Shown: positions 1 to 64,000 of the stretch, piece after piece
Position numbering within the stretch: the first letter of the stretch is position 1
Layout of the letters: each line of letters starts with the position of its first letter
Origin: Bradyrhizobium ottawaense
GTDB taxonomy: Bacteria; Pseudomonadota; Alphaproteobacteria; Rhizobiales; Xanthobacteraceae
Reading direction: 5' to 3'
Length of the DNA: 64,000 bases
Assembly (NCBI RefSeq): GCF_900099825.1
Contig: NZ_LT629693.1
Coordinates: forward strand, 4,289,001-4,353,000
Notes under the pieces: generated by a model
Told to the model about the DNA's origin: nothing
The model's input: the letters and a program-made list of their open reading frames with translations, nothing else
Database searches by the model: none
Position numbers and translations under genes: made by a program

Positions 1-252
1 GAGTGGGCGGCCTGGGCCAACCGCGAGGGGCTGGGCGCCTGCGAAGCCCTGATCGCGGACGAGCCGGGGCCGTTCTGTTTCGGGCCAACGCCTGGTATGG
101 CCGATCTGTCGCTGGTGCCGCAGCTCGGCAATGCGCGCCGCTTCGGTGTCGACGTCTCGGCCTATCCGCGCTTGCTCAAGGCCGAGGCCGCGGCCAAGGA
201 GATGAAGGCGTTCGCCGACGCCGCGCCGGACAGGCAGCCCGATGCCGAGTAA
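1..252 (+). CDS. Maleylpyruvate/maleylacetoacetate isomerase, C-terminal part (GST zeta-like)
   Basis: Partial gene: the reading frame is open from base 1 and stops with TAA at 250-252, leaving the last 83 residues. The visible part carries the C-terminal all-alpha GST signature GMADLSLVPQLGNARRFGVD, typical of zeta-class isomerases that convert maleylpyruvate or maleylacetoacetate to the fumaryl isomer using glutathione in the cytosol. The next genes are a MarR regulator and a 3-hydroxybenzoate 6-hydroxylase, so maleylpyruvate (gentisate pathway) is the more likely substrate. This is inference from context; the N-terminal glutathione site is outside the window. The stop overlaps the start of the MarR gene by 11 bases, indicating co-transcription. 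Confidence 0.85.
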   Translation, partial: EWAAWANREGLGACEALIADEPGPFCFGPTPGMADLSLVPQLGNARRFGVDVSAYPRLLKAEAAAKEMKAFADAAPDRQPDAE

Positions 253-784
253 GCCCGCGCCCGCACCCAAGGTACCCGTTACCAAGGCCGCGCCCATCAC
301 GATGGATGCGGTCTACACCGCGCCGGGCTATCTGTTCCGGCGGATGCAGCAGATCGCGGTCGCGATCTTTGTCGAGGAATGCCGGGCGTTCGACCTGACG
401 CCGGTGCAATACGCCGCCCTGGTGGCGATCCACACCCATCCCGGGATCGATGCGACGCGGCTGTCCGCGGTGATCGCCTTCGACCGCTCCACGCTCGGCA
501 ATGTGATCGAACGGCTGGAGACCAAGACCCTGATCGAGCGCAAGCCGGCGCGCGAGGACAAGCGCGTCAAGCTGCTCTATCTCACCAAGGCGGGCACCGC
601 CCTGCTGCGCGAGATCATGGTGGCGGTCGAGAAGGCGCAGGCGCGGATGCTGCAGCCACTGAAGCCGGCCGACCGCAAGACGCTGCTGGCGCTGCTGACG
701 CAGCTGGTCGATCTCAACAACGAGGCGTCGCGGGTGCCGCTGCGCGCCGAAGACGCGCTCGAACATCTGGGAAAGTCGGGCTGA
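242..784 (+). CDS. MarR-family transcriptional regulator
   Basis: A 180-residue protein with the MarR winged-helix layout: N-terminal dimer helix (about residues 25-55), helix-turn-helix around LSAVIAFDRSTLGNVIERLE (residues 78-97) and a beta wing with REDKRVKLLYLT (about 104-115). MarR proteins in aromatic-acid clusters usually repress catabolic genes and release DNA on binding an aromatic acid or its CoA ester. The ATG at 242 lies inside the end of the isomerase gene, and its stop shares one base with the ATG of the hydroxylase (TGATG), so the three genes look translationally coupled. Its targets may include the opposing ligase/monooxygenase operon, which has a palindromic site near its start; that link is inference. 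Confidence 0.9.
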   Translation: MPSKPAPAPKVPVTKAAPITMDAVYTAPGYLFRRMQQIAVAIFVEECRAFDLTPVQYAALVAIHTHPGIDATRLSAVIAFDRSTLGNVIERLETKTLIERKPAREDKRVKLLYLTKAGTALLREIMVAVEKAQARMLQPLKPADRKTLLALLTQLVDLNNEASRVPLRAEDALEHLGKSG

Positions 785-1965
785 TGGACGTGCGACCGGT
801 ATTGATCGCTGGCGGCGGCATCGGCGGGCTGGCCACGGCGCTGGGCCTGGCGCAAAAGGGCATCCGCTCGATCCTGCTGGAGAAGGCTTCCAGCCTCGGC
901 GAAATTGGCGCCGGCATCCAGCTCGGGCCCAATGCGTTTCATGCCTTCGACTATCTCGGCGTCGGTGAGGCGGCGCGCGGCATGGCGGTTTATATCGACC
1001 AGCTCCGGCTGATGGATGCAATGACCGCCGAGGAGATCACCCATGTCGATCTGCGCGAGGCGTTTCGCGCACGCTTCGGCAACCCTTACGCGGTCGTGCA
1101 TCGCGGCGACCTGCATGGCGTTTTCTTAAGGGCCTGCCAGAACCACGAACTGATCGAATTGCGCGTGAGCAGCGAGGTCATCGGCTACGATCAGGACGGA
1201 TCGTCGGTGACGGCGCGGCTGGCGAATGGCGAGCGCGTCGCGGGCCGGCTCTTGATCGGCGCCGACGGACTGTGGTCGAACGTTCGCAAGCAGGTCATCG
1301 CAGATGGCCCGCCGCGGGTGTCCGGTCATACGACCTACCGCTCGGTGATTCCGACCGAACAGATGCCGGAAGATTTGCGCTGGAACGCGGCGACGCTGTG
1401 GGCGGGCCCGAAATGCCACATCGTGCATTATCCGCTGTCGGGCTGGAAGGTGTTCAACCTCGTCGTCACCTATCACAACGATGCGCCGGAGCCGGTGGCG
1501 GGCAAGCCGGTTTCCGACGAGGAAGTCATGCAGGGCTTTGGCCACGTGCATGAGCGTGCGCGCGAGATCATCCGGCACGGCAAGAACTGGCGGCTATGGG
1601 TGCTGTGCGACCGCGATCCCGTCGAGCGCTGGATCGATGGCCGCGTCGCGCTGCTCGGCGATGCCGCGCATCCGATGCTGCAATATTTCGCGCAAGGCGC
1701 CTGCCAGGCGATGGAAGACGCGGTCTGTCTGTCGCATATGCTGTCGCATCATGACGATCAGGCCGCAGCGCTTGAAGCCTATCGCGCGCAACGCTTTCCG
1801 CGCACCGCCCGGGTGCAGATGCTGTCGCGCGCGATCGGCGAGCACATCTATCACCCGTCCGGCGAGCACGCCCGCATCCGCAACGCGATCATGCGCGGCA
1901 AGTCGCAGGAGGATTATCTTGGCGATCTGACCTGGCTCTATGGCGGGACGGGGCTGGCGGGGTAG
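784..1965 (+). CDS. FAD-dependent 3-hydroxybenzoate 6-monooxygenase-like hydroxylase
   Basis: A 393-residue class A flavoprotein monooxygenase. The dinucleotide-binding motif GGGIGGLATALGLAQKG is at residues 8-24, with an acidic residue ending strand 2 (LLEKAS). The DG motif (GADGLWSNVR) lies near residue 160, and the second FAD motif GDAAHPMLQYFAQGACQAME near residue 292. The relatives I recognise are 3-hydroxybenzoate 6-hydroxylases, which para-hydroxylate 3-hydroxybenzoate to gentisate with NADH and O2; salicylate 1-hydroxylase is the main alternative. The isomerase at 1-252 favours gentisate formation. The ATG overlaps the MarR stop by one base. The gentisate 1,2-dioxygenase and fumarylpyruvase are not in the window and may lie upstream. 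Confidence 0.88.
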   Translation: MDVRPVLIAGGGIGGLATALGLAQKGIRSILLEKASSLGEIGAGIQLGPNAFHAFDYLGVGEAARGMAVYIDQLRLMDAMTAEEITHVDLREAFRARFGNPYAVVHRGDLHGVFLRACQNHELIELRVSSEVIGYDQDGSSVTARLANGERVAGRLLIGADGLWSNVRKQVIADGPPRVSGHTTYRSVIPTEQMPEDLRWNAATLWAGPKCHIVHYPLSGWKVFNLVVTYHNDAPEPVAGKPVSDEEVMQGFGHVHERAREIIRHGKNWRLWVLCDRDPVERWIDGRVALLGDAAHPMLQYFAQGACQAMEDAVCLSHMLSHHDDQAAALEAYRAQRFPRTARVQMLSRAIGEHIYHPSGEHARIRNAIMRGKSQEDYLGDLTWLYGGTGLAG

Positions 1966-2079
1966 CACCGCCGTCGTCCCGGGCTTGACCCGGGATCCAT
2001 ACGCCGTGGCCGCGGTTGTCGGAAAAGAAAGACAACGACTATCGAGCAAACGATTGGCGCCGGTGGCTATGGGTCCCCC
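1966..2079 (+). repeat. Left part of an intergenic palindromic repeat split by IS30
   Basis: Starting at 1973, the sequence GTCGTCCCGGGCTTGACCCG begins an arm whose near reverse complement lies beyond the insertion sequence at 3110-3137. The other side of this part ends with TATGGGTCCCCC at the IS boundary. Joining 1973-2079 to 3110-3137 restores a long imperfect palindrome. The element starts 7 bases after the hydroxylase stop codon. Confidence 0.75.
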
Positions 2080-3109
2080 TGAGTTCACAAACGAAGTGCA
2101 ACACTTCCGATTGGAGGTGTTGCCATGGGGCGGAGTTACGGACAGCTTTCGCTGGAAGATCGATGCGAGATTGCCCGGCTTTCTGCCAATGGCAGCTCGG
2201 TCCGGCAAATCGCGGCAGCTCTGGATCGCTCGCCATCAACGATCTCTCGGGAACTGAAGCGCAATCGCGGCGCCCAGGTGGGGTACAAACCCGGCTACGC
2301 CCAGCAGCAGACCAAAGCGCGGCGCTGGAAGGGCCCGCGCCTGGAACGCGATGAGAGCTTGCGAGCCGCCGTCCTTGAGCGGCTCGCGAGCGGATGGTCG
2401 CCCGAGCAGATCGCCGGCCGGCTCAAGCACGAGCAGCGGCGCAAGGTGATCTCCTATGAGAGCATCTATCGCTTCATCTACGCCCAGCTTGCCCGCACCA
2501 GAGACTACCGTTGGCGGCACTATCTGCCCCGTGGCAAAAGCAAGCGCGGCTGCCGGGGCAGGAAGGGCGGAGGCTCGCCAAACTTCATTGAAGGCCGTGT
2601 TCCGGTGGCAAAACGGCCGATCGAGGTCTCCACTCGCCAGACCTGCGGTCACTGGGAAGCCGACCTGATGATGTTCTCAAAATACGGGCAGGCCATCCTG
2701 ACCGTGCATGAGCGCAAGTCCCGCCTCTTGCTGGCGATCCGGCTGGCCAACAAGGCGGCTCACGGCGTCGCCCGCCATCTCGTCAACCTGTTCGGCTCCA
2801 TGCCGCAACTGCTTCGTCAGACCGTGACCTTCGACAACGGCACCGAGTTCGCTCGTCACCTCGCGTTGCGCAGCCTGGCGATCGAGACCTTCTTCTGTGA
2901 TCCCTACGCCCCCTGGCAAAAGGGCGGCATCGAGAACGCCATCGGCAGGATGCGCCGCTTCATGCCCCGCAAAACCGACCTCGCAACACTCTCAAACAGC
3001 CGATTTCGCAGTCTCGTTGCCGCCTACAACAACACCCCGCGCAAATGCCTTGACTTCAGGACCCCGGCTGAGACCTTTGCCCAAGTGTTGCACTTCGAGT
3101 GTGAATCCA
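2080..3109 (+). mobile_element. IS30-family insertion sequence
   Basis: About 1030 bp bounded by 27-bp terminal inverted repeats at 2080-2106 and 3083-3109 that match at 23 of 27 positions; both contain CGAAGTGCAACACTT as the inner part. It contains one IS30-type DDE transposase gene. Both flanks are runs of five C (2075-2079 and 3110-3114), so a short target duplication of C residues, as expected for IS30 elements (2-3 bp), is compatible but cannot be measured exactly. The element lies inside a palindromic intergenic repeat and separates the hydroxylase from the CoA-ligase operon. Confidence 0.9.
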
Positions 3110-3147
3110 CCCCCGGCTCAAGGCCGGGACGACACCGGAGCTTGTAA
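2125..3147 (+). CDS. IS30-family DDE transposase
   Basis: A 340-residue transposase. The N-terminal helix-turn-helix (about residues 7-48) includes SVRQIAAALDRSPSTISREL, which recognises the element's ends in this family. The catalytic DDE triad appears intact: D180 (HWEADLM), D237 (TFDNGTEF) and E270 (KGGIENAIGRMR), with the 33-residue D-E spacing typical of IS30. The ATG lies 18 bases inside the left inverted repeat. The reading frame runs through the right inverted repeat, which encodes VLHFECES, and stops at 3145-3147, outside the element, so the last 12 residues come from host DNA. The gene looks complete and could be active. Confidence 0.93.
   Translation: MGRSYGQLSLEDRCEIARLSANGSSVRQIAAALDRSPSTISRELKRNRGAQVGYKPGYAQQQTKARRWKGPRLERDESLRAAVLERLASGWSPEQIAGRLKHEQRRKVISYESIYRFIYAQLARTRDYRWRHYLPRGKSKRGCRGRKGGGSPNFIEGRVPVAKRPIEVSTRQTCGHWEADLMMFSKYGQAILTVHERKSRLLLAIRLANKAAHGVARHLVNLFGSMPQLLRQTVTFDNGTEFARHLALRSLAIETFFCDPYAPWQKGGIENAIGRMRRFMPRKTDLATLSNSRFRSLVAAYNNTPRKCLDFRTPAETFAQVLHFECESTPGSRPGRHRSL
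3110..3137 (+). repeat. Right part of the palindromic repeat split by IS30
   Basis: The sequence after the right inverted repeat, CCCCCGGCTCAAGGCCGGGA followed by CGAC, is an imperfect reverse complement of 1973-2000. It completes the intergenic palindrome interrupted by the insertion sequence, and it also supplies the C-terminal codons and stop of the transposase frame. Confidence 0.75.
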
Positions 3148-3153
3148 TGACGA

Positions 3154-4767
3154 TCACATCTTCATCACGGCTTGCCGATCAATCTTCCCTGTGCCGGTCT
3201 TCGGCAACTCCCCGGTGAACGTGATCTCGCGCGGATATTTGTACGGCAACAGTTTTGCCTTGACGTAATCCTGCAGCCGCTTGGTCGCATCGTTAGCGTC
3301 GAAACCGCCCTGGTTCATCACCACTACCGCCTTCAGCGTCATGCGACGATCCGGCAGTTCGGCGGCGTAGACCGCGCATTCCCTGATGTCAGGATGTTCG
3401 GCGAGGCAGAGTTCCACTTCGAGCGGGTAGACCCATTGGCCGGAGATCTTTATCAGGTCGTCGGCGCGGCCGCGGAAGAAGTGGAAGCCGTCGCTGTCGC
3501 GCACGAAGCGGTCGCCGGTGTAGATCCAGCCGCCGTCGCGGATCGTCTCCGCCGATTTGTCGGGCCGGTTCCAGTACAGCGGCGTGTTGGAGTCGCCGCG
3601 CACCCACAGGATGCCTTCCTCGTTGTCGCCGACCTCGCGGCCGTCCTTGTCGCGGAGCGCTACTTCGAAGCCGGGAACGCGCAGGCCGGCGGCGCCAAGC
3701 TTTTTCTGCTCGGGCCGGTTGGAAAGATAGATGTGCAGCGCTTCGGTCGAGCCGAGCCCCTCGACGATTTCAAGGCCGGTCAGCGTCTTCCAGCCGTTGA
3801 AGACGTCCGCCGACAGCACTTCGGCCGCCGACAGCGCCATTCGCAGCGACGAGAAATCGGCCGTCGATGCGCCGTCGGCCTTTGTCAGCGAGGTGTAGAG
3901 CGTCGGTAATCCGAAGAAGTGCGACGGCCGATATTTTCCGATCGCCTCGAAGATCGCGGCCGGCTTCGGCTGGCCCGGCAGCAGCAGCGTCGCGGCGCCG
4001 ACCGAGAACGGGAAGGTGATGGCATTGCCAAACCCATAGGCGAAAAAGATCTTTGGTACCGAGAAACAGATGTCGTCGGCCGTCAGCTTGAGCACATTGC
4101 GCGCGAAGGCCTGCTCGCTATAGGCCATGTCGTGCTGCAGATGCACGATGCCCTTGGGGCGGCCGGTCGAGCCCGAGGAGTACATCCAGAACGCCATCTC
4201 GTCCCGGCCCGTGTCGGCTTCCGCCAGCTCAGTGGCAAAGCCTTGCAGCCATGGCTCAGCGATCAGCGCCGTGGGCACGGCGTGTTCGCCGGCGGCGCCG
4301 TTGACGACGATCAGAGTTTGCAGGGGCGTGTCCTTGCAGGCCTCGGCGTTGAAACGCGATGTGAATTCGGCCTCGGCGACCGCGACGGTCGCGCCGGCAT
4401 CCGAGAGATAGAACTGCAACAGGTCCGGCGGCGTCAGCGTGTTGATCAGCAGCGGCACGAAGCCCGAACGCACCGCGCCGAAAAAGGCCGCCGGATAGGC
4501 CGGCGTATCGTCGAGGAACATCAGGACGCGATCGCCACGCTTCAGGCCCAGCGACTGAAAACCATGCCCCCATCGCGAGGCACTCGCGCAGAGTTCGGCG
4601 TAGGTAGTGTTGCCGCAGGGGCCGGTCAGCGCCAGCCGGTCGCCGCGGCCTTCAGCCAGGTTATCGAACAGAATGCGGCTGGCATTGTAGCGCTCGAGAA
4701 TTGTAAACCCGATTTCGCGCGCGCCGGGATTTTCCCGCGGGACAGCGTCAGTGATCGCCTGCGTCAT
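3154..4767 (-). CDS. Benzoate-CoA ligase family protein (aromatic acid-CoA ligase)
   Basis: A 537-residue ANL-superfamily adenylate-forming enzyme that would activate an aromatic acid to its CoA thioester with ATP in the cytosol. The phosphate-binding loop MYSSGSTGRPKG is at residues 195-206, the adenine motif GLGSTEALH near residue 340, the YTGDRF motif near 410, and the catalytic lysine in PKTGTGKIDR near residue 528. Length and motifs fit the benzoate/hydroxybenzoate/anthranilate-CoA ligase branch; the exact acid cannot be read. It is the second gene of an operon: its ATG overlaps the monooxygenase stop by 4 bases (ATGA). Candidate substrates from context are salicylate, 3-hydroxybenzoate or anthranilate. 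Confidence 0.88.
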   Translation of the reverse strand: MTQAITDAVPRENPGAREIGFTILERYNASRILFDNLAEGRGDRLALTGPCGNTTYAELCASASRWGHGFQSLGLKRGDRVLMFLDDTPAYPAAFFGAVRSGFVPLLINTLTPPDLLQFYLSDAGATVAVAEAEFTSRFNAEACKDTPLQTLIVVNGAAGEHAVPTALIAEPWLQGFATELAEADTGRDEMAFWMYSSGSTGRPKGIVHLQHDMAYSEQAFARNVLKLTADDICFSVPKIFFAYGFGNAITFPFSVGAATLLLPGQPKPAAIFEAIGKYRPSHFFGLPTLYTSLTKADGASTADFSSLRMALSAAEVLSADVFNGWKTLTGLEIVEGLGSTEALHIYLSNRPEQKKLGAAGLRVPGFEVALRDKDGREVGDNEEGILWVRGDSNTPLYWNRPDKSAETIRDGGWIYTGDRFVRDSDGFHFFRGRADDLIKISGQWVYPLEVELCLAEHPDIRECAVYAAELPDRRMTLKAVVVMNQGGFDANDATKRLQDYVKAKLLPYKYPREITFTGELPKTGTGKIDRQAVMKM

Positions 4768-5903
4768 GACCGGCTCCCGCTTTGCTTCGCGGCCTCGTAG
4801 CGCGCCATGAATTGGGGCGACATCGCGCGCAGCCTGATATCGTCGATGCGGCCGGACCGGGTGATATAACTATAGGCGAAATCCATCAGGTCGCGCTTCA
4901 TGTGTTCGGGGAAATGCTCATACCAGCCGGCGCTGGTGCGCGCCGCCGTCACCAGCTTCTTCACGACCGGTTTGCGCTCGGCCTGATAGCGGGCGAGGGC
5001 TGCGGAAATCTCCGTCTCCGCTTCCAGCGCTTTGGTCAGCGCGATCGCGTCCTCGATCGCGAGCCGCGTTCCCGACCCGATCGAGAAATGCGCCGAGTGC
5101 AGGGCATCGCCGATCAGCACCATATTCGCGTGCGACCAGTTCTCGTTCCAGATCCAGGGGAAATTGCGCCACACCGATTTGTTCGATACCAGCGGATGGC
5201 CGTCGAGCGTATCGGCGAAGATTTCCTCGCAGATCGCCTGCGACTGCTCGATGGTCTTGTGCTCGAAACCGTAGGCCTGCCAGGTCGCCGCGTCGCATTC
5301 GACCAGGAAGGTGCTCATGGCGGGCGCATAGCGGTAGTGATGCGCGTTGAACGATCCGAGATCGGTCTTCACGAAGGTCTGCGACAGCGTGGCAAAGCGC
5401 TTGGTGGTGCCGTACCAGGCGAACTTGTTGGTCGAGTGCGAGACCGAGGCGTCGAACGCTTTCTCGAAGCCGCGGCGCACCAGCGAATTCAGCCCGTCGG
5501 CGGCAACGATCAGGTCGTAACCCCTGAGGTCGTCGACCGATTGGATCGTCGTTTCGTATCGCGGTGTTACGCCGGCCGCGCGCACACGCTGCTGCAGGAT
5601 GGTCAGCAATTCCAGCCGCCCGATCGACGAAAAGCCGACGCCGTCGATTTCGACGCTTTCACCGCGCAGGTTGAGCGTGATGTTCTTCCAGCTCTCCATC
5701 CTTGGCGTAATCGCATCGACCGTCTCGGGGTCGTCGGCACGCAGGAAGTCCAGCGCCTGCTCCGAGAACACCACGCCAAAACCCCAGGTCGCGCCTTCGG
5801 GGTTCTGTTCGAACAGGTCGATCACGGCGTCCGGATGACGCCGCTTCCAGAGATAGGCGAAGTAGAGACCTCCGGGGCCTCCGCCGATCACGGCGATGCG
5901 CAC
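4764..5903 (-). CDS. FAD-dependent monooxygenase related to aryl-CoA (salicylyl-CoA/anthraniloyl-CoA) hydroxylases
   Basis: A 379-residue flavin monooxygenase starting IAVIGGGPGGLYFAYLWKRR, with the second FAD motif LIGDALHSAHFSIGSGTRLA near residue 280. This combination, with WGFGVVFS near residue 45, is typical of enzymes acting on CoA-bound aromatic acids: salicylyl-CoA 5-hydroxylase and the monooxygenase half of anthraniloyl-CoA monooxygenase/reductase. The C-terminal Old-Yellow-Enzyme half of the latter is absent, so a simple hydroxylation is more likely. I chose the GTG at 5903 because GGGAGGA lies 6 bases upstream; the frame extends to a TTG at 5921 but without a ribosome site. Translationally coupled to the downstream ligase gene. 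Proposed role: CoA-linked route to gentisyl-CoA (inference). Confidence 0.82.
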   Translation of the reverse strand: MRIAVIGGGPGGLYFAYLWKRRHPDAVIDLFEQNPEGATWGFGVVFSEQALDFLRADDPETVDAITPRMESWKNITLNLRGESVEIDGVGFSSIGRLELLTILQQRVRAAGVTPRYETTIQSVDDLRGYDLIVAADGLNSLVRRGFEKAFDASVSHSTNKFAWYGTTKRFATLSQTFVKTDLGSFNAHHYRYAPAMSTFLVECDAATWQAYGFEHKTIEQSQAICEEIFADTLDGHPLVSNKSVWRNFPWIWNENWSHANMVLIGDALHSAHFSIGSGTRLAIEDAIALTKALEAETEISAALARYQAERKPVVKKLVTAARTSAGWYEHFPEHMKRDLMDFAYSYITRSGRIDDIRLRAMSPQFMARYEAAKQSGSRS

Positions 5904-5926
5904 GTGCTTCCTCCCAATCAATCGAC

Positions 5927-5940
5927 AGTATACTTACTAA
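5927..5940. promoter_or_regulatory. Candidate MarR-type operator upstream of the aryl-CoA operon
   Basis: AGTATACT at 5927-5934 is a perfect 8-bp palindrome, followed by TACTAA, giving overlapping AGTA/TACT half-sites. It lies 24 bases upstream of the GTG start at 5903 in otherwise GC-rich DNA. Position and AT-rich symmetry are those expected of a MarR operator; the regulator would be the MarR at 242-784 or one outside the window. No experimental or comparative support here. Confidence 0.45.
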
Positions 5941-6201
5941 TTGGGCCACACTAATCCGCGCCGGCAAAATCCGCCAGAGGAAATTATGCGACGGTTGGTA
6001 TGAAGTTCGGCTCCGATGGACCCGGAACCGAACCCCGGTGGTCGCCTGGCGCCTTCGTTAAACGCAGCGGCGGACCTTGACGCCGCCGACCCAAACCCAG
6101 CGGCAAGCAGCCACCGGAGGCCTGCGGACGACCACCGCGCCAGATACATGTCGGGCGTTGATCCGCCGATCCCGATTTCCCGGCGGTGCTAACGGCAGCT
6201 T
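5941..6201. other. Intergenic stretch without a supported gene
   Basis: About 260 bases between the monooxygenase operon promoter and the end of the small Cys-rich protein gene (both on the minus strand). Open frames on both strands lack ribosome sites and protein-like composition. I see no strong terminator; GCC/GGC-rich short inverted repeats near 6080-6150 are of doubtful meaning. Confidence 0.5.
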
Positions 6202-6426
6202 CTATTTCTTCTCCGCCGCCTCCAGCACTTTCTTGCAGGCGGGCGCGAGCTTGTCGGTCTCCTTGGCAAGGCAGGCGATGATCCGCCCGCCGCCGGGGAC
6301 GACGCTCTTGCAGTATTTCTCGTAGTCGCCCTTGCAGGCGTCGCGCTGCTCGGCGGTCAATTCCTGCGCGAATGCGGTCTGTGAAACGCAAAGCAGAGCG
6401 GCTGCGATAAGGATGGCGCGATGCAT
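6202..6426 (-). CDS. Small secreted cysteine-rich repeat protein
   Basis: A 74-residue protein with a signal peptide (MHRAILIAAALLCVSQTAFAQ, cleavage probably after AFA-Q). The mature part is a single cysteine-rich repeat: QRDACKGDYEKYCKSVVPGG, then RIIACLAKETDKLAPACKKVL. The pattern C-x6-C-x11-C-x10-C resembles the Cys-rich repeat found in eukaryotic Golgi protein GLG1/ESL-1 and in many rhizobial secreted proteins. Molecular function is unknown. The upstream, larger protein at 6479-7300 has three copies of the same repeat, so the two genes are paralogues, 52 bases apart, probably co-transcribed. AGGAAT lies just before the ATG on the coding strand. Confidence 0.8.
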   Translation of the reverse strand: MHRAILIAAALLCVSQTAFAQELTAEQRDACKGDYEKYCKSVVPGGGRIIACLAKETDKLAPACKKVLEAAEKK

Positions 6427-6478
6427 CGGGATTCCTTTCGTCGTTTAGACCACGTGAGAATCGGCGGAAGCACCTGCT

Positions 6479-7300
6479 TTATTGCGCCCTGAACTGGGCC
6501 AGCACATCCTGACATGCCGGAGAAAGCCGTGCGGCGTTGGTCGCGAGACATTGCACGATCCGGCCGCCACCCGGCGCCACGCCGCCGCAGATCGTGCGGA
6601 CATCGCCGCCGCAGGCCGAGCGCAGCACGAACAGTTCTTCGCGCGGCCGCAACGGCCGCAGCACGATCACGGCGGGGGCTGCTGGCGCCGCCGTAGCGGC
6701 GGGGGCCGCGCCTGCCGCAGCCGGGGCCGCTTCAGCCGCAGGCGCCGCGCCGCCGGTCGCCGCGGCGACCGCCTTCTCGCAACCGGCCGAGAGCTTGGCC
6801 CTGTTCTTTTCCAGACACTGCAGCGCCGGTGCGCCGCCGGTCGGCACGCCCGCGCAGACCTTTGGATAGTCGGAGCGGCACGCGCTGCGAATTGCGGAAA
6901 TCTGCGCGCTGGTCGGCTGCTTCGCCGCTGCGGCTTTCGGCGCTGCCGCCGCCGCTGTCGACGTCTTGGGCGCCGCGGTCTCGGTGGCCGGCGCAGTCTC
7001 GGTCTTCTTCTCCGCCGGCGCGGCCTCGGCCTTCGGGGCGGCCGGCGCTTCGACGGCTTTCACCGCGCTCTGACAACCCGGGGCAAGGCTCGACATGTTC
7101 TTCTGCAGGCATTGCAGCGAGGCTTCGCCACCCGGCGGAATGCCGGAGCAATGCGCCATGTAATCGGAGCGGCATTCGGACTTGATGACGTCACGCTGCG
7201 CCTGGGTCGGTGCCTGCGAGAACGCAGGTGCGGCACTCGCGAAAATTGCGGCCGTCATCACGGCGCCAAGCGTCGCCGCACGTGTCAACGTGTTGATCAT
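6479..7300 (-). CDS. Secreted protein with three cysteine-rich repeats and Ala/Pro linkers
   Basis: A 273-residue exported protein: signal peptide to about residue 30 (...FASAAPAFSQ), then three Cys-rich repeats starting at QRDVIKSECRSDYMAHCSGI, SAIRSACRSDYPKVCAGV and FVLRSACGGDVRTICGGV. Each repeat has four cysteines and a conserved PGGGR/PTGGA turn. They are joined by low-complexity Ala/Pro/Glu/Lys linkers (about residues 75-125 and 170-215), which suggest flexible tethers in the periplasm. I chose the ATG at 7300 because it starts the signal peptide and has AAGGA 9 bases upstream; upstream in-frame codons are not protein-like. Role unknown; repeats of this type are described as PF00839. 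Divergent from the RND efflux genes. Confidence 0.82.
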   Translation of the reverse strand: MINTLTRAATLGAVMTAAIFASAAPAFSQAPTQAQRDVIKSECRSDYMAHCSGIPPGGEASLQCLQKNMSSLAPGCQSAVKAVEAPAAPKAEAAPAEKKTETAPATETAAPKTSTAAAAAPKAAAAKQPTSAQISAIRSACRSDYPKVCAGVPTGGAPALQCLEKNRAKLSAGCEKAVAAATGGAAPAAEAAPAAAGAAPAATAAPAAPAVIVLRPLRPREELFVLRSACGGDVRTICGGVAPGGGRIVQCLATNAARLSPACQDVLAQFRAQ

Positions 7301-7504
7301 TTGAATAAATCCTTGTCGTGTTGCGAAGAGCCGCCGCTTCAGCCGAAAAAAATCATGATGAGCCGGGGGAAATAACTTCCGCACGATATCATTTTCGCTT
7401 TCGGGTTCCACTGCAAGCAGATTGTTGTTACTTTTACGGGATGGCGGAACGACGGGTTCTGAACAGAAGGCCTGTTGCAAAACAAACATATTGGGACACG
7501 CAAA

Positions 7505-8674
7505 ATGAAGCCTACGCGTTCGCAACATGTCTTCACCGCACCGCGAATGGCCTTGGTCATATTTGCATCCATGGCCTTAAGTGCCTGCGAACAGAATAGT
7601 TTTGTTCCGCCGCCGCCACCGAAAGTTGAAGTCGCCGTTCCCTTGCAGCGCCCGATCACGCGCTATCTGGAAGCCACCGGCAATACCGCGCCGATCAAGA
7701 ATGTCGATCTGGTCGCGCGCGTGCAGGGCGTTCTGCAGGCGATCAATTATCAGGACGGCACCTTCGTCAAGGAAGGCACCACGCTGTTCACGATCGAGCC
7801 CGAAACCTACAAACTGAAGCTCGAGCAGGCACAGGCCGCGGAGGCCGGCGCGCAAGCCTCGGTGCGGCAGACCGATGCCGATTTCAAGCGCCAGTCGGAT
7901 CTGGTGCAGCGGCAGGCGGTCTCGCAAGCAACGCTCGATAATTCGACGTCGGCGCGGGACAACGCGCAGGCAAATCTGCTGCAGGCCGAGGCCAACACCA
8001 AGATCGCGGCGGTCAATTACGGTTACACCAACGTCGTTGCGCCGTTCGACGGCATCGTCAGCGCCCATCTCGTCTCGGTCGGCGAACTGGTCGGAGCGGC
8101 GTCGCCGACGCAGCTTGCCACCATCGTCGCGCTCGATCCGATCTATGTGAATTTCAACGTCAACGAACAGGATGTGTTGCGGATTCGCGAAGAGGCAAGG
8201 CGGCGCGGCATCACGACGAGCGAACTTCGGCAATTGCCGGTCGAGGTCGCATTGCAGACCGAGAGCGGCTTTCTGCATAAGGGCAAGCTCGACTACATTT
8301 CGCCAAGCCTCAATCAGTCGACCGGAACGCTCGCCGTGCGCGGTCTGCTGCCCAATCCCGACCGCGTCTTGTTGCCGGGATTTTTTGTCCGCGTTCGCGT
8401 TCCCTTTGATGAGCAGCAAGATGCGCTGCTGGTGCCCGATGTCGCGCTCGGCAGCGACCAGGCGGGCCGCTACGTGCTGGTCGTGAACGGCGAAAACGTC
8501 GTCGAGCAGCGCAAGGTCCTGACCGGACCGCTGGAAGGCGAATTGCGCGTCATCGAAACCGGGTTGAAACCGGATGATCGCGTCGTCACGTCAGGGTTGT
8601 TGCGCGCGATCCCCGGCCAGAAGGTCGATCCGCAACTGCAGAAGATCGAAGTGCCGCCGGCAGCAAAAAAGTAG
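7505..8674 (+). CDS. RND efflux periplasmic adaptor (membrane fusion protein), lipoprotein
   Basis: A 389-residue HlyD/AcrA-family adaptor that links an inner-membrane RND pump to an outer-membrane channel. A lipobox (LSAC, Cys28) follows a basic N terminus and hydrophobic segment, so it is probably lipid-anchored in the periplasm. The barrel-sandwich halves are visible around NVDLVARVQGVLQ and TNVVAPFDGIVSAHLVSVGE, flanking an alpha-helical hairpin (about residues 100-175), then the beta-barrel (TGTLAVRGLLPNP) and membrane-proximal domains. The ATG at 7505 is preferred to an in-frame TTG at 7475. The pump gene follows 7 bases after the stop. No outer-membrane factor is in this cluster. Confidence 0.92.
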   Translation: MKPTRSQHVFTAPRMALVIFASMALSACEQNSFVPPPPPKVEVAVPLQRPITRYLEATGNTAPIKNVDLVARVQGVLQAINYQDGTFVKEGTTLFTIEPETYKLKLEQAQAAEAGAQASVRQTDADFKRQSDLVQRQAVSQATLDNSTSARDNAQANLLQAEANTKIAAVNYGYTNVVAPFDGIVSAHLVSVGELVGAASPTQLATIVALDPIYVNFNVNEQDVLRIREEARRRGITTSELRQLPVEVALQTESGFLHKGKLDYISPSLNQSTGTLAVRGLLPNPDRVLLPGFFVRVRVPFDEQQDALLVPDVALGSDQAGRYVLVVNGENVVEQRKVLTGPLEGELRVIETGLKPDDRVVTSGLLRAIPGQKVDPQLQKIEVPPAAKK

Positions 8675-8681
8675 GTCGGCC

Positions 8682-11600
8682 ATGATTTCGAAATTCTTCA
8701 TCGAGCGGCCCGTCCTTTCCAACGTCATCGCGATCCTGATGGTCCTGATCGGCGGCGTCTGCCTGTTTCGCCTCGCCGTCGCGCAATACCCGGATATCGT
8801 GCCGCCGACGGTGCAGGTTACGACCCGCTATCCCGGTGCCAGCGCCAAGACGGTGATCGATACGGTGGCGCTGCCGATCGAGCAGCAGGTCAATGGCGTC
8901 GAGGACATGCTCTACATGCAGTCCTACAGCGGTGCTGACGGCACCTATTCGCTGACGGTCACGTTCAAGATCGGTACCGACCTCAACTTCGCGCAGGTGC
9001 TGGTGCAGAACCGGGTGTCGAGCGCGCTGTCGCAGTTGCCGCAATCGGTGCAGAACCAGGGCGTCACGGTCCAGAAAAAGTCGACCGCGATCCTGCTGTT
9101 CGTGACGCTGAGTTCGCCGAATTCGACCTATGACAGCCTGTTCCTGAGCAACTACGCCACCATCAACATCAAGGACGAACTGGCGCGGCTGCCCGGGGTC
9201 GGCAACGTCACCGTGTTCGGCGCCGGCCAGTACTCGATGCGGGTCTGGCTCGATCCAAACAAGCTGCAGGTGCGCGGACTGATGCCGCAGGACGTCATCC
9301 AGTCGATCCAGCAGCAGAGCCAGCAGGTCACGGCGGGCCAGATCGGCGCGCCGCCGACGCCGGCGGGCCAGGCGTTCCAGTACACGCTGAACGTCAACGG
9401 GCGGCTCGACGACAAGAGCCAGTTCGAGGATGTCATCGTCAAGACCGGCAACAATGGCGACGTCACCCGCGTGCGCGACGTCGGCTGGGTCGAACTCGGC
9501 GCCCAGACCTACAGCCAGGTGTTTTCGCTCAACAACAAGCCGTCGACCGGCATCGGCGTGTTCCAGTCGCCCGGCGCCAACGCGCTCGAGGTCGAGGCCG
9601 CGGTCCAGAAAAAGATGGTTGATCTGGCCAAGGCGTTTCCGCAGGACATCACCTACGCCACGCCGTTCGACACCACCAAATTCGTCTCGGAATCGATCAA
9701 CGAGGTCTACAAGACGCTGATCGAGGCCGGCTTGCTCGTCCTGGTCGTGATCCTGATCTTCCTGCAGGACTGGCGCGCGATGCTGGTGCCGGCAACCACC
9801 GTGCCGGTGACGATCATCGGCGCCTTCGCGGCGATGGCAGCCCTCGGCTTCACCGTCAATATCTCGACGCTGTTTGCGATCGTGCTGGCGATCGGCATCG
9901 TGGTCGACGACGCCATCGTGGTGGTCGAGGGCGCGGCGCATAGTATCGAGAAGGGCATGTCCGGCCACGATGCCGCGATAGCCGCGATGGATGCGCTGTT
10001 CGCGCCGATCGTCGGCATCACGCTGGTGCTGATTTCGGTGTTCCTGCCGTCGGCTTTCCTGCCGGGACTGACCGGAAAGATGTACTCGCAATTCGCGCTG
10101 GTGATCGCGGCGACCGCGCTGCTCAGCGCCGTCAATGCCGCTACCCTGAAGCCGACGCAATGCGCGCTGTGGCTGCGCCGGCCGGTGCCGCCCGAGCAGC
10201 GCAACTTCTTCTATCGCGGTTTCAACGCGGTCTATAATCGCGTTGAGGCGGGCTATGGCCGCCTGATGGGCCACCTGGTCGCGCACAGCAACCTGTCCGT
10301 GATCTTTGCCTTGATCCTGATCGGCATCGCCGGCTACGGCCTGTCGCGGGTTCCGACCGGTTTCATCCCGATCGAGGACCAGGGCTATCTGCTGGTGGCG
10401 GTGCAACTTCCCGATGGTGCGGCGCTCGACCGTACCCAGCAGGTGCTCAATCAGGTCAGCGATATCGCCGGCAAGGCGCCGGGCGTCGATCACGTCATCA
10501 GCATTGCGGGCATATCGGCGCTGGACGGCTCTTCAAGCCTCGCCAATGCGGGCGTCGCCTATCTGATCCTGAAGGAGTGGAGCGCGCGCGGCCCGGGCCA
10601 GGATCTCCGTTCGCTGTTCGTGGGACTGAACGAGAAAATGTCGGTGATATCAGAAGCGCGGATCCTGGTGATTCCGCCGCCGCCGATCCAGGGCATCGGC
10701 AATGCCGCAGGCTTTGCCATGCAGCTGCAGCTCCGTGACGGCAATGCCGACTACGGCAAGCTGCAGGCCATCGCCGGCGCCCTCGTTTCCAATGCGCAGA
10801 CGCAAAGCGCGCTGCAGCGCGTCAGTTCGTCGTTCCGTTCGATGGTGCCGCAATTCGACGTCGAGGTCGACCGGATCAAGACCCAGACGCTGCATGTCAC
10901 GACCGACCAGATCTTCTCGACCCTGTCGTCCTATCTGGGATCGACCTATGTCAACCAGTTCAACAAGTTCGGCCGCACCTTCCAGGTCTATGCGCAGGCG
11001 GATTCGCAATTTCGGCTGACGTCGCGCGAGATCGAAAGGCTGATGGTGCGCAACAGCCAGGGCGACATGGTGCCGCTGGGAACGGTCGCCAAGATCACGC
11101 CGTCCGTCGGCCCCTCGCTGATCAGCCTGTACAATCTCTATCCATCCGCAACCGTCATCGGCCTGCCAGCGACGGGCTTCAGCTCCGGCCAGTCGATGAC
11201 GCTGATGGAGGAGATCGCCGCCAAGACCTTGCCGCCGGGTACCGGTTTCGAGTGGACGGCGATGTCGTACCAGGAGAAGGTGGTCGGCGGCCAGATCTAC
11301 TATGCGTTCGGCCTTGCCTTGCTGCTGGTCTATCTCGTGCTGGCCGGACAATATGAGAGCTGGTACGCGCCGATCTCCGTCATTCTTGCGGTGCCATTGT
11401 CGCTGCTGGGCCCGATGGCGGTGCTGACGGGTTTGCGTATCGAGAACAATCTCTACACCCAGATCGGCATTATTCTGCTGATCGCGCTGTCGGCCAAGAA
11501 CGCCATCCTGATCGTCGAAGTGGCGCTCGAGCTTCATGTGCGCGATCGCAAGCCGCTGCTTGAATCCGCCGTCGAGGCGGCGCGGGCGCGGTTCCGGCCG

Positions 11601-11852
11601 ATCCTGATGACGTCCTTTGCCTTCATCCTCGGCGTGGTGCCGCTGGTGCTCGCGACCGGCGCCGGCGCCAACGCCCGCAAGTCGATCGGCATCACGGTGT
11701 TCTCAGGCATGCTGGCGTCGACCTGCCTGGCGGTGCTGTTCGTGCCGACCCTCTTTGTCGTGATCCAGCGTTTCGAGAACTGGCTCGCCGAGCGCAAGGC
11801 GAGGAAGGCGGGTGCGCAGACCGCGCCGCAAGCGCCGGGCACGGTGCATTAG
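8682..11852 (+). CDS. RND multidrug efflux transporter, HAE1 family permease
   Basis: A 1056-residue inner-membrane proton-drug antiporter of the AcrB/MexB type, normal length. It starts with the family N terminus (ISKFFIERPVLSNVIAILMV) and has two halves of six membrane segments, each followed by a large periplasmic loop. The proton-relay aspartates are in GIVVDDAIVVVE (TM4, about residues 403-414) and the relay lysine in LSAKNAILIVE (TM10, about 935). The motif LPGVGNVTVFGAGQYSMRVW is typical of the porter domain. It works with the adaptor encoded upstream. Substrates cannot be deduced. The stop is followed after 9 bases by a palindromic repeat. Confidence 0.95.
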   Translation: MISKFFIERPVLSNVIAILMVLIGGVCLFRLAVAQYPDIVPPTVQVTTRYPGASAKTVIDTVALPIEQQVNGVEDMLYMQSYSGADGTYSLTVTFKIGTDLNFAQVLVQNRVSSALSQLPQSVQNQGVTVQKKSTAILLFVTLSSPNSTYDSLFLSNYATINIKDELARLPGVGNVTVFGAGQYSMRVWLDPNKLQVRGLMPQDVIQSIQQQSQQVTAGQIGAPPTPAGQAFQYTLNVNGRLDDKSQFEDVIVKTGNNGDVTRVRDVGWVELGAQTYSQVFSLNNKPSTGIGVFQSPGANALEVEAAVQKKMVDLAKAFPQDITYATPFDTTKFVSESINEVYKTLIEAGLLVLVVILIFLQDWRAMLVPATTVPVTIIGAFAAMAALGFTVNISTLFAIVLAIGIVVDDAIVVVEGAAHSIEKGMSGHDAAIAAMDALFAPIVGITLVLISVFLPSAFLPGLTGKMYSQFALVIAATALLSAVNAATLKPTQCALWLRRPVPPEQRNFFYRGFNAVYNRVEAGYGRLMGHLVAHSNLSVIFALILIGIAGYGLSRVPTGFIPIEDQGYLLVAVQLPDGAALDRTQQVLNQVSDIAGKAPGVDHVISIAGISALDGSSSLANAGVAYLILKEWSARGPGQDLRSLFVGLNEKMSVISEARILVIPPPPIQGIGNAAGFAMQLQLRDGNADYGKLQAIAGALVSNAQTQSALQRVSSSFRSMVPQFDVEVDRIKTQTLHVTTDQIFSTLSSYLGSTYVNQFNKFGRTFQVYAQADSQFRLTSREIERLMVRNSQGDMVPLGTVAKITPSVGPSLISLYNLYPSATVIGLPATGFSSGQSMTLMEEIAAKTLPPGTGFEWTAMSYQEKVVGGQIYYAFGLALLLVYLVLAGQYESWYAPISVILAVPLSLLGPMAVLTGLRIENNLYTQIGIILLIALSAKNAILIVEVALELHVRDRKPLLESAVEAARARFRPILMTSFAFILGVVPLVLATGAGANARKSIGITVFSGMLASTCLAVLFVPTLFVVIQRFENWLAERKARKAGAQTAPQAPGTVH

Positions 11853-11861
11853 TGGCCACTT

Positions 11862-11953
11862 CGTAGGGTGGGCAAAGCGTAGCGTGCCCACCGTTAGGCG
11901 GCGAGAGGATCCATGGTGGGCACGGCGCGAAGGGCGCCTTTGCCCACCCTACG
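11862..11953. repeat. Nested palindromic intergenic repeat
   Basis: Outer arms CGTAGGGTGGGCAAAG at 11862 and CTTTGCCCACCCTACG ending at 11953 are 16-bp exact reverse complements. Inside lies a second inverted pair, CGTGCCCACC and GGTGGGCACG. It sits between the convergent RND pump and reductase genes and could act as a bidirectional transcription end; no U-tract is present. Confidence 0.8.
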
Positions 11954-11963
11954 AATCCAAGAA

Positions 11964-12965
11964 CTACACCTTCACCATCCGCTTGCCGCGGTTCTCGCCG
12001 GCGAGCAGACCGATCAGCGCCTTCGGCGTGTTCTCCAGCCCCGCGATCACGTCCTCCTGCACCTTCAATTTGCCGGATGCGACCCAGGACTGCAGGTCGG
12101 CCAGGGCCTGATCGCGCTGGTCCATGTAGTCCATCACGATGAAGCCCTGCATGATCAGGCGCTTCACCACGATCAGGCCGGGCACGCCGCGCGGGCCGGT
12201 GGCCGACGGCACGCCGTCATATTGCGAGATCGCGCCACAGCAGGCGATGCGGCCGCGGTTGTTCATCAGCGAAAGGCAGGCCTCGAGGATATCGCCGCCA
12301 ACATTGTCGAAATAGACGTCGATGCCCTTGGGCGCTGCGGCCCGCAGCGCCTTGAAGGTCGCGCCGTCCTTGTAGTCGACCGCGGCGTCGAAACCGAGCT
12401 CGGACGTCAGCCAGTGGCATTTGTCCTTGCCGCCGGCGATGCCGATGACGTGGCAGCCCTTGATCTTGGCGATCTGGCCGACGATCGATCCGACCGAGCC
12501 GGCGGCCGCCGATACCACGACGGTTTCGCCGGCTTTCGGCTTGCCGACATCCAGCAGTCCGAAATAGGCGGTGAGGCCGGCGATGCCGTAGACGCTGAGC
12601 AGGTGCGTCATCGGCTCCATCCTGGGCATCTTGGTCATGTGCTTGGCGGGGACGGCGGCATAATCCTGCCAGCCGGTATCGCCGAACACGATATCGCCGG
12701 GCGCAAGCCCGGGTGCTTTCGAGGACACGACTTCCGCGATGCCGCCGCCGGCCATCACCGTATTGGCCTCCACCGCGGCGCGGTAGGTCGCGCCGTGCAT
12801 CCAGGCCCGGTTGGCGGCATCGAGCGAGATGTAACGCGTCCGCACCAGGACCTCGCCGTCCTTCGGCTCGGGAATGGCGCCCTTGGCCAGTTTGAAATGT
12901 TCGGGGCCAAGCTTGCCGGTCGGCTTCTCGACCAGCAGGATCTGGCGATTGACGGTGTCGTTCAT
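11964..12965 (-). CDS. NADP-dependent oxidoreductase, CurA/prostaglandin reductase type (MDR superfamily)
   Basis: A 333-residue zinc-independent medium-chain reductase. Features: N-terminal GroES-like domain (NRQILLVEKPTGKLGPEHF), the marker DAANRAWM, and the Rossmann motif VSAAAGSVGSIVGQIAKIKG (about residues 149-168) followed by GIAGGKDKC, whose lysine suggests NADPH preference. Family members (curcumin reductase CurA, leukotriene B4 12-hydroxydehydrogenase) reduce the double bond of alpha,beta-unsaturated ketones and aldehydes. The ATG at 12965 has GGGGAG 6 bases upstream on the coding strand. Stand-alone gene, divergent from the symporter gene at 13187. Confidence 0.9.
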   Translation of the reverse strand: MNDTVNRQILLVEKPTGKLGPEHFKLAKGAIPEPKDGEVLVRTRYISLDAANRAWMHGATYRAAVEANTVMAGGGIAEVVSSKAPGLAPGDIVFGDTGWQDYAAVPAKHMTKMPRMEPMTHLLSVYGIAGLTAYFGLLDVGKPKAGETVVVSAAAGSVGSIVGQIAKIKGCHVIGIAGGKDKCHWLTSELGFDAAVDYKDGATFKALRAAAPKGIDVYFDNVGGDILEACLSLMNNRGRIACCGAISQYDGVPSATGPRGVPGLIVVKRLIMQGFIVMDYMDQRDQALADLQSWVASGKLKVQEDVIAGLENTPKALIGLLAGENRGKRMVKV

Positions 12966-13186
12966 GATGTTCTCCCCTCGGCTGATTGTTGTTCTGGCAT
13001 TTCCGGTGGCAATTGACTGCGCGTGAGGCGGCCATTGCACAGATTGTGCGCTGCATTGAACGCTAGTCGGGGCGCGCGCGTTTCACAACGGGAACATTTT
13101 GGCAAGACCGCTGATGACAGCGACAGTGTTGCGTCGGTTGCGAAATCTGCCAAACTCCCGCCTGCCGGAACTTACGGGGGTGAGAA

Positions 13187-14476
13187 ATGTCCAGCAGGTT
13201 TACGCAATTCATTTTGATCGCGATGGCGCTCGGCATCGTGATGGGAACATTGGTTTTCAACTATCTGCCCGACAGCCGGGTAGAGATCGCGGCCGACGTA
13301 AACCTGATCGCCATGCTGTTCCTGCGCCTGATCAAGATGATCATCGCGCCGCTGGTGTTCGCTACCCTGGTCGGCGGCATCGCGCATATGGGCTCCGGCG
13401 CCAAGCTCGGCCGCATCTTCGCCAAGACCATGGGCTGGTTCGTCAGCGCCTCCTTTGTTTCGCTGCTGCTCGGCCTCGTGATGGTCAACCTGCTGCAGCC
13501 CGGCGCCAACTTCCCCGGCACGCTGCCCGACAAGGCACAGTCGACCGGCCTGCCGGTCTCGGCCTTCTCGATCGAGAAGTTCCTGACCCATCTGATCCCG
13601 ACCTCGATTGCGGACGCGATGGCGCAGAATGAAATCCTGCAGATCGTGGTGTTCGCGGTGTTCTTCGCCGTCGCGCTCGGCGCCATGCCGGAGCGGTCGA
13701 AGCCGATCATGGGGCTGATCGACGATCTCGCCCATATCATGCTCAAGGTCACCGGCTACGTGATGCTGTTCGCGCCGATCGCGGTGTGGGCGGCGATCAT
13801 GGCGACGGTGTCGAAGAACGGCCTCGCCGTGCTGTGGAAGCTGATCGTGTTCATGGGCGGCTTCTATGTCTCGCTGATGATCCTGTGGAGCATCCTGGTC
13901 GTGGTCGGATTCATCGTGATCGGGCCGAGATACAGCCATCTGCTGCGGCTGATCCGCGAGCCGCTGATGATCGCGTTCTCGACGGCCTCGTCGGAAGCGG
14001 CCTATCCGAAGACGCTGGAGGGCCTCAACAAGTTTGGCGCCTCGTCGCGGATTTCCGCCTTCGTGCTGCCGCTCGGCTACTCGTTCAACCTCGACGGCAC
14101 GATGATGTACTGCACGTTTGCGAGTATCTTCATCGCGCAGACCTACCACATCGAAATGTCGCTCGCGACCCAGCTCGCGATGCTGGCCACGCTGATGATC
14201 ACCTCGAAGGGCGTCGCCGGCGTGCCGCGCGCGTCCCTCGTCGTGATCGCCTCGACCTTGAGCCAGTTCGGGATTCCGGAGGCCGGCCTGCTGATGATCA
14301 TGGGTATCGACACGTTCCTCGACATGGGACGCAGCGCCACCAATGTGATCGGCAACTCGCTGGCGACCGCCGTGGTCGCCAAGTGGGAGGGCGAGCTGAA
14401 GGCCGAGCACGAGCTTGGGCCCGATGAAGCCGTGCCGTCCGATGCCATCGCCGGTGACGCCGTGCCGGCGCATTGA
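13187..14476 (+). CDS. Dicarboxylate/amino acid:cation symporter (DAACS, DctA/GltP-like)
   Basis: A 429-residue sodium- or proton-coupled carrier with about eight membrane segments and two re-entrant loops. Signatures of the family are visible: the serine-rich loop (AFSTASSEAAYPKTLEGLNK, about residues 263-282), SFNLDGTMMY (about 304-313), and the substrate-binding helix GIDTFLDMGRSATNVIGNSL (about 373-392), whose Asp and Arg bind the substrate carboxylates. Probable substrates are C4-dicarboxylates, glutamate or aspartate. A ribosome site GGGGGTGAG precedes the ATG. The next gene, a periplasmic solute-binding protein, starts 11 bases after the stop, which is unusual for a secondary carrier. 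Confidence 0.92.
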   Translation: MSSRFTQFILIAMALGIVMGTLVFNYLPDSRVEIAADVNLIAMLFLRLIKMIIAPLVFATLVGGIAHMGSGAKLGRIFAKTMGWFVSASFVSLLLGLVMVNLLQPGANFPGTLPDKAQSTGLPVSAFSIEKFLTHLIPTSIADAMAQNEILQIVVFAVFFAVALGAMPERSKPIMGLIDDLAHIMLKVTGYVMLFAPIAVWAAIMATVSKNGLAVLWKLIVFMGGFYVSLMILWSILVVVGFIVIGPRYSHLLRLIREPLMIAFSTASSEAAYPKTLEGLNKFGASSRISAFVLPLGYSFNLDGTMMYCTFASIFIAQTYHIEMSLATQLAMLATLMITSKGVAGVPRASLVVIASTLSQFGIPEAGLLMIMGIDTFLDMGRSATNVIGNSLATAVVAKWEGELKAEHELGPDEAVPSDAIAGDAVPAH

Positions 14477-14487
14477 GGAAGAGATGC

Positions 14488-15432
14488 ATGCATCAGTCCC
14501 CGAGGAGAACAGGTAGCAGGCCGATAGGAGCCGTCGGCCTGTTGCTGACAGCCTGCCTGCTGGCAACAGGCGCTTCGGCCCAAACCGCTGATAGCGAGGG
14601 GCTTAGCCCCACGCTCGCCAATATCAAGCAGACGCACGTGGTGCGGCTCGGCTATCGCGAGAGCTCGCCGCCGTTCTCGTTCCTCGATCCGTCGAACCGG
14701 CCGATCGGTTACAGCCTCGAACTCTGCGAGGCCATCGTCGAAGAGATCGGCATCGAGGTCGACGACGCCAATTTGAAGATCGAATACGTCAAGGTCACCT
14801 CGGATGACCGCATCCCGGCCGTGACGCAGAACAAGATCGATCTCGAATGCGGATCGACCACGGCAAATGCCGAACGCGCCAAGCTGGTGGCGTTCTCGCC
14901 GCTGATGTTCGTTGCCGGCACCAAGCTGATGGTGCCGAAGGCCTCGACGATCTCGGCGCCGGCGGACCTGAAGGGCAAGACCGTGGTGGTGACGAAAGGC
15001 ACCACCAACGAGCAGGCGATGCATAATGTCGACAAGAAGTTTTCGCTCGGCCTCAACATCGTGGCGTCACCCGACCATGAGCAATCCTATCAGATGCTGG
15101 TGGACGGCAAGGCCGACGCGTTCGCGACCGACGACATCCTGCTTTACGGCCTGATCGCGCGGCACAAGAGCCAGGACAAGTTCAAGGTGACGGGCGAATA
15201 TCTGTCCTACGATCCCTACGGCATCATGTTTCGCAAGGGCGAGCCGCAACTGACGGCGGTGGTCGAGCGCACCTTCCGCAAGCTCGGTTCGAACCGCGAC
15301 CTGATTCCGCTCTACAACAAATGGTTCGTCGCGCGGCTGCCGACCGGCGAAAAGCTCAACGTCTCGATCTCGCCGCAGCTCGAAGAGGCCTTCAAGGTGC
15401 TCGACGACACGCAAGGAACGAGCAACAACTAG
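14488..15432 (+). CDS. Amino-acid ABC transporter-type substrate-binding protein (family 3, GltI-like)
   Basis: A 314-residue periplasmic binding protein with a signal peptide (to about residue 32, ...ATGASAQT). The SBP family 3 signature is seen: VVRLGYRESSPPFSFLD, then GYSLELCEAIV and DLECGSTTANAERAKLVAFS, the last being typical of glutamate/aspartate-binding proteins (DEBP). No permease or ATPase gene accompanies it; instead the gene directly upstream is a DAACS symporter, suggesting co-expression for acidic amino acid or dicarboxylate capture. I chose the ATG at 14488, which has GAGGAAGAG just upstream, over a TTG at 14473. Confidence 0.88.
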   Translation: MHQSPRRTGSRPIGAVGLLLTACLLATGASAQTADSEGLSPTLANIKQTHVVRLGYRESSPPFSFLDPSNRPIGYSLELCEAIVEEIGIEVDDANLKIEYVKVTSDDRIPAVTQNKIDLECGSTTANAERAKLVAFSPLMFVAGTKLMVPKASTISAPADLKGKTVVVTKGTTNEQAMHNVDKKFSLGLNIVASPDHEQSYQMLVDGKADAFATDDILLYGLIARHKSQDKFKVTGEYLSYDPYGIMFRKGEPQLTAVVERTFRKLGSNRDLIPLYNKWFVARLPTGEKLNVSISPQLEEAFKVLDDTQGTSNN

Positions 15433-15489
15433 ACGAGCGATAAGATGAATGTGCAAAGGCGGGTCTGGGCGCAGCCCAAGCCCGCCGTT

Positions 15490-16452
15490 TCATGAATCGG
15501 CGTTCGGGCCGAAGATGGTGTCCAGCGCCGCACCGTAGGCCGCATCGACCAGCTCGGGGTGGGATTGGTTCAGCGCTTCCATCATGACGCCCGAGTTGAT
15601 TTCCAGGACCTTCCAGCAGCCGTCGACCATAACGACATCGATCGAGCCGAAGCGCATTTCGATCGATCGCGCAGCCGCCACGGCAATCGCAATGCAGGCC
15701 GCGGCCCGCGCTTCACCACAATCGAGAACGACGGCCTGCGCGCCCGCGCCGAGATTGTGACGCCAGTTCAGGGCATGGCGCCGCCCCGCGGGCGGGACCT
15801 CGTCGAGCGAAGCCTTGCTGATATCGCCGGCCAGTCCCGACAACACAGCCGATAGCCGTCCGGCCGGGATCGTTGCGATCGCCAGCTCCAGAACCGAGCG
15901 CTTGCCGTCGCCGACGACCGACAGCCGGTTCTTGCTGAACACCACGATCGGCCGATCGTCGATCAGGATGACCCGGACTTCATCGTCGATTTCCAGATAG
16001 GGCGAAATCGCGAGACTTCTTTCGGAAGAGAAAATCTCGTTCGCTGCGACTTCAAGTTCCGGTTCGGTCCTGACCTTGAACACGGAAATTCCGCCGGTGC
16101 CTTCGTTGGGCTTGACGACAATGCCTTGCGGATTCTGCTTCAGCAGATCGAGCATCGCCGTCCACGCTCCGGATGGGGTGATGTATTTGTACATCCGCGG
16201 GCTCAGAAACGCGGTGTGCGGAACGCAGGGAATGCCGCAAATTTCCAGAACATCCGCGGTCGCCGCTTTGTCGTTCGCGATGCGATGAGCGACCGCGCTG
16301 TTCAGCCCGAGGTCATAGCCAAAGGCGAAGCGCCGCTTCGACCCGCGCGTCATGGCAATGAGCCAGCCTTGCGCTCTCAGTTCGACGTCGATGCCGCGGC
16401 TGGCGCAGTATTTTCTGACGGCGCCTACGAAAGCGCGTTCGCCGTTGCTCAT
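15490..16452 (-). CDS. ATP-grasp domain protein (RimK/cyanophycin-synthetase-like), unknown product
   Basis: A 320-residue protein with an ATP-grasp fold: nucleotide-binding lysine region GIVVKPNEGTGGISVFKV (about residues 110-127), hinge SPYLEIDDEVRVILIDD (about 150-166) and the metal-binding end LEINSGVMMEAL (about 291-302). ATP-grasp ligases join a carboxylate to an amine or thiol through an acyl-phosphate; this one resembles RimK and the glutamate-ligase part of cyanophycin or peptide ligases, but lacks a recognisable partner. The N-terminal 60 residues (RAQGWLIAMTRGSKRRFAFG) look like a pre-ATP-grasp domain. Single gene, divergent from fpr. The substrate is unknown. Confidence 0.78.
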   Translation of the reverse strand: MSNGERAFVGAVRKYCASRGIDVELRAQGWLIAMTRGSKRRFAFGYDLGLNSAVAHRIANDKAATADVLEICGIPCVPHTAFLSPRMYKYITPSGAWTAMLDLLKQNPQGIVVKPNEGTGGISVFKVRTEPELEVAANEIFSSERSLAISPYLEIDDEVRVILIDDRPIVVFSKNRLSVVGDGKRSVLELAIATIPAGRLSAVLSGLAGDISKASLDEVPPAGRRHALNWRHNLGAGAQAVVLDCGEARAAACIAIAVAAARSIEMRFGSIDVVMVDGCWKVLEINSGVMMEALNQSHPELVDAAYGAALDTIFGPNADS

Positions 16453-16644
16453 GCCTGACTTTCCCGCTCTGCCATCCAGGTGCTTTTTGGAGGTAATTTA
16501 TTGCCAGATCGACGACGATTTCAGCAAGTTAATTGCGCGTGCGCCGGTAGCGTTAACGGACCTCGATTGAACCTTTCCAGAAAATAAACCGACCGCCATG
16601 CGGAGTTCTCGATTGCGCGTCAATGCATCTTGACTATCTGCATG

Positions 16645-16714
16645 ATTGGCGCAATGCACACGTCAAATCGCCAATGATTTCGGGGGTTTTTCGCATTTTG
16701 CGATCCGAAAAACC
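16645..16714. promoter_or_regulatory. Two inverted repeats in the fpr leader/divergent promoter region
   Basis: The 302-base gap between the ATP-grasp gene and fpr is AT-richer than its surroundings. It holds ATTGGCG (16645-16651) with exact partner CGCCAAT (16669-16675), and GGTTTTTCG (16685-16693) with exact partner CGAAAAACC (16706-16714). The second could form a hairpin about 40 bases before the fpr start; the first could be an operator. Nothing else coding is seen here. Confidence 0.45.
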
Positions 16715-16754
16715 GAAACGTTCTACACCAAGACGTCAGGAAAAACGAAAACAC

Positions 16755-17528
16755 ATGAGCGCGTTCTATAGAGAGAAAGTTCTTTCTGTCCGGCATTGGA
16801 CCGATACGCTTTTCAGCTTCACCGCCACCCGCGATTCCGGCTTCCGCTTCCAGAACGGCCAGTTTGCGATGATCGGCCTCGAGGTCGAGGGGCGTCCGTT
16901 GCTGCGCGCCTACAGCATGGCGAGCGCCAATCACGAGGAGGAACTCGAATTCTTCTCGATCAAGGTCGCCGACGGGCCGCTGACCTCGAAGCTGCAGAAG
17001 ATCAGGGAAGGCGACGAGATCCTGGTCGGCCGCAAGGCCACCGGCACGCTGATCACCGACAACCTGATTGCGGGCCAGCGTCTGCTGCTGCTGTCCACTG
17101 GAACGGGCCTTGCGCCGTTCGCGAGCCTGATCAAGGACCCCGATGTCTACGAGCGGTACGAGACCATCGTGCTGGTTCATGGCTGCCGGCAGGTATCCGA
17201 ACTGGCTTATGGCGAGGAACTGGTCGCCAAGCTCCGCGACGATGAACTGTTCGGGCCGCTGCTGTCGGAGAAGCTGTTGTATTATCCGACCGTGACCCGC
17301 GAGCCGTTCCGCAACCGTGGCCGCATCACCGACCTGATCACGTCGGAACAGTTGTTCAACGACATTCACCAGTCGCCGCTCGATATCGCGACCGACCGCA
17401 TCATGATGTGTGGCAGCCCGGGCATGCTGGAAGAGCTGCGTCAGATGTTCGAGGGCCGGGGCTTCCTCGAAGGCAGCCACAGCCAGCCCGGCCATTTCGT
17501 GATCGAGAAGGCGTTCGTCGAGCGCTGA
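16755..17528 (+). CDS. fpr: Ferredoxin/flavodoxin--NADP+ reductase, bacterial Fpr type
   Basis: A 257-residue FAD enzyme that moves electrons between NADPH and ferredoxin or flavodoxin in the cytosol. The FAD-binding motif RAYSMAS (about residues 50-56) and the NADP-binding motif STGTGLAPFASLIKD (about 114-128) are intact, and CGSPGMLEELR is near residue 218. Length and the C-terminal extension (ending AFVER rather than an aromatic residue) match subclass I bacterial Fpr. The ATG at 16755 fits the family N terminus (SAFYREKVLSVRHWTDTLF). A single gene with its own leader, followed after 13 bases by an elaborate palindromic repeat. Fpr is often linked to oxidative-stress defence or iron-sulfur supply; regulation here is unknown. 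Confidence 0.95.
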   Translation: MSAFYREKVLSVRHWTDTLFSFTATRDSGFRFQNGQFAMIGLEVEGRPLLRAYSMASANHEEELEFFSIKVADGPLTSKLQKIREGDEILVGRKATGTLITDNLIAGQRLLLLSTGTGLAPFASLIKDPDVYERYETIVLVHGCRQVSELAYGEELVAKLRDDELFGPLLSEKLLYYPTVTREPFRNRGRITDLITSEQLFNDIHQSPLDIATDRIMMCGSPGMLEELRQMFEGRGFLEGSHSQPGHFVIEKAFVER

Positions 17529-17541
17529 GGCTTCATAACGT

Positions 17542-17664
17542 TCATTCCGGGGCGCATCGAAGACGCGAACCTCGGATGCGCAATTGCGCATCGGGGAATC
17601 TCGAGATTCCCCGGGGTGCAATTGCACCCCTGAGGTCTGGTCCTGCGGGCCATCCCGGAATGAC
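17542..17664. repeat. Cloverleaf-like repeat: three abutting perfect palindromes inside an outer inverted repeat
   Basis: Outer arms begin TCATTCCGGG and end CCCGGAATGA (10-bp exact complement). Inside, three perfect palindromes abut with no spacer: 17575-17592 (18 bp, centre CAATTG), 17593-17612 (20 bp, centre CTCGAG) and 17613-17630 (18 bp, centre CAATTG). The element starts 13 bases after the fpr stop and occupies most of the gap before the patatin gene. Confidence 0.85.
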
Positions 17665-17761
17665 AGCCCCACCGTAGCGTCCCCCGTTCATCCGCTGCTA
17701 TAATCTCCTCCGAACGCCGCGCGGCCTTGCCGACGTGGCGACATCGGGGAGCGGGTGCGCT

Positions 17762-18634
17762 GTGGCGGTACGCGATGAGATCGGGCTAACGAAGACCGCC
17801 TTTGTGTTCGCCGGCGGCGGCAGCTTTGGCGCCATTCAGGTCGGGATGCTGCATTCTCTCGCTTCCCACGGCATTACCGCGGACATGGTGGTCGGCTCCA
17901 GCGTCGGCGCCTTGAACGGCGCGTTCTACGCCGGCGATCCGACGCTCAAGGGCGTGGAGAGACTGGGGACGATCTGGCGCGGACTGACGCGGCAGGATGT
18001 CTTTCCGATGAGCTGGCGCACGGTGCTGAGTTTTCTGTGGCGCCGCGATTTCCTGATTCCCCATGACGGCATCCGCAAGCTGATCGAGGATCACATCCCC
18101 TATCGCAATCTGCAGGATGCCAAACTGCCGCTGCACATCGTCACCACCGATATCGTGACCGGCGACAGCGTGGTCCTATCGGAAGGGCCGATCGACGAGG
18201 CGATCGTTGCCTCGACGGCGATCCCCGGCGCGTTCGCGCCGGTCCATTACCGGAATTACTACCTCGCCGATGGCGCCATCTCCAGCAACACGCCGATCCA
18301 GGTGGCGGTGAAGAAGGGTGCCAGACGGCTGATCATTCTGCCGACCGGGCACGCCTGTGCGACGCAGACGCCGCCGGTCGGCGCGGTCGCGAATGCACTG
18401 CATGCGTTGACGCTGCTGATCGCGCGTCAACTGGTCAGCGAGCTGGAAAGCCTCGGGCCCGAGATCGAATATTTCGTGGTGCCGCCTTTATGCCCGCTGG
18501 TGGGATCACCGTACGATTTCTCGCGCACGGCTGATCATATCGCTCGCGCCATCGAGACCACCGACGCCTGGTTGGCCCAGCACAGCCTTCAGGAGGGCAG
18601 GATTCCCGACGAGATGCGGCCGCATAGTCACTGA
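17762..18634 (+). CDS. Patatin-like phospholipase family protein
   Basis: A 290-residue patatin-family serine hydrolase. The oxyanion glycine loop FAGGGSFGAIQVGML (residues 16-30), nucleophile elbow GSSVGA (Ser47) and the DGA motif with catalytic Asp170 (YLADGAISSN) are all present, so the Ser-Asp dyad is intact. Members hydrolyse acyl esters of phospholipids or related lipids; the small single-domain form is common in rhizobia and the substrate is not known. No signal peptide, so probably cytosolic or membrane-peripheral. The GTG at 17762 is chosen because GGGGAG lies upstream and the family motif starts soon after; an in-frame GTG at 17735 is an alternative. Confidence 0.88.
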   Translation: MAVRDEIGLTKTAFVFAGGGSFGAIQVGMLHSLASHGITADMVVGSSVGALNGAFYAGDPTLKGVERLGTIWRGLTRQDVFPMSWRTVLSFLWRRDFLIPHDGIRKLIEDHIPYRNLQDAKLPLHIVTTDIVTGDSVVLSEGPIDEAIVASTAIPGAFAPVHYRNYYLADGAISSNTPIQVAVKKGARRLIILPTGHACATQTPPVGAVANALHALTLLIARQLVSELESLGPEIEYFVVPPLCPLVGSPYDFSRTADHIARAIETTDAWLAQHSLQEGRIPDEMRPHSH

Positions 18635-18817
18635 GCGATGCCGTTACGCTGCACTGCAATAGCTTGCCGGCCGATGCCGCCCCGCCAGATCGGATCTGAA
18701 AAATTTTTCCGGGTTGCTGTCATATCCGCGATTGCCGGGGCGTATATCGTATGGCGCTTATTCCGCTGATTGGACTAAGCTACCGGTCGACAAGCAATAA
18801 TCCGGCTGAGGGATTTT

Positions 18818-20449
18818 ATGGAAACGCTGCTGCTTCCGTTCTCGCCACGCTTCATCGTGTTGACGATCTGCGCCGTCGTCACGGCATTGCTGCTCGGCAT
18901 CGGGGTTTTCGACCATAACCCGAAGATATGGGAAGTCGTGCTGATCCCGACCGTGATCTTCGGCGCCCTCACGCTTCTCGGCCTTCGCGACCTGACGCAG
19001 AAGAGCCACGCCGTTTTGCGCAACTATCCGATCTCGGCGCACATCCGTTTTCTGCTCGAAGAGATCCGGCCCGAGATGCGGCAGTATTTCTTCGAGAGCG
19101 AAAAAGACGGCATGCCGTTTTCCCGCGACACCCGCGCGCTGGTCTATCAGCGCGCCAAGATGGTGCTCGACAAGCGGCCATTCGGTACCCAGGAGGACGT
19201 CTACCGCGACGGCTATGAGTGGATGCACCATTCGGTGGCGCCGAAGGCGCGTGCCGAGGAGCAATTCCGCATCACCATCGGCGGTCCCGATTGCACCAAG
19301 CCATACTCGGCTTCAGTGTTCAATATCTCGGCGATGAGTTTCGGCGCGCTCAGCCCCAATGCGGTGCGCGCGCTGAATGCGGGCGCCAAAAAAGGCGGCT
19401 TCGCGCACGACACCGGCGAGGGCGGCGTCAGCCCCTATCATCGCGAGAATGGCGGTGACATCATATGGGAGGTTGGCTCCGGCTATTTCGGCTGCCGCAA
19501 CCGCGACGGAACGTTCAATCCGGATGAGTTCGCGCGTGTGGCGTCCGACGACCAGATCAAGATGGTCGAGCTCAAGATCAGCCAGGGCGCCAAGCCCGGG
19601 CACGGCGGCGTGCTGCCGGCGGCCAAGGTCTCGGCGGAGATTTCCAAAATCCGCGGTGTTGCCATGGGCGAGGATTGCATCTCGCCGGCCTTTCACCGGG
19701 CGTTCTCGACGCCGTTGCAGATGATGGCCTTTATTGGCGAGATGCGAAGGCTGTCCGGCGGCAAGCCTGCCGGGTTCAAGATGTGCATCGGCCATCCCTG
19801 GGAATTCCTGGCGATCTGCAAGGCGATGCTGGAAAGCGGAATCTACCCCGACTTCATCGTCGTCGACGGCAATGAAGGCGGCACGGGGGCAGCGCCGCTG
19901 GAGTTCATGGACCATCTGGGCATGCCGATGCGCGAGGGCGTCAACTTCGTCCATAATGCGCTTGTCGGCATCAATGTGCGCGACCGCATCAAGATCGGCG
20001 CCGCCGGCAAGATCGCGACCGCGTTCGACATGGCGCGGGCGATGGCGATCGGCGCCGACTGGTGCAATTCGGCGCGTGGTTTCATGTTTTCGCTGGGCTG
20101 TATCCAGTCGCTGAGTTGCCATACCGATCGCTGTCCGACCGGTGTGACCACGCAGGATCCCTCCCGCGCCCGTGCGCTGGTGGTGCCGCACAAGGTCGAG
20201 CGGGTCTACAACTATCATCACGCCACTTTGCATGCGCTTTCCGAGCTGATCGCCGCGGCAGGCCTCGAGCATCCCCGGGAAATCCGGTCGATCCATTTCT
20301 CGCAGCGGAGCTCGACGACCGTAGTACAGTCTTTCGCGCAGCTTTATCCGTCGCTGCGGCCGGGCGAATTGATCGATGGCACCGAGGATCCACGCTTCCG
20401 CGAAGCATGGGCGATGGCGCGGGCGGATTCGTTCCAGCCGGTGGCGTGA
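18818..20449 (+). CDS. FMN-binding glutamate synthase family protein (GltB2-like), membrane-anchored
   Basis: A 543-residue protein consisting of two N-terminal membrane segments (about residues 10-30 and 38-56) and a domain matching the FMN/synthase part of glutamate synthase. Markers: FNISAMSFGALSPNAVRALN, GEGGVSPYH, KPGHGGVLPAAKVS, DGNEGGTGAAP, and the cysteine cluster CIQSLSCHTDRCPTG (about residues 428-442) that binds a 3Fe-4S cluster in GltB. The amidotransferase and GXGXG domains are missing, so it cannot be a normal glutamate synthase alone; stand-alone proteins of this class are conserved, with uncertain function. No gltD partner is nearby. Ribosome site GAGGGA precedes the ATG. Confidence 0.85.
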   Translation: METLLLPFSPRFIVLTICAVVTALLLGIGVFDHNPKIWEVVLIPTVIFGALTLLGLRDLTQKSHAVLRNYPISAHIRFLLEEIRPEMRQYFFESEKDGMPFSRDTRALVYQRAKMVLDKRPFGTQEDVYRDGYEWMHHSVAPKARAEEQFRITIGGPDCTKPYSASVFNISAMSFGALSPNAVRALNAGAKKGGFAHDTGEGGVSPYHRENGGDIIWEVGSGYFGCRNRDGTFNPDEFARVASDDQIKMVELKISQGAKPGHGGVLPAAKVSAEISKIRGVAMGEDCISPAFHRAFSTPLQMMAFIGEMRRLSGGKPAGFKMCIGHPWEFLAICKAMLESGIYPDFIVVDGNEGGTGAAPLEFMDHLGMPMREGVNFVHNALVGINVRDRIKIGAAGKIATAFDMARAMAIGADWCNSARGFMFSLGCIQSLSCHTDRCPTGVTTQDPSRARALVVPHKVERVYNYHHATLHALSELIAAAGLEHPREIRSIHFSQRSSTTVVQSFAQLYPSLRPGELIDGTEDPRFREAWAMARADSFQPVA

Positions 20450-20472
20450 CGGCGCCGGCGCTATGGTGTTTT

Positions 20473-21297
20473 CTAGCGTGACGACGTGCGAAACAAATCG
20501 TCGAACCGGAATGAATAGCCAAGGCCTATGATGTAGTTCGGCGAATTCCGGTTGAGGCCGAATGCAAGGTGAAAGTCGATCTGCTGGGTCTTGGTCAGGA
20601 GATATCCGCCCCCGGTGTTGAAGAGCTGGACGCTGCTGCCGCGCGAGGGATAATCGCCGATATATTCGACGAACAGCGACGCGCGCTCGGTGACCCTCTT
20701 TTCGAGTACGAACGTCGCCTCCGTGGTCTGCTTGTTGGCGGGATCGGACGGGAAGAAGAACGTCGTCACCATGCCGCTGGTCCCCCAGCCGCCGCCGATC
20801 TCATACGACCATGGAAATTGCAGGTAAGGCTGCAGACCCGGGCCGGCGATTTTGGGCGAGCCGGTCGGCAGGCCAGCCCCCGCTGTCACCGACAAATTCC
20901 AGGGTTCGGGAAGCGCGGCGAACTGCCACTTGATGGCCGGCGCCACATTGCCGAAACCGCTGCCGGCGTCGCCCTTCAGGCGGCCGACATAATCCGGCAC
21001 GTCGACCAGAATCTCGAGGCAGTTTGCGATGCCGAGGCGGAGCCGGCTGTTGGTGCCGTCGAACGTCTTGTCCAGACCGCGCCGCGCTGTGTTGATGCCG
21101 TTTTCGCCCTGCAGGCTGCCAACGGGAACGACGAGACTGGAGTTCGTGACATCGGGCCTGTCGGTGGCGATCTCCGACGCCGAGGTCGGGCATTCGCCGG
21201 CCTGCGCGAGCGCCGGTGCAGCTGCGACGAAGAGAAGCGTCAAGGAGGTCCCAAAGCGAATCTTGGCCAAGATCAGCCGGAACGGCACGCGCGTCAT
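20473..21297 (-). CDS. Outer-membrane transporter-like beta-barrel protein (phenol MetA-pathway family)
   Basis: A 274-residue exported protein: signal peptide to about residue 32 (...FVAAAPALAQA), then a run of alternating hydrophobic strands typical of a beta-barrel. Fragments such as ATDRPDVTNSSLVVPVGSLQ, TAGAGLPTGSPKIAG and GYSFRFDDLF fit the PF13557 'putative MetA-pathway of phenol degradation' outer-membrane family, whose function is largely undefined. Two cysteines (about residues 36 and 93) may form a disulfide. Convergent with the GltB-like gene (24 bases between stops). The downstream neighbour on the same strand, upstream in transcription, is another outer-membrane protein, but a 122-base gap suggests a separate promoter. 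Confidence 0.75.
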   Translation of the reverse strand: MTRVPFRLILAKIRFGTSLTLLFVAAAPALAQAGECPTSASEIATDRPDVTNSSLVVPVGSLQGENGINTARRGLDKTFDGTNSRLRLGIANCLEILVDVPDYVGRLKGDAGSGFGNVAPAIKWQFAALPEPWNLSVTAGAGLPTGSPKIAGPGLQPYLQFPWSYEIGGGWGTSGMVTTFFFPSDPANKQTTEATFVLEKRVTERASLFVEYIGDYPSRGSSVQLFNTGGGYLLTKTQQIDFHLAFGLNRNSPNYIIGLGYSFRFDDLFRTSSR

Positions 21298-21419
21298 CCT
21301 CTGTCTATGGATATCCCACGATCAGTATCATCGTTTCCCGGCTTTTATTCCCGGTGCGGCTTTTTTTTGCACAGGATCGCGGCGATTTCGGCACGTGATT
21401 TTGCTGATGCCTGGCGCCG

Positions 21420-23390
21420 CTAGAACTCGCCGTGGAGACGGCCCGAGAAGATGTGAACCGGGCCGCGGTCGGCATTGTAGGCGGGATTGGTGATGAACTG
21501 ATAGTCGGCGGTCAGGGTGAACTGCTTGTTGAGCGCATAGGCGTAATACGTCTCGAAGATGCGCTCGTTGCGGTAGTTGAGCTGGCCGTCGCCGATCAGC
21601 AGGCCGAGGCCGCCGGCGGCGAGGTAATCGCGATGCGCACTGGATAACCCGTTGACCGCACCGCCGATGCCGATGGTATCGCTCGGGCGTCCCCAATAGC
21701 TGCCTTTCACCGACAAGCCGCCCGAAATGCTGCGGTCGATGTCGGTGAACGACAGAATCTCGTTCTGCCCGTCATTCCAGCTTGCGCGGGCAAACAGGCC
21801 TACATCCCGGGCGATCTGCTGCTCGGCATTGGCATAGAAACCGTATTTCAGATTGTCGCGGCGAATGCCCGCCATGATCGTGTTGATATCGAGCGCCGGG
21901 TTCGTCGCCTCGATGGCCAGCGCGTCGCGATAATTGCCGGTGTTGCCGCGATTGCCGAATGCCCCGAGCCGCAATTTGCCCGGCTGATCGAAGATCGCGT
22001 AGCGGCCCTCGAATTCGACCACGGCGCCTCCGGTCTTGAAGGTAAGGATGTCGCTATTGGGCGCAGTGGGCACCTGGAACAGTCCGGCGCGTACCGCCCA
22101 ATCCTTGCGATTGAGCTCGGCCACGGCGCCGCGTGTGTAACCGGGCAGGTCGGCCGGAAAATCGTAAGCCGCCGACGACCACATCGCCCAGTTCATGAAG
22201 TCCGCGCGCGGATCCTTCGCATAGGAATTACCGTCGAAGAAATCGCCGATCGCAAAGCGCCCGACGATCAGCGTGACCCGGTCGATGTCGCGTTTCCCCG
22301 CCAATTGGTTGGCTGCGTCCGGGACATCTTCCTGTTCGCCGCCGAGGCCGAAGGTTTGCTTGATGTAATAACGCTGCGGGCGGATTTTCGGGAAGGCGGC
22401 GCCGGCCTTCTGCGCTTCGCCGTTCGGGAATCCCGCCAATCCCAGCGTGCCGTTCAGGCCAAAACCCTGTGCAAGCTCCGGATTGAAATAGAACTCACCA
22501 CCCTGCCACAGCCGCGCGCCGATAAACGCCGTCGTGGTCCAGGTCTCCTGCAACTGTCCGGCGCCGGGAAGACTATAGGCGCCGGCATAGGGCGAACGAA
22601 TGCTGGGATAGGCCTGCGGCAAAAAGGTGGTTTGCGCGTGGATATTCCAGTCGTTCGATTCCGGAAGCAGCGTTTTTCCATCGGCCGGAGCGATCCACGG
22701 GGTGTCACCGAACCGGTAATTCAGGCCGAGTTTCACGAGATGGATGCGGGGGTCGACGTTAATTCCCGGCAGGGCGAAGCCGCTGAGGTCGTACAAGCGC
22801 CGCGACAGGTCGATGTAGCTGTATTCGGCCTTTGCGCTCCAGTTGCCGCTCACCGCGAACTCGGCGCCGGCACCCGCGGTCCAGCCGGTGTGGTATTGTC
22901 CTGGCGATGAGATGATGTCTCTGACGTCGTCGTGGATATTGACGTGGGTGTGTCCCCAGGCGAACCCGCCGGTCAGATAGGGCATCCAGCTTCCGAATGC
23001 GTAACCAATGCGGCCGCGCAGGGTGCCGGTATAGTCGATGGTCGCGTTGAACGGAGCCGGCCTCAGCGCCGCGCCGTCCATCGGGCTCGGAAACGACGCG
23101 TCCGCTTCGATGCCAAGCACGAACCGGTTCGAGAACTGCCTGCTATAGCCAGCCTGGTAGCCGCCGATCAGTCCGGTAACGCTGTGCGGCAGGAATACGC
23201 CCTGCTCGGGAAGCGGATTGGTTCCCGGCCCAAGACTTCCGCCGCCATAGCCGAAGTGGCCGCCGATATAAAAGCCGGTCCAGTCGTAGACGGCTGCCAT
23301 ATCGGCCGCGGCCGCAGGCCCGCCCAGCGCGAGCGCGCCGAGCGCCACACCAGCCAGGACATGCTTCCGATATCGGCGGTCGCGGTTCAT
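21420..23390 (-). CDS. Two-barrel outer-membrane protein: Omp25/31-like domain fused to OprB carbohydrate porin
   Basis: A 656-residue exported protein starting at the ATG at 23390 with a signal peptide (ALALGGPAAAADMAAVYDWT). The N-terminal part, about residues 30-230, reads as an eight-stranded rhizobial Omp25/31-type barrel: WTGFYIGGHFGYGGGSLG, LIGGYQAGYSRQFSNRFVLG, WSAKAEYSYIDLSRRLYDLS, LVKLGLNYRFGD. The rest, about residues 245-656, matches carbohydrate-selective OprB porins: WNIHAQTTFLPQAYPSIRSP, RYYIKQTFGLGGEQEDVPDA, FAIGDFFDGNSYAKDPR, and ends RLHGEF with a terminal Phe as expected for barrel assembly. Expected role: sugar diffusion across the outer membrane. Each half looks complete, which makes the fusion notable. 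Confidence 0.85.
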   Translation of the reverse strand: MNRDRRYRKHVLAGVALGALALGGPAAAADMAAVYDWTGFYIGGHFGYGGGSLGPGTNPLPEQGVFLPHSVTGLIGGYQAGYSRQFSNRFVLGIEADASFPSPMDGAALRPAPFNATIDYTGTLRGRIGYAFGSWMPYLTGGFAWGHTHVNIHDDVRDIISSPGQYHTGWTAGAGAEFAVSGNWSAKAEYSYIDLSRRLYDLSGFALPGINVDPRIHLVKLGLNYRFGDTPWIAPADGKTLLPESNDWNIHAQTTFLPQAYPSIRSPYAGAYSLPGAGQLQETWTTTAFIGARLWQGGEFYFNPELAQGFGLNGTLGLAGFPNGEAQKAGAAFPKIRPQRYYIKQTFGLGGEQEDVPDAANQLAGKRDIDRVTLIVGRFAIGDFFDGNSYAKDPRADFMNWAMWSSAAYDFPADLPGYTRGAVAELNRKDWAVRAGLFQVPTAPNSDILTFKTGGAVVEFEGRYAIFDQPGKLRLGAFGNRGNTGNYRDALAIEATNPALDINTIMAGIRRDNLKYGFYANAEQQIARDVGLFARASWNDGQNEILSFTDIDRSISGGLSVKGSYWGRPSDTIGIGGAVNGLSSAHRDYLAAGGLGLLIGDGQLNYRNERIFETYYAYALNKQFTLTADYQFITNPAYNADRGPVHIFSGRLHGEF

Positions 23391-23665
23391 CGTGCGGACA
23401 TTTCGCAAAGGCTGCGGCGGTCTCGCGTCATCACTGCAGATTTGAAGGCCTGCCGCCACCCAAGAAATGAAGTCATCAACCCCGCCGCCCCCGGTCGGAT
23501 TTTCATGATTCTCCCGGTCCAAGCCAGACCGGGGAACACACCGCTTATGGTCGGTTCTTATTGCAAGTAATTCGCAATAGCAACAAGACTAAATAGCACA
23601 CCCGTTGGATGGCATTCAGCGATGACAGTTTTGCAACGGGTCCCGCGGCCGGGGCGGCACCGGTC

Positions 23666-23703
23666 CAAAAAGATTGACGCCGGGGGGGCAAACCGGGCGG
23701 GTC
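23666..23703 (-). terminator. Rho-independent-like terminator after the dme unit
   Basis: Read on the minus strand, a GC-rich stem (arms at 23693-23703 and 23676-23684, imperfect) is followed by AATCTTTTTGG. It lies 24 bases beyond the stop of the exported barrel protein at 23727, the last gene of the dmeR-dmeF unit. Its sequence resembles the terminator at 26334-26372. Confidence 0.65.
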
Positions 23704-23726
23704 GGGTTGCGACGATCAAGGCCTCC

Positions 23727-24665
23727 TCATTTGCCGACAAGCAGCGGCCTGGCGAACAAGGATGGAATGAGGTCGTCCAGAAAGAACAGCAGTTGCGCCC
23801 GTCCGCCGACCGTGCGTCCGGCCGACGAATTGAGCGGTATGATCGCTTCGACGGCGGCTTGCCAGGTCACCGCGACATAGGACAGGCCGGGATTGACGGT
23901 TGCGATGGTCTTCTGCCCGCGCGGTGAATCGAACGCGAATTCGACCAGAGGGACCCATTGATTCAAAGGCTCCTCCCTGGGAGGGCAGCCGGTAAATCGG
24001 TTGGTCAGGTAGAGGGTGCTGAACTCGATCGCAAAACCCCAATGCAGGATGTCGACGCTCGGACCAGGCAATGGGCCAAGGCGACGTGTTAGCGGATCAA
24101 TGCCGTCGTTGATCGAGACCGGACTTGTCGGGTGCTCGAGGACAACGGCGCCGGTGATGCCGAACGGCCGCAGCCACGCTACAGAATCCGGCAGGTCACC
24201 GAATCCCTTGCCAAAAAAAATCCCTGGCTTGATCGTATCGGGAGCGTTGGCGCCGACGCCCTGTCCTCCCGAATGTCCGATGCCCCAGCTCAATCCAGCC
24301 GAAACCAGCATCTCATGGGGGTTGTCGCGGAACACCTCGCCCTTGACGGTGAGGTTGGTGGTGTCGAAACCGGAACGCTGCGCGGTCCCCCAGTTGCGAT
24401 AGATCCCGCCGCTGTCGATGCCCACCCCGATGGTTGGGGTGAGGAGGCGGAAGAACGTCCAGTTGATCCTGTTGTCGACGACGTCCCCGCCGTCGCCCGG
24501 ATGTTTCGAACTCGAGACGAGCGGCAAGATGGCTTCGTCGGCGACCGCTGGATCGTCGAATGTGAGCGTGCCGGGAAAAAACCGGTTACCGGCAATGCCG
24601 TGGGCCTCGGCGCCCTGAATGCCGCCCAGCAACGCAATCGCAATGATGACCCGTGATGCCGGCAT
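23727..24665 (-). CDS. Exported beta-rich protein of unknown function, downstream of dmeF
   Basis: A 312-residue protein with signal peptide (PASRVIIAIALLGGIQGAEA, then HG). The rest has alternating beta-strand patterning (GVGIDSGGIYRNWG, AVTWQAAVEAIIPLN) and ends FARPLLVGK; I read it as a probable outer-membrane or periplasmic barrel but do not recognise the family firmly. Two contexts suggest a metal link: it follows dmeF by about 40 bases on the same strand and has a signal-peptide junction AHGIAGNRFFPGTLTFDDP, which recalls exported proteins encoded beside metal-efflux systems. A GTG at 24680 is an alternative start; neither has a strong ribosome site. A terminator follows the gene. Confidence 0.65.
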   Translation of the reverse strand: MPASRVIIAIALLGGIQGAEAHGIAGNRFFPGTLTFDDPAVADEAILPLVSSSKHPGDGGDVVDNRINWTFFRLLTPTIGVGIDSGGIYRNWGTAQRSGFDTTNLTVKGEVFRDNPHEMLVSAGLSWGIGHSGGQGVGANAPDTIKPGIFFGKGFGDLPDSVAWLRPFGITGAVVLEHPTSPVSINDGIDPLTRRLGPLPGPSVDILHWGFAIEFSTLYLTNRFTGCPPREEPLNQWVPLVEFAFDSPRGQKTIATVNPGLSYVAVTWQAAVEAIIPLNSSAGRTVGGRAQLLFFLDDLIPSLFARPLLVGK

Positions 24666-24706
24666 CGGGAGACTGCTCACGTCGTTCGAAGGGCTTCGGA
24701 GCCGAT

Positions 24707-25975
24707 CTAGGAAAGTTGCAAAGCGTGCTGGACCTCGACGGTGACGTGCGACAAGTCACCGAATTTCGCCAGCCGCTGCCGGTAATGTGCCGCCTCGCGC
24801 GCCTGCGTGGTTGCGACCGAGACGATGGCGCCGAGATGTCCAGGCCCCAACCGCCAAAGATGCAGATCGGTGACCCGGTCGCCGTCGCTCTCGATGACGG
24901 CGCGGACTCGCTCCGCCATCCGTGGATCCGCCGTACGATCGAGCAGGATGCCGCCGGTATCGCGCAGCAACCCAACGGACCAGTTGGCGATGACAAGCGC
25001 GCCGATCAGGCCAGCCAGCGGGTCCATCCAGAGCCAGCCGAACGTGCGCGCCAGCAACAGCCCGGCAATCACCAGAACGGACACAGCCGCGTCGGCCACG
25101 ACATGGATCACGGCGGCGCGCATATTGTTGTCGCGGTGATGCGAGCCATGCCCGTCCCCTTGCGCGTCCCCGTGATCATGCTCCTCGAATTCCAGTTCGC
25201 GTTCCTGCTGCTGGCCCGCCTGCGTCAGGCGAACCATGGCTGTGAAGGCATGTGGTTCCGGAATTTCGTCGCGTGACTCCAGATAGTGGCCCCAAAGGTC
25301 GAACGAAAACAGCTGGCGGCTACCGTCCGGGCGGATGGTCTCGATGTTGACGTCGGAAGCGTCCGGCAACAGGCCGCTTTCCGCGCGCAGGCGGAACCGT
25401 GGCGGCACGTTTTCTTCAAAAACCTCGATTTCCAGGAGGCGGGAGCCGAATGCGATGCGCCGAGGCTCCTCGCCATGATCGTGGCCATGACCATGCGAGT
25501 GCCCATGATGATGCCCGCCGGACAATAGCCATGCGCTTACGACATTGACCGCCAGACCAAGAACGGCAATCGGGATCGCCTCGTTGAAGCTGATAGCGAC
25601 GGGGTTAAGCAGCCGCGATACGGCCTCATAGCCGATCAACAGCGCAATCATCGCCAGGACAATGGCGCTTGAATATCCCGCGAGGTCGCCGAACTTGCCG
25701 GTCCCGAATGTGAAACTGCGATCATCGGCATATTTGCGGGCGTAGGTATAAGCCAACGCCGCCAGCAGCAGGGCGCCGGCATGCGTCGACATGTGCAATC
25801 CATCGGCAATAAGCGCCAGCGAGCCGAACAGCGCGCCACCGACGATTTCGGCGATCATCATCACGGTGCAAAGGGCGATCACCGCCCAGGTCCGGCGCTC
25901 CGCCTTGTCGTGGTCTTTGCCCAGGAACACGTGATCGTGCGGCGTAAACTTGAATGCCGATTCCGTTTCGACCAT
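24707..25975 (-). CDS. dmeF: Cation diffusion facilitator, Co/Ni efflux transporter DmeF
   Basis: A 422-residue CDF-family proton antiporter exporting divalent metals across the inner membrane. Six membrane segments are visible; metal-site motifs are ADGLHMSTHAGALLLA in TM2 and HVVADAAVSVLVIAG in TM5. Between TM4 and TM5 lies a His-rich loop (GGHHHGHSHGHGHDHGEE, about residues 156-173) followed by a roughly 100-residue insertion (FEENVPPRFRLRAESGLLPD...) and a second His/Asp stretch, characteristic of DmeF-type Co2+/Ni2+ exporters. The C-terminal cytosolic domain follows. I chose the ATG at 25975; the upstream frame overlaps dmeR. Second gene of the dmeR-dmeF operon, 11 bases after dmeR. Confidence 0.9.
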   Translation of the reverse strand: MVETESAFKFTPHDHVFLGKDHDKAERRTWAVIALCTVMMIAEIVGGALFGSLALIADGLHMSTHAGALLLAALAYTYARKYADDRSFTFGTGKFGDLAGYSSAIVLAMIALLIGYEAVSRLLNPVAISFNEAIPIAVLGLAVNVVSAWLLSGGHHHGHSHGHGHDHGEEPRRIAFGSRLLEIEVFEENVPPRFRLRAESGLLPDASDVNIETIRPDGSRQLFSFDLWGHYLESRDEIPEPHAFTAMVRLTQAGQQQERELEFEEHDHGDAQGDGHGSHHRDNNMRAAVIHVVADAAVSVLVIAGLLLARTFGWLWMDPLAGLIGALVIANWSVGLLRDTGGILLDRTADPRMAERVRAVIESDGDRVTDLHLWRLGPGHLGAIVSVATTQAREAAHYRQRLAKFGDLSHVTVEVQHALQLS

Positions 25976-25986
25976 GACGCTTGTCC

Positions 25987-26265
25987 TCACTTCAGGTAGG
26001 TGTGGACCACTTCGATCAACTGATCCGCCGCGTCGGCGTTGAGTGCTCCCGGATTCCTCTCGGGATCGACAAGATGCGTGCGGATGTGGTCCTCGACCAC
26101 CTCGGCCATCAGGCCCGCCACGCTGCCGCGAATGCCGGCAATCATATGCATGATGCGCTCGCATTCGGCCTCGTCGGTCAGTGCCCGCTCGATCGCCTCG
26201 ATCTGGCCCCGGATGCGGCCGACCCGGGCGAGCAGCTTTTTCTTTTCTCGGATGGTATGTGCCAT
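25987..26265 (-). CDS. dmeR: Metal-sensing repressor of the RcnR/CsoR family (DmeR)
   Basis: A 92-residue all-helical regulator: HTIREKKKLLARVGRIRGQI at the N terminus, then ERALTDEAECERIMHMIAGIRGS, and a C-terminal helix ending DAADQLIEVVHTYLK. The N-terminal His3, the Cys35 and His60/His64-region residues match the Ni/Co-binding pattern of RcnR-like proteins rather than copper CsoR. Such tetramers bind G-tract DNA and are released by Ni2+ or Co2+. The gene heads the dme unit and a G-tract palindrome lies 12 bases upstream of its ATG, so autoregulation is likely. In Rhizobium leguminosarum the same gene pair is known as dmeRF. Confidence 0.88.
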   Translation of the reverse strand: MAHTIREKKKLLARVGRIRGQIEAIERALTDEAECERIMHMIAGIRGSVAGLMAEVVEDHIRTHLVDPERNPGALNADAADQLIEVVHTYLK

Positions 26266-26276
26266 AGATTGGATAA

Positions 26277-26293
26277 ATAGGGTACCCCCCTAT
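26277..26293. promoter_or_regulatory. Probable DmeR operator (RcnR-type G-tract site)
   Basis: ATAGGGTACCCCCCTAT: a C/G tract flanked by inverted ATAG/CTAT ends with a GGGTACCC core, 12 bases upstream of the dmeR start. RcnR/CsoR-family repressors bind a G/C tract flanked by A/T-containing inverted ends, so position and form fit an autoregulatory operator. Confidence 0.75.
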
Positions 26294-26333
26294 TCTATGT
26301 CAACGGCAAAAGCACGTCGTCGCCGGCCTCCCC

Positions 26334-26372
26334 AAAAAAGTTGACCCGCCCGGGGGGACAACCGGGCGGGTC
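26334..26372 (-). terminator. Rho-independent terminator, minus strand
   Basis: Perfect 11-bp stem (GACCCGCCCGG at 26343-26353 with CCGGGCGGGTC at 26362-26372), followed on the minus strand by AACTTTTTT. It would end transcription of the small exported protein gene at 26559-26828 before the dmeR promoter. Confidence 0.8.
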
Positions 26373-26428
26373 GTGTGCGGCACAGGGTGGATGAGGCGCC
26401 CGTGCCGGACGCAGGATCCACTAGCGAA

Positions 26429-26484
26429 GCGTTTTCAAGCGAAGTGGTGACCGGTTCGCGTGAAGAAAACGCGTCAAACAAGAG
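26429..26484. repeat. CGTTTTC/GAAAACG dispersed repeat, copy 1
   Basis: Inverted ends GCGTTTTC and GAAAACGC enclose a core with AGCGAAGTGG and CCGGTTCGCG, followed by GTCAAACAAG. Related copies are at 39803-39894 and 58659-58763. It lies in the gap between dmeR and the 89-residue exported protein gene. Confidence 0.8.
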
Positions 26485-26558
26485 GCGAAGCGTTTGGGCG
26501 TCAGGTCGGATTGCTTGAAGCAACGCTTCTCAAACAGAAATCAAACTCAGTCGATCAA

Positions 26559-26828
26559 TCAGTAGCCGCAGCTACGAACGCGGCCGATGTAGTTGCCGTA
26601 GGCGTCGAACTGGCGAACCCAGCCGCAGCGGCGATAGCCGTCGTAGTAGTAACCGTCGTTGCTGGCGGCGATCGCGGAGCCGACGATGGCAGCGCCGACG
26701 AGGCCGGCGCCAACGCCCCAGCCCCAGCCGATCGGCTTGGCCTGTGCCTGGGTGGTGGTGGATGCGATCGTGCCGGTAACGGCAAGCGCGGCGAGAGCGA
26801 GCGCGGCAATCCTGGTCTTGATCGACAT
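26559..26828 (-). CDS. Small exported protein, glycine/tyrosine-rich
   Basis: An 89-residue protein with signal peptide (MSIKTRIAALALAALAVTGT..., cleavage near TQAQA-K). The mature part has a Gly/Ala hydrophobic patch (IGWGWGVGAGLVGAAIVGSA, about residues 34-53) resembling a glycine-zipper segment, then a tyrosine-rich stretch (NDGYYYDGYRRCGW) and two cysteines that could pair. Similar small proteins are common in Bradyrhizobium and have no known function; a cell-envelope location is likely. The ATG at 26828 has GGAG 6 bases upstream; an in-frame ATG at 26870 is less likely. A strong terminator on the same strand follows at 26334-26372. Confidence 0.75.
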   Translation of the reverse strand: MSIKTRIAALALAALAVTGTIASTTTQAQAKPIGWGWGVGAGLVGAAIVGSAIAASNDGYYYDGYRRCGWVRQFDAYGNYIGRVRSCGY

Positions 26829-26953
26829 TGGAAACTCCATCCGGTTGCAAGCGGCCATTGGGGTCCGCATGCCAGTTGGACGGAGGCTTTCCGAATCTGG
26901 TTCGAATTCCGCGAGGGCGATTCGGAAAATCGATTATTCTGTAATTATTACAA

Positions 26954-27778
26954 TTATTTGGAAGGATTATTCGGGCCGGCTGCCAGCCTGTTCACGTCGA
27001 AGTTATCGACGTCGGCGAGCAATTCGCAGAACGCGCGCGCGCCGTGATCGAGCAATCTCTCGCCCTTCTCCGCGGAGCCCTTGGTGGCGTCGCCGACCGC
27101 GCCGCTGGGGTGCAGATCCTGCACCTGCCAGGCGAACGGGGCGGGCCGTTGCGTCGAGAGCCAGCGGAATTCCTGCTCCATCGCGATACTCGCGGGACGG
27201 AAATCCGCGATCGCTTCGTTGCGCACCGCGTGCGGATATCGCGCCAGCATGATCGAGGTTTCGACCGCGCCACCATGAATGCCGTGGCGCAGCTCTTCCG
27301 CCGAGAACAATCCCTCCGGTACGCCGAACCGCGACCAGCTCGTGGTCACCGCGAGCAGGCGGTGCTTCGCGCGCAAATCCTGCGCCACCAGCATCATCCC
27401 GGCACTGTTGCCGCCATGGCTCGTCACCATCACCAGCTTGCGGATGCCTCTGCGCGCAACGTCTTCGCCGAGCGCCATCCAGTCCCTCAGCGCGACGTCG
27501 GTCGGCAGCGTCAGCGTGCCGGGAAAATCAGTATGCTCGGTGGAGATGCCGATCGGCTGGATCGGGAGAAAGGTGACGGGGATCGTCCGGGGCAAAAACT
27601 CGCGGACCCGCGCCAGATAGGCCTCGCCGATCATGACATCGGTTTCCAGCGGCAAATGCGGGCCGTGCTGCTCGGTAGCCGCCAGCGGCAGGACAGCAAT
27701 CCAGCACGCGGCCTCGGTCGCGGTGACATCCGGCCAGTGGATGTCGGTCCAGTCACGGGGTGGAACAGGCGAAGTCAT
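26954..27778 (-). CDS. Creatininase-family amidohydrolase
   Basis: A 274-residue protein of the creatinine amidohydrolase fold. Metal-binding motifs: PLAATEQHGPHLPLETDVMI (Glu, His and Asp ligands, about residues 32-51), VTSHGGNSAGM (about 118) and HGIHGGAVETSIMLARYP, whose Glu completes the di-metal site. Family members include creatininase, formamidopyrimidine deformylase ArfB and the mycofactocin peptidase MftE, all cleaving amide-like bonds; substrate here is unknown. An ATG at 27811 is also possible; neither start has a clear ribosome site. Divergent from a NitT/TauT-type ABC operon 189 bases away, so it may process the solute that the transporter imports (inference). Confidence 0.83.
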   Translation of the reverse strand: MTSPVPPRDWTDIHWPDVTATEAACWIAVLPLAATEQHGPHLPLETDVMIGEAYLARVREFLPRTIPVTFLPIQPIGISTEHTDFPGTLTLPTDVALRDWMALGEDVARRGIRKLVMVTSHGGNSAGMMLVAQDLRAKHRLLAVTTSWSRFGVPEGLFSAEELRHGIHGGAVETSIMLARYPHAVRNEAIADFRPASIAMEQEFRWLSTQRPAPFAWQVQDLHPSGAVGDATKGSAEKGERLLDHGARAFCELLADVDNFDVNRLAAGPNNPSK

Positions 27779-27967
27779 CGAGCCAAGTGTTTCTTTGGAG
27801 AAGCGTTTCATTGGATGAATTTGCAGGATAGTTTGTTAGTTATGCCGGGGAGTATGCCTTGGATAACACGCATAAGACCCCAGAGGACGTGATCCACGTC
27901 CGATGCCTTCCTATCATGTTCCCATCATCTTCCTATCTTGGGCCAGAATGACCGACGGAGTCCAACC

Positions 27968-28987
27968 ATGAACCCGGACTTTTTGCCGCGAGCGTTAACC
28001 GCCGGTCTTGTGGCGCTGATGGCCGCGCTGATGCCCGCACGCGCCCAAACCCTCGACAAGGTTTCGTTCGGAACCAATTGGGTGGCGGAGGCCGAACATG
28101 GCGGCTTCTTCCAGGCGGTCGCCGACGGCACCTACAGGAAATACGGCCTCGACGTCACCATCGTGCCCGGCGGACCCAACACCAACAACCGCATGCTGCT
28201 GACCGCCGGCAAGCTCGACTTCTTCATGAGCGCCAATACGCTGCAATCCTTCGACGCGGTTACCAACAAGGTGCCGCTGGTGACGGTGGCGGCGATGTTC
28301 CAGAAGGATCCGCTGGTCCTCCTGACCCATCCTGAAATCAAGATCAGCAAGCTCGAGGATCTCAAGCCGCTGACGCTGTTGATGTCGAAGGAGGGGCTTG
28401 CGAGCTATTTCCAGTGGCTGAAGTCCGAATATGGTTTCGGCGAGAGCAAGGTCAAACCCTACACCTTCAACCCGCAGCCCTTCATCGTGAACAAGCAGAG
28501 CGCGATGCAGGGTTATGTCACCTCCGAGCCCTATGCGGTGCAGAAGGCTGCCGGATTCACGCCGAACGTGATCCTGATGGCCGACTACGGCTGGAGTGCC
28601 TATTCGACCCTGATCGAGACCCGTACCGAGACCGTCGACAAGAAGCCGGACCTGGTGCAGCGCTTCGTCGATGCCTCCATCATCGGCTGGTACAACTATC
28701 TCTACGGCGACAACAAGCCGGCGAACGAGATGATCAAGAAGCTCAACCCTGACATGACCGACGAACTGCTCGCTTATTCCCTGGCCAAGATGAAGGAATA
28801 CGGCATCGTCGATTCCGGCGACACCTTGAAGGACGGCATCGGCGCCATGAACGACGCGCGGGTCGCGAGCTTCTTCGACAAGATGGTGCGGGCCGGCGTG
28901 GTCAAGGGCGATATCGACTACCGCCAGGCCTACACGCTTCGCTTTGCCAACAAGGCCGTCGGTCTCAATTTGCGGCCGAAGAACTGA
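27968..28987 (+). CDS. NitT/TauT-type ABC transporter substrate-binding protein (NMT1/THI5-like)
   Basis: A 339-residue periplasmic protein with signal peptide (to about residue 26, ...LMPARAQT). The fold signature VSFGTNWVAEAEHGGFFQAV, YGLDVTIVPGGPN and AGKLDFFMSANTLQSFDAV is that of the NMT1/SsuA-like family, whose members bind nitrogen or sulfur organic solutes (aliphatic sulfonates, pyrimidine precursors, riboflavin, formyl-aminopyrimidine). The substrate is not identifiable. First gene of a five-gene operon: the ATPase starts 6 bases later. The long AT-richer leader before it (27779-27967) probably holds the promoter shared with the divergent amidohydrolase. Confidence 0.9.
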   Translation: MNPDFLPRALTAGLVALMAALMPARAQTLDKVSFGTNWVAEAEHGGFFQAVADGTYRKYGLDVTIVPGGPNTNNRMLLTAGKLDFFMSANTLQSFDAVTNKVPLVTVAAMFQKDPLVLLTHPEIKISKLEDLKPLTLLMSKEGLASYFQWLKSEYGFGESKVKPYTFNPQPFIVNKQSAMQGYVTSEPYAVQKAAGFTPNVILMADYGWSAYSTLIETRTETVDKKPDLVQRFVDASIIGWYNYLYGDNKPANEMIKKLNPDMTDELLAYSLAKMKEYGIVDSGDTLKDGIGAMNDARVASFFDKMVRAGVVKGDIDYRQAYTLRFANKAVGLNLRPKN

Positions 28988-28993
28988 CGCCCG

Positions 28994-29800
28994 ATGGCGG
29001 ATCCTGCATTATCCGAGACGGAGTTTGGCAGCGTCGCCGTACGGCTGCGCGGCGCCACCAAGGTCTACGACAACGGCGTAACCGCGCTGGGGCCGCTAGA
29101 TCTGGATGTGGCGCGCGGCGAATTCGTTTCGCTGCTCGGGCCTTCCGGTTGCGGAAAATCGACAGCCTTGCGGCTGATCGCGGGGCTCACGACACCGAGT
29201 TCGGGCACCGTGAGTGTGTCGCATCGCGCCGGCCAGACCGAACGGCGGCATTCCATCGGCTTCGTGTTTCAGGAGCCAACCCTGATGCCGTGGGCAAGCG
29301 TGCGGGAAAACGTTCGCCTGCCGCTGAAATTGTCGCATGCCCCGGCCGGCGAAGCGGATGCGCGCATCCGCGAGGCGCTGGTGCAGGTCGGGCTCGCCGA
29401 ATTTGCCGATGCCTACCCGCGCGAATTGTCCGGCGGGATGAAGATGCGGGTCTCGCTGGCGCGGGCGCTGGTCACCGATCCGGACATTCTGCTGATGGAC
29501 GAGCCGTTTGCGGCGCTCGACGAGATCACGCGCTTTCGGCTCAACAACGACCTGCTGACGCTGTGGCGTGACCTGAAAAAGACCGTCGTCTTCGTTACCC
29601 ATTCGGTGTTCGAGTCGGTCTATCTCTCGCAGCGCGTGATCGTGATGACATCGCGGCCGGGGCGCGTCTCAAGCGAATTTCGCATCGATACGCCGGAGCC
29701 TCGCGTCGAGGACTTTCGGATGTCGGCCGGCTATGCCGGCTATTGCCGCGAGGTCTCCCAGGCGCTGTCGCCCTCTTATGCGGGGCTGTCAGGCGCATGA
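28994..29800 (+). CDS. NitT/TauT-type ABC transporter ATP-binding protein
   Basis: A 268-residue ATPase subunit energising import at the inner membrane. Walker A GPSGCGKST (about residues 49-57), Q-loop FVFQEPTLMPW (about 90-100), signature LSGGMKMRVSLARAL (about 142-156), Walker B ILLMDEPFAALDE and the H-loop VTHSVFES are intact. The sequence belongs to the SsuB/TauB branch. Located between the binding-protein gene (6-base gap) and the permease gene (4-base overlap, ATGA), so stoichiometric co-translation is likely. Confidence 0.94.
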   Translation: MADPALSETEFGSVAVRLRGATKVYDNGVTALGPLDLDVARGEFVSLLGPSGCGKSTALRLIAGLTTPSSGTVSVSHRAGQTERRHSIGFVFQEPTLMPWASVRENVRLPLKLSHAPAGEADARIREALVQVGLAEFADAYPRELSGGMKMRVSLARALVTDPDILLMDEPFAALDEITRFRLNNDLLTLWRDLKKTVVFVTHSVFESVYLSQRVIVMTSRPGRVSSEFRIDTPEPRVEDFRMSAGYAGYCREVSQALSPSYAGLSGA

Positions 29801-30585
29801 GATCGCTCCCGAACCTCGGTCTCTTCCTGCTTCCCGTCGTCGTGCTGGCGGCGGGCCTGGTGGCGTGGGAAGTCGTGGTTGATGTCAACGACATCCAGCC
29901 CTATGTGCTGCCGGGGCCGCTGTTGGTGCTTCGGACACTGGTCGGCGATTGGCCGGTGCTGTCGGAATCGCTTGGCGTCACCCTGCTGACGACGCTGGAA
30001 GGATTCATTGCCGCAGCCGTCGGTGGCGTCGCGCTGGCGCTGTTGTTCAATCAATCCCGGTTGTTGGAATATTCGCTGTTCCCCTATGCGGTGATCCTGC
30101 AGGTCACGCCGGTCATCGCGATCGCGCCGTTGCTGCTGATCTATCTGCCGCAGCAGACCGCGGTCATCGTCTGCGCCTGGATCGTCGGTTTCTTTCCGGT
30201 GCTGTCGAACACCACGCTCGGGCTGAATTCGGTCGATCGCAATCTCGCTGGCCTGTTTCAGCTCTATGGGGCGTCGCGGATGCAGACGCTGCGCTACCTG
30301 AAACTGCCGGCGGCGCTGCCCTACATCCTGGGCGGCCTGCGGATCGCGGGCGGCCTGTCGCTGATCGGCGCCGTGGTCGCCGAAATCGCGGCGGGCACCG
30401 CGGGCGCCGGCTCCGGTCTGGCGTTCCGGATCGCCGAATCCGGCTACCGCCTCAACATTCCCCGAATGTTCGCAGCCTTGCTGCTACTGTCCGCCGCCGG
30501 GATTGTCATCTATGGGCTGCTGGCGCTAATTTCACACTTGGTACTAAGGCGCTGGCACGAAAGCGCGCTCGGAAAGGAAAACTGA
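29797..30585 (+). CDS. NitT/TauT-type ABC transporter permease
   Basis: A 262-residue inner-membrane subunit with six predicted segments. The BPD-transporter EAA loop is seen around LFQLYGASRMQTLRYLKLPA (about residues 150-169), which docks on the ATPase. The start ATG overlaps the ATPase stop (ATGA), and its own stop overlaps the ATG of the dehydrogenase (TGATG). Family SsuC/TauC; one permease gene, so the channel would be a homodimer. Confidence 0.93.
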   Translation: MRSLPNLGLFLLPVVVLAAGLVAWEVVVDVNDIQPYVLPGPLLVLRTLVGDWPVLSESLGVTLLTTLEGFIAAAVGGVALALLFNQSRLLEYSLFPYAVILQVTPVIAIAPLLLIYLPQQTAVIVCAWIVGFFPVLSNTTLGLNSVDRNLAGLFQLYGASRMQTLRYLKLPAALPYILGGLRIAGGLSLIGAVVAEIAAGTAGAGSGLAFRIAESGYRLNIPRMFAALLLLSAAGIVIYGLLALISHLVLRRWHESALGKEN

Positions 30586-31574
30586 TGGCTGCCGCGAATA
30601 TTTCATCCGAGAAAGTTGATCTTCTGATCTACGGACCGATCAGGCCGATCCTCGAAAACGGCTTTTCGGACCAGTTCGTCCTGCATACCGCGGAAACGCG
30701 TGCCGACCTCGAACGGCTGACTCCGGACACGCTGGCGAAGACCCGCGGCATGGCGGTCACCTATCACTCGGTGCCGGCCGACCGGAAGGCGCTGTCGCAT
30801 TTTCCGAAACTGGAGATGATCGCAAGCTTCGGCGTCGGCTACGATCACGTCGATTGCAGTTATGCGCGCGAGCACAATATCGTCGTCACCAACACGCCTG
30901 ACGTGCTGACCGAGGAGGTCGCCGACGTCGCGATGGGACTGCTGATCGCGACCTTGCGCGAATTCGTCAAGGCCGACCGCTATTTGCGTTCCGGCCTGTG
31001 GCAGACCCAGAACTATCCCCTGAGTGTCGGCTCGCTGCGCGACCGCAAGGTCGGGATCGTCGGCATGGGCCGGATCGGACAGGCGATCGGACGCCGGCTC
31101 GAGGCCTCGCGCGTTCCGGTGTCCTATCACTCGCGCAATCCGTCCCCGGCGGTGTCATACAAGCACTATGGCGACCTGATGGAGATGGCAAAGGCGGTCG
31201 ATACGCTGATTGTGATCGTGCCAGGCGGCGCCGCTACCACGAAAATGATCAATGCCGACGTGCTGAAGGCGCTTGGGCCGCGCGGCGTCCTGATCAACGT
31301 GGCGCGCGGCTCGGTGGTCGACGAGGAGGCGCTGGTCGCGGCGCTGAAGTCCGGCACCATTCTGGCGGCGGGGCTCGACGTCTTCGCCAACGAGCCCAGG
31401 GTGCCCGACGAACTGAAGTCGATGCAAAATGTCGTGCTGTTGCCACATATCGGCTCGGCTTCGGTGGTAACGCGCAATGCCATGGATCAACTCGTCGTCG
31501 ACAATCTGAAGAACTGGTTTGCCGGCAAGGCGCCGCTGACGCCGGTTCCGGAAACCCCGGTGAAGGGGCGCTGA
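30585..31574 (+). CDS. D-2-hydroxyacid dehydrogenase (glyoxylate/hydroxypyruvate reductase-like)
   Basis: A 329-residue NAD(P)-dependent dehydrogenase. The cofactor motif VGIVGMGRIGQAIGRRLEAS is near residues 152-171; the catalytic Arg (INVARGSVVDE), Glu (FANEPRVPDEL) and His (LLPHIGSAS) are all present in the expected order. Such enzymes reduce 2-keto acids such as glyoxylate or hydroxypyruvate to D-2-hydroxy acids. It is coupled to the upstream permease by a 1-base stop/start overlap and to the next gene the same way, so it belongs to the ABC operon and may act on the imported compound after hydrolysis. Preference for NADH or NADPH cannot be settled from the motif alone. Confidence 0.9.
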   Translation: MAAANISSEKVDLLIYGPIRPILENGFSDQFVLHTAETRADLERLTPDTLAKTRGMAVTYHSVPADRKALSHFPKLEMIASFGVGYDHVDCSYAREHNIVVTNTPDVLTEEVADVAMGLLIATLREFVKADRYLRSGLWQTQNYPLSVGSLRDRKVGIVGMGRIGQAIGRRLEASRVPVSYHSRNPSPAVSYKHYGDLMEMAKAVDTLIVIVPGGAATTKMINADVLKALGPRGVLINVARGSVVDEEALVAALKSGTILAAGLDVFANEPRVPDELKSMQNVVLLPHIGSASVVTRNAMDQLVVDNLKNWFAGKAPLTPVPETPVKGR

Positions 31575-32290
31575 TGTTTTCTTGCCGCAGAGTCATTGCG
31601 GTGGCGGCGCTGGCGGCGCTGCCGGTGCTTGCGCCGCCGGTCATGTCACCGGTCCTGGCGCAGGATGCGCCGAACCTGAAGAAAGACATGGTCGGCCAGT
31701 GGGAGCTGGCGACCACCGAGCGCAGCAAGACCTGCGTCGTCACGCTGAAGGGCGATGCGGCGCCACAGGGACTTAAGCTGGAATTGGAGCCCGGCTGTGC
31801 GGCGGCGCTGCCGTTTACCAAGGATATCACTTCCTGGAACATCAAGGGGCTGGGCGACATCGTGCGGCTGCAGGACGCCGCCGGCCAGCCGGTGATCGAT
31901 TTCACCGAGGTCGAGAGCGGCATCTTCGAAGGATTGCGCACCAACGAGGGCGTCTACATCCTGCAGAATCTTGCCGCCGCCCGCTCGCTCGCCAAATCGA
32001 TGGACCAGATGATCGGCGACTGGTCGATGGTGCGCGGCAACGGCCAGGCGGTTTGCGGCCTGACGCTGACCAACACCGAGGCCGGGCAGGATAATTTCCA
32101 GGTCTTTCTGAAGCCGAAATGCGATCCCGCGGTCGCCGCCTTCGCGCCGACCCAGTGGCGGCTCGATCACGGCCAGATGCAGCTGATGTCGTCCAAGGGC
32201 GAGACCTGGCAGTTCGAGGCCGACGACAACGCGCAATGGCGGCGGGTGCCCGACAGCGCCGATCCGCTGATCATGATCCGCGGGCAGTAG
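31574..32290 (+). CDS. Exported protein with two AprI/Inh metalloprotease-inhibitor domains
   Basis: A 238-residue protein with signal peptide (...LPVLAPPVMSPVLAQDA). Two tandem domains follow: MVGQWELATTERSKTCVVTL...LELEPGCAAALPF and MIGDWSMVRGNGQAVCGLTL...FLKPKCDPAVAAF. Each has the Inh pattern of a W near the start, a disulfide-forming Cys pair and a beta-barrel ending with a W (SWNIKG, QWRLDHG). In Pseudomonas and Erwinia AprI/Inh blocks serralysin-type metalloproteases; the rhizobial two-domain version has no known target. It ends a solute-uptake operon, joined by a TGATG overlap, which is an odd place for a protease inhibitor. I see no protease gene nearby. Confidence 0.78.
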   Translation: MFSCRRVIAVAALAALPVLAPPVMSPVLAQDAPNLKKDMVGQWELATTERSKTCVVTLKGDAAPQGLKLELEPGCAAALPFTKDITSWNIKGLGDIVRLQDAAGQPVIDFTEVESGIFEGLRTNEGVYILQNLAAARSLAKSMDQMIGDWSMVRGNGQAVCGLTLTNTEAGQDNFQVFLKPKCDPAVAAFAPTQWRLDHGQMQLMSSKGETWQFEADDNAQWRRVPDSADPLIMIRGQ

Positions 32291-32310
32291 CGGCAGCCCG
32301 GCGATCGCCC

Positions 32311-32823
32311 CTAGCGGCCGATCGCCCCTGCGACCTGGGACGCAATCTGCTCGGCGAGCATGCGGTAGCCTTCCGGGGTCAGGTGTTGGCCGTCGGGCTG
32401 ATGCGGCAATCCCCTGAACGTGCCGTTTGCGACCATGATAACCGGGATACCACGGGCGCTCAGCCGGCTCTGGATCTCGGATGTCCGGTCGGGCGAGCCC
32501 TTGCGCCGGTCGTTGCCGCCGGGTTGCAGGATGACGGCGCTGGTCCCGTTCGGCACGGCGTGATCGAGCCGCCGCAACATGCCTTCGGTCGTATCGCCGT
32601 TGATGCCGGCATTTACGACATGAATGCCGGCGCCCTTGGCTCGCAAAATCGCTTCGAGTTGCGCGGGAAAGGCCTGATTGCGCGCGACCCCCTTGCCATA
32701 GGTGTTGCTCGCTCCCAGCGCCACGATCGTCGCGGCATCAGCCGACGCAGGCACGAAACTCGACAGGGCTGCCAGCACTGCAAGCGCCCCCAAAATACCA
32801 GGCCGAAGGGTGCGCGATCTCAC
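32311..32823 (-). CDS. SGNH/GDSL-family hydrolase (TesA/arylesterase-like), exported
   Basis: A 170-residue secreted esterase. Signal peptide to about residue 30 (...FVPASADAAT). The nucleophile block reads ALGASNTYGKGV, with the usual GDSL changed to GASN but the serine kept. The oxyanion Gly/Asn are in NAGINGDTTEGML and LQPGGNDRRKG, and the catalytic Asp-His pair is in DGQHLTPEGYRMLA. It should hydrolyse short esters or thioesters in the periplasm. The start is GTG at 32823 with GGGAGGA 5 bases upstream. It is convergent with the inhibitor gene (20-base gap). Confidence 0.85.
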   Translation of the reverse strand: MRSRTLRPGILGALAVLAALSSFVPASADAATIVALGASNTYGKGVARNQAFPAQLEAILRAKGAGIHVVNAGINGDTTEGMLRRLDHAVPNGTSAVILQPGGNDRRKGSPDRTSEIQSRLSARGIPVIMVANGTFRGLPHQPDGQHLTPEGYRMLAEQIASQVAGAIGR

Positions 32824-33011
32824 AGCTTCCTCCCAAGTATTGATCCGGATATCCTATCGGGCCGGTATCCCGGGTTGCAATCAGCTTCACGGGGCCGTTT
32901 GAAAGATTCTCAGGTTGCCTGTCGATTTCCAGCGGTTCCGTTCGTCGATCTCAATAGCGAGACAGTTCTGCGGCGATCGTCGCCGTGGCTCGCCTCAACG
33001 GGAGTTTTCCG

Positions 33012-33407
33012 ATGCGCTTCATGTATGTCGTTACCTCGTCGCAGCCGATGCGCGGGCCCACGCCGGCCCTGATGGAAGCCATGCACAAGCTGGCCGAGCG
33101 CGAGATCAAGGCCGGCCGCATGCTGGACAGTGGCGGGCTGATGCCGGTCTCGATGGGCGCCCAGGTCAAGATATCCGACGGCAAGCTCAGCGTCGTCGAC
33201 GGCCCGTTCGTCGAGACCAAGGAGATGATCGGCGGCTACGCCATCTTCGAACTGCGCAACAAGGAAGAGGCGCTGGCCGCGGCGCGGGAATTCATGCAGC
33301 TGCACCTCGACCATATGCCGGGCTGGGAAGGCACCTGCGAAGTCCGCATGATGGCCTCGCCGGAAGCGGAAATAGCCTGCCAGGCCGATGCCAAGATCGC
33401 CTCTTGA
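33012..33407 (+). CDS. DGPF/YCII-domain protein, partner of the ECF42 sigma factor
   Basis: A 131-residue YCII-superfamily protein with the family hallmark VVDGPFVETKEMIGGYAIFE (about residues 63-82), preceded by RFMYVVTSSQPMRG. DGPF proteins are small alpha/beta dimers; most have no defined reaction but are consistently encoded beside ECF42 sigma factors, and in Streptomyces venezuelae such genes are sigma-ECF42 targets. Here the sigma factor gene starts 28 bases after the stop, or overlaps it if an upstream ATG is used. The extension after residue 110 (MMASPEAEIACQADAKIAS) is not part of the core domain. GGAG lies 8 bases before the ATG. Confidence 0.87.
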   Translation: MRFMYVVTSSQPMRGPTPALMEAMHKLAEREIKAGRMLDSGGLMPVSMGAQVKISDGKLSVVDGPFVETKEMIGGYAIFELRNKEEALAAAREFMQLHLDHMPGWEGTCEVRMMASPEAEIACQADAKIAS

Positions 33408-33435
33408 GCAGGCGGTCCCGGCAGCGTCGGCGGCG

Positions 33436-34707
33436 ATGACGGCCGCCGACGTCAACAGCACCATCCTCGCCGTCTGGCGGATCGAACAGCCGCGGCTGAT
33501 CACGGGCCTGTCCCGGATGCTGCGCGACGTGCCGCTGGCCGAGGACCTCACCCAGGAAGCGCTGCTGGCGGCGCTCGAACATTGGCCCAAGACCGGCGTG
33601 CCGGACAAGCCCGGCGCGTGGCTGATGGCTTCCGCCAAACGCCGGGCGCTGGATCATCTGCGCCGCCGTCACATGCTAGCGCGCAAGCACGAGATGCTGG
33701 TGCGCGACCTGGAGCAGGAGCAGCAGGCGATGCCCGATCCGGACGCGGCGCTGGACGACGATATCGGCGACGAACTGCTTCGGCTGATCTTCACGGCCTG
33801 CCATCCAAAGCTGTCGCGCGAGGCCCGCGCGGCGCTGGCGCTGAAGATGATCTGCGGCCTGACGACGGAAGAGATCGCGCGCGCCTTCCTGCTGCCGGAA
33901 GCGACGACCGCCCAGCGTATCGTGCGGGCGAAGCGGACGCTCTCGGAATCGGGACTTGCCTATGAGATCCCGCGCGGCGAGGAGCTCTCCGAACGCCTCG
34001 CTTCGGTACTGGAGGTTGTCTACCTCATCTTCAACGAAGGCTACGCCGCGGCCCGCGGCGACGAATGGCTGCGGCCGCAGCTCTGCAACGACGCGCTGCG
34101 CATGGGCCGCGTGCTCACCTCGATCGCGCCGCAGGAGGCGGAAGCGCACGGCCTGCTGGCGCTGATGGAGTTGAATGCCTCGCGCACGTCGGCACGCACC
34201 GACACCGCCGGCGATCCGATCCTGCTGATGGACCAGAACCGCGGGTTGTGGGACCAGCTCCAGATCCGGCGCGGAATGCTGGCGCTGGCGCGGGCGCGCG
34301 AACTCGGCGGCGCGGGTGGCTTCTACGCGCTGCAGGCGGCGATCGTCGCCTGTCACGCCACGGCGGGCACATCGGATGAAACCGACTGGCCGCGCATCGT
34401 CCAACTTTACACCGAGCTTACCGATCTGGTGCGCTCGCCGATCATAGAACTCAACCGCGCGGTGGCGGTCGGCATGGCCGAGGGACCGGCGGTGGCGCTG
34501 GCGATGGTCGAGAAACTGGCGCACGAGCCCGCGCTGAAAGCCTATCATCTGCTGCCAGGCGTGCGCGGCGATCTGCTCTGCAAACTCGGCCGCTTCGAAG
34601 ATGCGCGCGCGGCGTTCGCGGCCGCGGCCGAACTCGCGGGCAACCGCCGCGAACGCGATCTGATGCTTCGGCGCGCCGCTGAAGCTGCCGGTGCAACCGA
34701 GATCTGA
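33436..34707 (+). CDS. ECF42-type RNA polymerase sigma factor with C-terminal TPR-like domain
   Basis: A 423-residue sigma factor. The sigma-2 region includes VPLAEDLTQEALLAALEHWP and AWLMASAKRRALDHLRRR; sigma-4 is LKMICGLTTEEIARAFLLPEATTAQRIVRAKRTL. A C-terminal extension of over 200 residues (LLALMELNASR..., NRAVAVGMAEGPAVALAMVEKL, LLCKLGRFEDARAAFAAAAE) has tetratricopeptide-like helices, the defining feature of the ECF42 group, which lacks a classical anti-sigma factor. The neighbouring DGPF gene supports this. An in-frame ATG at 33388 overlaps the DGPF gene; I prefer 33436 by the usual N terminus, but neither has a strong ribosome site. Confidence 0.88.
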   Translation: MTAADVNSTILAVWRIEQPRLITGLSRMLRDVPLAEDLTQEALLAALEHWPKTGVPDKPGAWLMASAKRRALDHLRRRHMLARKHEMLVRDLEQEQQAMPDPDAALDDDIGDELLRLIFTACHPKLSREARAALALKMICGLTTEEIARAFLLPEATTAQRIVRAKRTLSESGLAYEIPRGEELSERLASVLEVVYLIFNEGYAAARGDEWLRPQLCNDALRMGRVLTSIAPQEAEAHGLLALMELNASRTSARTDTAGDPILLMDQNRGLWDQLQIRRGMLALARARELGGAGGFYALQAAIVACHATAGTSDETDWPRIVQLYTELTDLVRSPIIELNRAVAVGMAEGPAVALAMVEKLAHEPALKAYHLLPGVRGDLLCKLGRFEDARAAFAAAAELAGNRRERDLMLRRAAEAAGATEI

Positions 34708-34733
34708 CGATTACGCCAGCGATGGAGGCACAT

Positions 34734-35171
34734 ATGACGTGCTACACGGGTGGTTGCTGCTGCGGCAAGGTCCGTTACGAGATCGCGGCCGCGCCTATTC
34801 GAGGCTTCCAGTGCCAATGCCGTGACTGCCAAAGGGATACCGGCTCCGGACATGCTTCGGTCATGGTGTTCCCGCGAGCCGCTCTTGGTGTCACGGGTAT
34901 CGTGACCGAGACATTGCGGACCGCGGATTCCGGCGAGCAGAAACTGAAAGGGTTTTGCGGATCCTGCGGCTCGCCGCTTTACAACAAGCCGCTATCCAAG
35001 CCTGACATGCTGGGCGTCTATGTCGGCACGCTCGACGATCCCTCCGATTTCAAGCCGGAGTTGGTGATGTTCGCATCCCGGGGGCACGCCTGGGATCATC
35101 TGGATCCAGCCCTGCCCAAAATCCCGAACATGCGGCCGTCAAAATTGTCGCCGCCGTGGACGCGCGGCTGA
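34734..35171 (+). CDS. GFA/CENP-V-domain zinc protein
   Basis: A 145-residue protein of the glutathione-dependent formaldehyde-activating (GFA) family. Zinc ligands are visible in TGGCCCGKVRYE, FQCQCRDCQRDTG and FCGSCGSPLY, giving the expected seven or so cysteines. Despite the family name most members have no proven formaldehyde activity. The ATG at 34734 is chosen because GGAGG lies 5 bases upstream. It follows the ECF42 gene on the same strand after 26 bases and could be part of that sigma factor's regulon or operon. Confidence 0.87.
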   Translation: MTCYTGGCCCGKVRYEIAAAPIRGFQCQCRDCQRDTGSGHASVMVFPRAALGVTGIVTETLRTADSGEQKLKGFCGSCGSPLYNKPLSKPDMLGVYVGTLDDPSDFKPELVMFASRGHAWDHLDPALPKIPNMRPSKLSPPWTRG

Positions 35172-35201
35172 AGCGACCAGCGGCGCGTTACCATCAGGAA
35201 T

Positions 35202-35513
35202 TCAGATGAACCGGAACTGGGACCGCTCGCGCTTGGCGAGCTTGGGAATCGCCTGACCGACGATGATGTTCTTGAAGTGGTCGGTCTGCTGGTGATCGGC
35301 GAATGCCGATTCACCCGCGAATACCTCGTAGAAAAAGAATTCCCTCGGCTTTGCGATGTTCTGGTGGATCTGGAATTCCCTGACGCCGGGTTCGCGCTGC
35401 GCCCGCGGCAAGAAATCCTGCAGCAGTGCCGCGACCGCGCCTTCCTCACCCGAATGGACCTCCCAGAAGGCGGTGACGACCAGGTTCTGGTTTGCGTTGT
35501 TGATGGCTGTCAT
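35202..35513 (-). CDS. Antibiotic biosynthesis monooxygenase (ABM/YgiN-like) domain protein
   Basis: A 103-residue single ABM-domain protein: NLVVTAFWEVHSGEEGAVAA, then REPGVREFQIHQNIAKPREF and FFYEVFAGESAFADHQQTDH. The dimeric ferredoxin-like fold is shared with quinol monooxygenase YgiN and with several heme or dye-degrading proteins; the reaction here is not known. GGGAGA precedes the ATG at 35513. Convergent with the GFA gene (30 bases). The next gene in its direction of transcription upstream is a cupin gene (35630-35965), 116 bases away. Confidence 0.82.
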   Translation of the reverse strand: MTAINNANQNLVVTAFWEVHSGEEGAVAALLQDFLPRAQREPGVREFQIHQNIAKPREFFFYEVFAGESAFADHQQTDHFKNIIVGQAIPKLAKRERSQFRFI

Positions 35514-35629
35514 GGTGTTCTCCCGTGAAACCGCGCCGGCCGGTTTCGACCGCCGGCTGAGCGAAGCATGCCCGTTTCCTGACAACAATGCTTCGGCAGC
35601 GGTCGAACTGTCATATGCGCCGCTCGCCA

Positions 35630-35965
35630 TCAGGCGAGCGCAACGAAATCGTGCGTACCAATCCCCTGCAAAACGAGGAACACGGCAGAGGTGTCGCCAG
35701 CGTTGGTGACAAGATGTGGACGTCCCGGACGAACAGCGTAGGTTTGACCCGCTGTCAGGCACACCTGCTCTTCAGGCTCACGTGTGGAAATACGTATCGT
35801 TCCATCTATCACGTAGAACGTGTCCTGCACTTCGCTGTGGTAATGCCATGGTATCTTTTGCGTCGGGCCTATCTGCAACTCGGCGATGCGAAAGCCTGGC
35901 CGAGCGGCGTAGTGCACGCGACGTTCAACCTCGTAGCTCCGGCTGACGTCCGTTATCGGTTGCAT
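35630..35965 (-). CDS. Cupin-domain protein
   Basis: A 111-residue single-domain cupin. The first cupin motif is PWHYHSEVQDTFYVIDGTIR (His, His and a Gln in place of the usual Glu as third ligand), and the second is AVRPGRPHLVTNAGDTSAVF with the last His. A metal site is therefore likely, though the Gln substitution may alter it. Small cupins like this serve as isomerases, dioxygenases or sensors; no specific role can be assigned. GGAGAGAG lies upstream of the ATG at 35965. It follows the Bug binding-protein gene by 86 bases on the same strand, so the two may be co-transcribed. Confidence 0.8.
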   Translation of the reverse strand: MQPITDVSRSYEVERRVHYAARPGFRIAELQIGPTQKIPWHYHSEVQDTFYVIDGTIRISTREPEEQVCLTAGQTYAVRPGRPHLVTNAGDTSAVFLVLQGIGTHDFVALA

Positions 35966-36051
35966 ATCGGCTCTCTCCAGTTCTGCGGAATATGGCTGTT
36001 TGCCGTTAGTTTGCGGATCTGTGGCGTCCGAGCCGCGGTAGGGGGCTGGTC

Positions 36052-37029
36052 TCACTCCGGCATGATGTTGCCCGCCGAGATCACCTTGGCCCACTTTTCG
36101 GTTTCGGCGGCGATGAGCTTGCCGAAGTCGGCGGGCGAGAGCGCAAGCACCGTGCCGCCGAGGTCGGCAAACCGCGCCTTGAACGTGGGATCGGCGAGAG
36201 CCCTGTTGATCTCCTTGTTGAGCTTGTCGATGATCCCGGCCGGCGTGTTCCTGGGCGCGCCGAGGCCAAATACCGTGCTCGCCTCGTAGCCCGGGACAAA
36301 TTCGCCCACGGTCGGGATATCCGGCAGAGCCTCCGCGCGCGTTGCGGTGGTCACGGCCAAGGGGCGCAGCGCGCCCGCCCTGATGTACTCTATCAAGCCG
36401 GTCACGGTGCCGAAGTAGACTTGCACCTCTCCGGCGAGCAGCGCGGTCAGCGCGGGTGCCCCGCCGCGATACGGCACGTGAACCATGTCGACGCGAGCCA
36501 TCATCTTGAACAGTTCGCCGGTCACGTGAGGTCCGCTCCCGTTGCCGGCCGACGCCATGTTGATCTGGCCTGGATTGGCCTTGGCATAGGCGATGAACTC
36601 GGGAACGGTCCTGGCTGGAAACGACGGATGCACCACCATGACGCTGGCCTCGCGGCTGATGCTCGCGACCGGCGCGATGTCGTGGATGAAATTGAAGTTG
36701 AGCTTTTCATAGAACGTCGCGTTGATGACGTTCGCCGCATTCACCAGCAGCAGCGTATAGCCGTCCGCAGGCGCGCTGACGACTGCCCGAGTGGCGATAC
36801 CGGCGCCGGCGCCCGGCCGGTTTTCGATGACGAATGGTTGGCCGAGCCGCTCCGAGAGCCATTGACCGATCAAGCGCGCGACAATGTCGGTCGTACCGCC
36901 TGGCGCAAGGCCGACGACGATGCGTACCGGCTGCGTCGGATAGGTTTGCGCCCAGGCGAAGCGCGATACGGCCGGGAGCGCGGCAGCCCCCGCTACCAGA
37001 TGCAAGAACTGACGGCGCGGAAGCCTCAT
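36052..37029 (-). CDS. Bug-family (TctC-like) tripartite tricarboxylate transporter substrate-binding protein
   Basis: A 325-residue periplasmic binding protein. The N terminus MRLPRRQFLHLVAGAAALPA has a twin-arginine signal. The Bug signature follows: YPTQPVRIVVGLAPGGTTDI, RLGQPFVIENRPGAGAGIAT, SAPADGYTLLLV and VPYRGGAPALTALLAGEV. Bug proteins bind carboxylates or other small acids; most are orphans without the TctAB membrane genes, as here. AAGGAC precedes the ATG at 37029. It is divergent from a LysR-type regulator gene (119-base gap), the common arrangement for regulated Bug genes, but that regulator carries an amber stop. Confidence 0.88.
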   Translation of the reverse strand: MRLPRRQFLHLVAGAAALPAVSRFAWAQTYPTQPVRIVVGLAPGGTTDIVARLIGQWLSERLGQPFVIENRPGAGAGIATRAVVSAPADGYTLLLVNAANVINATFYEKLNFNFIHDIAPVASISREASVMVVHPSFPARTVPEFIAYAKANPGQINMASAGNGSGPHVTGELFKMMARVDMVHVPYRGGAPALTALLAGEVQVYFGTVTGLIEYIRAGALRPLAVTTATRAEALPDIPTVGEFVPGYEASTVFGLGAPRNTPAGIIDKLNKEINRALADPTFKARFADLGGTVLALSPADFGKLIAAETEKWAKVISAGNIMPE

Positions 37030-37148
37030 GGCGTCCTTCTTTCGTTCCGGACTTGCGAGACGCACGGTCCCGGGTCGACGGCGAAGATACGTGGATGCCG
37101 CTATCCATGTATAATGCTATGTTTCGATACGGGTATATCGGTCTTGCA
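37030..37148. promoter_or_regulatory. Divergent Bug/LysR intergenic region
   Basis: 119 bases between the divergent starts, with an AT-richer block around 37100-37140 (CCATGTATAATGCTATG) that resembles a promoter. A LysR-type operator (T-N11-A) would be expected here; several weak candidates exist and none stands out. Confidence 0.35.
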
Positions 37149-38102
37149 ATGGGTGCCGAAATGCAATTGAGCGATCGCATCGGACTCCGGATGAAGCTGC
37201 ACGACCTCCATGTCCTGATGGCTGTCGTGCAGGCCGGTAGTATGAGCAAGGCCGCCGCGCTCCTCAACACGACCTAGCCCGCCATTTCCAGATCAATCGC
37301 GGAATTGGAACGTATGATTGGCGTGCGGCTGCTCGACCGCAACCCGCAGGGCGTCGAGCCGACCGAGTACGGCCGCGCCTTGCTTGATGGCGGCGTGGCT
37401 GTGTTCGACGGCCTGCGCCAGGCGGCGAAGAACATCGAGTTCCTCGCCGACCCTGCCGCTGGGGAAGTGCGGGTCGGATGTACCCCATTGCTGGCGGCGA
37501 GCTTTGTTTCGACTCTCGTCGATCGGCTCTCGCAGCGATATCCGCGCATCGGATTTCACGTCGTGACCGGATATGTGGAGCCGCTGCACCGCGAACTGAT
37601 CGAGCGTAACGTCGATCTCCTGATGGTATGGAGATTCGGTAGCGTTGTGGACGAGCGCCTGGATTTCGAAGTTCTGTTCGATGACTCATGTGTCGTGGCG
37701 ACGGGCGCGCAGAATCCGTGGGCTCGGCGGCGCCGGGTCGGGCTTGCCGAGTTGGCGAACGAATCATGGGTGCTGCCACCGCCGGGAAGCTGGATTGGGT
37801 CGGTGGCAAGGGAAGCCTTTCGCGCCGGCGGGCTCGATTATCCCCGTGCGACTGTGGTCACCGATTCTCCCCAGATGCGGATCAGTCTCCTGGAGACCGG
37901 GCGCTTCGTCACGATTTTCCCGGCGTCCGCCGTCAAATTTCCTGCCGTTCGCCCGGAGATCAAGGTCCTGCCCGTCGAACTGCCAATGGCTCGTCTGGCA
38001 AACGGAATCGTCACCCTGAAGAACCGCACACTCAGCCCGGTCGCGCAACTTTTCATCGAATGCGCCCGCGAAGTCGCAAAGCCGCTGGCGAAGCGAAAAT
38101 GA
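37149..38102 (+). pseudogene. LysR-type regulator interrupted by an in-frame amber stop
   Basis: Read through one stop, the frame gives a full-length LysR regulator of about 317 codons. The N-terminal helix-turn-helix part LHDLHVLMAVVQAGSMSKAA is followed by LLNTT, then TAG at 37275-37277, then PAISRSIAELERMIGVRLLD in the same frame. The family consensus at that position is TQPAVSRSI, so a single CAG-to-TAG change explains it. The effector domain (VRVGCTPLLAASFVSTLVDR to the end) is intact. The stop falls inside the recognition helix, so the product would be a useless 42-residue peptide unless the stop is suppressed; restart at 37314 would lack the DNA-binding helix. Divergent from the Bug gene it presumably controlled. 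Confidence 0.85.
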
Positions 38103-38114
38103 TGGATGCCATTT

Positions 38115-38800
38115 TCAAATCAGCTTCATCCCCTTCAGGCTCGCATGCCCGTTCTTGCCGACGATGATGTGGTCGTGCACGGAGATGCCGAGCGGGGCGG
38201 CGATGTCGACGATCGCGCGGGTCATCTGGATGTCGGCCTGCGACGGCGTCGGATCGCCGCTGGGATGGTTGTGCACCAGGATCAGCGCGGTCGCGGACAA
38301 TTCCAGCGCGCGCTTGATGACCTCGCGCGGATAGACCGGCGTGTGGTCGACGGTAGTTGATTGCGCTTGTCGAGGAACAGCAGGCGAAACTGCTCCTTGT
38401 CGGCGAACGCCATGCCGGTCCGGATATAGTCGATCAGGTCGTTCCAGGATGACAGCGCGATGCTTCGTTTGATCTCGCCCTTGGCGACCCGGGCGGCCGA
38501 CGCGGCGAGCACCTTGATCTGGTGGATCGAGGCCTCGCCGATGCCTTCGACTTCGCGCAAGCGCGCCACCGGCGCATGAATGACTTCGGCGAACGAGCCG
38601 AATTTCTTCAGCAGCGCTTTGGCCAGCGGCTTGGTATCGCGCCGGGGCAGGGCCGGGAACAGCGCCATTTCCAACAGTTCGTAATCGCTGAGCGCCTCCG
38701 GCCCGGCGCCGTAGAAGCGCTCGCGCAGCCGCTCGCGATGGCCGTGATAATGCGGCGTCTCGGCGGATGGATCGGGCTTGTCGCTGGTCTTGGCGGGCAT
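38115..38800 (-). pseudogene. radC: radC (JAMM-motif protein) with internal deletion and frameshift
   Basis: The N-terminal part (from the ATG at 38800) reads [20 protein letters not shown], the HhH-like [19 protein letters not shown], and ends at [12 protein letters not shown]. The C-terminal part is in another frame: [20 protein letters not shown], the JAMM metal site [14 protein letters not shown] and [16 protein letters not shown]. The segment that normally joins them (family consensus IADEVQQ-G) is missing. The junction is between 38354 and 38355; the consensus length implies loss of about 28 bases, which shifts the frame. RadC-like proteins are associated with DNA repair or recombination, but the role is unsettled. 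The product is presumably non-functional. It lies 65 bases downstream of map. Confidence 0.85.
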
Positions 38801-38865
38801 CGGCAGGGAGCATGCCGTGCCGGCCAGCTTTTGCAATCACGAATTGCGGGGCTCGCGCCGCGAAA

Positions 38866-39687
38866 TCAGGCAGCCGGCGGCTTCTCGCCATGGCGTTGCG
38901 ACAGCGTGAAGATCTCGACACCGGTCGGGGTCACGCCGACCGAATGCTCGAACTGCGCCGACAGCGAGCGGTCGCGGGTCACGGCGGTCCAGCCGTCGGA
39001 CAGGATCTTCACATGCGGCTTGCCGAGATTGATCATCGGCTCGATGGTGAAGAACATGCCGGGCTTCAGGGCGACGCCTTCGCCGGGCCGGCCGATATGG
39101 ATGATATTCGGCTCGTCGTGGAACATGCGCCCGAGGCCATGGCCGCAGAAATCGCGCACCACGCTCATGCCTTGCGGTTCGACGAAACTCTGGATGGCGT
39201 GGCCGATGTCGCCGGTGGTGGCGCCGGGCTTGACGGCGGCGATGCCGCGCATCATCGCCTCATAGGTGACTTCGATCAGCCGCTCCGCCTTGCGGGCGAT
39301 CGGCCCGATCACATACATCCGGCTGGAATCGCCGTACCAGCCGTCGACGATGAAGGTGACGTCGACATTGACGACGTCGCCTTCCTTCAGCGCGCGGTCG
39401 CCGGGCATGCCGTGGCAGACCACGTGATTGATCGAGGTGCAGGTCGAATAGCGGTAGCCGCGATACATCAGCGTCGCCGGATAGGCGCCGTGGCTGAAGG
39501 CGAAGTTGCGGACGAATTCGTCGATCGCCGAGGTCGGGATGCCTTCCTGCACGAGGTCGGTAAGCTCGTCGAGGCATTTGGCGACCAGCGCGCCTGCCTT
39601 GCGCATGCCGGCAAACGCACCGGGCCCGTGCAGCTTGATCTGGCCGGTTTTTCGCAAGGAGGTGTCTGTCGCTTCGATATAGCTCAT
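38866..39687 (-). CDS. map: Methionine aminopeptidase type I
   Basis: A 273-residue enzyme that removes the initiator methionine from new proteins. The five metal ligands are in place: Asp in [20 protein letters not shown] (two aspartates), His in [16 protein letters not shown], Glu in [11 protein letters not shown] and the final Glu in [11 protein letters not shown]. The substrate-binding His is in [14 protein letters not shown]. Length matches type Ia/Ib bacterial forms, without the N-terminal SH3-binding extension. radC follows on the same strand, a common order in Bradyrhizobium relatives. The ATG at 39687 fits the family N terminus; no strong ribosome site is visible. Confidence 0.95.
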
Positions 39688-39802
39688 GGGCGGGTCATGC
39701 TTCGGCGGTCAAGGGCAGGGTAATGGGCTGATTTGCCGCCTAATTTAATGATCGGAACGGTCAGCGCAAGCCAAGGTTGGGGCTTTGGAGGGGTTCAAGA
39801 TA

Positions 39803-39894
39803 GCGTTTTCGAGCGAAGTGGGAACCGGTTCGCATAGTAATCAAGTTTGCGCAGATTACGTAGACTTATCTGCGGTAGAAAACGCGTCAAAACA
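39803..39894. repeat. CGTTTTC/GAAAACG dispersed repeat, copy 2 with internal insertion
   Basis: Same ends as copy 1 (GCGTTTTCGAGCGAAGTGG ... AGAAAACGCGTC), but about 35 extra bases lie between the CCGGTTCGC core and the right end. The extra part contains its own inverted repeat CGCAGAT ... ATCTGCG. It fills the gap between the map promoter side and the end of the mechanosensitive channel gene. Confidence 0.8.
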
Positions 39895-39902
39895 AAAAGC
39901 AT

Positions 39903-41228
39903 CTAGCCGGAAGCCTCCACCACCACGGTCTCGACCGGCAGCGCGCCGCCACGGACCCGGATTTCCCGCACCGGGTAGGGCACCCGGATGCCCTCGCGCT
40001 TGAACACGTCCCACAGCGCCAGCATCACGTCGCTCTTCACATTGTCCATGCCGTCGGGGTCGGCGATCCAGAAGGTCAGGGAAAACTTCATCCCGGCCTC
40101 GGCGAATTCGGTCAGGATGCAGTTCGGCGGCTTGTTCTTGATGGCGCGCGGGGCGCTCGCGGCGATCTCGATCGCCAGCTTGCAGACCAGCCTTGGTTCG
40201 GCGTCGTAATTGGTGCTGAAAAGCACCTTCACCAGCGTGTTCTTGTCGGTGTAGGTCCAGTTCACGACCTTCTGCGTCACCAGATCCTCGTTCGGGATCA
40301 GGAACTCGCGGCCGTCGCCGGCGGCGACCGAGATATAGCGCGTCTTCATCGCGCTGATGCGGCCCTGACTGTCACCGATGGTGACGAGGTCGCCGGGCTT
40401 CACCGATTTGTCGACCAAAAGGATCAGGCCCGAGATGAAATTGGCGACGATCTTCTGCAGGCCGAAACCGATGCCGACGCCGGCCGCGCCGGTGAATACC
40501 GCCAGCGCCGAGAGGTTGATGCCGACCGCGCTGACCGCGATCGCCACCGCGAAGACCATCAGCCCCATCCGAATCATCTTGATCAGCAGCACCTGGATCG
40601 ACGGCGTCAGGTCGGTCGAGCGGTTGATCCGGCTCTCGGCAAAGTTGCTGGCAATGTTGGTCAGCCACAGCGCCACGATCAGCAGCGCGCCGAGCTTGAT
40701 CAGAACCAGGGGCGTCAGCCGCAGCCCGCCGAGCACGATCGACACCTGGTCCGCGTCCAGCAACTCGACGGTCGGCCCGAGCTCGCCGAGGATGCTCAGT
40801 GCCGCGATCAGCCAGGCCGACACCGACACCACGCGGACGATGAAGGCATTACGGATGACGGAGGTAATGAGCCGGATCACCAGCCAGGCCAGCGCCAGCT
40901 TGGCGGCGACGGCGAGCAGGTAACTGCGGCTCGGCCAGGTCGAATGATACATCGTGATGCGCGCCGCGATCACCAGTATCGCGAACACGACGGTCGACGC
41001 GCTGCCGACCAGTACGTGGGCAAGCCGCCGCAACGGCAGCGGCCACTTCATCGCCACCGACGACAGGTCGACGCGCGCGCGAATAGCTGCGTCCGCCGCA
41101 AAGGCAATGCCGAAAGCGGCCAGGATCAGGCCGAACTGCAGATAGAACCAGGGCGAGGTAATCTCCGCGCCCAGCGACCGCGCGGTCGCGTGCAGAAACT
41201 CGATGACGTCCTTCAGGTCCATATCCAT
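39903..41228 (-). CDS. Mechanosensitive ion channel, MscS family (multi-TM)
   Basis: A 441-residue inner-membrane channel expected to open on membrane tension during osmotic downshock. Seven or so membrane segments precede the conserved pore and vestibule region: the pore helix AVFTGAAGVGIGFGLQKIVA with the Gly/Ala packing motif, NFISGLILLVDKSVKPGDLV, then the beta domain GRISAMKTRYISVAAGDGRE and IPNEDLVTQKVVNWTYTD. The C-terminal alpha/beta domain ends REIRVRGGALPVETVVVEAS. Two start codons (41228, 41222) are possible; I use the first. Single gene, flanked by dispersed repeats on both sides. Confidence 0.9.
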   Translation of the reverse strand: MDMDLKDVIEFLHATARSLGAEITSPWFYLQFGLILAAFGIAFAADAAIRARVDLSSVAMKWPLPLRRLAHVLVGSASTVVFAILVIAARITMYHSTWPSRSYLLAVAAKLALAWLVIRLITSVIRNAFIVRVVSVSAWLIAALSILGELGPTVELLDADQVSIVLGGLRLTPLVLIKLGALLIVALWLTNIASNFAESRINRSTDLTPSIQVLLIKMIRMGLMVFAVAIAVSAVGINLSALAVFTGAAGVGIGFGLQKIVANFISGLILLVDKSVKPGDLVTIGDSQGRISAMKTRYISVAAGDGREFLIPNEDLVTQKVVNWTYTDKNTLVKVLFSTNYDAEPRLVCKLAIEIAASAPRAIKNKPPNCILTEFAEAGMKFSLTFWIADPDGMDNVKSDVMLALWDVFKREGIRVPYPVREIRVRGGALPVETVVVEASG

Positions 41229-41264
41229 TCGCGAAATCTCATGTCTTGTAGAGTAACGTGGCCG

Positions 41265-41362
41265 CATCCTTCGAGACGCCGCTGCGCGGCTCCTCAGGAT
41301 GAGGAGATAGACTGACCCCTCATGGTGAGGAGCGCGGCTTGCCGCGCGTCTCGAACCATGAG
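41265..41362. repeat. Palindromic intergenic repeat
   Basis: Imperfect long palindrome: the left side has CATCCTTCGAGACGC and CTCCTCAGGATGAGG, and the right side CCCTCATGGTGAGGAG and GCGTCTCGAACCATGAG. It occupies the first part of the 386-base gap between the divergent channel and antiporter genes. The rest of that gap (41363-41614) becomes AT-rich near 41520-41600 and probably contains the antiporter promoter. Confidence 0.7.
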
Positions 41363-41614
41363 ACCGACGAACGCAGGCCAGCCATTGGCTCCTCCGATTC
41401 GAGTGGCCGGTAGATTCTCACAGCCAGGACGTCGGCGCCATCGATACGACATGCCGGCAGTGTGAGTTAGGCCGGTAAATCGGGCACATTGCCGCTCCTG
41501 CCATAAAATGGGTTGGCGTCGAAGTGTGGCAACGATAAGGATGCAATTGCAAGTATTTGCAATGATTTGCGAGACCCCGAGAACTCCGAGAATCTAAGGG
41601 ATTTGTGAGAATTC

Positions 41615-43408
41615 ATGGCGTCACTGGACTCGGTCAGCGTAGCGGTCTTTCTCGGCGCCATTCTGGTGATGGCCGGGATCCTGTCGAGCCTGCTCGCGCT
41701 GCGCTTCGGCGCGCCACTGCTGCTGGTATTCTTGCTGATCGGCATGCTGGCGGGCGATTCCGGCCCCGGCCACCTGCAGTTCGACGACGTCCGCACCACC
41801 TATCTGGTGGGATCGGTGGCGCTGGCCCTGATCCTGTTCGATGGCGGCCTGAAAACCCGGTTTCAGAGCATCCGCACCGTGCTGGCGCCGTCGATGGTGC
41901 TGGCGACGGGTGGCGTGCTGCTGACCGCGCTGATCACGGCGCCGGTCGCCAAATATGCGCTCGATCTGAACTGGACCGAAGCGGCGCTGCTCGGCGCGGT
42001 CGTGGCGTCCACCGATGCCGCGGCGGTGTTCCTGCTGGTGCACACCCAGGGCCTGCGGCTGCGCCCCCGCGTCGGCGCGACATTGGAGGCCGAATCCGGC
42101 ACCAACGATCCGTTCGCCATCTTCCTGACCCTGATGCTGGTCGAATACATTTCGAGCGGCGAAACCTCGCTCGCGCATATTGCGCTGGAATTTGCCCGCG
42201 AAGCCCTGCTGGGCGCGGTCGTGGGGGTGATCGGCGGGCGCCTCGTCGTGCTGGCGCTCAATCGCGTGGCGTTGCCGCAGGGATTGCATGCGCCCTTTGT
42301 CACGACGGCGGCGCTGGTGATTTTCGGCGCCGCGCAGATCGCGCATGCGTCGGGCTTTCTCGCGGTCTATCTCGCCGGCATCATCATCGGCAACCGGCCG
42401 ACGCGGGCGCATAATTCGGTGGTGACGTTCCTCGACGCCGCGACCTGGCTGGCGCAGATCGTGATGTTCGTCCTGCTCGGGCTGCTGGTGTCGCCGCATC
42501 GCCTGCTGAGCAGCGTCGGCGCGGCGGTGATTGTCGCGTTCGCGCTGATGCTGGTTGCCCGTCCGGTCGCTGTTTTCCTGTGTCTCGCCCCGTTCAAGTT
42601 CAACTGGCGGGAAAAGGTCTTCATCGCCTGGACCGGCCTGCGCGGGGCGGTCGCGATCTTCCTGGCCTCGATCCCGATGCTGATCGGGTTGTCGAAAGCC
42701 TATCTCTATTTCGACGTCGCCTTTGTCGTCGTCATCATCTCGCTGTTGCTGCAGGGCTGGACGCTGGCGCCGGCGGCGCGGCGCCTGCATGTGGCGCTGC
42801 CGCGCGCCGAGCGCGGGCCGCGGCGTGTCGAACTGGATCTGCCGGGCCAGCTCGAGCAGCAATTGGTCGGTTACCCCGTGCGGGCCAAAAGCCTGTATTT
42901 CCGGCGAGGGCTTATTCCGTCCTGGTCGAAGCCGACATTGGTGATCCGCGACCAGCGGATCCTGACGCCCGTCGAGGCCGATCCGGTGGCCGCCGGTGAC
43001 TACATCTATCTGCTCGCGCCTCCGGAAAAGGCCGGGGCGCTGGATCGATTCTTTGTCGACATGCCTCCGAGCACGGCGCCCGATCCGCATCTGCTCGGCG
43101 ATTTCGTGGTCCTGGGCGAGCACACGCTCGGCGAACTGGCCGAGATCTACGGCGTCGCCGTCCCTGAAGAACAGGCCAACCTGACGCTATCGGACTATTT
43201 CGACATTCATCTCGACCACGCACCGAAGGAAGGCGCCGAACTGGCGCTGGATTCCATCGTCCTGGTGGCGCGCAGCATCGGCGGCGGCCGGGTCAACGTC
43301 GTCGGCCTCCGCCTGCCCGAGGATGAGGAAGAGACCATGCCGCTGACGCGCGCGCAAAAGTTCAAGCGCAAGCTTGCGGAGATCTGGTCGTCGGTCGCGG
43401 GGGTTTAG
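41615..43408 (+). CDS. Potassium/proton antiporter, NhaP2/CvrA type (CPA1)
   Basis: A 597-residue antiporter. The N-terminal membrane domain (about residues 1-390, 12 or so segments) has the CPA hallmark ASTDAAAVFLLV with the conserved Asp pair region and ESGTNDPFAIFLTL; GLRGAVAIFLASIPML follows. The C-terminal cytosolic part carries a TrkA-C/RCK-like domain (about 400-490: GYPVRAKSLYFRRGLIPSWS, RDQRILTPVEADPVAAGDYIY) and a CorC/HlyC transporter-associated domain (about 500-585). This domain order is that of K+/H+ antiporters NhaP2/CvrA, involved in potassium homeostasis and pH adaptation. Single gene with its own upstream region. Confidence 0.93.
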   Translation: MASLDSVSVAVFLGAILVMAGILSSLLALRFGAPLLLVFLLIGMLAGDSGPGHLQFDDVRTTYLVGSVALALILFDGGLKTRFQSIRTVLAPSMVLATGGVLLTALITAPVAKYALDLNWTEAALLGAVVASTDAAAVFLLVHTQGLRLRPRVGATLEAESGTNDPFAIFLTLMLVEYISSGETSLAHIALEFAREALLGAVVGVIGGRLVVLALNRVALPQGLHAPFVTTAALVIFGAAQIAHASGFLAVYLAGIIIGNRPTRAHNSVVTFLDAATWLAQIVMFVLLGLLVSPHRLLSSVGAAVIVAFALMLVARPVAVFLCLAPFKFNWREKVFIAWTGLRGAVAIFLASIPMLIGLSKAYLYFDVAFVVVIISLLLQGWTLAPAARRLHVALPRAERGPRRVELDLPGQLEQQLVGYPVRAKSLYFRRGLIPSWSKPTLVIRDQRILTPVEADPVAAGDYIYLLAPPEKAGALDRFFVDMPPSTAPDPHLLGDFVVLGEHTLGELAEIYGVAVPEEQANLTLSDYFDIHLDHAPKEGAELALDSIVLVARSIGGGRVNVVGLRLPEDEEETMPLTRAQKFKRKLAEIWSSVAGV

Positions 43409-43468
43409 GGCGGATATCTGCCGCCGGAACCTCTCAAGGTTTTTCGACGCGGTTGCCCCACGCAGCGA

Positions 43469-44644
43469 ATGCATTTGAATTTAATCGGGCGCAATATGGC
43501 CCGGTCAAACCGGGCATGTCAGATGCATTGGCGCCTAGGATCTCAGTTCCCGAATGCGATGTTTTGGCCGGCTCTTGCTGCAGCTTCCGCGGGCGAAATT
43601 GCCTCGTTCATGTCGGAGCAAATTCTGATGCTCTCGGGCGACGTCGGTGCCGACAGCGCGTCTCAAGAGCCGGAAGGGGCGACGCCGGGTACGATCACAC
43701 TCGAGTTGAATTCCGTACGTCTTCGGGATTTCACGAGCGGGGCGAATGGCACCCCCGTTCTCCTCTGTACGCCGCTTGCACTGCATGGAGCGGTTCTCGT
43801 CGACCTCGTGGCGGGCCACAGCCTCGTTGCCGCTCTTCGATCAGCCGGCATTGACCGGCTGCTGGCAGTCGAATGGCGTTCGGCGAGCGCTGACATGCAG
43901 TTTCGTGGAATCGACGACTATCTGGCCGATCTCAACGTTTTGGTCGATCATGTCGATGGATTGGTCGATCTGGTGGGGCTTTGTCAGGGCGGCTGGCTAT
44001 CCTTGCTGTATGCGGCCCGTTTCCCTGACAAGGTACGCAAGCTCGTCCTGGCAGGAGCGCCGGTCGACATCGCCGCCGAGCAATCCGGATTGTCGGCCAT
44101 GGCCGACGCAACGCCGCTGGCCGTTTTCCAGGGACTGGTGAGGATGGGCGGCGGTCGCGCGATCGGCCGCCATATTTCGAGGCTGTGGGGCGCTGACAGG
44201 CCTGACGCACACGAGACCCACCGATCACGGCAGACGCTTGCACCGGTTGGCTCACCGGAGTTCGCGCGGCTCGAAGCTACCTTCAACAATTGGAATTCAT
44301 GGACGCTCGATCTGGCCGGAGGCTATTATCTCGAGGTAGTCGAGAAATTGTACAAGCGTAACGAACTGGCGACCGGTGAATTCGTTGCCCTGGGGCAAAA
44401 GATTGACCTCTCGCATCTGCGGCTTCCGATCTTTCTTCTTGCCGGGAATGTCGACGCGGTGGTCGCCCCTCAGCAACTATTCGCGTTGGCGCGACTTGCC
44501 GGGACGCCCTCTGAGAGCATTCACTGTGAGCTGGCACCAAGCGATCATCTCGGTCTCTTCATCGGCAGACTGGTTCTCGAAGAGTACTGGCCCAGGATTG
44601 CACGCTGGATAAAGCAGGAGCCGCTGTCGCCGGGTAGCGCGTAG
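43469..44644 (+). CDS. PhaC-like alpha/beta hydrolase with cysteine nucleophile
   Basis: An alpha/beta-hydrolase of up to 391 residues. The nucleophile elbow is GLCQGG (about residues 170-175), with Cys rather than Ser, as in polyhydroxyalkanoate synthases (G-x-C-x-G-G). The Asp is in LLAGNVDAVVAPQQL and the His in APSDHLGLFIG, completing a PhaC-like triad. The N-terminal block NAMFWPALAAASAGEIASFM is also reminiscent of PhaC-associated sequences. It is much shorter than class I PhaC (about 590), so synthase activity is unproven; thiolytic or hydrolytic activity on hydroxyacyl-CoA or PHA is possible. The start is uncertain: ATGs at 43469, 43496 and 43523 are in frame, with no clear ribosome site. 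Confidence 0.75.
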   Translation: MHLNLIGRNMARSNRACQMHWRLGSQFPNAMFWPALAAASAGEIASFMSEQILMLSGDVGADSASQEPEGATPGTITLELNSVRLRDFTSGANGTPVLLCTPLALHGAVLVDLVAGHSLVAALRSAGIDRLLAVEWRSASADMQFRGIDDYLADLNVLVDHVDGLVDLVGLCQGGWLSLLYAARFPDKVRKLVLAGAPVDIAAEQSGLSAMADATPLAVFQGLVRMGGGRAIGRHISRLWGADRPDAHETHRSRQTLAPVGSPEFARLEATFNNWNSWTLDLAGGYYLEVVEKLYKRNELATGEFVALGQKIDLSHLRLPIFLLAGNVDAVVAPQQLFALARLAGTPSESIHCELAPSDHLGLFIGRLVLEEYWPRIARWIKQEPLSPGSA

Positions 44645-44702
44645 CAACCACTAAGAAGCAGGCGTTGTCGCCGCCTTGAGCCGCGGATGGGTGTCGTCCC
44701 AA

Positions 44703-44757
44703 ATTGCGGTGACAGTGCACTTAACTCGCGGTGAGTTAAGTGCACTGTCACCGTAAT
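44703..44757. repeat. REP-like hairpin, 25-bp arms with one mismatch
   Basis: Arms at 44703-44727 and 44733-44757 match at 24 of 25 positions, with a 5-base spacer GCGGT. The inner 21 bp pair exactly, including GACAGTGCACTTAACTC. The sequence type resembles REP elements mobilised by REP-associated transposases; no such transposase is in the window. A related fragment, GGGGGACAGTGG, follows at 44774-44785. Confidence 0.85.
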
Positions 44758-44872
44758 CTATCGCTTTCACAGTTGGGGGACAGTGGAAATGTTCCGCACC
44801 ACGTAACGGTAACGAACTTCCCATTTGCCTAAAATTGTCCCTCGCGCTTAGATTGCGCGAGGGAGATTTTAC

Positions 44873-45424
44873 GTGCCAGGTACACCAAACGATTTACGAC
44901 CTCTCGCGGATATTGCTGCGAATAATGCGTCGTCCGATGAAGTCGCAAAGATCGCGATTCAAGATACCGCCAGATATCAGGAACAACTCCTAAAGCTGAT
45001 CTTTTTTCACGACGAAAAAGGGCACAAGGTTCTGTCGATCTATGTGACCGTGATCGCTGCTATCGTGACCGGTTGCTTTGCGCTGAATCAAGTTGGCAAA
45101 TTTGACCTTTACGCAAAATTGTTTCTCGGAGGAAACGCAGTCACTTTCCTATTGGGCTGTGTATGGGCTTACATCACCGCTTGGAAAGCTCCAATCTACA
45201 TACCCGGCAGAAAACCTGATTTCTGGATTTGGGCCCTAGAGAATGAGCAGACCGTTCGCGAATCGACTCTCGCCTATCTAAATCAATCCATTGATGTGGT
45301 TAGTTTCAACGAGAAACTAAACGATCGTTCATCAAGCCGGCTCAGCAAGGCCTACTCCTGCGGACTGGCTGCGCCACTTGTGGGTGGCGCGCTGGTTTGG
45401 CTCGCCTATTGGGGTGGCCTTTAG
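44873..45424 (+). CDS. Hypothetical membrane protein, lower-GC gene
   Basis: A 183-residue protein that I do not recognise. The N-terminal 50 residues are soluble and charged; two hydrophobic segments follow (VLSIYVTVIAAIVTGCFALN, about 52-71, and LFLGGNAVTFLLGCVWAYIT, about 82-101), and a third is at the C terminus (AAPLVGGALVWLAYWGGL). A cytosolic loop of about 50 residues lies between the second and third. The GTG at 44873 has GGGAG 7 bases upstream. Codon use is clearly less G/C-rich than in neighbouring genes and the gene lies between a REP-like hairpin and a gene-poor stretch, suggesting acquisition by transfer. Its stop overlaps the stop of a tiny convergent ORF. Confidence 0.65.
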   Translation: MPGTPNDLRPLADIAANNASSDEVAKIAIQDTARYQEQLLKLIFFHDEKGHKVLSIYVTVIAAIVTGCFALNQVGKFDLYAKLFLGGNAVTFLLGCVWAYITAWKAPIYIPGRKPDFWIWALENEQTVRESTLAYLNQSIDVVSFNEKLNDRSSSRLSKAYSCGLAAPLVGGALVWLAYWGGL

Positions 45425-45522
45425 GGCCTTTGGGGCGGCGTAGGCGCGGGAGGCCTCGGCATCCCACCCTTCTGAAGAGTGGTCGGCGGCGGCGGCGGCG
45501 GCGGTGGCCTATTGCTCGACAT
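45421..45522 (-). CDS. 33-residue proline-rich peptide ORF
   Basis: Minus-strand ORF with ATG at 45520-45522 and TAA at 45421-45423, encoding MSSNRPPPPPPPPTTLQKGG followed by a second Pro-rich part (MPRPPAPTPPQRP). A near-ideal ribosome site GGAGG lies 6 bases upstream of the ATG. Of the residues, 16 are proline, including a run of eight encoded mainly by a CCG repeat. Its stop codon overlaps that of the convergent 183-residue gene (TAA and TAG share two base pairs). No family is recognised firmly. The ribosome site and clean start support translation; the repetitive coding sequence argues for caution. Confidence 0.5.
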   Translation of the reverse strand: MSSNRPPPPPPPPTTLQKGGMPRPPAPTPPQRP

Positions 45523-46414
45523 AGCTTCCTCCAAATCTGAGGCGATTTTGCTGATCCTATCACGCCGAACTAACAATGGGAACTCAATCAGTTTGACGCT
45601 CTCGCTCGCACGCGGCGGTTGTCAAACATAACTCTAATGCGATAGCCGACGAACAAGTCCACTAGGCCACTGCCAATCCGGCCACGAACCGAACGCCGAC
45701 TGCCCGACGGGCAAATCACCCCAGATGTTGGTCAAGCAGCCGTAGAGAAAATAATCCCCTTGGCGATCAGGTGGAATCAAACTTACAAATTCCGCATCCC
45801 GTCCCGCCAGAAGGGCGTTGGCCATCGTCGCAAACGAGGGGCGGGGAGCGGTGGGCGCGGCAGCGCGCGAGACGAACGGGCTGCAGCGTACGGTGAAGTC
45901 GTGTGGGCCTGACGCCCCGGTGCTGGCGTCAAGTTTCGCAGAGCGATCTGCAAATGACGGTGGCAAGAAAGCCGGTCACCGGGGCGAACGCGTATAAGCC
46001 GTAAAGCCATTGCGCAGGGAAGGCCGGGTGTTCTCCGCTGAACCTGTATGCTCGTGTGCATATTTCTTCGCATCTATCGCACGCAAGACCGCGGGTGCAG
46101 CGCGCGCCCGGTCTTCCCTGCGCCCTCTGTATTTCGGGGGCAAGTTTTCGGCAAAACTTCGGGCGCATCGCGCCGCGAGAACGAGAAACTGCATCCATTT
46201 TCGTAGCCCGGATGAGCGAAGCGACATCCGGGGTCACGCCGGCACCGCCCCGGATATCGCTTCGCTCATCCGGGTTCGATGCTTCGCATCGCCCCGAATG
46301 CCGCTGTGGAGGGCCGGGTTGCCATTTCCGCTGTTGAGCAAACCGCGGACTATCACTAGCTTAGCCAAGAGGTCGCCCGGCGGCCCAACGGTGGAAACGC
46401 AGGAGAGACAGCAA
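45523..46414. other. Gene-poor stretch of about 890 bases
   Basis: No ORF here has both a ribosome site and protein-like composition. Several minus-strand frames between 45634 and 46237 are open but overlap in different frames, the picture of a non-coding repeat-derived region. Base composition shifts from AT-richer (45523-45780) to GC-rich. A long hairpin lies at 46205-46276, and AGGAGA before 46415 belongs to the next gene. Confidence 0.5.
46205..46276. repeat. Long hairpin-type intergenic repeat
   Basis: Left arm AGCCCGGATGAGCGAAGCGA (46205-46224) then CATCCGGGG; right arm CCCCGGAT then ATCGCTTCGCTCATCCGGGT ending near 46275. The arms pair over about 28 bases with one bulge. Immediately after it, GATGCTTCGCATC is a small hairpin module related to those in the element at 61316-61397. 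Confidence 0.8.
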
Positions 46415-47344
46415 ATGTCCGGCCCCCTCGACGACCAGCTCGGCTTCGCGCCCGATTACGATGCTCCGGTGCCCTACATGCAGCGGACCCGCGACTATTA
46501 CACCGCGATCGGCTACACCACGCCCTATCGCTGGGCGCACTATATCGATGCGCCGTTCCAGCCGTTGAAGAAGCCGCTGGCCCAGTCGCGCGTCACCATC
46601 GTCACCACGGCGGCCCAATATGACCCGGCCAAGGGCGATCAGGGCCCCGGTGCGGCCTATAACGGCGGCGCCAAATTCTACCAGGTCTATGACGGCGATA
46701 CGTCGAAGCAGCACGATCTGCGCATCTCGCATATCGGCTACGACCGCAAGCACACCTCAGCGACCGACAGCGGCACCTGGTTTCCGCTGCCGCAGCTCCT
46801 GAAGGCGAAAGCCGCGGGGCGGATCGGCGAGGTCGCGCCGCGCTTTTTCGGCGCGCCGACCAATCGCAGCCATCGCGTCACCATCGATACCGATGCGCCT
46901 GACATCTTCGCCCGCTGCCTCGCCGACAAGGTCGATGTCGCGGTGATCGTGCCGAACTGCCCGGTCTGCCATCAGACCTCCGCGCTGGTGGCGCGGCATC
47001 TCGAAGCCAACGGCATTGCCACCGTCGTGATGGGCTGCGCCAAGGACATCGTCGAACACGCCGCCGTGCCGCGCTTCCTGTTCAACGATTTCCCGCTCGG
47101 CAATTCCGCCGGCAAGCCGCATGACCTCGAGTCGCAGGCGCTGACGCTCGAGCTGGCGCTGGGACTGCTGGAGTCCGCGTCCGGCGCGCGCACCACGATG
47201 CAGTCGCCGCTGCGCTGGAGCGAGGATGCCTCCTGGAAGCTCGACTACAACAACGTTGCGCAGATGAGCCCGGAAGAACTGGCGCGGCGCCGGGCCGAGT
47301 TCGACAAGCAGAAAGAGATCGCGCGCGGCAACCGCGCGGCGTGA
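46415..47344 (+). CDS. GrdB-like glycine/sarcosine/betaine reductase selenoprotein B family protein (Cys form)
   Basis: A 309-residue protein resembling the substrate-specific B subunit family of glycine/betaine/proline reductases: TPYRWAHYIDAPFQPLKKPL, RVTIVTTAAQYDP, DLRISHIGYDRKHTS and ANGIATVVMGCAKDIVEHAA. GrdB in clostridia uses selenocysteine; this aerobe-type relative has cysteines in IVPNCPVCHQT (about residue 185) and CAKD instead, and no GrdA/GrdC genes are nearby, so a classical reductase complex is unlikely. Such stand-alone relatives are widespread in proteobacteria with unknown reaction. GGAGA lies 9 bases before the ATG. The class III CoA-transferase downstream may act in the same pathway, but a repeat-rich 246-base gap separates them. 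Confidence 0.75.
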   Translation: MSGPLDDQLGFAPDYDAPVPYMQRTRDYYTAIGYTTPYRWAHYIDAPFQPLKKPLAQSRVTIVTTAAQYDPAKGDQGPGAAYNGGAKFYQVYDGDTSKQHDLRISHIGYDRKHTSATDSGTWFPLPQLLKAKAAGRIGEVAPRFFGAPTNRSHRVTIDTDAPDIFARCLADKVDVAVIVPNCPVCHQTSALVARHLEANGIATVVMGCAKDIVEHAAVPRFLFNDFPLGNSAGKPHDLESQALTLELALGLLESASGARTTMQSPLRWSEDASWKLDYNNVAQMSPEELARRRAEFDKQKEIARGNRAA

Positions 47345-47356
47345 GGCGGCTCCTTT

Positions 47357-47441
47357 CCTTCTCCCATCGAAGTCGGATTTATCCGACTTCGACATATTCA
47401 TATGCCCAACTCGGGTATACCCGAGTTGGGATGGGAGAAGG
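47357..47441. repeat. Cloverleaf-like repeat: outer stem enclosing three palindromes
   Basis: Outer arms CCTTCTCCCAT (47357-47367) and ATGGGAGAAGG (47431-47441) are exact complements. Between them are three adjacent inner palindromes: 47368-47391 (stem CGAAGTCGGAT, loop TT), 47393-47404 (CATAT, loop TC, ATATG) and 47405-47430 (stem CCCAACTCGGG, loop TATA). Only one base is unassigned. It starts 12 bases after the GrdB-like stop codon. Confidence 0.85.
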
Positions 47442-47517
47442 TGGCAGCCGAAGGCTGCCGGATGAGCGGTCTCTTACCGCGCATTCAGTGTCAGCGGAGA
47501 CAAACCCCTCACCCGTC

Positions 47518-47540
47518 TCAATCGCGCGACGCGCGATTGA
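47518..47540. repeat. Small perfect hairpin in repeat-rich leader
   Basis: TCAATCGCGCG, a single A, then CGCGCGATTGA: 11-bp exact arms. It lies in the leader of the CoA-transferase gene, followed by CCTCTCCC/GGGAGAGG around 47546-47569, which can pair as another hairpin just before the ribosome site GGAGGAC. Confidence 0.75.
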
Positions 47541-47590
47541 TCCATCCTCTCCCACAAGGGGAGAGGGAAAAAGAAAATCAGGAGGACTGC

Positions 47591-48784
47591 GTGACCCGAC
47601 CGTTCGAAGGCGTGAAGATTCTCGACTTCACGCAGGTGCTGGCCGGCCCCTATGCGAGCTACCAGCTCGCTTTGCTCGGCGCTGACGTCATCAAGGTGGA
47701 GCGGCGCGAGGGCGAGGACATGCGCCGCACGCCGCTGAGCCGCGAATGGGCCGACCGTGGCCTCGCGCCGGGTTGGCAGGCGATCAACGGCAACAAGCGC
47801 AGCCTGACGCTCGACCTGCAAAAGCCGGAGGCCATCACCATCGTCAAGCAATTGGCTGAGCAGGCCGACGTGGTGATGGAGAATTTTCGCCCCGGCGTGA
47901 TGGACAAGCTCGGCATCGGCTACAAAGCACTTTCGGCGATCAATCCGCGGCTGATCTATTGCGCGATCTCGGGCTTCGGCCAGACCGGTCCTGAACGCTC
48001 GGGCGCGGGCTATGACGGCAAGATCCAGGCGCTGTCCGGGATCATGTCGATCACCGGCCACGAAGAGACCGGACCGACCCGCGCGGGCTTTGCGGTCTGC
48101 GACGTGCTGTCAGGTGCAACGGCGGCGTTCGGCGTTTCGAGCGCGCTGTTCCAGCGCACCCACACCGGCAAGGGGCAAATGGTCGACGTCTCCATGCTGG
48201 AGGCGACGCTGGCGTTCCTGTCCGGTCAGGTGGCGGATTACTCGGTCGCCGGCCATCGCCAGCAACTGTCCGGCAATCAGGCCGTCAGCCGCCGGCCGAC
48301 GGCCAACCTGTTTAAGGCAGGAAGCGGCTACCTCCTGCTCGCCGTCAACAGCGAGAAGCAATACCGCGCGCTGATGACCGCGCTCGGCCGCGCCGACGCG
48401 CTGGACGACCCGCGCTTTGCCGACTGGTTCGCCCGCCAGGAAAACGAGCCCGCGCTGCGGGCCATTATCGAGGAAGCGCTTGCGAAGAAAGACCCGCGCG
48501 AGTGGGAAAAGATCCTGGATGCCGCGGGCGCACCCTGCGCCAGCATCTGGAAGGTCGAGGAAGTGATCGATCACCCGCAAATCGCCGCGCGCGGCGCCAT
48601 CCAGGAGATCGATACGCCCTACGGCCGGCTGCGGTTCGCCGGCAGCGGCTTTCAGCTAGCCCATGGCGGCGGCCGGCTCGAGCGCATGGCGCCGGCGCTC
48701 AGCGCCCACACCGAGGAGGTGCTGGCCTCGCTCGGCTATGATAAGAGCGCGATCGCGGACCTGCGCGCGCGTGAAATTGTCTAG
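47591..48784 (+). CDS. CaiB/BaiF-family (class III) CoA-transferase
   Basis: A 397-residue enzyme moving CoA between acyl-CoA and a free carboxylate. The N-terminal FEGVKILDFTQVLAGPYASY and GADVIKVERREGEDMR are family hallmarks. The catalytic Asp is probably in AGFAVCDVLSGATAAFGVSS (about residues 159-178), where the covalent aspartyl intermediate forms in formyl-CoA transferase. GYDGKIQALSGIMSITG and HTGKGQMVDVSMLEA follow the usual pattern. Donor and acceptor acids are not predictable. The GTG start at 47591 has GGAGGAC upstream. Alternative upstream codons run through repeat DNA. It is followed by an MFS carrier gene 53 bases later. Confidence 0.9.
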   Translation: MTRPFEGVKILDFTQVLAGPYASYQLALLGADVIKVERREGEDMRRTPLSREWADRGLAPGWQAINGNKRSLTLDLQKPEAITIVKQLAEQADVVMENFRPGVMDKLGIGYKALSAINPRLIYCAISGFGQTGPERSGAGYDGKIQALSGIMSITGHEETGPTRAGFAVCDVLSGATAAFGVSSALFQRTHTGKGQMVDVSMLEATLAFLSGQVADYSVAGHRQQLSGNQAVSRRPTANLFKAGSGYLLLAVNSEKQYRALMTALGRADALDDPRFADWFARQENEPALRAIIEEALAKKDPREWEKILDAAGAPCASIWKVEEVIDHPQIAARGAIQEIDTPYGRLRFAGSGFQLAHGGGRLERMAPALSAHTEEVLASLGYDKSAIADLRAREIV

Positions 48785-48837
48785 GTGAGGCGCGAAAATC
48801 ACGGTACCGGTCGACGCTTGCTGCGGAGACGCGCGCC

Positions 48838-50148
48838 ATGACGACGATCGGTAGTGCCGAAGCGCCAGCGGCGGATGTTGCCGTCGCGCCCGCGGTCCTG
48901 TCGAGCCAGGAACGGCGGAAAATCATTCTCTATCTCGGCATCCTGATCGTCCTGCTGGCCTTCGGCAGTCCCGCCGGAGGCCTGATCGATATTCCGATCA
49001 GCTTCCTGTTGAAGAACAAGCTGCATCTGCAGGCCCATGAGGTCGCCGGTTTCCGGCTCATGTCAGCGATCCCGCTCTACCTCGCCTTCGCGTTCGGCTT
49101 CATCCGCGACATCTGGAATCCGTTCGGGATGCGGGACCGCGGATTCATGCTGCTGTTCGGCGGCATCAGCGCGCTGCTCTATGTGTTTTTCGCCTTCACC
49201 CCGATCAGCTACCTGACGCTGCTGGTCGCGGTGATCGTTCTCACCGTCTCGTTCCTGTTCGTCTCCAGCGCCCAGAACGGACTGACGGCCGTGATCGGCC
49301 AGCAGCATGCGATGACCGGGCAGATCAGCGCGGCGTGGAACGTGTTCCTGTCGATCCCGACCTTCGCCGCCTTGCTCGCTGGCGGCGCGCTCAGCGGCCT
49401 GCTCGAAGACAGAGGCTCCGATCAGGCCGTCCGCATCCTGTTTCTCGTCGGCGCCGCGATCATGCTGACCGTCGCCGCTTACGCGCTATGGCGGCCGGGC
49501 GACGTGTACGACAATGTCCGCATCGAATACGGGGACGACCGGCATCCGATCGAGGACCTCAAGCGGCTGGTGCGGCATTGGCCGATCTATCCGGCAATGC
49601 TGATCTGGCTGTTGTGGAATTTCGCGCCGGGCTCAGCGACCCCGCTGCAGTATCACCTGCAGAACACCCTGCATGCCTCGGATGCCCAATGGGGCCAATG
49701 GAATGCGATCTTCGCCGCCTCTTTCATTCCGACCTTCATCATCTATGGAATTCTCTGCCGGAAGCTGGCGCTGCAGACGCTGCTGGTGTGGGGCACCGTC
49801 ATCGCCGTCCCGCAGATGGTGCCGCTATTGTTCATTCACTCGGTGACGGGCGCCCTGATCGCCGCGGTGCCGATCGGGCTGATGGGCGGCATCGCCACCG
49901 GCGCCTATCTGGATCTGATCATGCGGTCATGCCCCCGGGGTTTGCAGGGCACGACGCTCATGCTGGCCAGCAGCCTTTATTTCGTGGTCTCGCGGTTTGG
50001 CGATCTGCTCGGCACCCACCTCTACGATCATTTCGGCAGCTTTGACGTCTGCGTCATCGCGATCACCGCCGTCTACGCCCTGATGCTTCCGGCCATCCTG
50101 CTGGTTCCCAAAGGCCTGATCGCGACCGCGGACGGGCAAATTGTCTGA
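48838..50148 (+). CDS. MFS-type transporter (folate/biopterin-like or uncharacterised subfamily)
   Basis: A 436-residue membrane protein with about twelve segments in two halves separated by a charged central loop (YDNVRIEYGDDRHPIEDLKR, about residues 221-240). The cytoplasmic loop FIRDIWNPFGMRDRGFMLLF resembles the segment-2/3 motif of the folate-biopterin (BT1/PucC-related) branch rather than classical sugar or drug porters. The substrate is unknown. The N-terminal 25 residues are Ala-rich and cytosolic. It follows the CoA-transferase gene on the same strand and could export or import an acid handled by it; that is inference. A short palindromic repeat lies downstream. Confidence 0.75.
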   Translation: MTTIGSAEAPAADVAVAPAVLSSQERRKIILYLGILIVLLAFGSPAGGLIDIPISFLLKNKLHLQAHEVAGFRLMSAIPLYLAFAFGFIRDIWNPFGMRDRGFMLLFGGISALLYVFFAFTPISYLTLLVAVIVLTVSFLFVSSAQNGLTAVIGQQHAMTGQISAAWNVFLSIPTFAALLAGGALSGLLEDRGSDQAVRILFLVGAAIMLTVAAYALWRPGDVYDNVRIEYGDDRHPIEDLKRLVRHWPIYPAMLIWLLWNFAPGSATPLQYHLQNTLHASDAQWGQWNAIFAASFIPTFIIYGILCRKLALQTLLVWGTVIAVPQMVPLLFIHSVTGALIAAVPIGLMGGIATGAYLDLIMRSCPRGLQGTTLMLASSLYFVVSRFGDLLGTHLYDHFGSFDVCVIAITAVYALMLPAILLVPKGLIATADGQIV

Positions 50149-50174
50149 TGCGGGCTCCATGGTGACCATTCGAC

Positions 50175-50188
50175 GCCGGGACCCCGGC
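50175..50188. repeat. Short palindromic repeat fragment
   Basis: GCCGGG-AC-CCCGGC is a 6-bp-stem hairpin, followed by TTGAACCCG. It resembles part of the palindromic repeat around the IS30 element (CCCGGGCTTGACCCGGG). It lies in the gap between the MFS gene and ilvD. Confidence 0.55.
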
Positions 50189-50334
50189 TTGAACCCGCAA
50201 GTCCCGGCCTGTATCACCCTTGAAGCGCCCGCCCCGCCGGGGTGTGCGCATAGCGCCTCTGCACGGGGGCGCATTTAATCGATTGAAATCACCGTCTAAA
50301 AGACGCCCGCACCACATTGCCCAGAGGACACGCC

Positions 50335-52179
50335 ATGCCCGCCTATCGCTCCCGAACCACGACCCACGGCCGCAACATGGCGGGCGCCCGCGGGCTCTGG
50401 CGCGCCACCGGCATGAAGAACGAGGATTTCGGCAAGCCGATCATCGCCGTGGTCAATTCGTTCACCCAGTTCGTGCCCGGCCACGTCCATCTCAAGGACC
50501 TCGGCCAGCTCGTCGCACGCGAGATCGAAACCGCCGGCGGCGTCGCCAAGGAATTCAACACCATCGCGGTCGATGACGGCATCGCCATGGGCCATGACGG
50601 CATGCTCTACAGCCTGCCGTCGCGCGAGATCATCGCCGACAGTGTCGAATACATGGTCAACGCGCATTGCGCCGACGCCATGGTGTGTATCTCCAACTGC
50701 GACAAGATCACCCCCGGCATGCTGATGGCGGCGCTGCGTCTCAACATCCCGACCGTGTTCGTCTCGGGCGGGCCGATGGAATCCGGCAAGGTCAACCTCA
50801 AGGGCAAACTCCGCGCGGTCGATCTGATCGACGCCATGGTCGCGGCGGCCGACCCCACCGTCAGCGATGCCGACGTCGAGACCATCGAGCGCTCGGCGTG
50901 TCCGACCTGCGGTTCCTGCTCCGGCATGTTCACGGCCAATTCCATGAACTGCCTCACCGAGGCGCTGGGTCTGGCTTTGCCCGGCAACGGCTCGGTGCTG
51001 GCGACCCATGCCGACCGCAGAGGTCTGTTCGTCGAGGCCGGCCACCTGATCGTCGACCTGGCGCGCCGCTATTACGAGCAGGACGATGAAACCGCGCTGC
51101 CGCGGGCCATTGCCAGTTTCAAGGCGTTCGAGAACGCCATGACGCTTGATATCGCCATGGGCGGATCGACCAACACCGTGCTGCATCTGCTGGCGGCGGC
51201 CTATGAGGGCGAAGTGCCGTTCACGATGCAGGACATCGACCGGCTGTCGCGCCGGGTGCCGGTGCTGTGCAAGGTGGCGCCGTCGGTCGCCGACGTGCAT
51301 CTGGAAGACGTGCATCGCGCCGGTGGCGTGATGGCCATTCTCGGCGAACTCGATCGCGCCAAGCTGCTCAACCGCGGGCTGCCGATGGTTCACGCCAAGT
51401 CGCTGGAAGACGCGCTGGCGCGCTGGGACATCAAGCAGACCAAAAGCGAGAGCGTCCGCAAATTTTTCATGGCCGCCCCCGGCAATGTGCCCACGCAGGT
51501 CGCCTTCAGCCAGGAACGACGGTTCGAGGAACTCGACACCGACCGCGAGACCGGCTGCATCCGCGACCTCGCGCATGCCTATTCCAGGGATGGCGGCCTT
51601 GCGGTGCTGTCGGGCAATATCGCCGTCGATGGCTGCATCGTGAAGACCGCCGGCGTCGATGAGAGCATCTTGAAGTTCGAAGGGCCGGCGCGGATCTTCG
51701 AAAGCCAGGACGCCGCGGTTGAAGGCATTTTGGGCAACAAGATCAAGCCCGGCGACGTCGTCGTGGTCCGCTATGAAGGCCCGCGCGGTGGCCCCGGCAT
51801 GCAGGAGATGCTGTATCCGACCAGCTACCTCAAATCGAAGGGGCTCGGAAAGGTCTGCGCGCTCGTCACCGATGGCCGCTTCTCCGGCGGCTCCTCGGGT
51901 CTCTCGATCGGGCATCTCTCGCCGGAAGCCGCCGAAGGCGGTTTGATCGGCCTCGTCGAGGACGGCGATCGCATCAGCATCGATATCCCGGCGCGTTCGA
52001 TCAGCCTCGTGGTCGACGATGCCACCTTGGCGAAGCGGCGCGAGGCCATGCTGGCCCGCGGCGCGGATGCCTGGAAGCCCGCCAAGAAGCGCAGCCGCAA
52101 GATCACGATGGCGCTGAAGGCCTATGCGGCGCTGACCACGAGTGCTGCCCGCGGCGCGGTGCGGGTCGTTCCGGAATAA
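50335..52179 (+). CDS. ilvD: Dihydroxy-acid dehydratase
   Basis: A 614-residue iron-sulfur dehydratase of valine, leucine and isoleucine synthesis, converting 2,3-dihydroxy-isovalerate (and the methylvalerate homologue) to the 2-keto acid. Length matches the E. coli-type 4Fe-4S enzyme. Cluster cysteines are in [12 protein letters not shown] (about residue 122) and [20 protein letters not shown] (about 192-211). The Mg-binding region [13 protein letters not shown] and the C-terminal [19 protein letters not shown] are intact. The ATG at 50335 is preferred; GAGGAC lies upstream. Relatives of the same family can act on sugar acids, but the 616-residue form with this motif set is typical of IlvD. 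Confidence 0.93.
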
Positions 52180-52186
52180 GCCTCCT

Positions 52187-52813
52187 TCAGGGCATCGTGG
52201 CCGGCGTCGAAAACGGCTGCGTGGCGTCGACGACGAACATGACCAGCGCGTTCAGCTCGCTGGTTCCGCTGCTGGAGACTTCCATGGGCATGCCGGGGCC
52301 GTGTCCGGGCATCGACTGGCCGGCGTCGACATGGCTTTCGCCGTGCGGGCTTTTCTGGCTCAACTGTCCGGTCAGCACGTAAAAAGTCTCGGATCCGGCA
52401 TGGGTATGCACCGGCGTCTTGACCCCCGGCGGGCCTCCGGTGTTGTTGATGCGCAGCAAATATGCCGGCGCGGCGATCGGCGGGACCGGTCCGATCTCGG
52501 CCACCGTGCTGCCGCCTGAAGACGATCCGCCCTTGGCGCCGAGCGTAAACAGCCAGACCTTGCCTGCCACTTCGGCAGCCAATCCGGTCGGGCCCGCGGC
52601 CGCTTGCGCCTGTGCCAGGGTCGGAAAGTTTTCGATCCGCCAGAACAACGGTCCAACCGGCAGTTCGCTGATTTTTTTCTCGGCGACGGACTTGATCTCA
52701 AATTTTTGCGCCAGCGCTGCGGAAGGCGACAGCAAAAGCCCCAGCGCCGCCACGGCCGAACAGCAAAGTCCGATCAATCTGACGCGGCTGGATTCCGTCG
52801 GATGACCGTTCAT
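52187..52813 (-). CDS. Exported cupin-domain protein
   Basis: A 208-residue protein with signal peptide (...LGLLLSPSAALAQKF). A cupin barrel follows, with metal-site candidates HTHAGSETFYVLTGQLSQ (His, His and Glu, about residues 137-154) and a late His-rich stretch SHVDAGQSMPGHGPGMPMEV. The first motif is complete; the second is atypical, so whether it binds metal in the usual way is open. A periplasmic location is likely. GGGAGGA lies 9 bases before the ATG. It is convergent with ilvD (7-base gap) and is the second gene after the ACS-family MFS gene on the same strand, separated from it by 18 bases, so the two may form an operon. Confidence 0.8.
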   Translation of the reverse strand: MNGHPTESSRVRLIGLCCSAVAALGLLLSPSAALAQKFEIKSVAEKKISELPVGPLFWRIENFPTLAQAQAAAGPTGLAAEVAGKVWLFTLGAKGGSSSGGSTVAEIGPVPPIAAPAYLLRINNTGGPPGVKTPVHTHAGSETFYVLTGQLSQKSPHGESHVDAGQSMPGHGPGMPMEVSSSGTSELNALVMFVVDATQPFSTPATMP

Positions 52814-52831
52814 GGCTAGTTCCTCCCAGAC

Positions 52832-54157
52832 CTAGTGCGCCAACGCGACCGCCCCCGATGACTGCTCGCGCCGCACGTCGATCCGCAAGCTCATGACCAC
52901 GGCCGCGCCGACCACGGCGCATCCGGCGAGCAGCAGCAGGCCGACCGTGAAGTTGCCGGTCAGATCTTTCAGGTAGCCCATCGCAAACGGACCGGCGAAG
53001 CCCGAGAGGTTGCCGAGCGAGTTGATGGCCGCGATTCCTGCTGCAGCCGAGGCTCCGGTCAGGAAGCTTGCCGGCAGCGGCCAGAACATCGGCGGCACGG
53101 CAGAGACCCCGATCTGCGCGAAACAGAGCAGCGCCATGATGGCGACGGGATTGGAAACCAGCCCGGACAATCCAATTCCGACCGCCGCCATCAGCAGTGC
53201 CACCGCGACATGGCCTTTTCGTTCCATGGTGCGGTCCGAATGCCGGCCGAGCAGCACCATGCCGATGCCGCCGAAGATAAAGGGCAATGCAGCCAGCAGT
53301 CCGGTCTGGGTATCACTCACCCCAAAGTTCTTGATGATGGTCGGCAGGAAGAACGCGACGCCGTAGCTCGCCGCATTCAGGCAGAAATACACCAGGGCGC
53401 AGAGCAGGATGCGGACATCGGTGAGCGCCTGAAACAGCGAGAGATGTTCGACACTCTCCTTGTTCCGTTTCTCGGTCGCCTGCACGTTCTCCAGCCACGT
53501 GATCTCGTCTTGCTGCAGCCAGCTCGCCTGGCGCGGAAAATCGGTGAGATAGAACAGCACGGCGAGCCCGACCAGCACCGATGGCAACGCTTCCAGAATG
53601 AACAGCCACTGCCAACCTTCCAGCCCCCAGCCGCTCAGGTTCAGCAACATGCCGGAGATTGGCGCGCCGACGATCGACGAAATCGGGATCGCCAGCATGA
53701 AGAAGCTGATGACGCGCGCGCGATAGACCGCCGGGAACCACAGCGTCAGATAGAAGATGATGCCGGGAAAGAAGCCGGCCTCGCATGCGCCGAGCAACAG
53801 GCGAAGCGTATAGAACACCGTTTCGTTCGAAGTTCCGGTGACGCTTGAGATCGATGGGATGAAGGCGAACGCGGCCGAGACGATTCCCCAGGAGATCATG
53901 ATGCGCGCGATCCAGACCCGCGCGCCGACCCGCTCCAGGAAAATGTTCGAAGGCACTTCAAACAGAAAATAGGCAATGAAGAACAGCCCGGCGCCGAGGC
54001 CGAAGGCTGCCTCGCTGAAACCAAGCGCCTGGTTCATATGCAGCTTGGCGAAGCTGACATTGACGCGATCGAGATAGGCAACGAAATAGCACAGGATCAG
54101 AAACGGTATCAGCCGCCGCATCACCTTGCCGATTGCGCGCCGTTCGACGTCTTCCAT
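52832..54157 (-). CDS. MFS transporter, anion:cation symporter (ACS) family
   Basis: A 441-residue twelve-segment carrier. The N-terminal IPFLILCYFVAYLDRVNVSF and the following LHMNQALGFSEAAFGLGAGL are the signature of the ACS family, whose members import organic anions such as hexuronates, phthalate, tartrate or 4-hydroxyphenylacetate with protons. The sequence SDTQTGLLAALPFIFGGIGM is the second-half equivalent. The specific substrate cannot be read. The ATG at 54157 has GGGAGG 8 bases upstream. The exported cupin gene follows after 18 bases and may share the transcript. Confidence 0.9.
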   Translation of the reverse strand: MEDVERRAIGKVMRRLIPFLILCYFVAYLDRVNVSFAKLHMNQALGFSEAAFGLGAGLFFIAYFLFEVPSNIFLERVGARVWIARIMISWGIVSAAFAFIPSISSVTGTSNETVFYTLRLLLGACEAGFFPGIIFYLTLWFPAVYRARVISFFMLAIPISSIVGAPISGMLLNLSGWGLEGWQWLFILEALPSVLVGLAVLFYLTDFPRQASWLQQDEITWLENVQATEKRNKESVEHLSLFQALTDVRILLCALVYFCLNAASYGVAFFLPTIIKNFGVSDTQTGLLAALPFIFGGIGMVLLGRHSDRTMERKGHVAVALLMAAVGIGLSGLVSNPVAIMALLCFAQIGVSAVPPMFWPLPASFLTGASAAAGIAAINSLGNLSGFAGPFAMGYLKDLTGNFTVGLLLLAGCAVVGAAVVMSLRIDVRREQSSGAVALAH

Positions 54158-54308
54158 GGCGAGGGCCTCCCGTTTGCACCGTTCGGTATTTTCGGGAAGG
54201 CTTGCACCGGTTTACAGCGCAACTATGGCGTGCTCCGGGGCAACGGCCTGCGGGCTTTCGCGATGCGTCTGCCGACGGGCCGTTTGATGCACTGCGGTCC
54301 GGGCCGGG

Positions 54309-54968
54309 TTACGCCAGCACCTTGACCCCGCCGAGCGCGGTGACCCGTCCACGCTGCAGCATCACGATCTGCGTCGCGAGCTGGCGCAGTTCCGCGGCGT
54401 CGTGGCTGACATAGACCATTGGAATACCTTCGTCGCGCAGCCGCACCAGATAGGGCAGGATCTCGACCTTGCGGCCCTCGTCGAGCGAGCCCAACGGCTC
54501 GTCCAGCAATAGCAGGCGCGGCTTCGATAACAGCGCGCGGCCGAGCGCCACGCGCTGGCGTTCGCCGCCGGATAGCTGGCCGGGGCGGCGATCCAGCAGG
54601 TGACCGATCTCGAGCAAATCGGTGATCCGCTCGTGCTGCGCCGGATCCTCGGTGAGGCGGTTCATGCGCCGGCCGTAGTCGAGATTTTGCCGGACATCGA
54701 GATGCGGAAACAGCCGTGCATCCTGAAAGACATAGCCGATCCGGCGCCGGTGCGGGGGCACATGGATGCGCGCCGAAGTGTCGTCGAGCACGTCGCCGTC
54801 GAGTGCGATAATGCCGCGGTCGGGTCGCAGCAGGCCTGCGATGATGTTGATCAGCGAGGTCTTGCCGGCGCCGGAGGCGCCGAACAGGCCGGTGACGCGG
54901 CCCTGGCTTTCGAAGCAGGCCTGAAGCGAGAATTCGCCGAGCTGCTTGGTGATATCGACACGCAGCAT
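54309..54968 (-). CDS. modC: Molybdate ABC transporter ATP-binding protein, short form lacking the Mop domain
   Basis: A 219-residue ATPase of the molybdate importer. Walker [10 protein letters not shown] (about residues 34-42), Q-loop [11 protein letters not shown], signature [16 protein letters not shown] (about 132-147), Walker [14 protein letters not shown] and the H-loop [10 protein letters not shown] are complete. It ends shortly after the nucleotide-binding domain (...[15 protein letters not shown]), whereas typical ModC is about 350 residues with a C-terminal molybdate-binding Mop domain. A separate Mop protein is encoded at 57155-57364. Last gene of modABC; its ATG lies 2 bases beyond the modB stop. 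Confidence 0.92.
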
Positions 54969-54970
54969 GG

Positions 54971-55666
54971 TCAATTCCCGTGCAGGCGTTGTGTGGCGCG
55001 CCGCGCGAACCACTCGGAGGCGATCAGGGCGCCCATCGCGATCACGATCGAGATGATCACCAGCCGGGCCGCCGCAGCATCGCCGTCGGGGGTCTGGATC
55101 AGCGAATAGATCGCCGACGAGATGGTCTGGGTCTCGCCCGGGATGTTGGAGACAAAGGTAATGGTGGCGCCGAACTCGCCGATCGCCTTGGCAAAGCCGA
55201 GCACCATGCCGGCCAGTACGCCGGGCAGTGCCAGCGGCAGGGTCACGGTCGCAAACACCCGCCACGGTGCGGCGCCGAGCGTGGAAGCCGCCTGTTCCAG
55301 CCGGCGATCGATCGCTTCGATCGAGAGCCGGATCGGCCGCACCAAAAGCGGGAATGACATCACGCCGCAGGCGAGCGCCGCTCCGGTCCAGCGGAACGCG
55401 AACACGATGCCGAGATGGTCCGCCAGCCACGCGCCGACGAGACCGCGGCGGCCGAAGGTGAGCAGCAGCAGATAGCCGGTCACGACCGGTGGCAGCACCA
55501 GCGGCAGATGGATCAAGGCGTCGATGACCGACTTGCCCCAAAAATCCCGCCGCGCCAGCAGCCACGCCAGGGCGATGCCGAACGGTGTCGCCACCAGCGT
55601 CGCAATGACGGCGACCCGCAGTGACAGCAGGATGGCCGTCCATTCGGCCGGCGTGATCTCGGACAT
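54971..55666 (-). CDS. modB: Molybdate ABC transporter permease
   Basis: A 231-residue inner-membrane subunit with five or six segments. The BPD loop [20 protein letters not shown] (about residues 142-161) and [20 protein letters not shown] are the ModB hallmarks that contact ModC. The ATG shares one base with the modA stop (TGATG). The C terminus ends [11 protein letters not shown]. It forms the translocation pore as a homodimer. Confidence 0.93.
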
Positions 55667-56451
55667 CAGGTCGTCGGGCTGACCAGGAACTTGAAGCCGT
55701 ATTTCTCGAGAATGGTCTTTGCCGCGGTCGAGCGCAGGAAAGCGAGATAGTCCGTGGTCTCCGGCTTCGCGGTCGTCGTCGCCGCCACCGGATAGATGAT
55801 CGCCGGATGGGAATCGGCCGGGAAGGTGCCGACGATCTTGACGCCGGGCTCGACCTTGGCGTCGGTGGAATAGACAATGCCGAGCACGGCTTCGCCGCGC
55901 GCCACCAGCGTCAGTGCGGCACGGACGCTCTCGGCCATCGCGAACTTCGGCTCGGCGGCCTGCCACGCGCCCAGCTTCTCCAGCGCCGCCTTGGCGTATT
56001 TGCCTGCAGGCACCGACTTGACGTCGCCGGTCGCGATCTTGCCGTCGCCGGCAAGCTTGGCGAGATCGAAACCTTGTCCGATGTTCACATTGTTGATCCT
56101 GGAATCCTTCGGCACGATCAGCACGATGCTGTTGCCGAGCAGGTTGACCCGGCTCGGCTCATTGATGTTCTTCTTTCCGATCGCGTAGTCCATCCAGTCG
56201 GTATCGGCGGAAATGAACACGTCGGCCGGCGCCCCCTGTTCGATCTGCTTGGCGAGCGCGGAGCTTGCGGCGTAGCTCACGGTGACCTTGACGCCGGTCT
56301 TGGCGGTATAGGCCGCGTCGATGTCGTCGAGCGCGTTCTTCATCGAGGCCGCGGCAAAGACCGTGATGGTCTTGTCCTGTGCAGATGCAGGCGAATGCGC
56401 TGCTCCGAGTACGATGACAAAGGCGGCAGCAATTCCGGCGAGACGAGACAT
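55666..56451 (-). CDS. modA: Molybdate ABC transporter substrate-binding protein
   Basis: A 261-residue periplasmic protein that captures molybdate or tungstate. Signal peptide to about residue 24 (...[10 protein letters not shown]), then [20 protein letters not shown] and [20 protein letters not shown], with the oxyanion-binding serines, followed by [15 protein letters not shown]. These are classic ModA motifs. I chose the ATG at 56451 at the start of the signal peptide. First gene of modABC. No clear ModE-type palindrome is found in the 195-base gap upstream, which separates it from the 168-residue exported protein gene. Confidence 0.93.
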
Positions 56452-56646
56452 GATGGCGCTCCTGCATGTTTGCGAACAGCGCATAAGGCGCGCGCAGAAC
56501 AGGCGTTGGTTGGGTCAGGGATGCGACAGACGGAAGGCGCTGTTCCGGTAATCCAGATGACTTACGGTCGATCGGGATATCGCCAGCCGGGAACATAACA
56601 GGCTGACGGACCGGGTAAAGGTGACCGTTTGTCTACCCGGCAGCCA

Positions 56647-57153
56647 TTATTCGGTCGGAAGGATCGCGATCGAGATCGAATTGTCCTTGGTACCGCTGAC
56701 CTGCAGCACCAACGGGCTCGCCGACAGCTCATATTTCATGGTCTTGCGGATGCCGTCGCAGTCCGTGGCGCCGCTGAACGCCTTGGGCTTCAGGAAGTGG
56801 CCGTCCTGCACCACGTCGACCCAGCCGCCCGAGGACAGGCTGACCGTGTAGAGGCCGGCCTTGGGCGCGGTCTTGATGCTGGCGAAGCCGGCAAAGGTTC
56901 CTTCCTTGGGCGCCCGCTCCGGCGGCGTCGGCAGCCTGGCGTCGGCGGGCGCGACCAGGGCCAGCGTCATGCCGGTGGCGGGCAAGGCCGCGAGTTCGCC
57001 GCCCGACGATAGCTTGGCGCGATCCGGCGCTGTCAGCGCCGCCCGCTCGCGCTCGATCGGCCATTTGAACTTGTCACAGCCGCTCGGTTCCTCCGCCGCC
57101 CATGCAGGGGCTGCGCCGAACAGTACCAGTGCGAGGAGAACGACTGTACGCAT
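56647..57153 (-). CDS. Exported hypothetical protein between mop and modA
   Basis: A 168-residue protein with signal peptide (MRTVVLLALVLFGAAPAWAA). The mature part starts EEPSGCDKFKWPIERERAAL and contains SGGWVDVVQDGHFLKPKAFS; the two cysteines (about residues 26 and 132) could form a disulfide. I do not recognise a defined domain. It starts 1 base after the mop stop, so the two genes are almost certainly co-transcribed, and it precedes modA on the same strand. A role in periplasmic molybdate handling is a guess from position only; a housekeeping lipoprotein-like role is equally possible. Confidence 0.7.
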   Translation of the reverse strand: MRTVVLLALVLFGAAPAWAAEEPSGCDKFKWPIERERAALTAPDRAKLSSGGELAALPATGMTLALVAPADARLPTPPERAPKEGTFAGFASIKTAPKAGLYTVSLSSGGWVDVVQDGHFLKPKAFSGATDCDGIRKTMKYELSASPLVLQVSGTKDNSISIAILPTE

Positions 57154-57154
57154 G

Positions 57155-57364
57155 TCAGTCCACCGCGATCATGACGTCGGAGGCCTTCACCACCACCGTG
57201 GCCTTGCCGCCGGCCTTGATGCCGAGTTCGTCGACGGCTTCGTTGGTGATGGACGAGGTGATGATCTGGCCGTTGCCGATATCGACGCGGACATGCGAGG
57301 TGGTCGCGCCCTTCTTGACCTCGACGACGGTACCCTTGATCTGGTTGCGTGCACTGATGCGCAT
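57155..57364 (-). CDS. mop: Molbindin: single-domain molybdenum-pterin/molybdate-binding protein (Mop)
   Basis: A 69-residue TOBE/Mop-domain protein: ISARNQIKGTVVEVKKGATT, SHVRVDIGNGQIITSSITNE and VDELGIKAGGKATVVVKASD. The length and pattern (ISARN-x-IKG-V) are those of molbindins, which form hexamers that store molybdate in the cytosol. GAGGAC lies 5 bases upstream of the ATG at 57364. It heads a same-strand series with the exported 168-residue protein and modABC. Because ModC here lacks its own Mop domain, this protein may supply that regulatory or storage function in trans (inference). Confidence 0.92.
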   Translation of the reverse strand: MRISARNQIKGTVVEVKKGATTSHVRVDIGNGQIITSSITNEAVDELGIKAGGKATVVVKASDVMIAVD

Positions 57365-57526
57365 GACGGTCCTCACAAGGCCAGGCGCGCGGGCATGCCG
57401 CAGCGTTGCTGCCTCATTGGTTCGATGAGATTTCGGGACCGTCGTCCCCGGTGTGACGCGCGCTTACGGCGCTGCGATATCAGATACTAGCGCATTTTCC
57501 GGCGGCGGGGATAGCCTGCCGGGCGG

Positions 57527-58477
57527 CTATTGCTTGGCGTCGGGTGCGGCCAGCACCGCCTTGCAGGCGGCCGGAAGCGCCGCCATCGTCATTGGCGGCT
57601 TGGGCTTGGGCGGGGTCGGCGGCGGTTTGGGATGGAGCACCGAATCCTTGAACCAGAACGCCAGATCGCCGGTGCTGCAGCCTTCGCTCTCCGACGGATC
57701 GGGCTGGCTCTCGCATTCGGCGCCGCTGCCGGGCGGGCATTTGATCCGGATGTGGAAATGATAGTCGTGGCCGTACATCGGCCGTACCTTGGAGAGCCAG
57801 TGCCGGTCGCCCTTGGCCTCGCGGCACAGCGCCTTCTTGATCGCGGCATTGACGAAGATCCGCTGCACGGTCGGCTCCAGCGCGGCGGCGCGGATCACGG
57901 CGAGATGGCCCGGCGTAAACACCTTGGTGTCGACGTCGAGCCGGTCGTTGCGCACCATCATCACCGCCGACATTTCCTCGCGCTCGTTGCGCGACAATGT
58001 CCGTTTCGGCATCGGCGTCAGCCAGATGTCGGCGTCCAGCCCGACCTGATGGCTGGCGTGGCCGGTGAACATCGGGCCGCCGCGCGGCTGCGACATGTCG
58101 CCGACCAGGATCCCGGGCCAGCCGGCCTCCTTGTGCGCCTTTTCGGAAAGCCGCTTCAGCAGCTCGACCATGTCGGGATGCGCAAAATAGCGATTGCGCG
58201 ACAACCGCATCACCTGCCAGGTGTCGCCGTTGATGGGCAGCGCTGCCGCACCCGCGATGCAGCCATGCGCGTAAAAACCGAACACGCGCGTCGGCATCGC
58301 CGCCGGCAGCACCTTGCGGCCGAACAGTTCCTTGGCGGCGATCTTGGGATCGTTGGGGTTGGCGAGCGGCGGCAGCGGTTTGGCGTCGACCGTGCCCTTG
58401 TCCTGCGCCCATGCGGCAGAGGCACTGGCGGCGGCTATTGCGATCAGGAGCGGGATCAGAATCAGGCGGGGGGTCAT
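57527..58477 (-). CDS. mepA: Penicillin-insensitive murein endopeptidase
   Basis: A 316-residue periplasmic peptidase cutting D-alanyl-meso-diaminopimelate cross-links in peptidoglycan. Signal peptide to about residue 24 (...SASAAWAQD). The LAS metallopeptidase motifs are present: HASHQVGLDADIW (His and Asp zinc ligands, about residue 141) and the HxH motif in GHDYHFHIRIKCP (about 238). FGFYAHGCIAGA and GDMSQPRGGPMFTGH match the MepA family. The C-terminal tail contains a Pro/Lys-rich linker (HPKPPPTPPKPKPP) before a short hydrophobic end; this tail is beyond the usual E. coli length. Start ATG at 58477. Confidence 0.92.
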   Translation of the reverse strand: MTPRLILIPLLIAIAAASASAAWAQDKGTVDAKPLPPLANPNDPKIAAKELFGRKVLPAAMPTRVFGFYAHGCIAGAAALPINGDTWQVMRLSRNRYFAHPDMVELLKRLSEKAHKEAGWPGILVGDMSQPRGGPMFTGHASHQVGLDADIWLTPMPKRTLSRNEREEMSAVMMVRNDRLDVDTKVFTPGHLAVIRAAALEPTVQRIFVNAAIKKALCREAKGDRHWLSKVRPMYGHDYHFHIRIKCPPGSGAECESQPDPSESEGCSTGDLAFWFKDSVLHPKPPPTPPKPKPPMTMAALPAACKAVLAAPDAKQ

Positions 58478-58658
58478 CGGATCACTCTATCTGCCCGAAC
58501 GTAGCATGAAACAAGCGAGGCGGGACAAGCGCGACAATCGCAATTGCTTGATCTCCGACAGTCATTGCGATGCCCCGGCCAAACGACATCATGCCACCGG
58601 CGCCGCTGTTTGCGCAGGTCCAGCGCAACGGCGCGCGCAGCACGCGCATCGAGATCAA

Positions 58659-58763
58659 CTAGAGCGTTTTCGAGCGAAGTGGACGCCGGTTCGCGTAAAG
58701 AAAACGCGTCAAACAAGAGAATAGAGCCCGGTTCTGATTCAATCAGAACCGATAAGGCTCTAG
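58659..58763. repeat. CGTTTTC/GAAAACG dispersed repeat, copy 3, nested with a second hairpin
   Basis: Outer ends CTAGAGC (58659-58665) and GCTCTAG (58757-58763) are exact complements. Inside are GCGTTTTC ... GAAAACGC as in the other two copies, and a perfect palindrome at 58730-58750 (GGTTCTGATT, C, AATCAGAACC). It lies in the 614-base gap between mepA and the GGDEF-EAL gene. The rest of that gap (58478-58658 and 58764-59091) shows no supported gene. Confidence 0.85.
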
Positions 58764-59091
58764 GGCCGACGTCAACCAAAGTAGGGTGTCGGGGACCGCA
58801 GTCTTAACCGCCCGATAACCTTGTCGGTCATTGGCAAATATTCATGCGCAGATGAGCCGTTTCGCGCATTCATTGTGCAATCCGGCCACGCATCGCGTTC
58901 CCATCATGCGTAGCCGGCAATTTTGCGGTGTTTATCTTCACTTGCTCCGTACAACGACACACGCCTTGCGCGAACCAGCCCGTTTTGCAGGCATGCAGAG
59001 CCCGGTCCGCGAACGCGCGGATCGGCAAGAGATACCAATTTTTCAGATACTTATCGGAGAACATGCACGCAGAATGCGGTGGGGCGGAGCA

Positions 59092-61308
59092 ATGCCGAAC
59101 AAGAAGTCAAAAACAGCCAAGAAGCCGAAACAGCCGGCGCGTGCCCGCCTGTTCGGCCGGCCGGCCAAACCCGGCCCGCAACGCTCCGGCAGCCGCCGCG
59201 TTCGCGCCGAGACCGTTGAGATCGCGCGCAAACGCGTCGAGGTCGAGGCCGCGATGGCGGATGCGCGCAAGTCGGACGAGAGGTTGCGCGAGGCGATCGA
59301 CATCCTGCCGCAGGGCGTCGTGTTTCTCGACGCCGAAGGCCGCTACATTCTCTGGAACAAGAAATATGCGGAGATCTACAACCGCAGCTCGGATCTGTTC
59401 GAGCGGGGCGCGCGGCTGGAAGACACCATTCGCATCGGCGTAGAGCGGGGCGATTATCCCGAAGCGGTCGGCCGCGAGGAGCAATGGATCGCCGACCGGC
59501 TCAGCAAGCTCTACCAGCCTGGCGAGCGGCATGAGCAGACGCTGGCCGATGGCCGCGTCATCCTGATCGACGAGCGGCTGACCGAGGACGGTGGCGTCAT
59601 CGGCCTGCGCGTCGATATCACCGAACTGAAGCAGCGCGAGGCTTCGTTCCGGCTGCTGTTCGACAGCAACCCGGTTCCGATGATCGTATGCGCCCTCGAC
59701 GGCGAACGGATTCTCGGCATCAACGACGCCGCGATCGAGCATTATGGCTACAGCCGCGGCGAGTTCGAAAAGCTGACGATCCGCAATCTGCAGGCCTTCG
59801 ATCCCGAACTGCCATGGAGCGGCGACCGTTCCAGCGACGAGCAGAACGCCCGAACCTGGAAGCATGTCAGGGCCGACGGCGCATTGATCGACCTGGCGAT
59901 CTATTCGCGCCAGCTCGTCTACGGCGACAGACCGGCCGTCCTGCTGGCGCTGATGGACATCACCGAGCGCAAGCGCGCCGAGGCGCGGCTGGCCTTCATG
60001 GCCCAGCATGACGGATTGACCGGCCTGCCGAACCGCACCCTGCTGCGGCAGCAGATGGACGACATCCTGCTGCACACGCGGCGCAGCGCCGAGAAAGTCG
60101 CGGTGCTGGTGCTCGGCCTCGACAATTTCAAGGCGGTCAACGATACGCTCGGCCACGGCGTCGGCGACAAACTGCTGCGTGGCGTCGCCAAACGATTGAA
60201 GTCGACGCTGCGCGAGGAAGATACGGTGGCCCGGCTCAACTCCGACGAATTCGCGATCGTCCAGAGCGGTGTGACACGTCCCGAGGACGCGGTGCTGCTC
60301 GCGAAGCGGCTGCTGGAGGCGATCGGCGACCCCTATCTGCTGGACGGCCATTCCGTCGTGATCGGCGCCAGCATCGGCATTGCGGTGTCGCCCGGCGACG
60401 GTGACGAGTCCGACAAGCTGCTGAAAAACGCCGACATGGCCTTGTCGCGCGCCAAGAACGATTCGCGCGGCACGTTCAGCTTCTTCGAAGCCGAGATGGA
60501 CGCCCGCGCCCAGACCCGGCGCAAGATCGAGACCGACCTGCGCGAAGCGATCCACAACGATGTGCTGCGGCCGTACTACCAGCCGCTGATCGATCTTTCG
60601 ACCGGACGCATCACCGGCTGCGAGGCGCTGGTGCGCTGGCGGCATGCCGAGCGCGGCATGATTTCGCCCGGCGAGTTCATTCCGGTGGCCGAAGAGACCG
60701 GCCTGATCAACGCGGTCGGCGGCCTGATGCTGCGCCGCGCCTGCATGGATGCGGCACAATGGCCTGACGACGTCCGCGTCGCGGTCAACCTGTCGCCGCT
60801 GCAGTTCCGCGTCGGCAATCTGTTGTCGGTGGTGATGGATACGCTGAAGCAATCCGGCCTGCCGCCAACGCGGCTGGAACTGGAGATCACCGAAACGCTG
60901 CTGCTGGAAAAGAGCGATCAGGTGCTGGCGACGCTGCACGCGTTGCGCTCGCTCGGCGTCCGCATTTCGATGGACGATTTCGGCACCGGCTATTCCAGCC
61001 TGAGCTATCTGCGCAGCTTTCCGTTCGACAAGATCAAGATCGACCAGTCGTTCGTCCGCGATCTCGCCGCCAATCCGGATGCCCAGGCGATCGTTCGCTC
61101 GATCATCAGTCTCGGCAAGGGCCTCGGGGTCACGATCACGGCCGAAGGCGTCGAGACCGAAGCCGAACTGAGCTGCCTGCGCAACGAAGGCTGCCACGAG
61201 GGGCAGGGTTTTCTGTTCAGCCGCGCACGGCCCAATGTCGAGATCGTCAGCCTGTTGCAGGCGCAGCGCGGCGAGAGGCCGGCGGCGGGTGCGGCGCTGG
61301 TGGCGTGA
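59092..61308 (+). CDS. PAS-PAS-GGDEF-EAL protein, probable c-di-GMP phosphodiesterase
   Basis: A 738-residue signalling protein. The basic N terminus (about residues 1-40, KKSKTAKKPKQPARARLFGR) is followed by two PAS domains (about 65-170 and 185-300), a GGDEF domain (about 300-460) and an EAL domain (about 485-725). The GGDEF active site reads LNSDEF, not GGDEF, so cyclase activity is probably lost. The EAL site looks intact: CEALVRW, NLSPLQF, LEITETLLL, DDFGTGYSSL, KIDQSF and AEGVET. It should therefore hydrolyse c-di-GMP, with PAS and GGDEF acting as sensors. The ATG at 59092 has GGGGCGGAG upstream; the frame stays open upstream but without a ribosome site. Confidence 0.88.
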   Translation: MPNKKSKTAKKPKQPARARLFGRPAKPGPQRSGSRRVRAETVEIARKRVEVEAAMADARKSDERLREAIDILPQGVVFLDAEGRYILWNKKYAEIYNRSSDLFERGARLEDTIRIGVERGDYPEAVGREEQWIADRLSKLYQPGERHEQTLADGRVILIDERLTEDGGVIGLRVDITELKQREASFRLLFDSNPVPMIVCALDGERILGINDAAIEHYGYSRGEFEKLTIRNLQAFDPELPWSGDRSSDEQNARTWKHVRADGALIDLAIYSRQLVYGDRPAVLLALMDITERKRAEARLAFMAQHDGLTGLPNRTLLRQQMDDILLHTRRSAEKVAVLVLGLDNFKAVNDTLGHGVGDKLLRGVAKRLKSTLREEDTVARLNSDEFAIVQSGVTRPEDAVLLAKRLLEAIGDPYLLDGHSVVIGASIGIAVSPGDGDESDKLLKNADMALSRAKNDSRGTFSFFEAEMDARAQTRRKIETDLREAIHNDVLRPYYQPLIDLSTGRITGCEALVRWRHAERGMISPGEFIPVAEETGLINAVGGLMLRRACMDAAQWPDDVRVAVNLSPLQFRVGNLLSVVMDTLKQSGLPPTRLELEITETLLLEKSDQVLATLHALRSLGVRISMDDFGTGYSSLSYLRSFPFDKIKIDQSFVRDLAANPDAQAIVRSIISLGKGLGVTITAEGVETEAELSCLRNEGCHEGQGFLFSRARPNVEIVSLLQAQRGERPAAGAALVA

Positions 61309-61315
61309 GGTAGAC

Positions 61316-61397
61316 TGTCATTCCGGGGCGATGCGAAGCATCGAACCCGGAATCTCGAGATTCCGGGTTCGCATCTTCGATGCGCCCCGGAATGACA
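61316..61397. repeat. Cloverleaf-like repeat: 14-bp outer stem and three abutting inner hairpins
   Basis: Outer arms TGTCATTCCGGGGC (61316-61329) and GCCCCGGAATGACA (61384-61397) are exact 14-bp complements. The whole interior is three abutting palindromes: 61330-61342 (GATGC, GAA, GCATC), 61343-61370 (28 bp, perfect, centre CTCGAG) and 61371-61383 (GCATC, TTC, GATGC). All 82 bases belong to a stem or a 3-base loop. It begins 7 bases after the stop of the GGDEF-EAL gene and sits between convergent genes. Confidence 0.9.
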
Positions 61398-61402
61398 TTT
61401 CA

Positions 61403-61855
61403 TTATCGCTTCCGCTTCCCCAAATGATACGTCAGCGCCAGCGCTACGCAGTGGCGCAATTCGGCTTCGGGAAGCCTGTCCCCGGCATCGAGCAGGATGG
61501 CGCGGTTGCCGCTGTACCTCAGTTCCGGATAGAGCTCGCGAAAGGTCTCGACCAGATTGGTCTGGCAATGGAAATAGACCGCGACCTGGCCGGCCTCGGC
61601 CTTCACCTGGTCGATCCGGATCGTGCTGCCGCTCCTGCTTTCGGGCGTGAGATAGCTCGGCTGCCCCCATTTCAGGATTTCTTCCAGCGCGCCCACGCCC
61701 TCGGTCGCCTTCGCCGTGGCGAGGATCAGCCGCCGCAGCGCCAGCAATCTTGCTTTGACCGGCCTCGGATAGGCGTCGAACACCCCGTCCACCGCGGGAT
61801 CTGAATGTCCGGTGCGCCTGGTAGCGACGGCCTTTTTCCTGGTCGACGTTTTCAT
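61403..61855 (-). CDS. DUF1801-domain protein (YdhG-like)
   Basis: A 150-residue protein. The N-terminal tail is basic (MKTSTRKKAVATRRTGHSDP), then the DUF1801 core: VFDAYPRPVKARLLALRRLI, EEILKWGQPSYLTPESRSGS, IRIDQVKAEAGQVAVYFHCQ and FRELYPELRYSGNRAILLDA. The conserved KWGQPSY motif is complete. Proteins of this family adopt a YdhG-like fold; the biochemical role is unknown. The ATG at 61855 is chosen; a start at 61873 is possible. Convergent with the GGDEF-EAL gene, with a cloverleaf repeat between them. Confidence 0.83.
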   Translation of the reverse strand: MKTSTRKKAVATRRTGHSDPAVDGVFDAYPRPVKARLLALRRLILATAKATEGVGALEEILKWGQPSYLTPESRSGSTIRIDQVKAEAGQVAVYFHCQTNLVETFRELYPELRYSGNRAILLDAGDRLPEAELRHCVALALTYHLGKRKR

Positions 61856-61935
61856 CCCAGCCCGTCCGCGCATTTCCTTACGGCGGAAAGTCTAGGATAT
61901 TCGACGCACAATCGGAAGCGGGCCGCGACCGTGAC

Positions 61936-63903
61936 CTAGGCGGCGTCGCGCAGGCCGGCGAGGAAGGTATCGACGCTTTCGTGCAGCGCATCGGCCTGAC
62001 GGCCGAGCTGGCCAGTGGCGGCCAGCACGTTGTCGGCGAGCGCGCGCGAGCGGTCGGCGGACTGGCTTGCGCCGGTCACGTTGACCGAGACCTCGCTGGT
62101 GCCGGTGGCCGCCTGCTGGACGCTGCGCGCAATCTCCCGGGTCGCCGAATCCTGCTGCTCGACGGCGGCGGCGATCGTGGTGGCGATGCCGCTGATCTCG
62201 CGGATGGTGTCGCTGATGCCGCCGATCGCGGTTACACACTCGCCGGTCGCGGACTGGATGGCGGCGACCTGCGCGGCGATTTCCTCGGTCGCCTTCGCGG
62301 TCTGGCTGGCAAGCTCCTTGACCTCGGAGGCGACGACGGCAAAGCCCCTGCCGGCATCGCCGGCGCGTGCGGCCTCGATGGTGGCGTTGAGCGCCAACAG
62401 GTTGGTCTGGCTCGCGATCGCGCCGATCAGGCGCAGTACGTCGCCGATCTTTTCGGCAGCGGTAGCGAGGCTGCCGACCATTTCGGTGGTCTTCCCGGCC
62501 TTGACCACGGCGTTGTCGGCGACCTGGCTTGAATGGGTGACCTGGCGGCCGATCTCGGTGACGGAGGAGGCCAGTTCCTCGGTGGCGGCAGCAACCGTGC
62601 TGACGCTGGCGGAGGCCTCTTCGGACGCCGCCGCCGCGGCGGCGGCCTGTTCCGACGTGCCGTTGACGCTGGCGGTGATTTCGCCGGCCACGCGCTGCAT
62701 GTCCGACGTCGCTTTGGCGACGGTCGCGACGACGCTCTTGACGTCGGCCTCGAAGCGATCGGCCATCTGCCGCTGCAGGGTTCTCTTTTCGAGTTCGGTC
62801 TGCTGCTTGGAGGCTTCCTGCGCCTCGCGCATGCCGCGCGCCTCGATCATGCTGCGGCGGAACACGTCGACCGCAGCCGCCATGGTGCCGAGTTCGTCGC
62901 GGCGTTCGCTGCCGGGGATCGTGACGTCGATTTCACCGCTCGAGAGCCGGTTCATGACGGCGGTGATGGCGGCGAGCGGCCGTGACAGGCCGCGGCCGAG
63001 CAGGAACGCGAGCACGATGGCAACCGCCAGGATGGCAACGGTGCCGAGAATCAGGTTGCGTTGTGACGTCGCGGCCGCGGCGTCGTACTCGGTCGTATCC
63101 TTGATGATCTCGATGACGGCGACCGGGTGACCGGCATAATCCCTGATCTGCCCGAGAAAGACGGCGGCGGGATGACCGTCGAGCGTCGCATCGCGGCGCA
63201 ACGCTCCGCCATCCATCACGCCCTTGAGTTCGTCCTGGGTGGCAATCGCGGTCTCGCCAAAAGTCGAGGACAGCTTTTTGAACACTTTGCCGTCGAACGA
63301 ATGCACCGCAAGGTCGATGCCGAAGCGCCTTTTGGCGCGATCGACGAACTCCTTGCCGAAGGCTGCTCCGACATCGACGTTCGCCAGACTTTTGCCGTCG
63401 CGAATGATGGGAGTCATGCCGAAAATGCCGAGCGCTTCTCTCCCGGGCTCGACGCCGACGATCGGCTTGCCTGTCTTGATCGCCTCGACAACCGTGCTCC
63501 GGCGGCCGGATACATCGTCGCCGAAAATCTTGGGTTCGTGAACACGATAAAACGAAGTCGCGGGAGGCACCTGGAAGGTGATCAGCGGGATGCCTTGCGC
63601 CTTCAATGCCTTGTTGGCATCGCCGAGCAGTGCCGCCAGTTCGTCGCGATTACCCCTGATGATGGCTTCGCTGACCGGCGGCAGGGCTGCGACCACCGAA
63701 CTCACCGCCAGCGCGGCACGCCCCTCATAGTCGACGGCGGCTATCACACTGTCATATTGCAGCTTGAGTTGCTGATCGAGTGCGAGCCGCGTCAAGGCGC
63801 GCTGCTGCAGGATCGAAAAGGTTCCGAGGATTCCGCAGGCGAGGGCGACGGTCAGCGAAATGGCGAGGATCAGGCGGGCCGCGATCGATCGAATTTTGAA
63901 CAT
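61936..63903 (-). CDS. Methyl-accepting chemotaxis protein with Cache-type sensor
   Basis: A 655-residue chemoreceptor. TM1 (about residues 10-30) and TM2 (about 283-305) bracket a periplasmic Cache-like sensing domain with [20 protein letters not shown] and [25 protein letters not shown] domain follows ([20 protein letters not shown]), then the coiled-coil signalling domain, with the conserved hairpin tip [20 protein letters not shown] and [20 protein letters not shown], which binds CheA and CheW. No C-terminal CheR-docking pentapeptide is visible (ends FLAGLRDAA). The ligand is unknown. The start at 63903 is followed by a positively charged segment; the 97 bases upstream show no firm promoter. 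Confidence 0.93.
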
Positions 63904-64000
63904 GAAAGGACGGAAGCTCCACGAGGCGGGATTCCGTCACGGTATTTCATAAACTGTTTAACAATCGGACTAGACCGTCGTTACGTAAAATTACGGGACA

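Follow-up and report, generated by a model that had tools for sequence, protein, structure and literature searches.

An 82-bp element between convergent genes of Bradyrhizobium ottawaense is probably a head-to-head dimer of CGTC-tagged, REP-type hairpin units

The 82-bp element at positions 61316-61397 of the window (the whole 64,000-nucleotide stretch of Bradyrhizobium ottawaense DNA that was analysed) is probably a head-to-head dimer of two CGTC-tagged, REP-type units. It most likely behaves as a rapidly turning-over single-strand-DNA repeat that is non-autonomous, and is best seen as a variant of the published CGTC-tagged REP class in which the loop is filled by a further hairpin. The units are self-contained hairpins whose stems are kept paired through sequence change, and dimers of the B. 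ottawaense genome join unlike kinds of unit more often than random pairing would. Placed copies lie at gene 3′ ends, and the same slots hold different inner hairpins in two species.

Direct reading of the element gives TGTCATTCCGGGGC, GATGC-GAA-GCATC, GAACCCGGAATCTCGAGATTCCGGGTTC, GCATC-TTC-GATGC and GCCCCGGAATGACA, i.e., 14+13+28+13+14 bases. Every base lies in a stem or a 3-base loop, and the middle 28 bases form a perfect palindrome centred on CTCGAG, exactly as in the original prediction. The placement between convergent ORFs claimed there was also borne out: the element begins 7 bases (61309-61315) after the TGA at 61306-61308 and ends 5 bases short of 61403, where the opposing ORF has its stop, so that it fills the gap almost wholly. 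The DNA fold of the whole element has z = -11.2, and none of 200 shuffled sequences was equally stable; the layout is far from chance. The left and right units taken alone each fold at -14.6 kcal/mol (z -5.2 and -5.4, respectively). A known RNA family was rejected, since a search of positions 60000-62500 with 4227 Rfam models (E up to 1) returned no match. The 156-aa gene at 61403-61873 is missing from this place in the relative G177, though the repeat and the flanking genes are present. Two frames that cross the element, 61235-61804 (+) and 61005-61670 (-), yield repeat-derived peptides (CHSGAMRSIEPGISRFRVR...), and their annotation as genes would be spurious. Coordinates are collected in Table 1.

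Table 1. Features of the element, its neighbours and a second family member in the window
Feature	Position	Strand	Description
Whole element	61316..61397	.	two inverted 41-bp REP-like units, head to head, spacer 0
Left unit	61316..61356	+	GC..GAA type: TGTC tag, ATTCCGGG, C-GATGC-GAA-GCATC-G, CCCGGAAT, CTC tail
Right unit	61357..61397	-	GC..GAA type, read on -: TGTC, ATTCCGGG, C-GCATC-GAA-GATGC-G, CCCGGAAT, CTC
Tag, left unit	61316..61319	+	TGTC
Tag, right unit	61394..61397	-	TGTC
Left inner hairpin	61330..61342	+	GATGC-GAA-GCATC, GCGAAGC inside
Right inner hairpin	61371..61383	-	GCATC-GAA-GATGC on -
28-bp palindrome	61343..61370	.	both 3′ arms and tails
Upstream convergent ORF	59092..61308	+	start from a simple in-house gene caller; presumably GGDEF/EAL-like, from its translation
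Downstream convergent ORF	61403..61873	-	156 aa; presumably DUF1801-like
Second family member	17541..17663	.	extra palindromic modules at centre

A genome-wide search for the layout, which the original prediction had proposed, retrieved 66 matches to the pattern TCATTCCGG-N50..80-CCGGAATGA in the single-contig 8.34-Mb genome; the pattern read backwards, used as a control, retrieved none. The same pattern is present in all 35 other sampled genomes of the genus, in 1 to 86 copies each, and in none of 24 genomes of other families within the order. Within the same family, 103 of 149 genomes, representing 36 of 47 genera, have matches to a looser single-unit pattern. In B. ottawaense itself the 66 dimers stand against 126 strict matches to the unit, the two patterns being unequal in strictness. 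The tags at the 118 ends of 59 elements of this genome are CGTC in 71 cases and TGTC in 32 (103/118 together). The centre of the composite element at 17541-17663 holds the palindromes GATGCGCAATTGCGCATC and GGGGTGCAATTGCACCCC, a second palindromic module seated there; several G177 dimers have the same palindromes nested within them. In B. retamae (L089, ~3394-3450) the same convergent slot as that of the 82-bp element is occupied by one unit flanked on either side by outer arms, and so is a B. ottawaense slot, L207:8106-8196; it may be that dimers are reduced to monomers.

What is kept across copies is each 41-base half, made of a (C/T)GTC tag, the stem arm ATTCCGGG, a loop-filling hairpin, CCCGGAAT and CTC; the second half, read as its reverse complement, closely resembles the first, and the two lie head to head. 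One junction base follows ATTCCGGG and two precede CCCGGAAT, with the inner hairpin, in most cases closed by a C-G or T-A pair at its outer end, standing in between. As a folded strand, the unit consists of the tag, an 8-bp stem enclosing an asymmetric internal loop and a 6-bp inner hairpin whose loop reads GNA or GNNA, and a 3′ tail that is CTC or TTC in nearly all units among the matches listed. Altogether 96 elements were collected (59 from B. ottawaense, 22 from G015, 13 from G002 and one each from G022 and G008). Ninety-two of them are spacerless; 90 were parsed, and two with one rearranged half were dropped. In the parsed dimers, the variable junction pair is Watson-Crick in 179/180 cells inside a half and in 61/180 between halves, while arm position 8 is Watson-Crick in 178/180 and 162/180 cells, respectively. 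Core stems are paired in 315 of 337 cells (160 +/- 9 when shuffled).

Three models were compared by covariation on 29 equal-length copies, hand-picked from B. ottawaense, G015, G002, G022, G008 and G177; a thirtieth copy, L154, was excluded because its inclusion shifted the alignment. With two separate hairpins, 98.5% of positions are paired and covariation is 0.315 (0.095 when shuffled). The cloverleaf reaches 94.4% and 0.226 (shuffled 0.111), and a single long hairpin 84.7% and 0.058, the latter value lying below all 500 shuffles. Eight of the ten pairs credited to the cloverleaf as changed on both sides sit in the inner hairpins, which are common to the cloverleaf and the two-hairpin model, and among pairs that join the halves such changes occur at 0/12 in the outer arm and 2/14 in the centre. 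The junction pairs between halves, with G-T allowed, are broken in 10 or 11 of the 29 aligned copies. The first A-T stem pair fails in 8 of the 58 units of this set. The cloverleaf is therefore rejected as the conserved structure by covariation, its outer helix having no compensatory pairs, as is one 82-nt hairpin, which pairs less often than shuffles do. Thus, the cloverleaf seen by the original prediction as the design of the element did not hold: compensatory changes fall inside the halves and none in the outer arms. A coincidence of repeat history, which was also contemplated there should the inner hairpins drift without compensation, does not account for the layout, since these hairpins vary greatly yet remain paired. 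The halves are interchangeable modules, and the four-way layout is not the constrained object.

The majority of halves belong to a GC..GAA or an AT..AGA type. Among 54 parsed B. ottawaense dimers, 37 are mixed, 16 are GC/GC (the minority kind to which the window copy belongs), one joins AT to a variant and none is AT/AT, where 6.6 would be expected. Halves with the same stem were found once in 54 (10.7 expected; none of 5000 shuffles was so low) and identical halves also once (4.8 expected, P 0.03). When each of the 46 combinations was counted once, P was 0.0006 for same-stem halves and 0.002 for AT/AT; identical halves, at 1 against 1.5 expected (P 0.55), were then not rarer. The samples from G002 (13) and G015 (21) go in the same direction, neither being significant alone, and two AT/AT dimers are found among the listed matches of G177. 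In eight genomes of four other genera, 36 adjacent inverted pairs, inspected by eye among the matches listed, contain 28 AT units and no AT/AT combination (P 1e-4). That AT..AGA halves are almost never paired with one another is new. Either like halves are lost, long perfect palindromes being unstable, or the two types are distinct ends; loss through such instability is what Di Nocera et al. suggest for heterodimers in the part of their paper relied on here (PMC3733652).

The loops of the inner hairpins follow a rule. When a 3′ arm was required, 63 of 83 distinct inner hairpins had GNA or GNNA loops, 61 of these 63 being closed by C-G, and only 2 of the 83 had the reverse-strand form TN(N)C. 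In 482 other short perfect hairpins of the window, counted on both strands as a control, the two forms were equally frequent (33 GN(N)A and 33 TN(N)C). A looser count that dispensed with the 3′ arm gave 66 of 95 (45 GNA and 21 GNNA). Just 8 of the 21 GNNA loops are GNRA, so the tetraloop rule of RNA does not account for them. Extraordinarily stable DNA mini-hairpins, as described in the excerpted text of PMC4686876, carry GNA or GNNA loops on stems of two or more G-C pairs, GCGAAGC and CGCGAAGCG being examples given there; both sequences occur literally as or in the inner hairpins studied here, in a natural repeat family rather than in the synthetic oligonucleotides of that source. The open-licence literature, a scope that leaves out most subscription journals, yielded no natural repeat family following this rule. 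Since the loop rule is that of DNA and not of RNA, the constraint indicates a single-stranded DNA form, made by the strand that has the tag at its 5′ end. Both the loop rule and the pairing bias could in part be inherited from a few founders, the unit sequences being related and not independent.

Placement was analysed with gene gaps taken from a simple in-house gene caller. Fifty-seven placed B. ottawaense copies (5 copies at locus edges and 2 inside predicted genes being left aside) lie in 28 convergent, 29 co-directional and no divergent gaps; the background in 0.46 Mb of larger stretches of the same genome is 69 convergent, 259 co-directional and 58 divergent gaps. Copies in convergent slots lie a median of 12.5 bases from the stop. 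The filling of orthologous slots was judged by a palindrome score, which counts any strong palindrome. By this measure, both species have a palindrome at 22 of 42 convergent slots, neither has one at 14, and one of the two has it at 6 (Fisher P 2.7e-6). The corresponding figures are 23, 139 and 21 for 183 co-directional slots and 1, 31 and 4 for 36 divergent ones. The slot of the window element was surveyed with short tag patterns in 33 relatives that have both neighbours. It measures 45 bases or less in 7 of them; the remaining 26 carry tags of at least five other palindromic families or, in one case, a single unit of the window family, and four of the gaps exceed 300 bases. A hairpin is therefore not obligatory there.

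Turnover was followed in G177, the closest relative compared, which is a single contig with 97 layout matches and is 93% identical over one 1.4-kb test stretch. About 0.7 Mb of it was compared, chosen partly around G177 dimers, which favours shared occupancy. Of the 66 B. ottawaense elements, 22 have a located counterpart in G177 (20 dimers, 1 truncated dimer and 1 cleanly empty site), and the 44 without one probably reflect the partial, ~0.7-Mb coverage. In the opposite direction, 36 of 62 matches were located in B. ottawaense stretches chosen partly around its own dimers; these 36 slots hold 21 dimers, 1 single unit and, as judged by eye, 12 repeats of another palindromic family, while one is repeat-free and one is not a real element.

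Twenty-one unique pairs of orthologous dimers resulted. The two species share the stem at 8 of 42 unit positions, where random pairing would give 8.7, and stem and loop together at 5 of 42 (3.1 by random pairing, P 0.17); both halves are alike in a single pair. There may be a weak memory of the inner hairpin at orthologous positions. At the window site, G177 has AT-GCGC/GC-GATGC where the window has GC-GATGC/GC-GCATC, with the left flank almost unchanged. Flank homology reaches the edge of the element in 12 of 42 cases; in 2 of these 12 the stem of the neighbouring hairpin is shared (6 of 30 for other flanks); since homology extends up to the edge and the adjacent stem nevertheless differs, replacement often takes place in situ. 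That inner hairpins differ between two related species at the same sites is new and unexpected. In the open-licence literature (most subscription journals being outside that scope), no report was found of inner-hairpin exchange at orthologous slots or of the GNA/GNNA rule in a REP family, nor any relevant paper on the motif itself. At the G177 counterparts of L210:2264-2390 and L207:14442-14585, an older repeat survives as a stump next to the newer one, suggesting that existing repeats were targets of insertion, combined with deletion. When the whole window was compared with G177, two elements of the family entered the comparison; repeats near 57500, 58552 and 20445 differ in presence or absence between the two, so shared occupancy is not general to repeats. 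The AGCGTTTTCGAGCGAAGTGG... repeat family, seen at 58552-58754 and at the G177 counterpart of 57500, is present in one species and absent from the other in each direction.

The sole clean empty site has CCACCGTC-ATTCC... in B. ottawaense and CCATCGTC-ACATC in G177. It fits insertion just 3′ of CGTC; CGTCA is also found at the far junction, so that a 5-base direct repeat fits this one site as well. Thirty-one Y1 transposase loci were scanned, two from B. ottawaense and 29 among the hits from 60 genomes of the genus. No ATTCCGG unit lies within 700 bases of any of them, L227 and L231 ending at contig ends. GTAG units stand on both sides of 14 loci, the GGTGACAGTGCACT repeat (TIR) on at least one side of 9, and other CGTC-type tags on one side of L238, L246 and L227. 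The two Y1 transposases of B. ottawaense were rejected as movers, one being bounded by GTAG units and the other by the GGTGACAGTGCACT repeat. An ATTCCGG dimer lies ~1.2 kb from the GGTGACAGTGCACT-bounded Y1 gene with gene-like sequence in between, and this is taken as chance. The Y1 gene L046/L122 (G000:C1:4694704-4695027) has GTAGGGTGGGC units on both sides and is a REPtron, an arrangement that recurs in relatives. A solo inverted repeat, ATTGCGGTGACAGTGCACTTAACTC, at 44703-44757 of the window is near-identical to the repeat that brackets the B. ottawaense Y1 gene L045; a repeat like it adjoins several Y1 genes in relatives, and the window copy is likely a miniature element of the L045 transposase.

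In the mechanism we propose, the working form would be folded single-stranded DNA, each strand being recognised separately from its 5′ tag onwards, in the way RAYT or IS200/IS605 enzymes treat their hairpins. The dimer would be a non-autonomous mobile repeat, moved or copied by an enzyme encoded elsewhere; as none of the 31 Y1 loci is flanked by units, this IS200-like reading comes without its enzyme. Slots might be overwritten by other copies or by other palindromic families through insertion beside or into an old copy and deletion or, alternatively, through conversion between copies. Restriction to 3′ ends would reflect survival where insertion is least harmful, with possible side effects on transcript ends. 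A more specific version, which is tentative and which we would not expect to hold in full, is that each dimer is a minimal mobile element of single-stranded DNA whose two ends, GC..GAA and AT..AGA, are distinct, a combination seen again in further genera of the family. Their enzyme would read d(C-GN(N)A-G) mini-hairpins by the CGTC tag and overwrite palindromes already present, and 3′-end slots would remain filled, although by the time genomes had diverged by a few percent their contents would have been reshuffled.

Placement might instead reflect host selection for a bidirectional terminator or 3′-end stabiliser of convergent genes, which we consider doubtful. In its favour are the gaps of 7 and 5 bases between the element and the two stops, the 28 convergent and 0 divergent locations among 57 placed copies, the short median distance to the stop in convergent slots, and the agreement between species in the occupancy of these slots (22/14/6 of 42). 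A search for an intrinsic terminator (GC-rich hairpin plus T-run) nonetheless found no match at the 82-base element, so that this candidate was rejected, and the slot measures 45 bases or less in 7 of 33 relatives. At L212:8742-8886 a separate hairpin followed by TTT (TTTTTT in G177), seen by eye, precedes the repeat. Co-directional slots agree less well (23 both, 21 one and 139 neither of 183), avoidance of promoters explains the placement without any benefit to the host, and the loop rule is DNA's and not RNA's. Still less probable is a functional four-way RNA or cruciform in which the outer arms and the central palindrome are selected as such, although folding offers it some support. All bases of the window copy pair or loop in this form, and on the 82-nt strand of a typical heterodimer it is the best fold (four-way -33.5, two hairpins -28.4), so pairing between units is physically available, which goes against our main explanation. 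The 9 of 12 outer pairs that are invariant in 29 copies seem to favour it too, but invariant arms are needed equally by two hairpins. In the window copy, the lowest-energy single strand is an imperfect long hairpin (-38.5 kcal/mol) rather than the cloverleaf (-34.1) or two separate hairpins (-28.8), because the side hairpins are so alike. Both-sides changes (0/12 outer, 2/14 central), the two outer pairs broken in 10 of 29 copies, and the mixing of halves with a bias against like stems all tell against selection on the four-way form.

It is unlikely that the stems are kept perfect by mutation alone, with template switching repairing and flipping arms and no selection on structure. Template switching can create and keep hairpins and produce multi-base compensatory changes, according to the portion of PMC8794818 drawn upon here, and it may still add to the perfection of the stems. 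The loops, however, keep their strand polarity (GN(N)A in 63 and TN(N)C in 2 of 83), which loop inversion would not do, and the exchange of whole hairpins or repeat families between species is left unexplained. We give as little credence as to the four-way form to a miniature inverted-repeat element of a cut-and-paste (DDE) insertion sequence with the terminal repeat TGTCATTCCGGGG. The terminal inverted repeats and the 5-base direct repeat CGTCA that brackets the insert at the clean empty site agree with such an element; this direct repeat, however, is seen at one site only, and the element has at its ends entire hairpin units whose inner hairpins show compensation, a feature not usual for terminal repeats.

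The original prediction had taken the architecture to be undescribed. In kind it is not: head-to-head dimers of CGTC-tagged REPs were reported from Bradyrhizobium in 2013. The variant with a hairpin-filled loop is absent from the literature searched, and the element is thus ordinary in its class and unusual in detail. As characterised in the sections of Di Nocera et al. 2013 used here (PMC3733652), CGTC-tagged REPs have a terminal CGTC, often TGTC or CCTC, an 8-9 bp stem whose first two pairs are A-T and T-A, a loop of 4-5 bases (Bradyrhizobium CGTC-1, with loops varying in length and composition, being excepted) and a 3′ tail that fits CCA in most but not all. They occur in many alpha-proteobacteria, mainly as head-to-head dimers and without associated transposase genes. 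The present family resembles CGTC-1 as these sections portray it (PMC3733652) in its CGTC/TGTC tag, 8-bp stem starting AT (ATTCCGGG/CCCGGAAT), short 3′ tail, head-to-head dimers, intergenic location mostly between convergent or co-directional genes, and absence of an attached transposase gene in the scan of Y1 loci. It departs from the class there described (PMC3733652) in having an 18-base insert with its own hairpin in place of the 4-5-base loop, a CTC and not a CCA tail, and no spacer. CGTC-1 dimers are mainly homodimers, whereas unlike halves prevail here; CGTC-1 was compared by its text description (PMC3733652), not by its consensus sequence.

With REPINs mobilised by RAYTs, in the partial account taken from Bertels and Rainey 2011 (PMC3116915), the family shares two inverted REPs in a hairpin-capable doublet that is extragenic and is repeated as a doublet. 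Unlike them, it has no GTAG tag, no unit flanking any of the 31 Y1 loci, a variable inner hairpin in each half and no spacer in 92 of 96 collected copies (PMC3116915). Any likeness to IS200/IS605 ends would lie in a strand-specific hairpin by a short tag, a possible target, and in two unlike ends; unlike IS200/IS605, the element has candidate mobility only, with no known enzyme and one compatible empty site.

How CGTC REPs spread was an unsettled question in 2013, given that they lack an accompanying transposase, and the count of 0/31 flanked Y1 loci agrees with that statement, as it reads in the text consulted (PMC3733652). The family now offers handles on this spread: a candidate recognition motif, two end types and a target tag, and two single-contig genomes with unlike inner hairpins at the majority of the 21 compared sites. 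It also carries a warning, that compensatory changes in such repeats can come from the swapping of ready-made hairpins and not from paired point mutations. Two other palindromic repeats of the window, at 11860-11955 and 46207-46274 and of the GTAGGGTGGGC and CCCGGATGAGCG types, look to be of the GTAG class.
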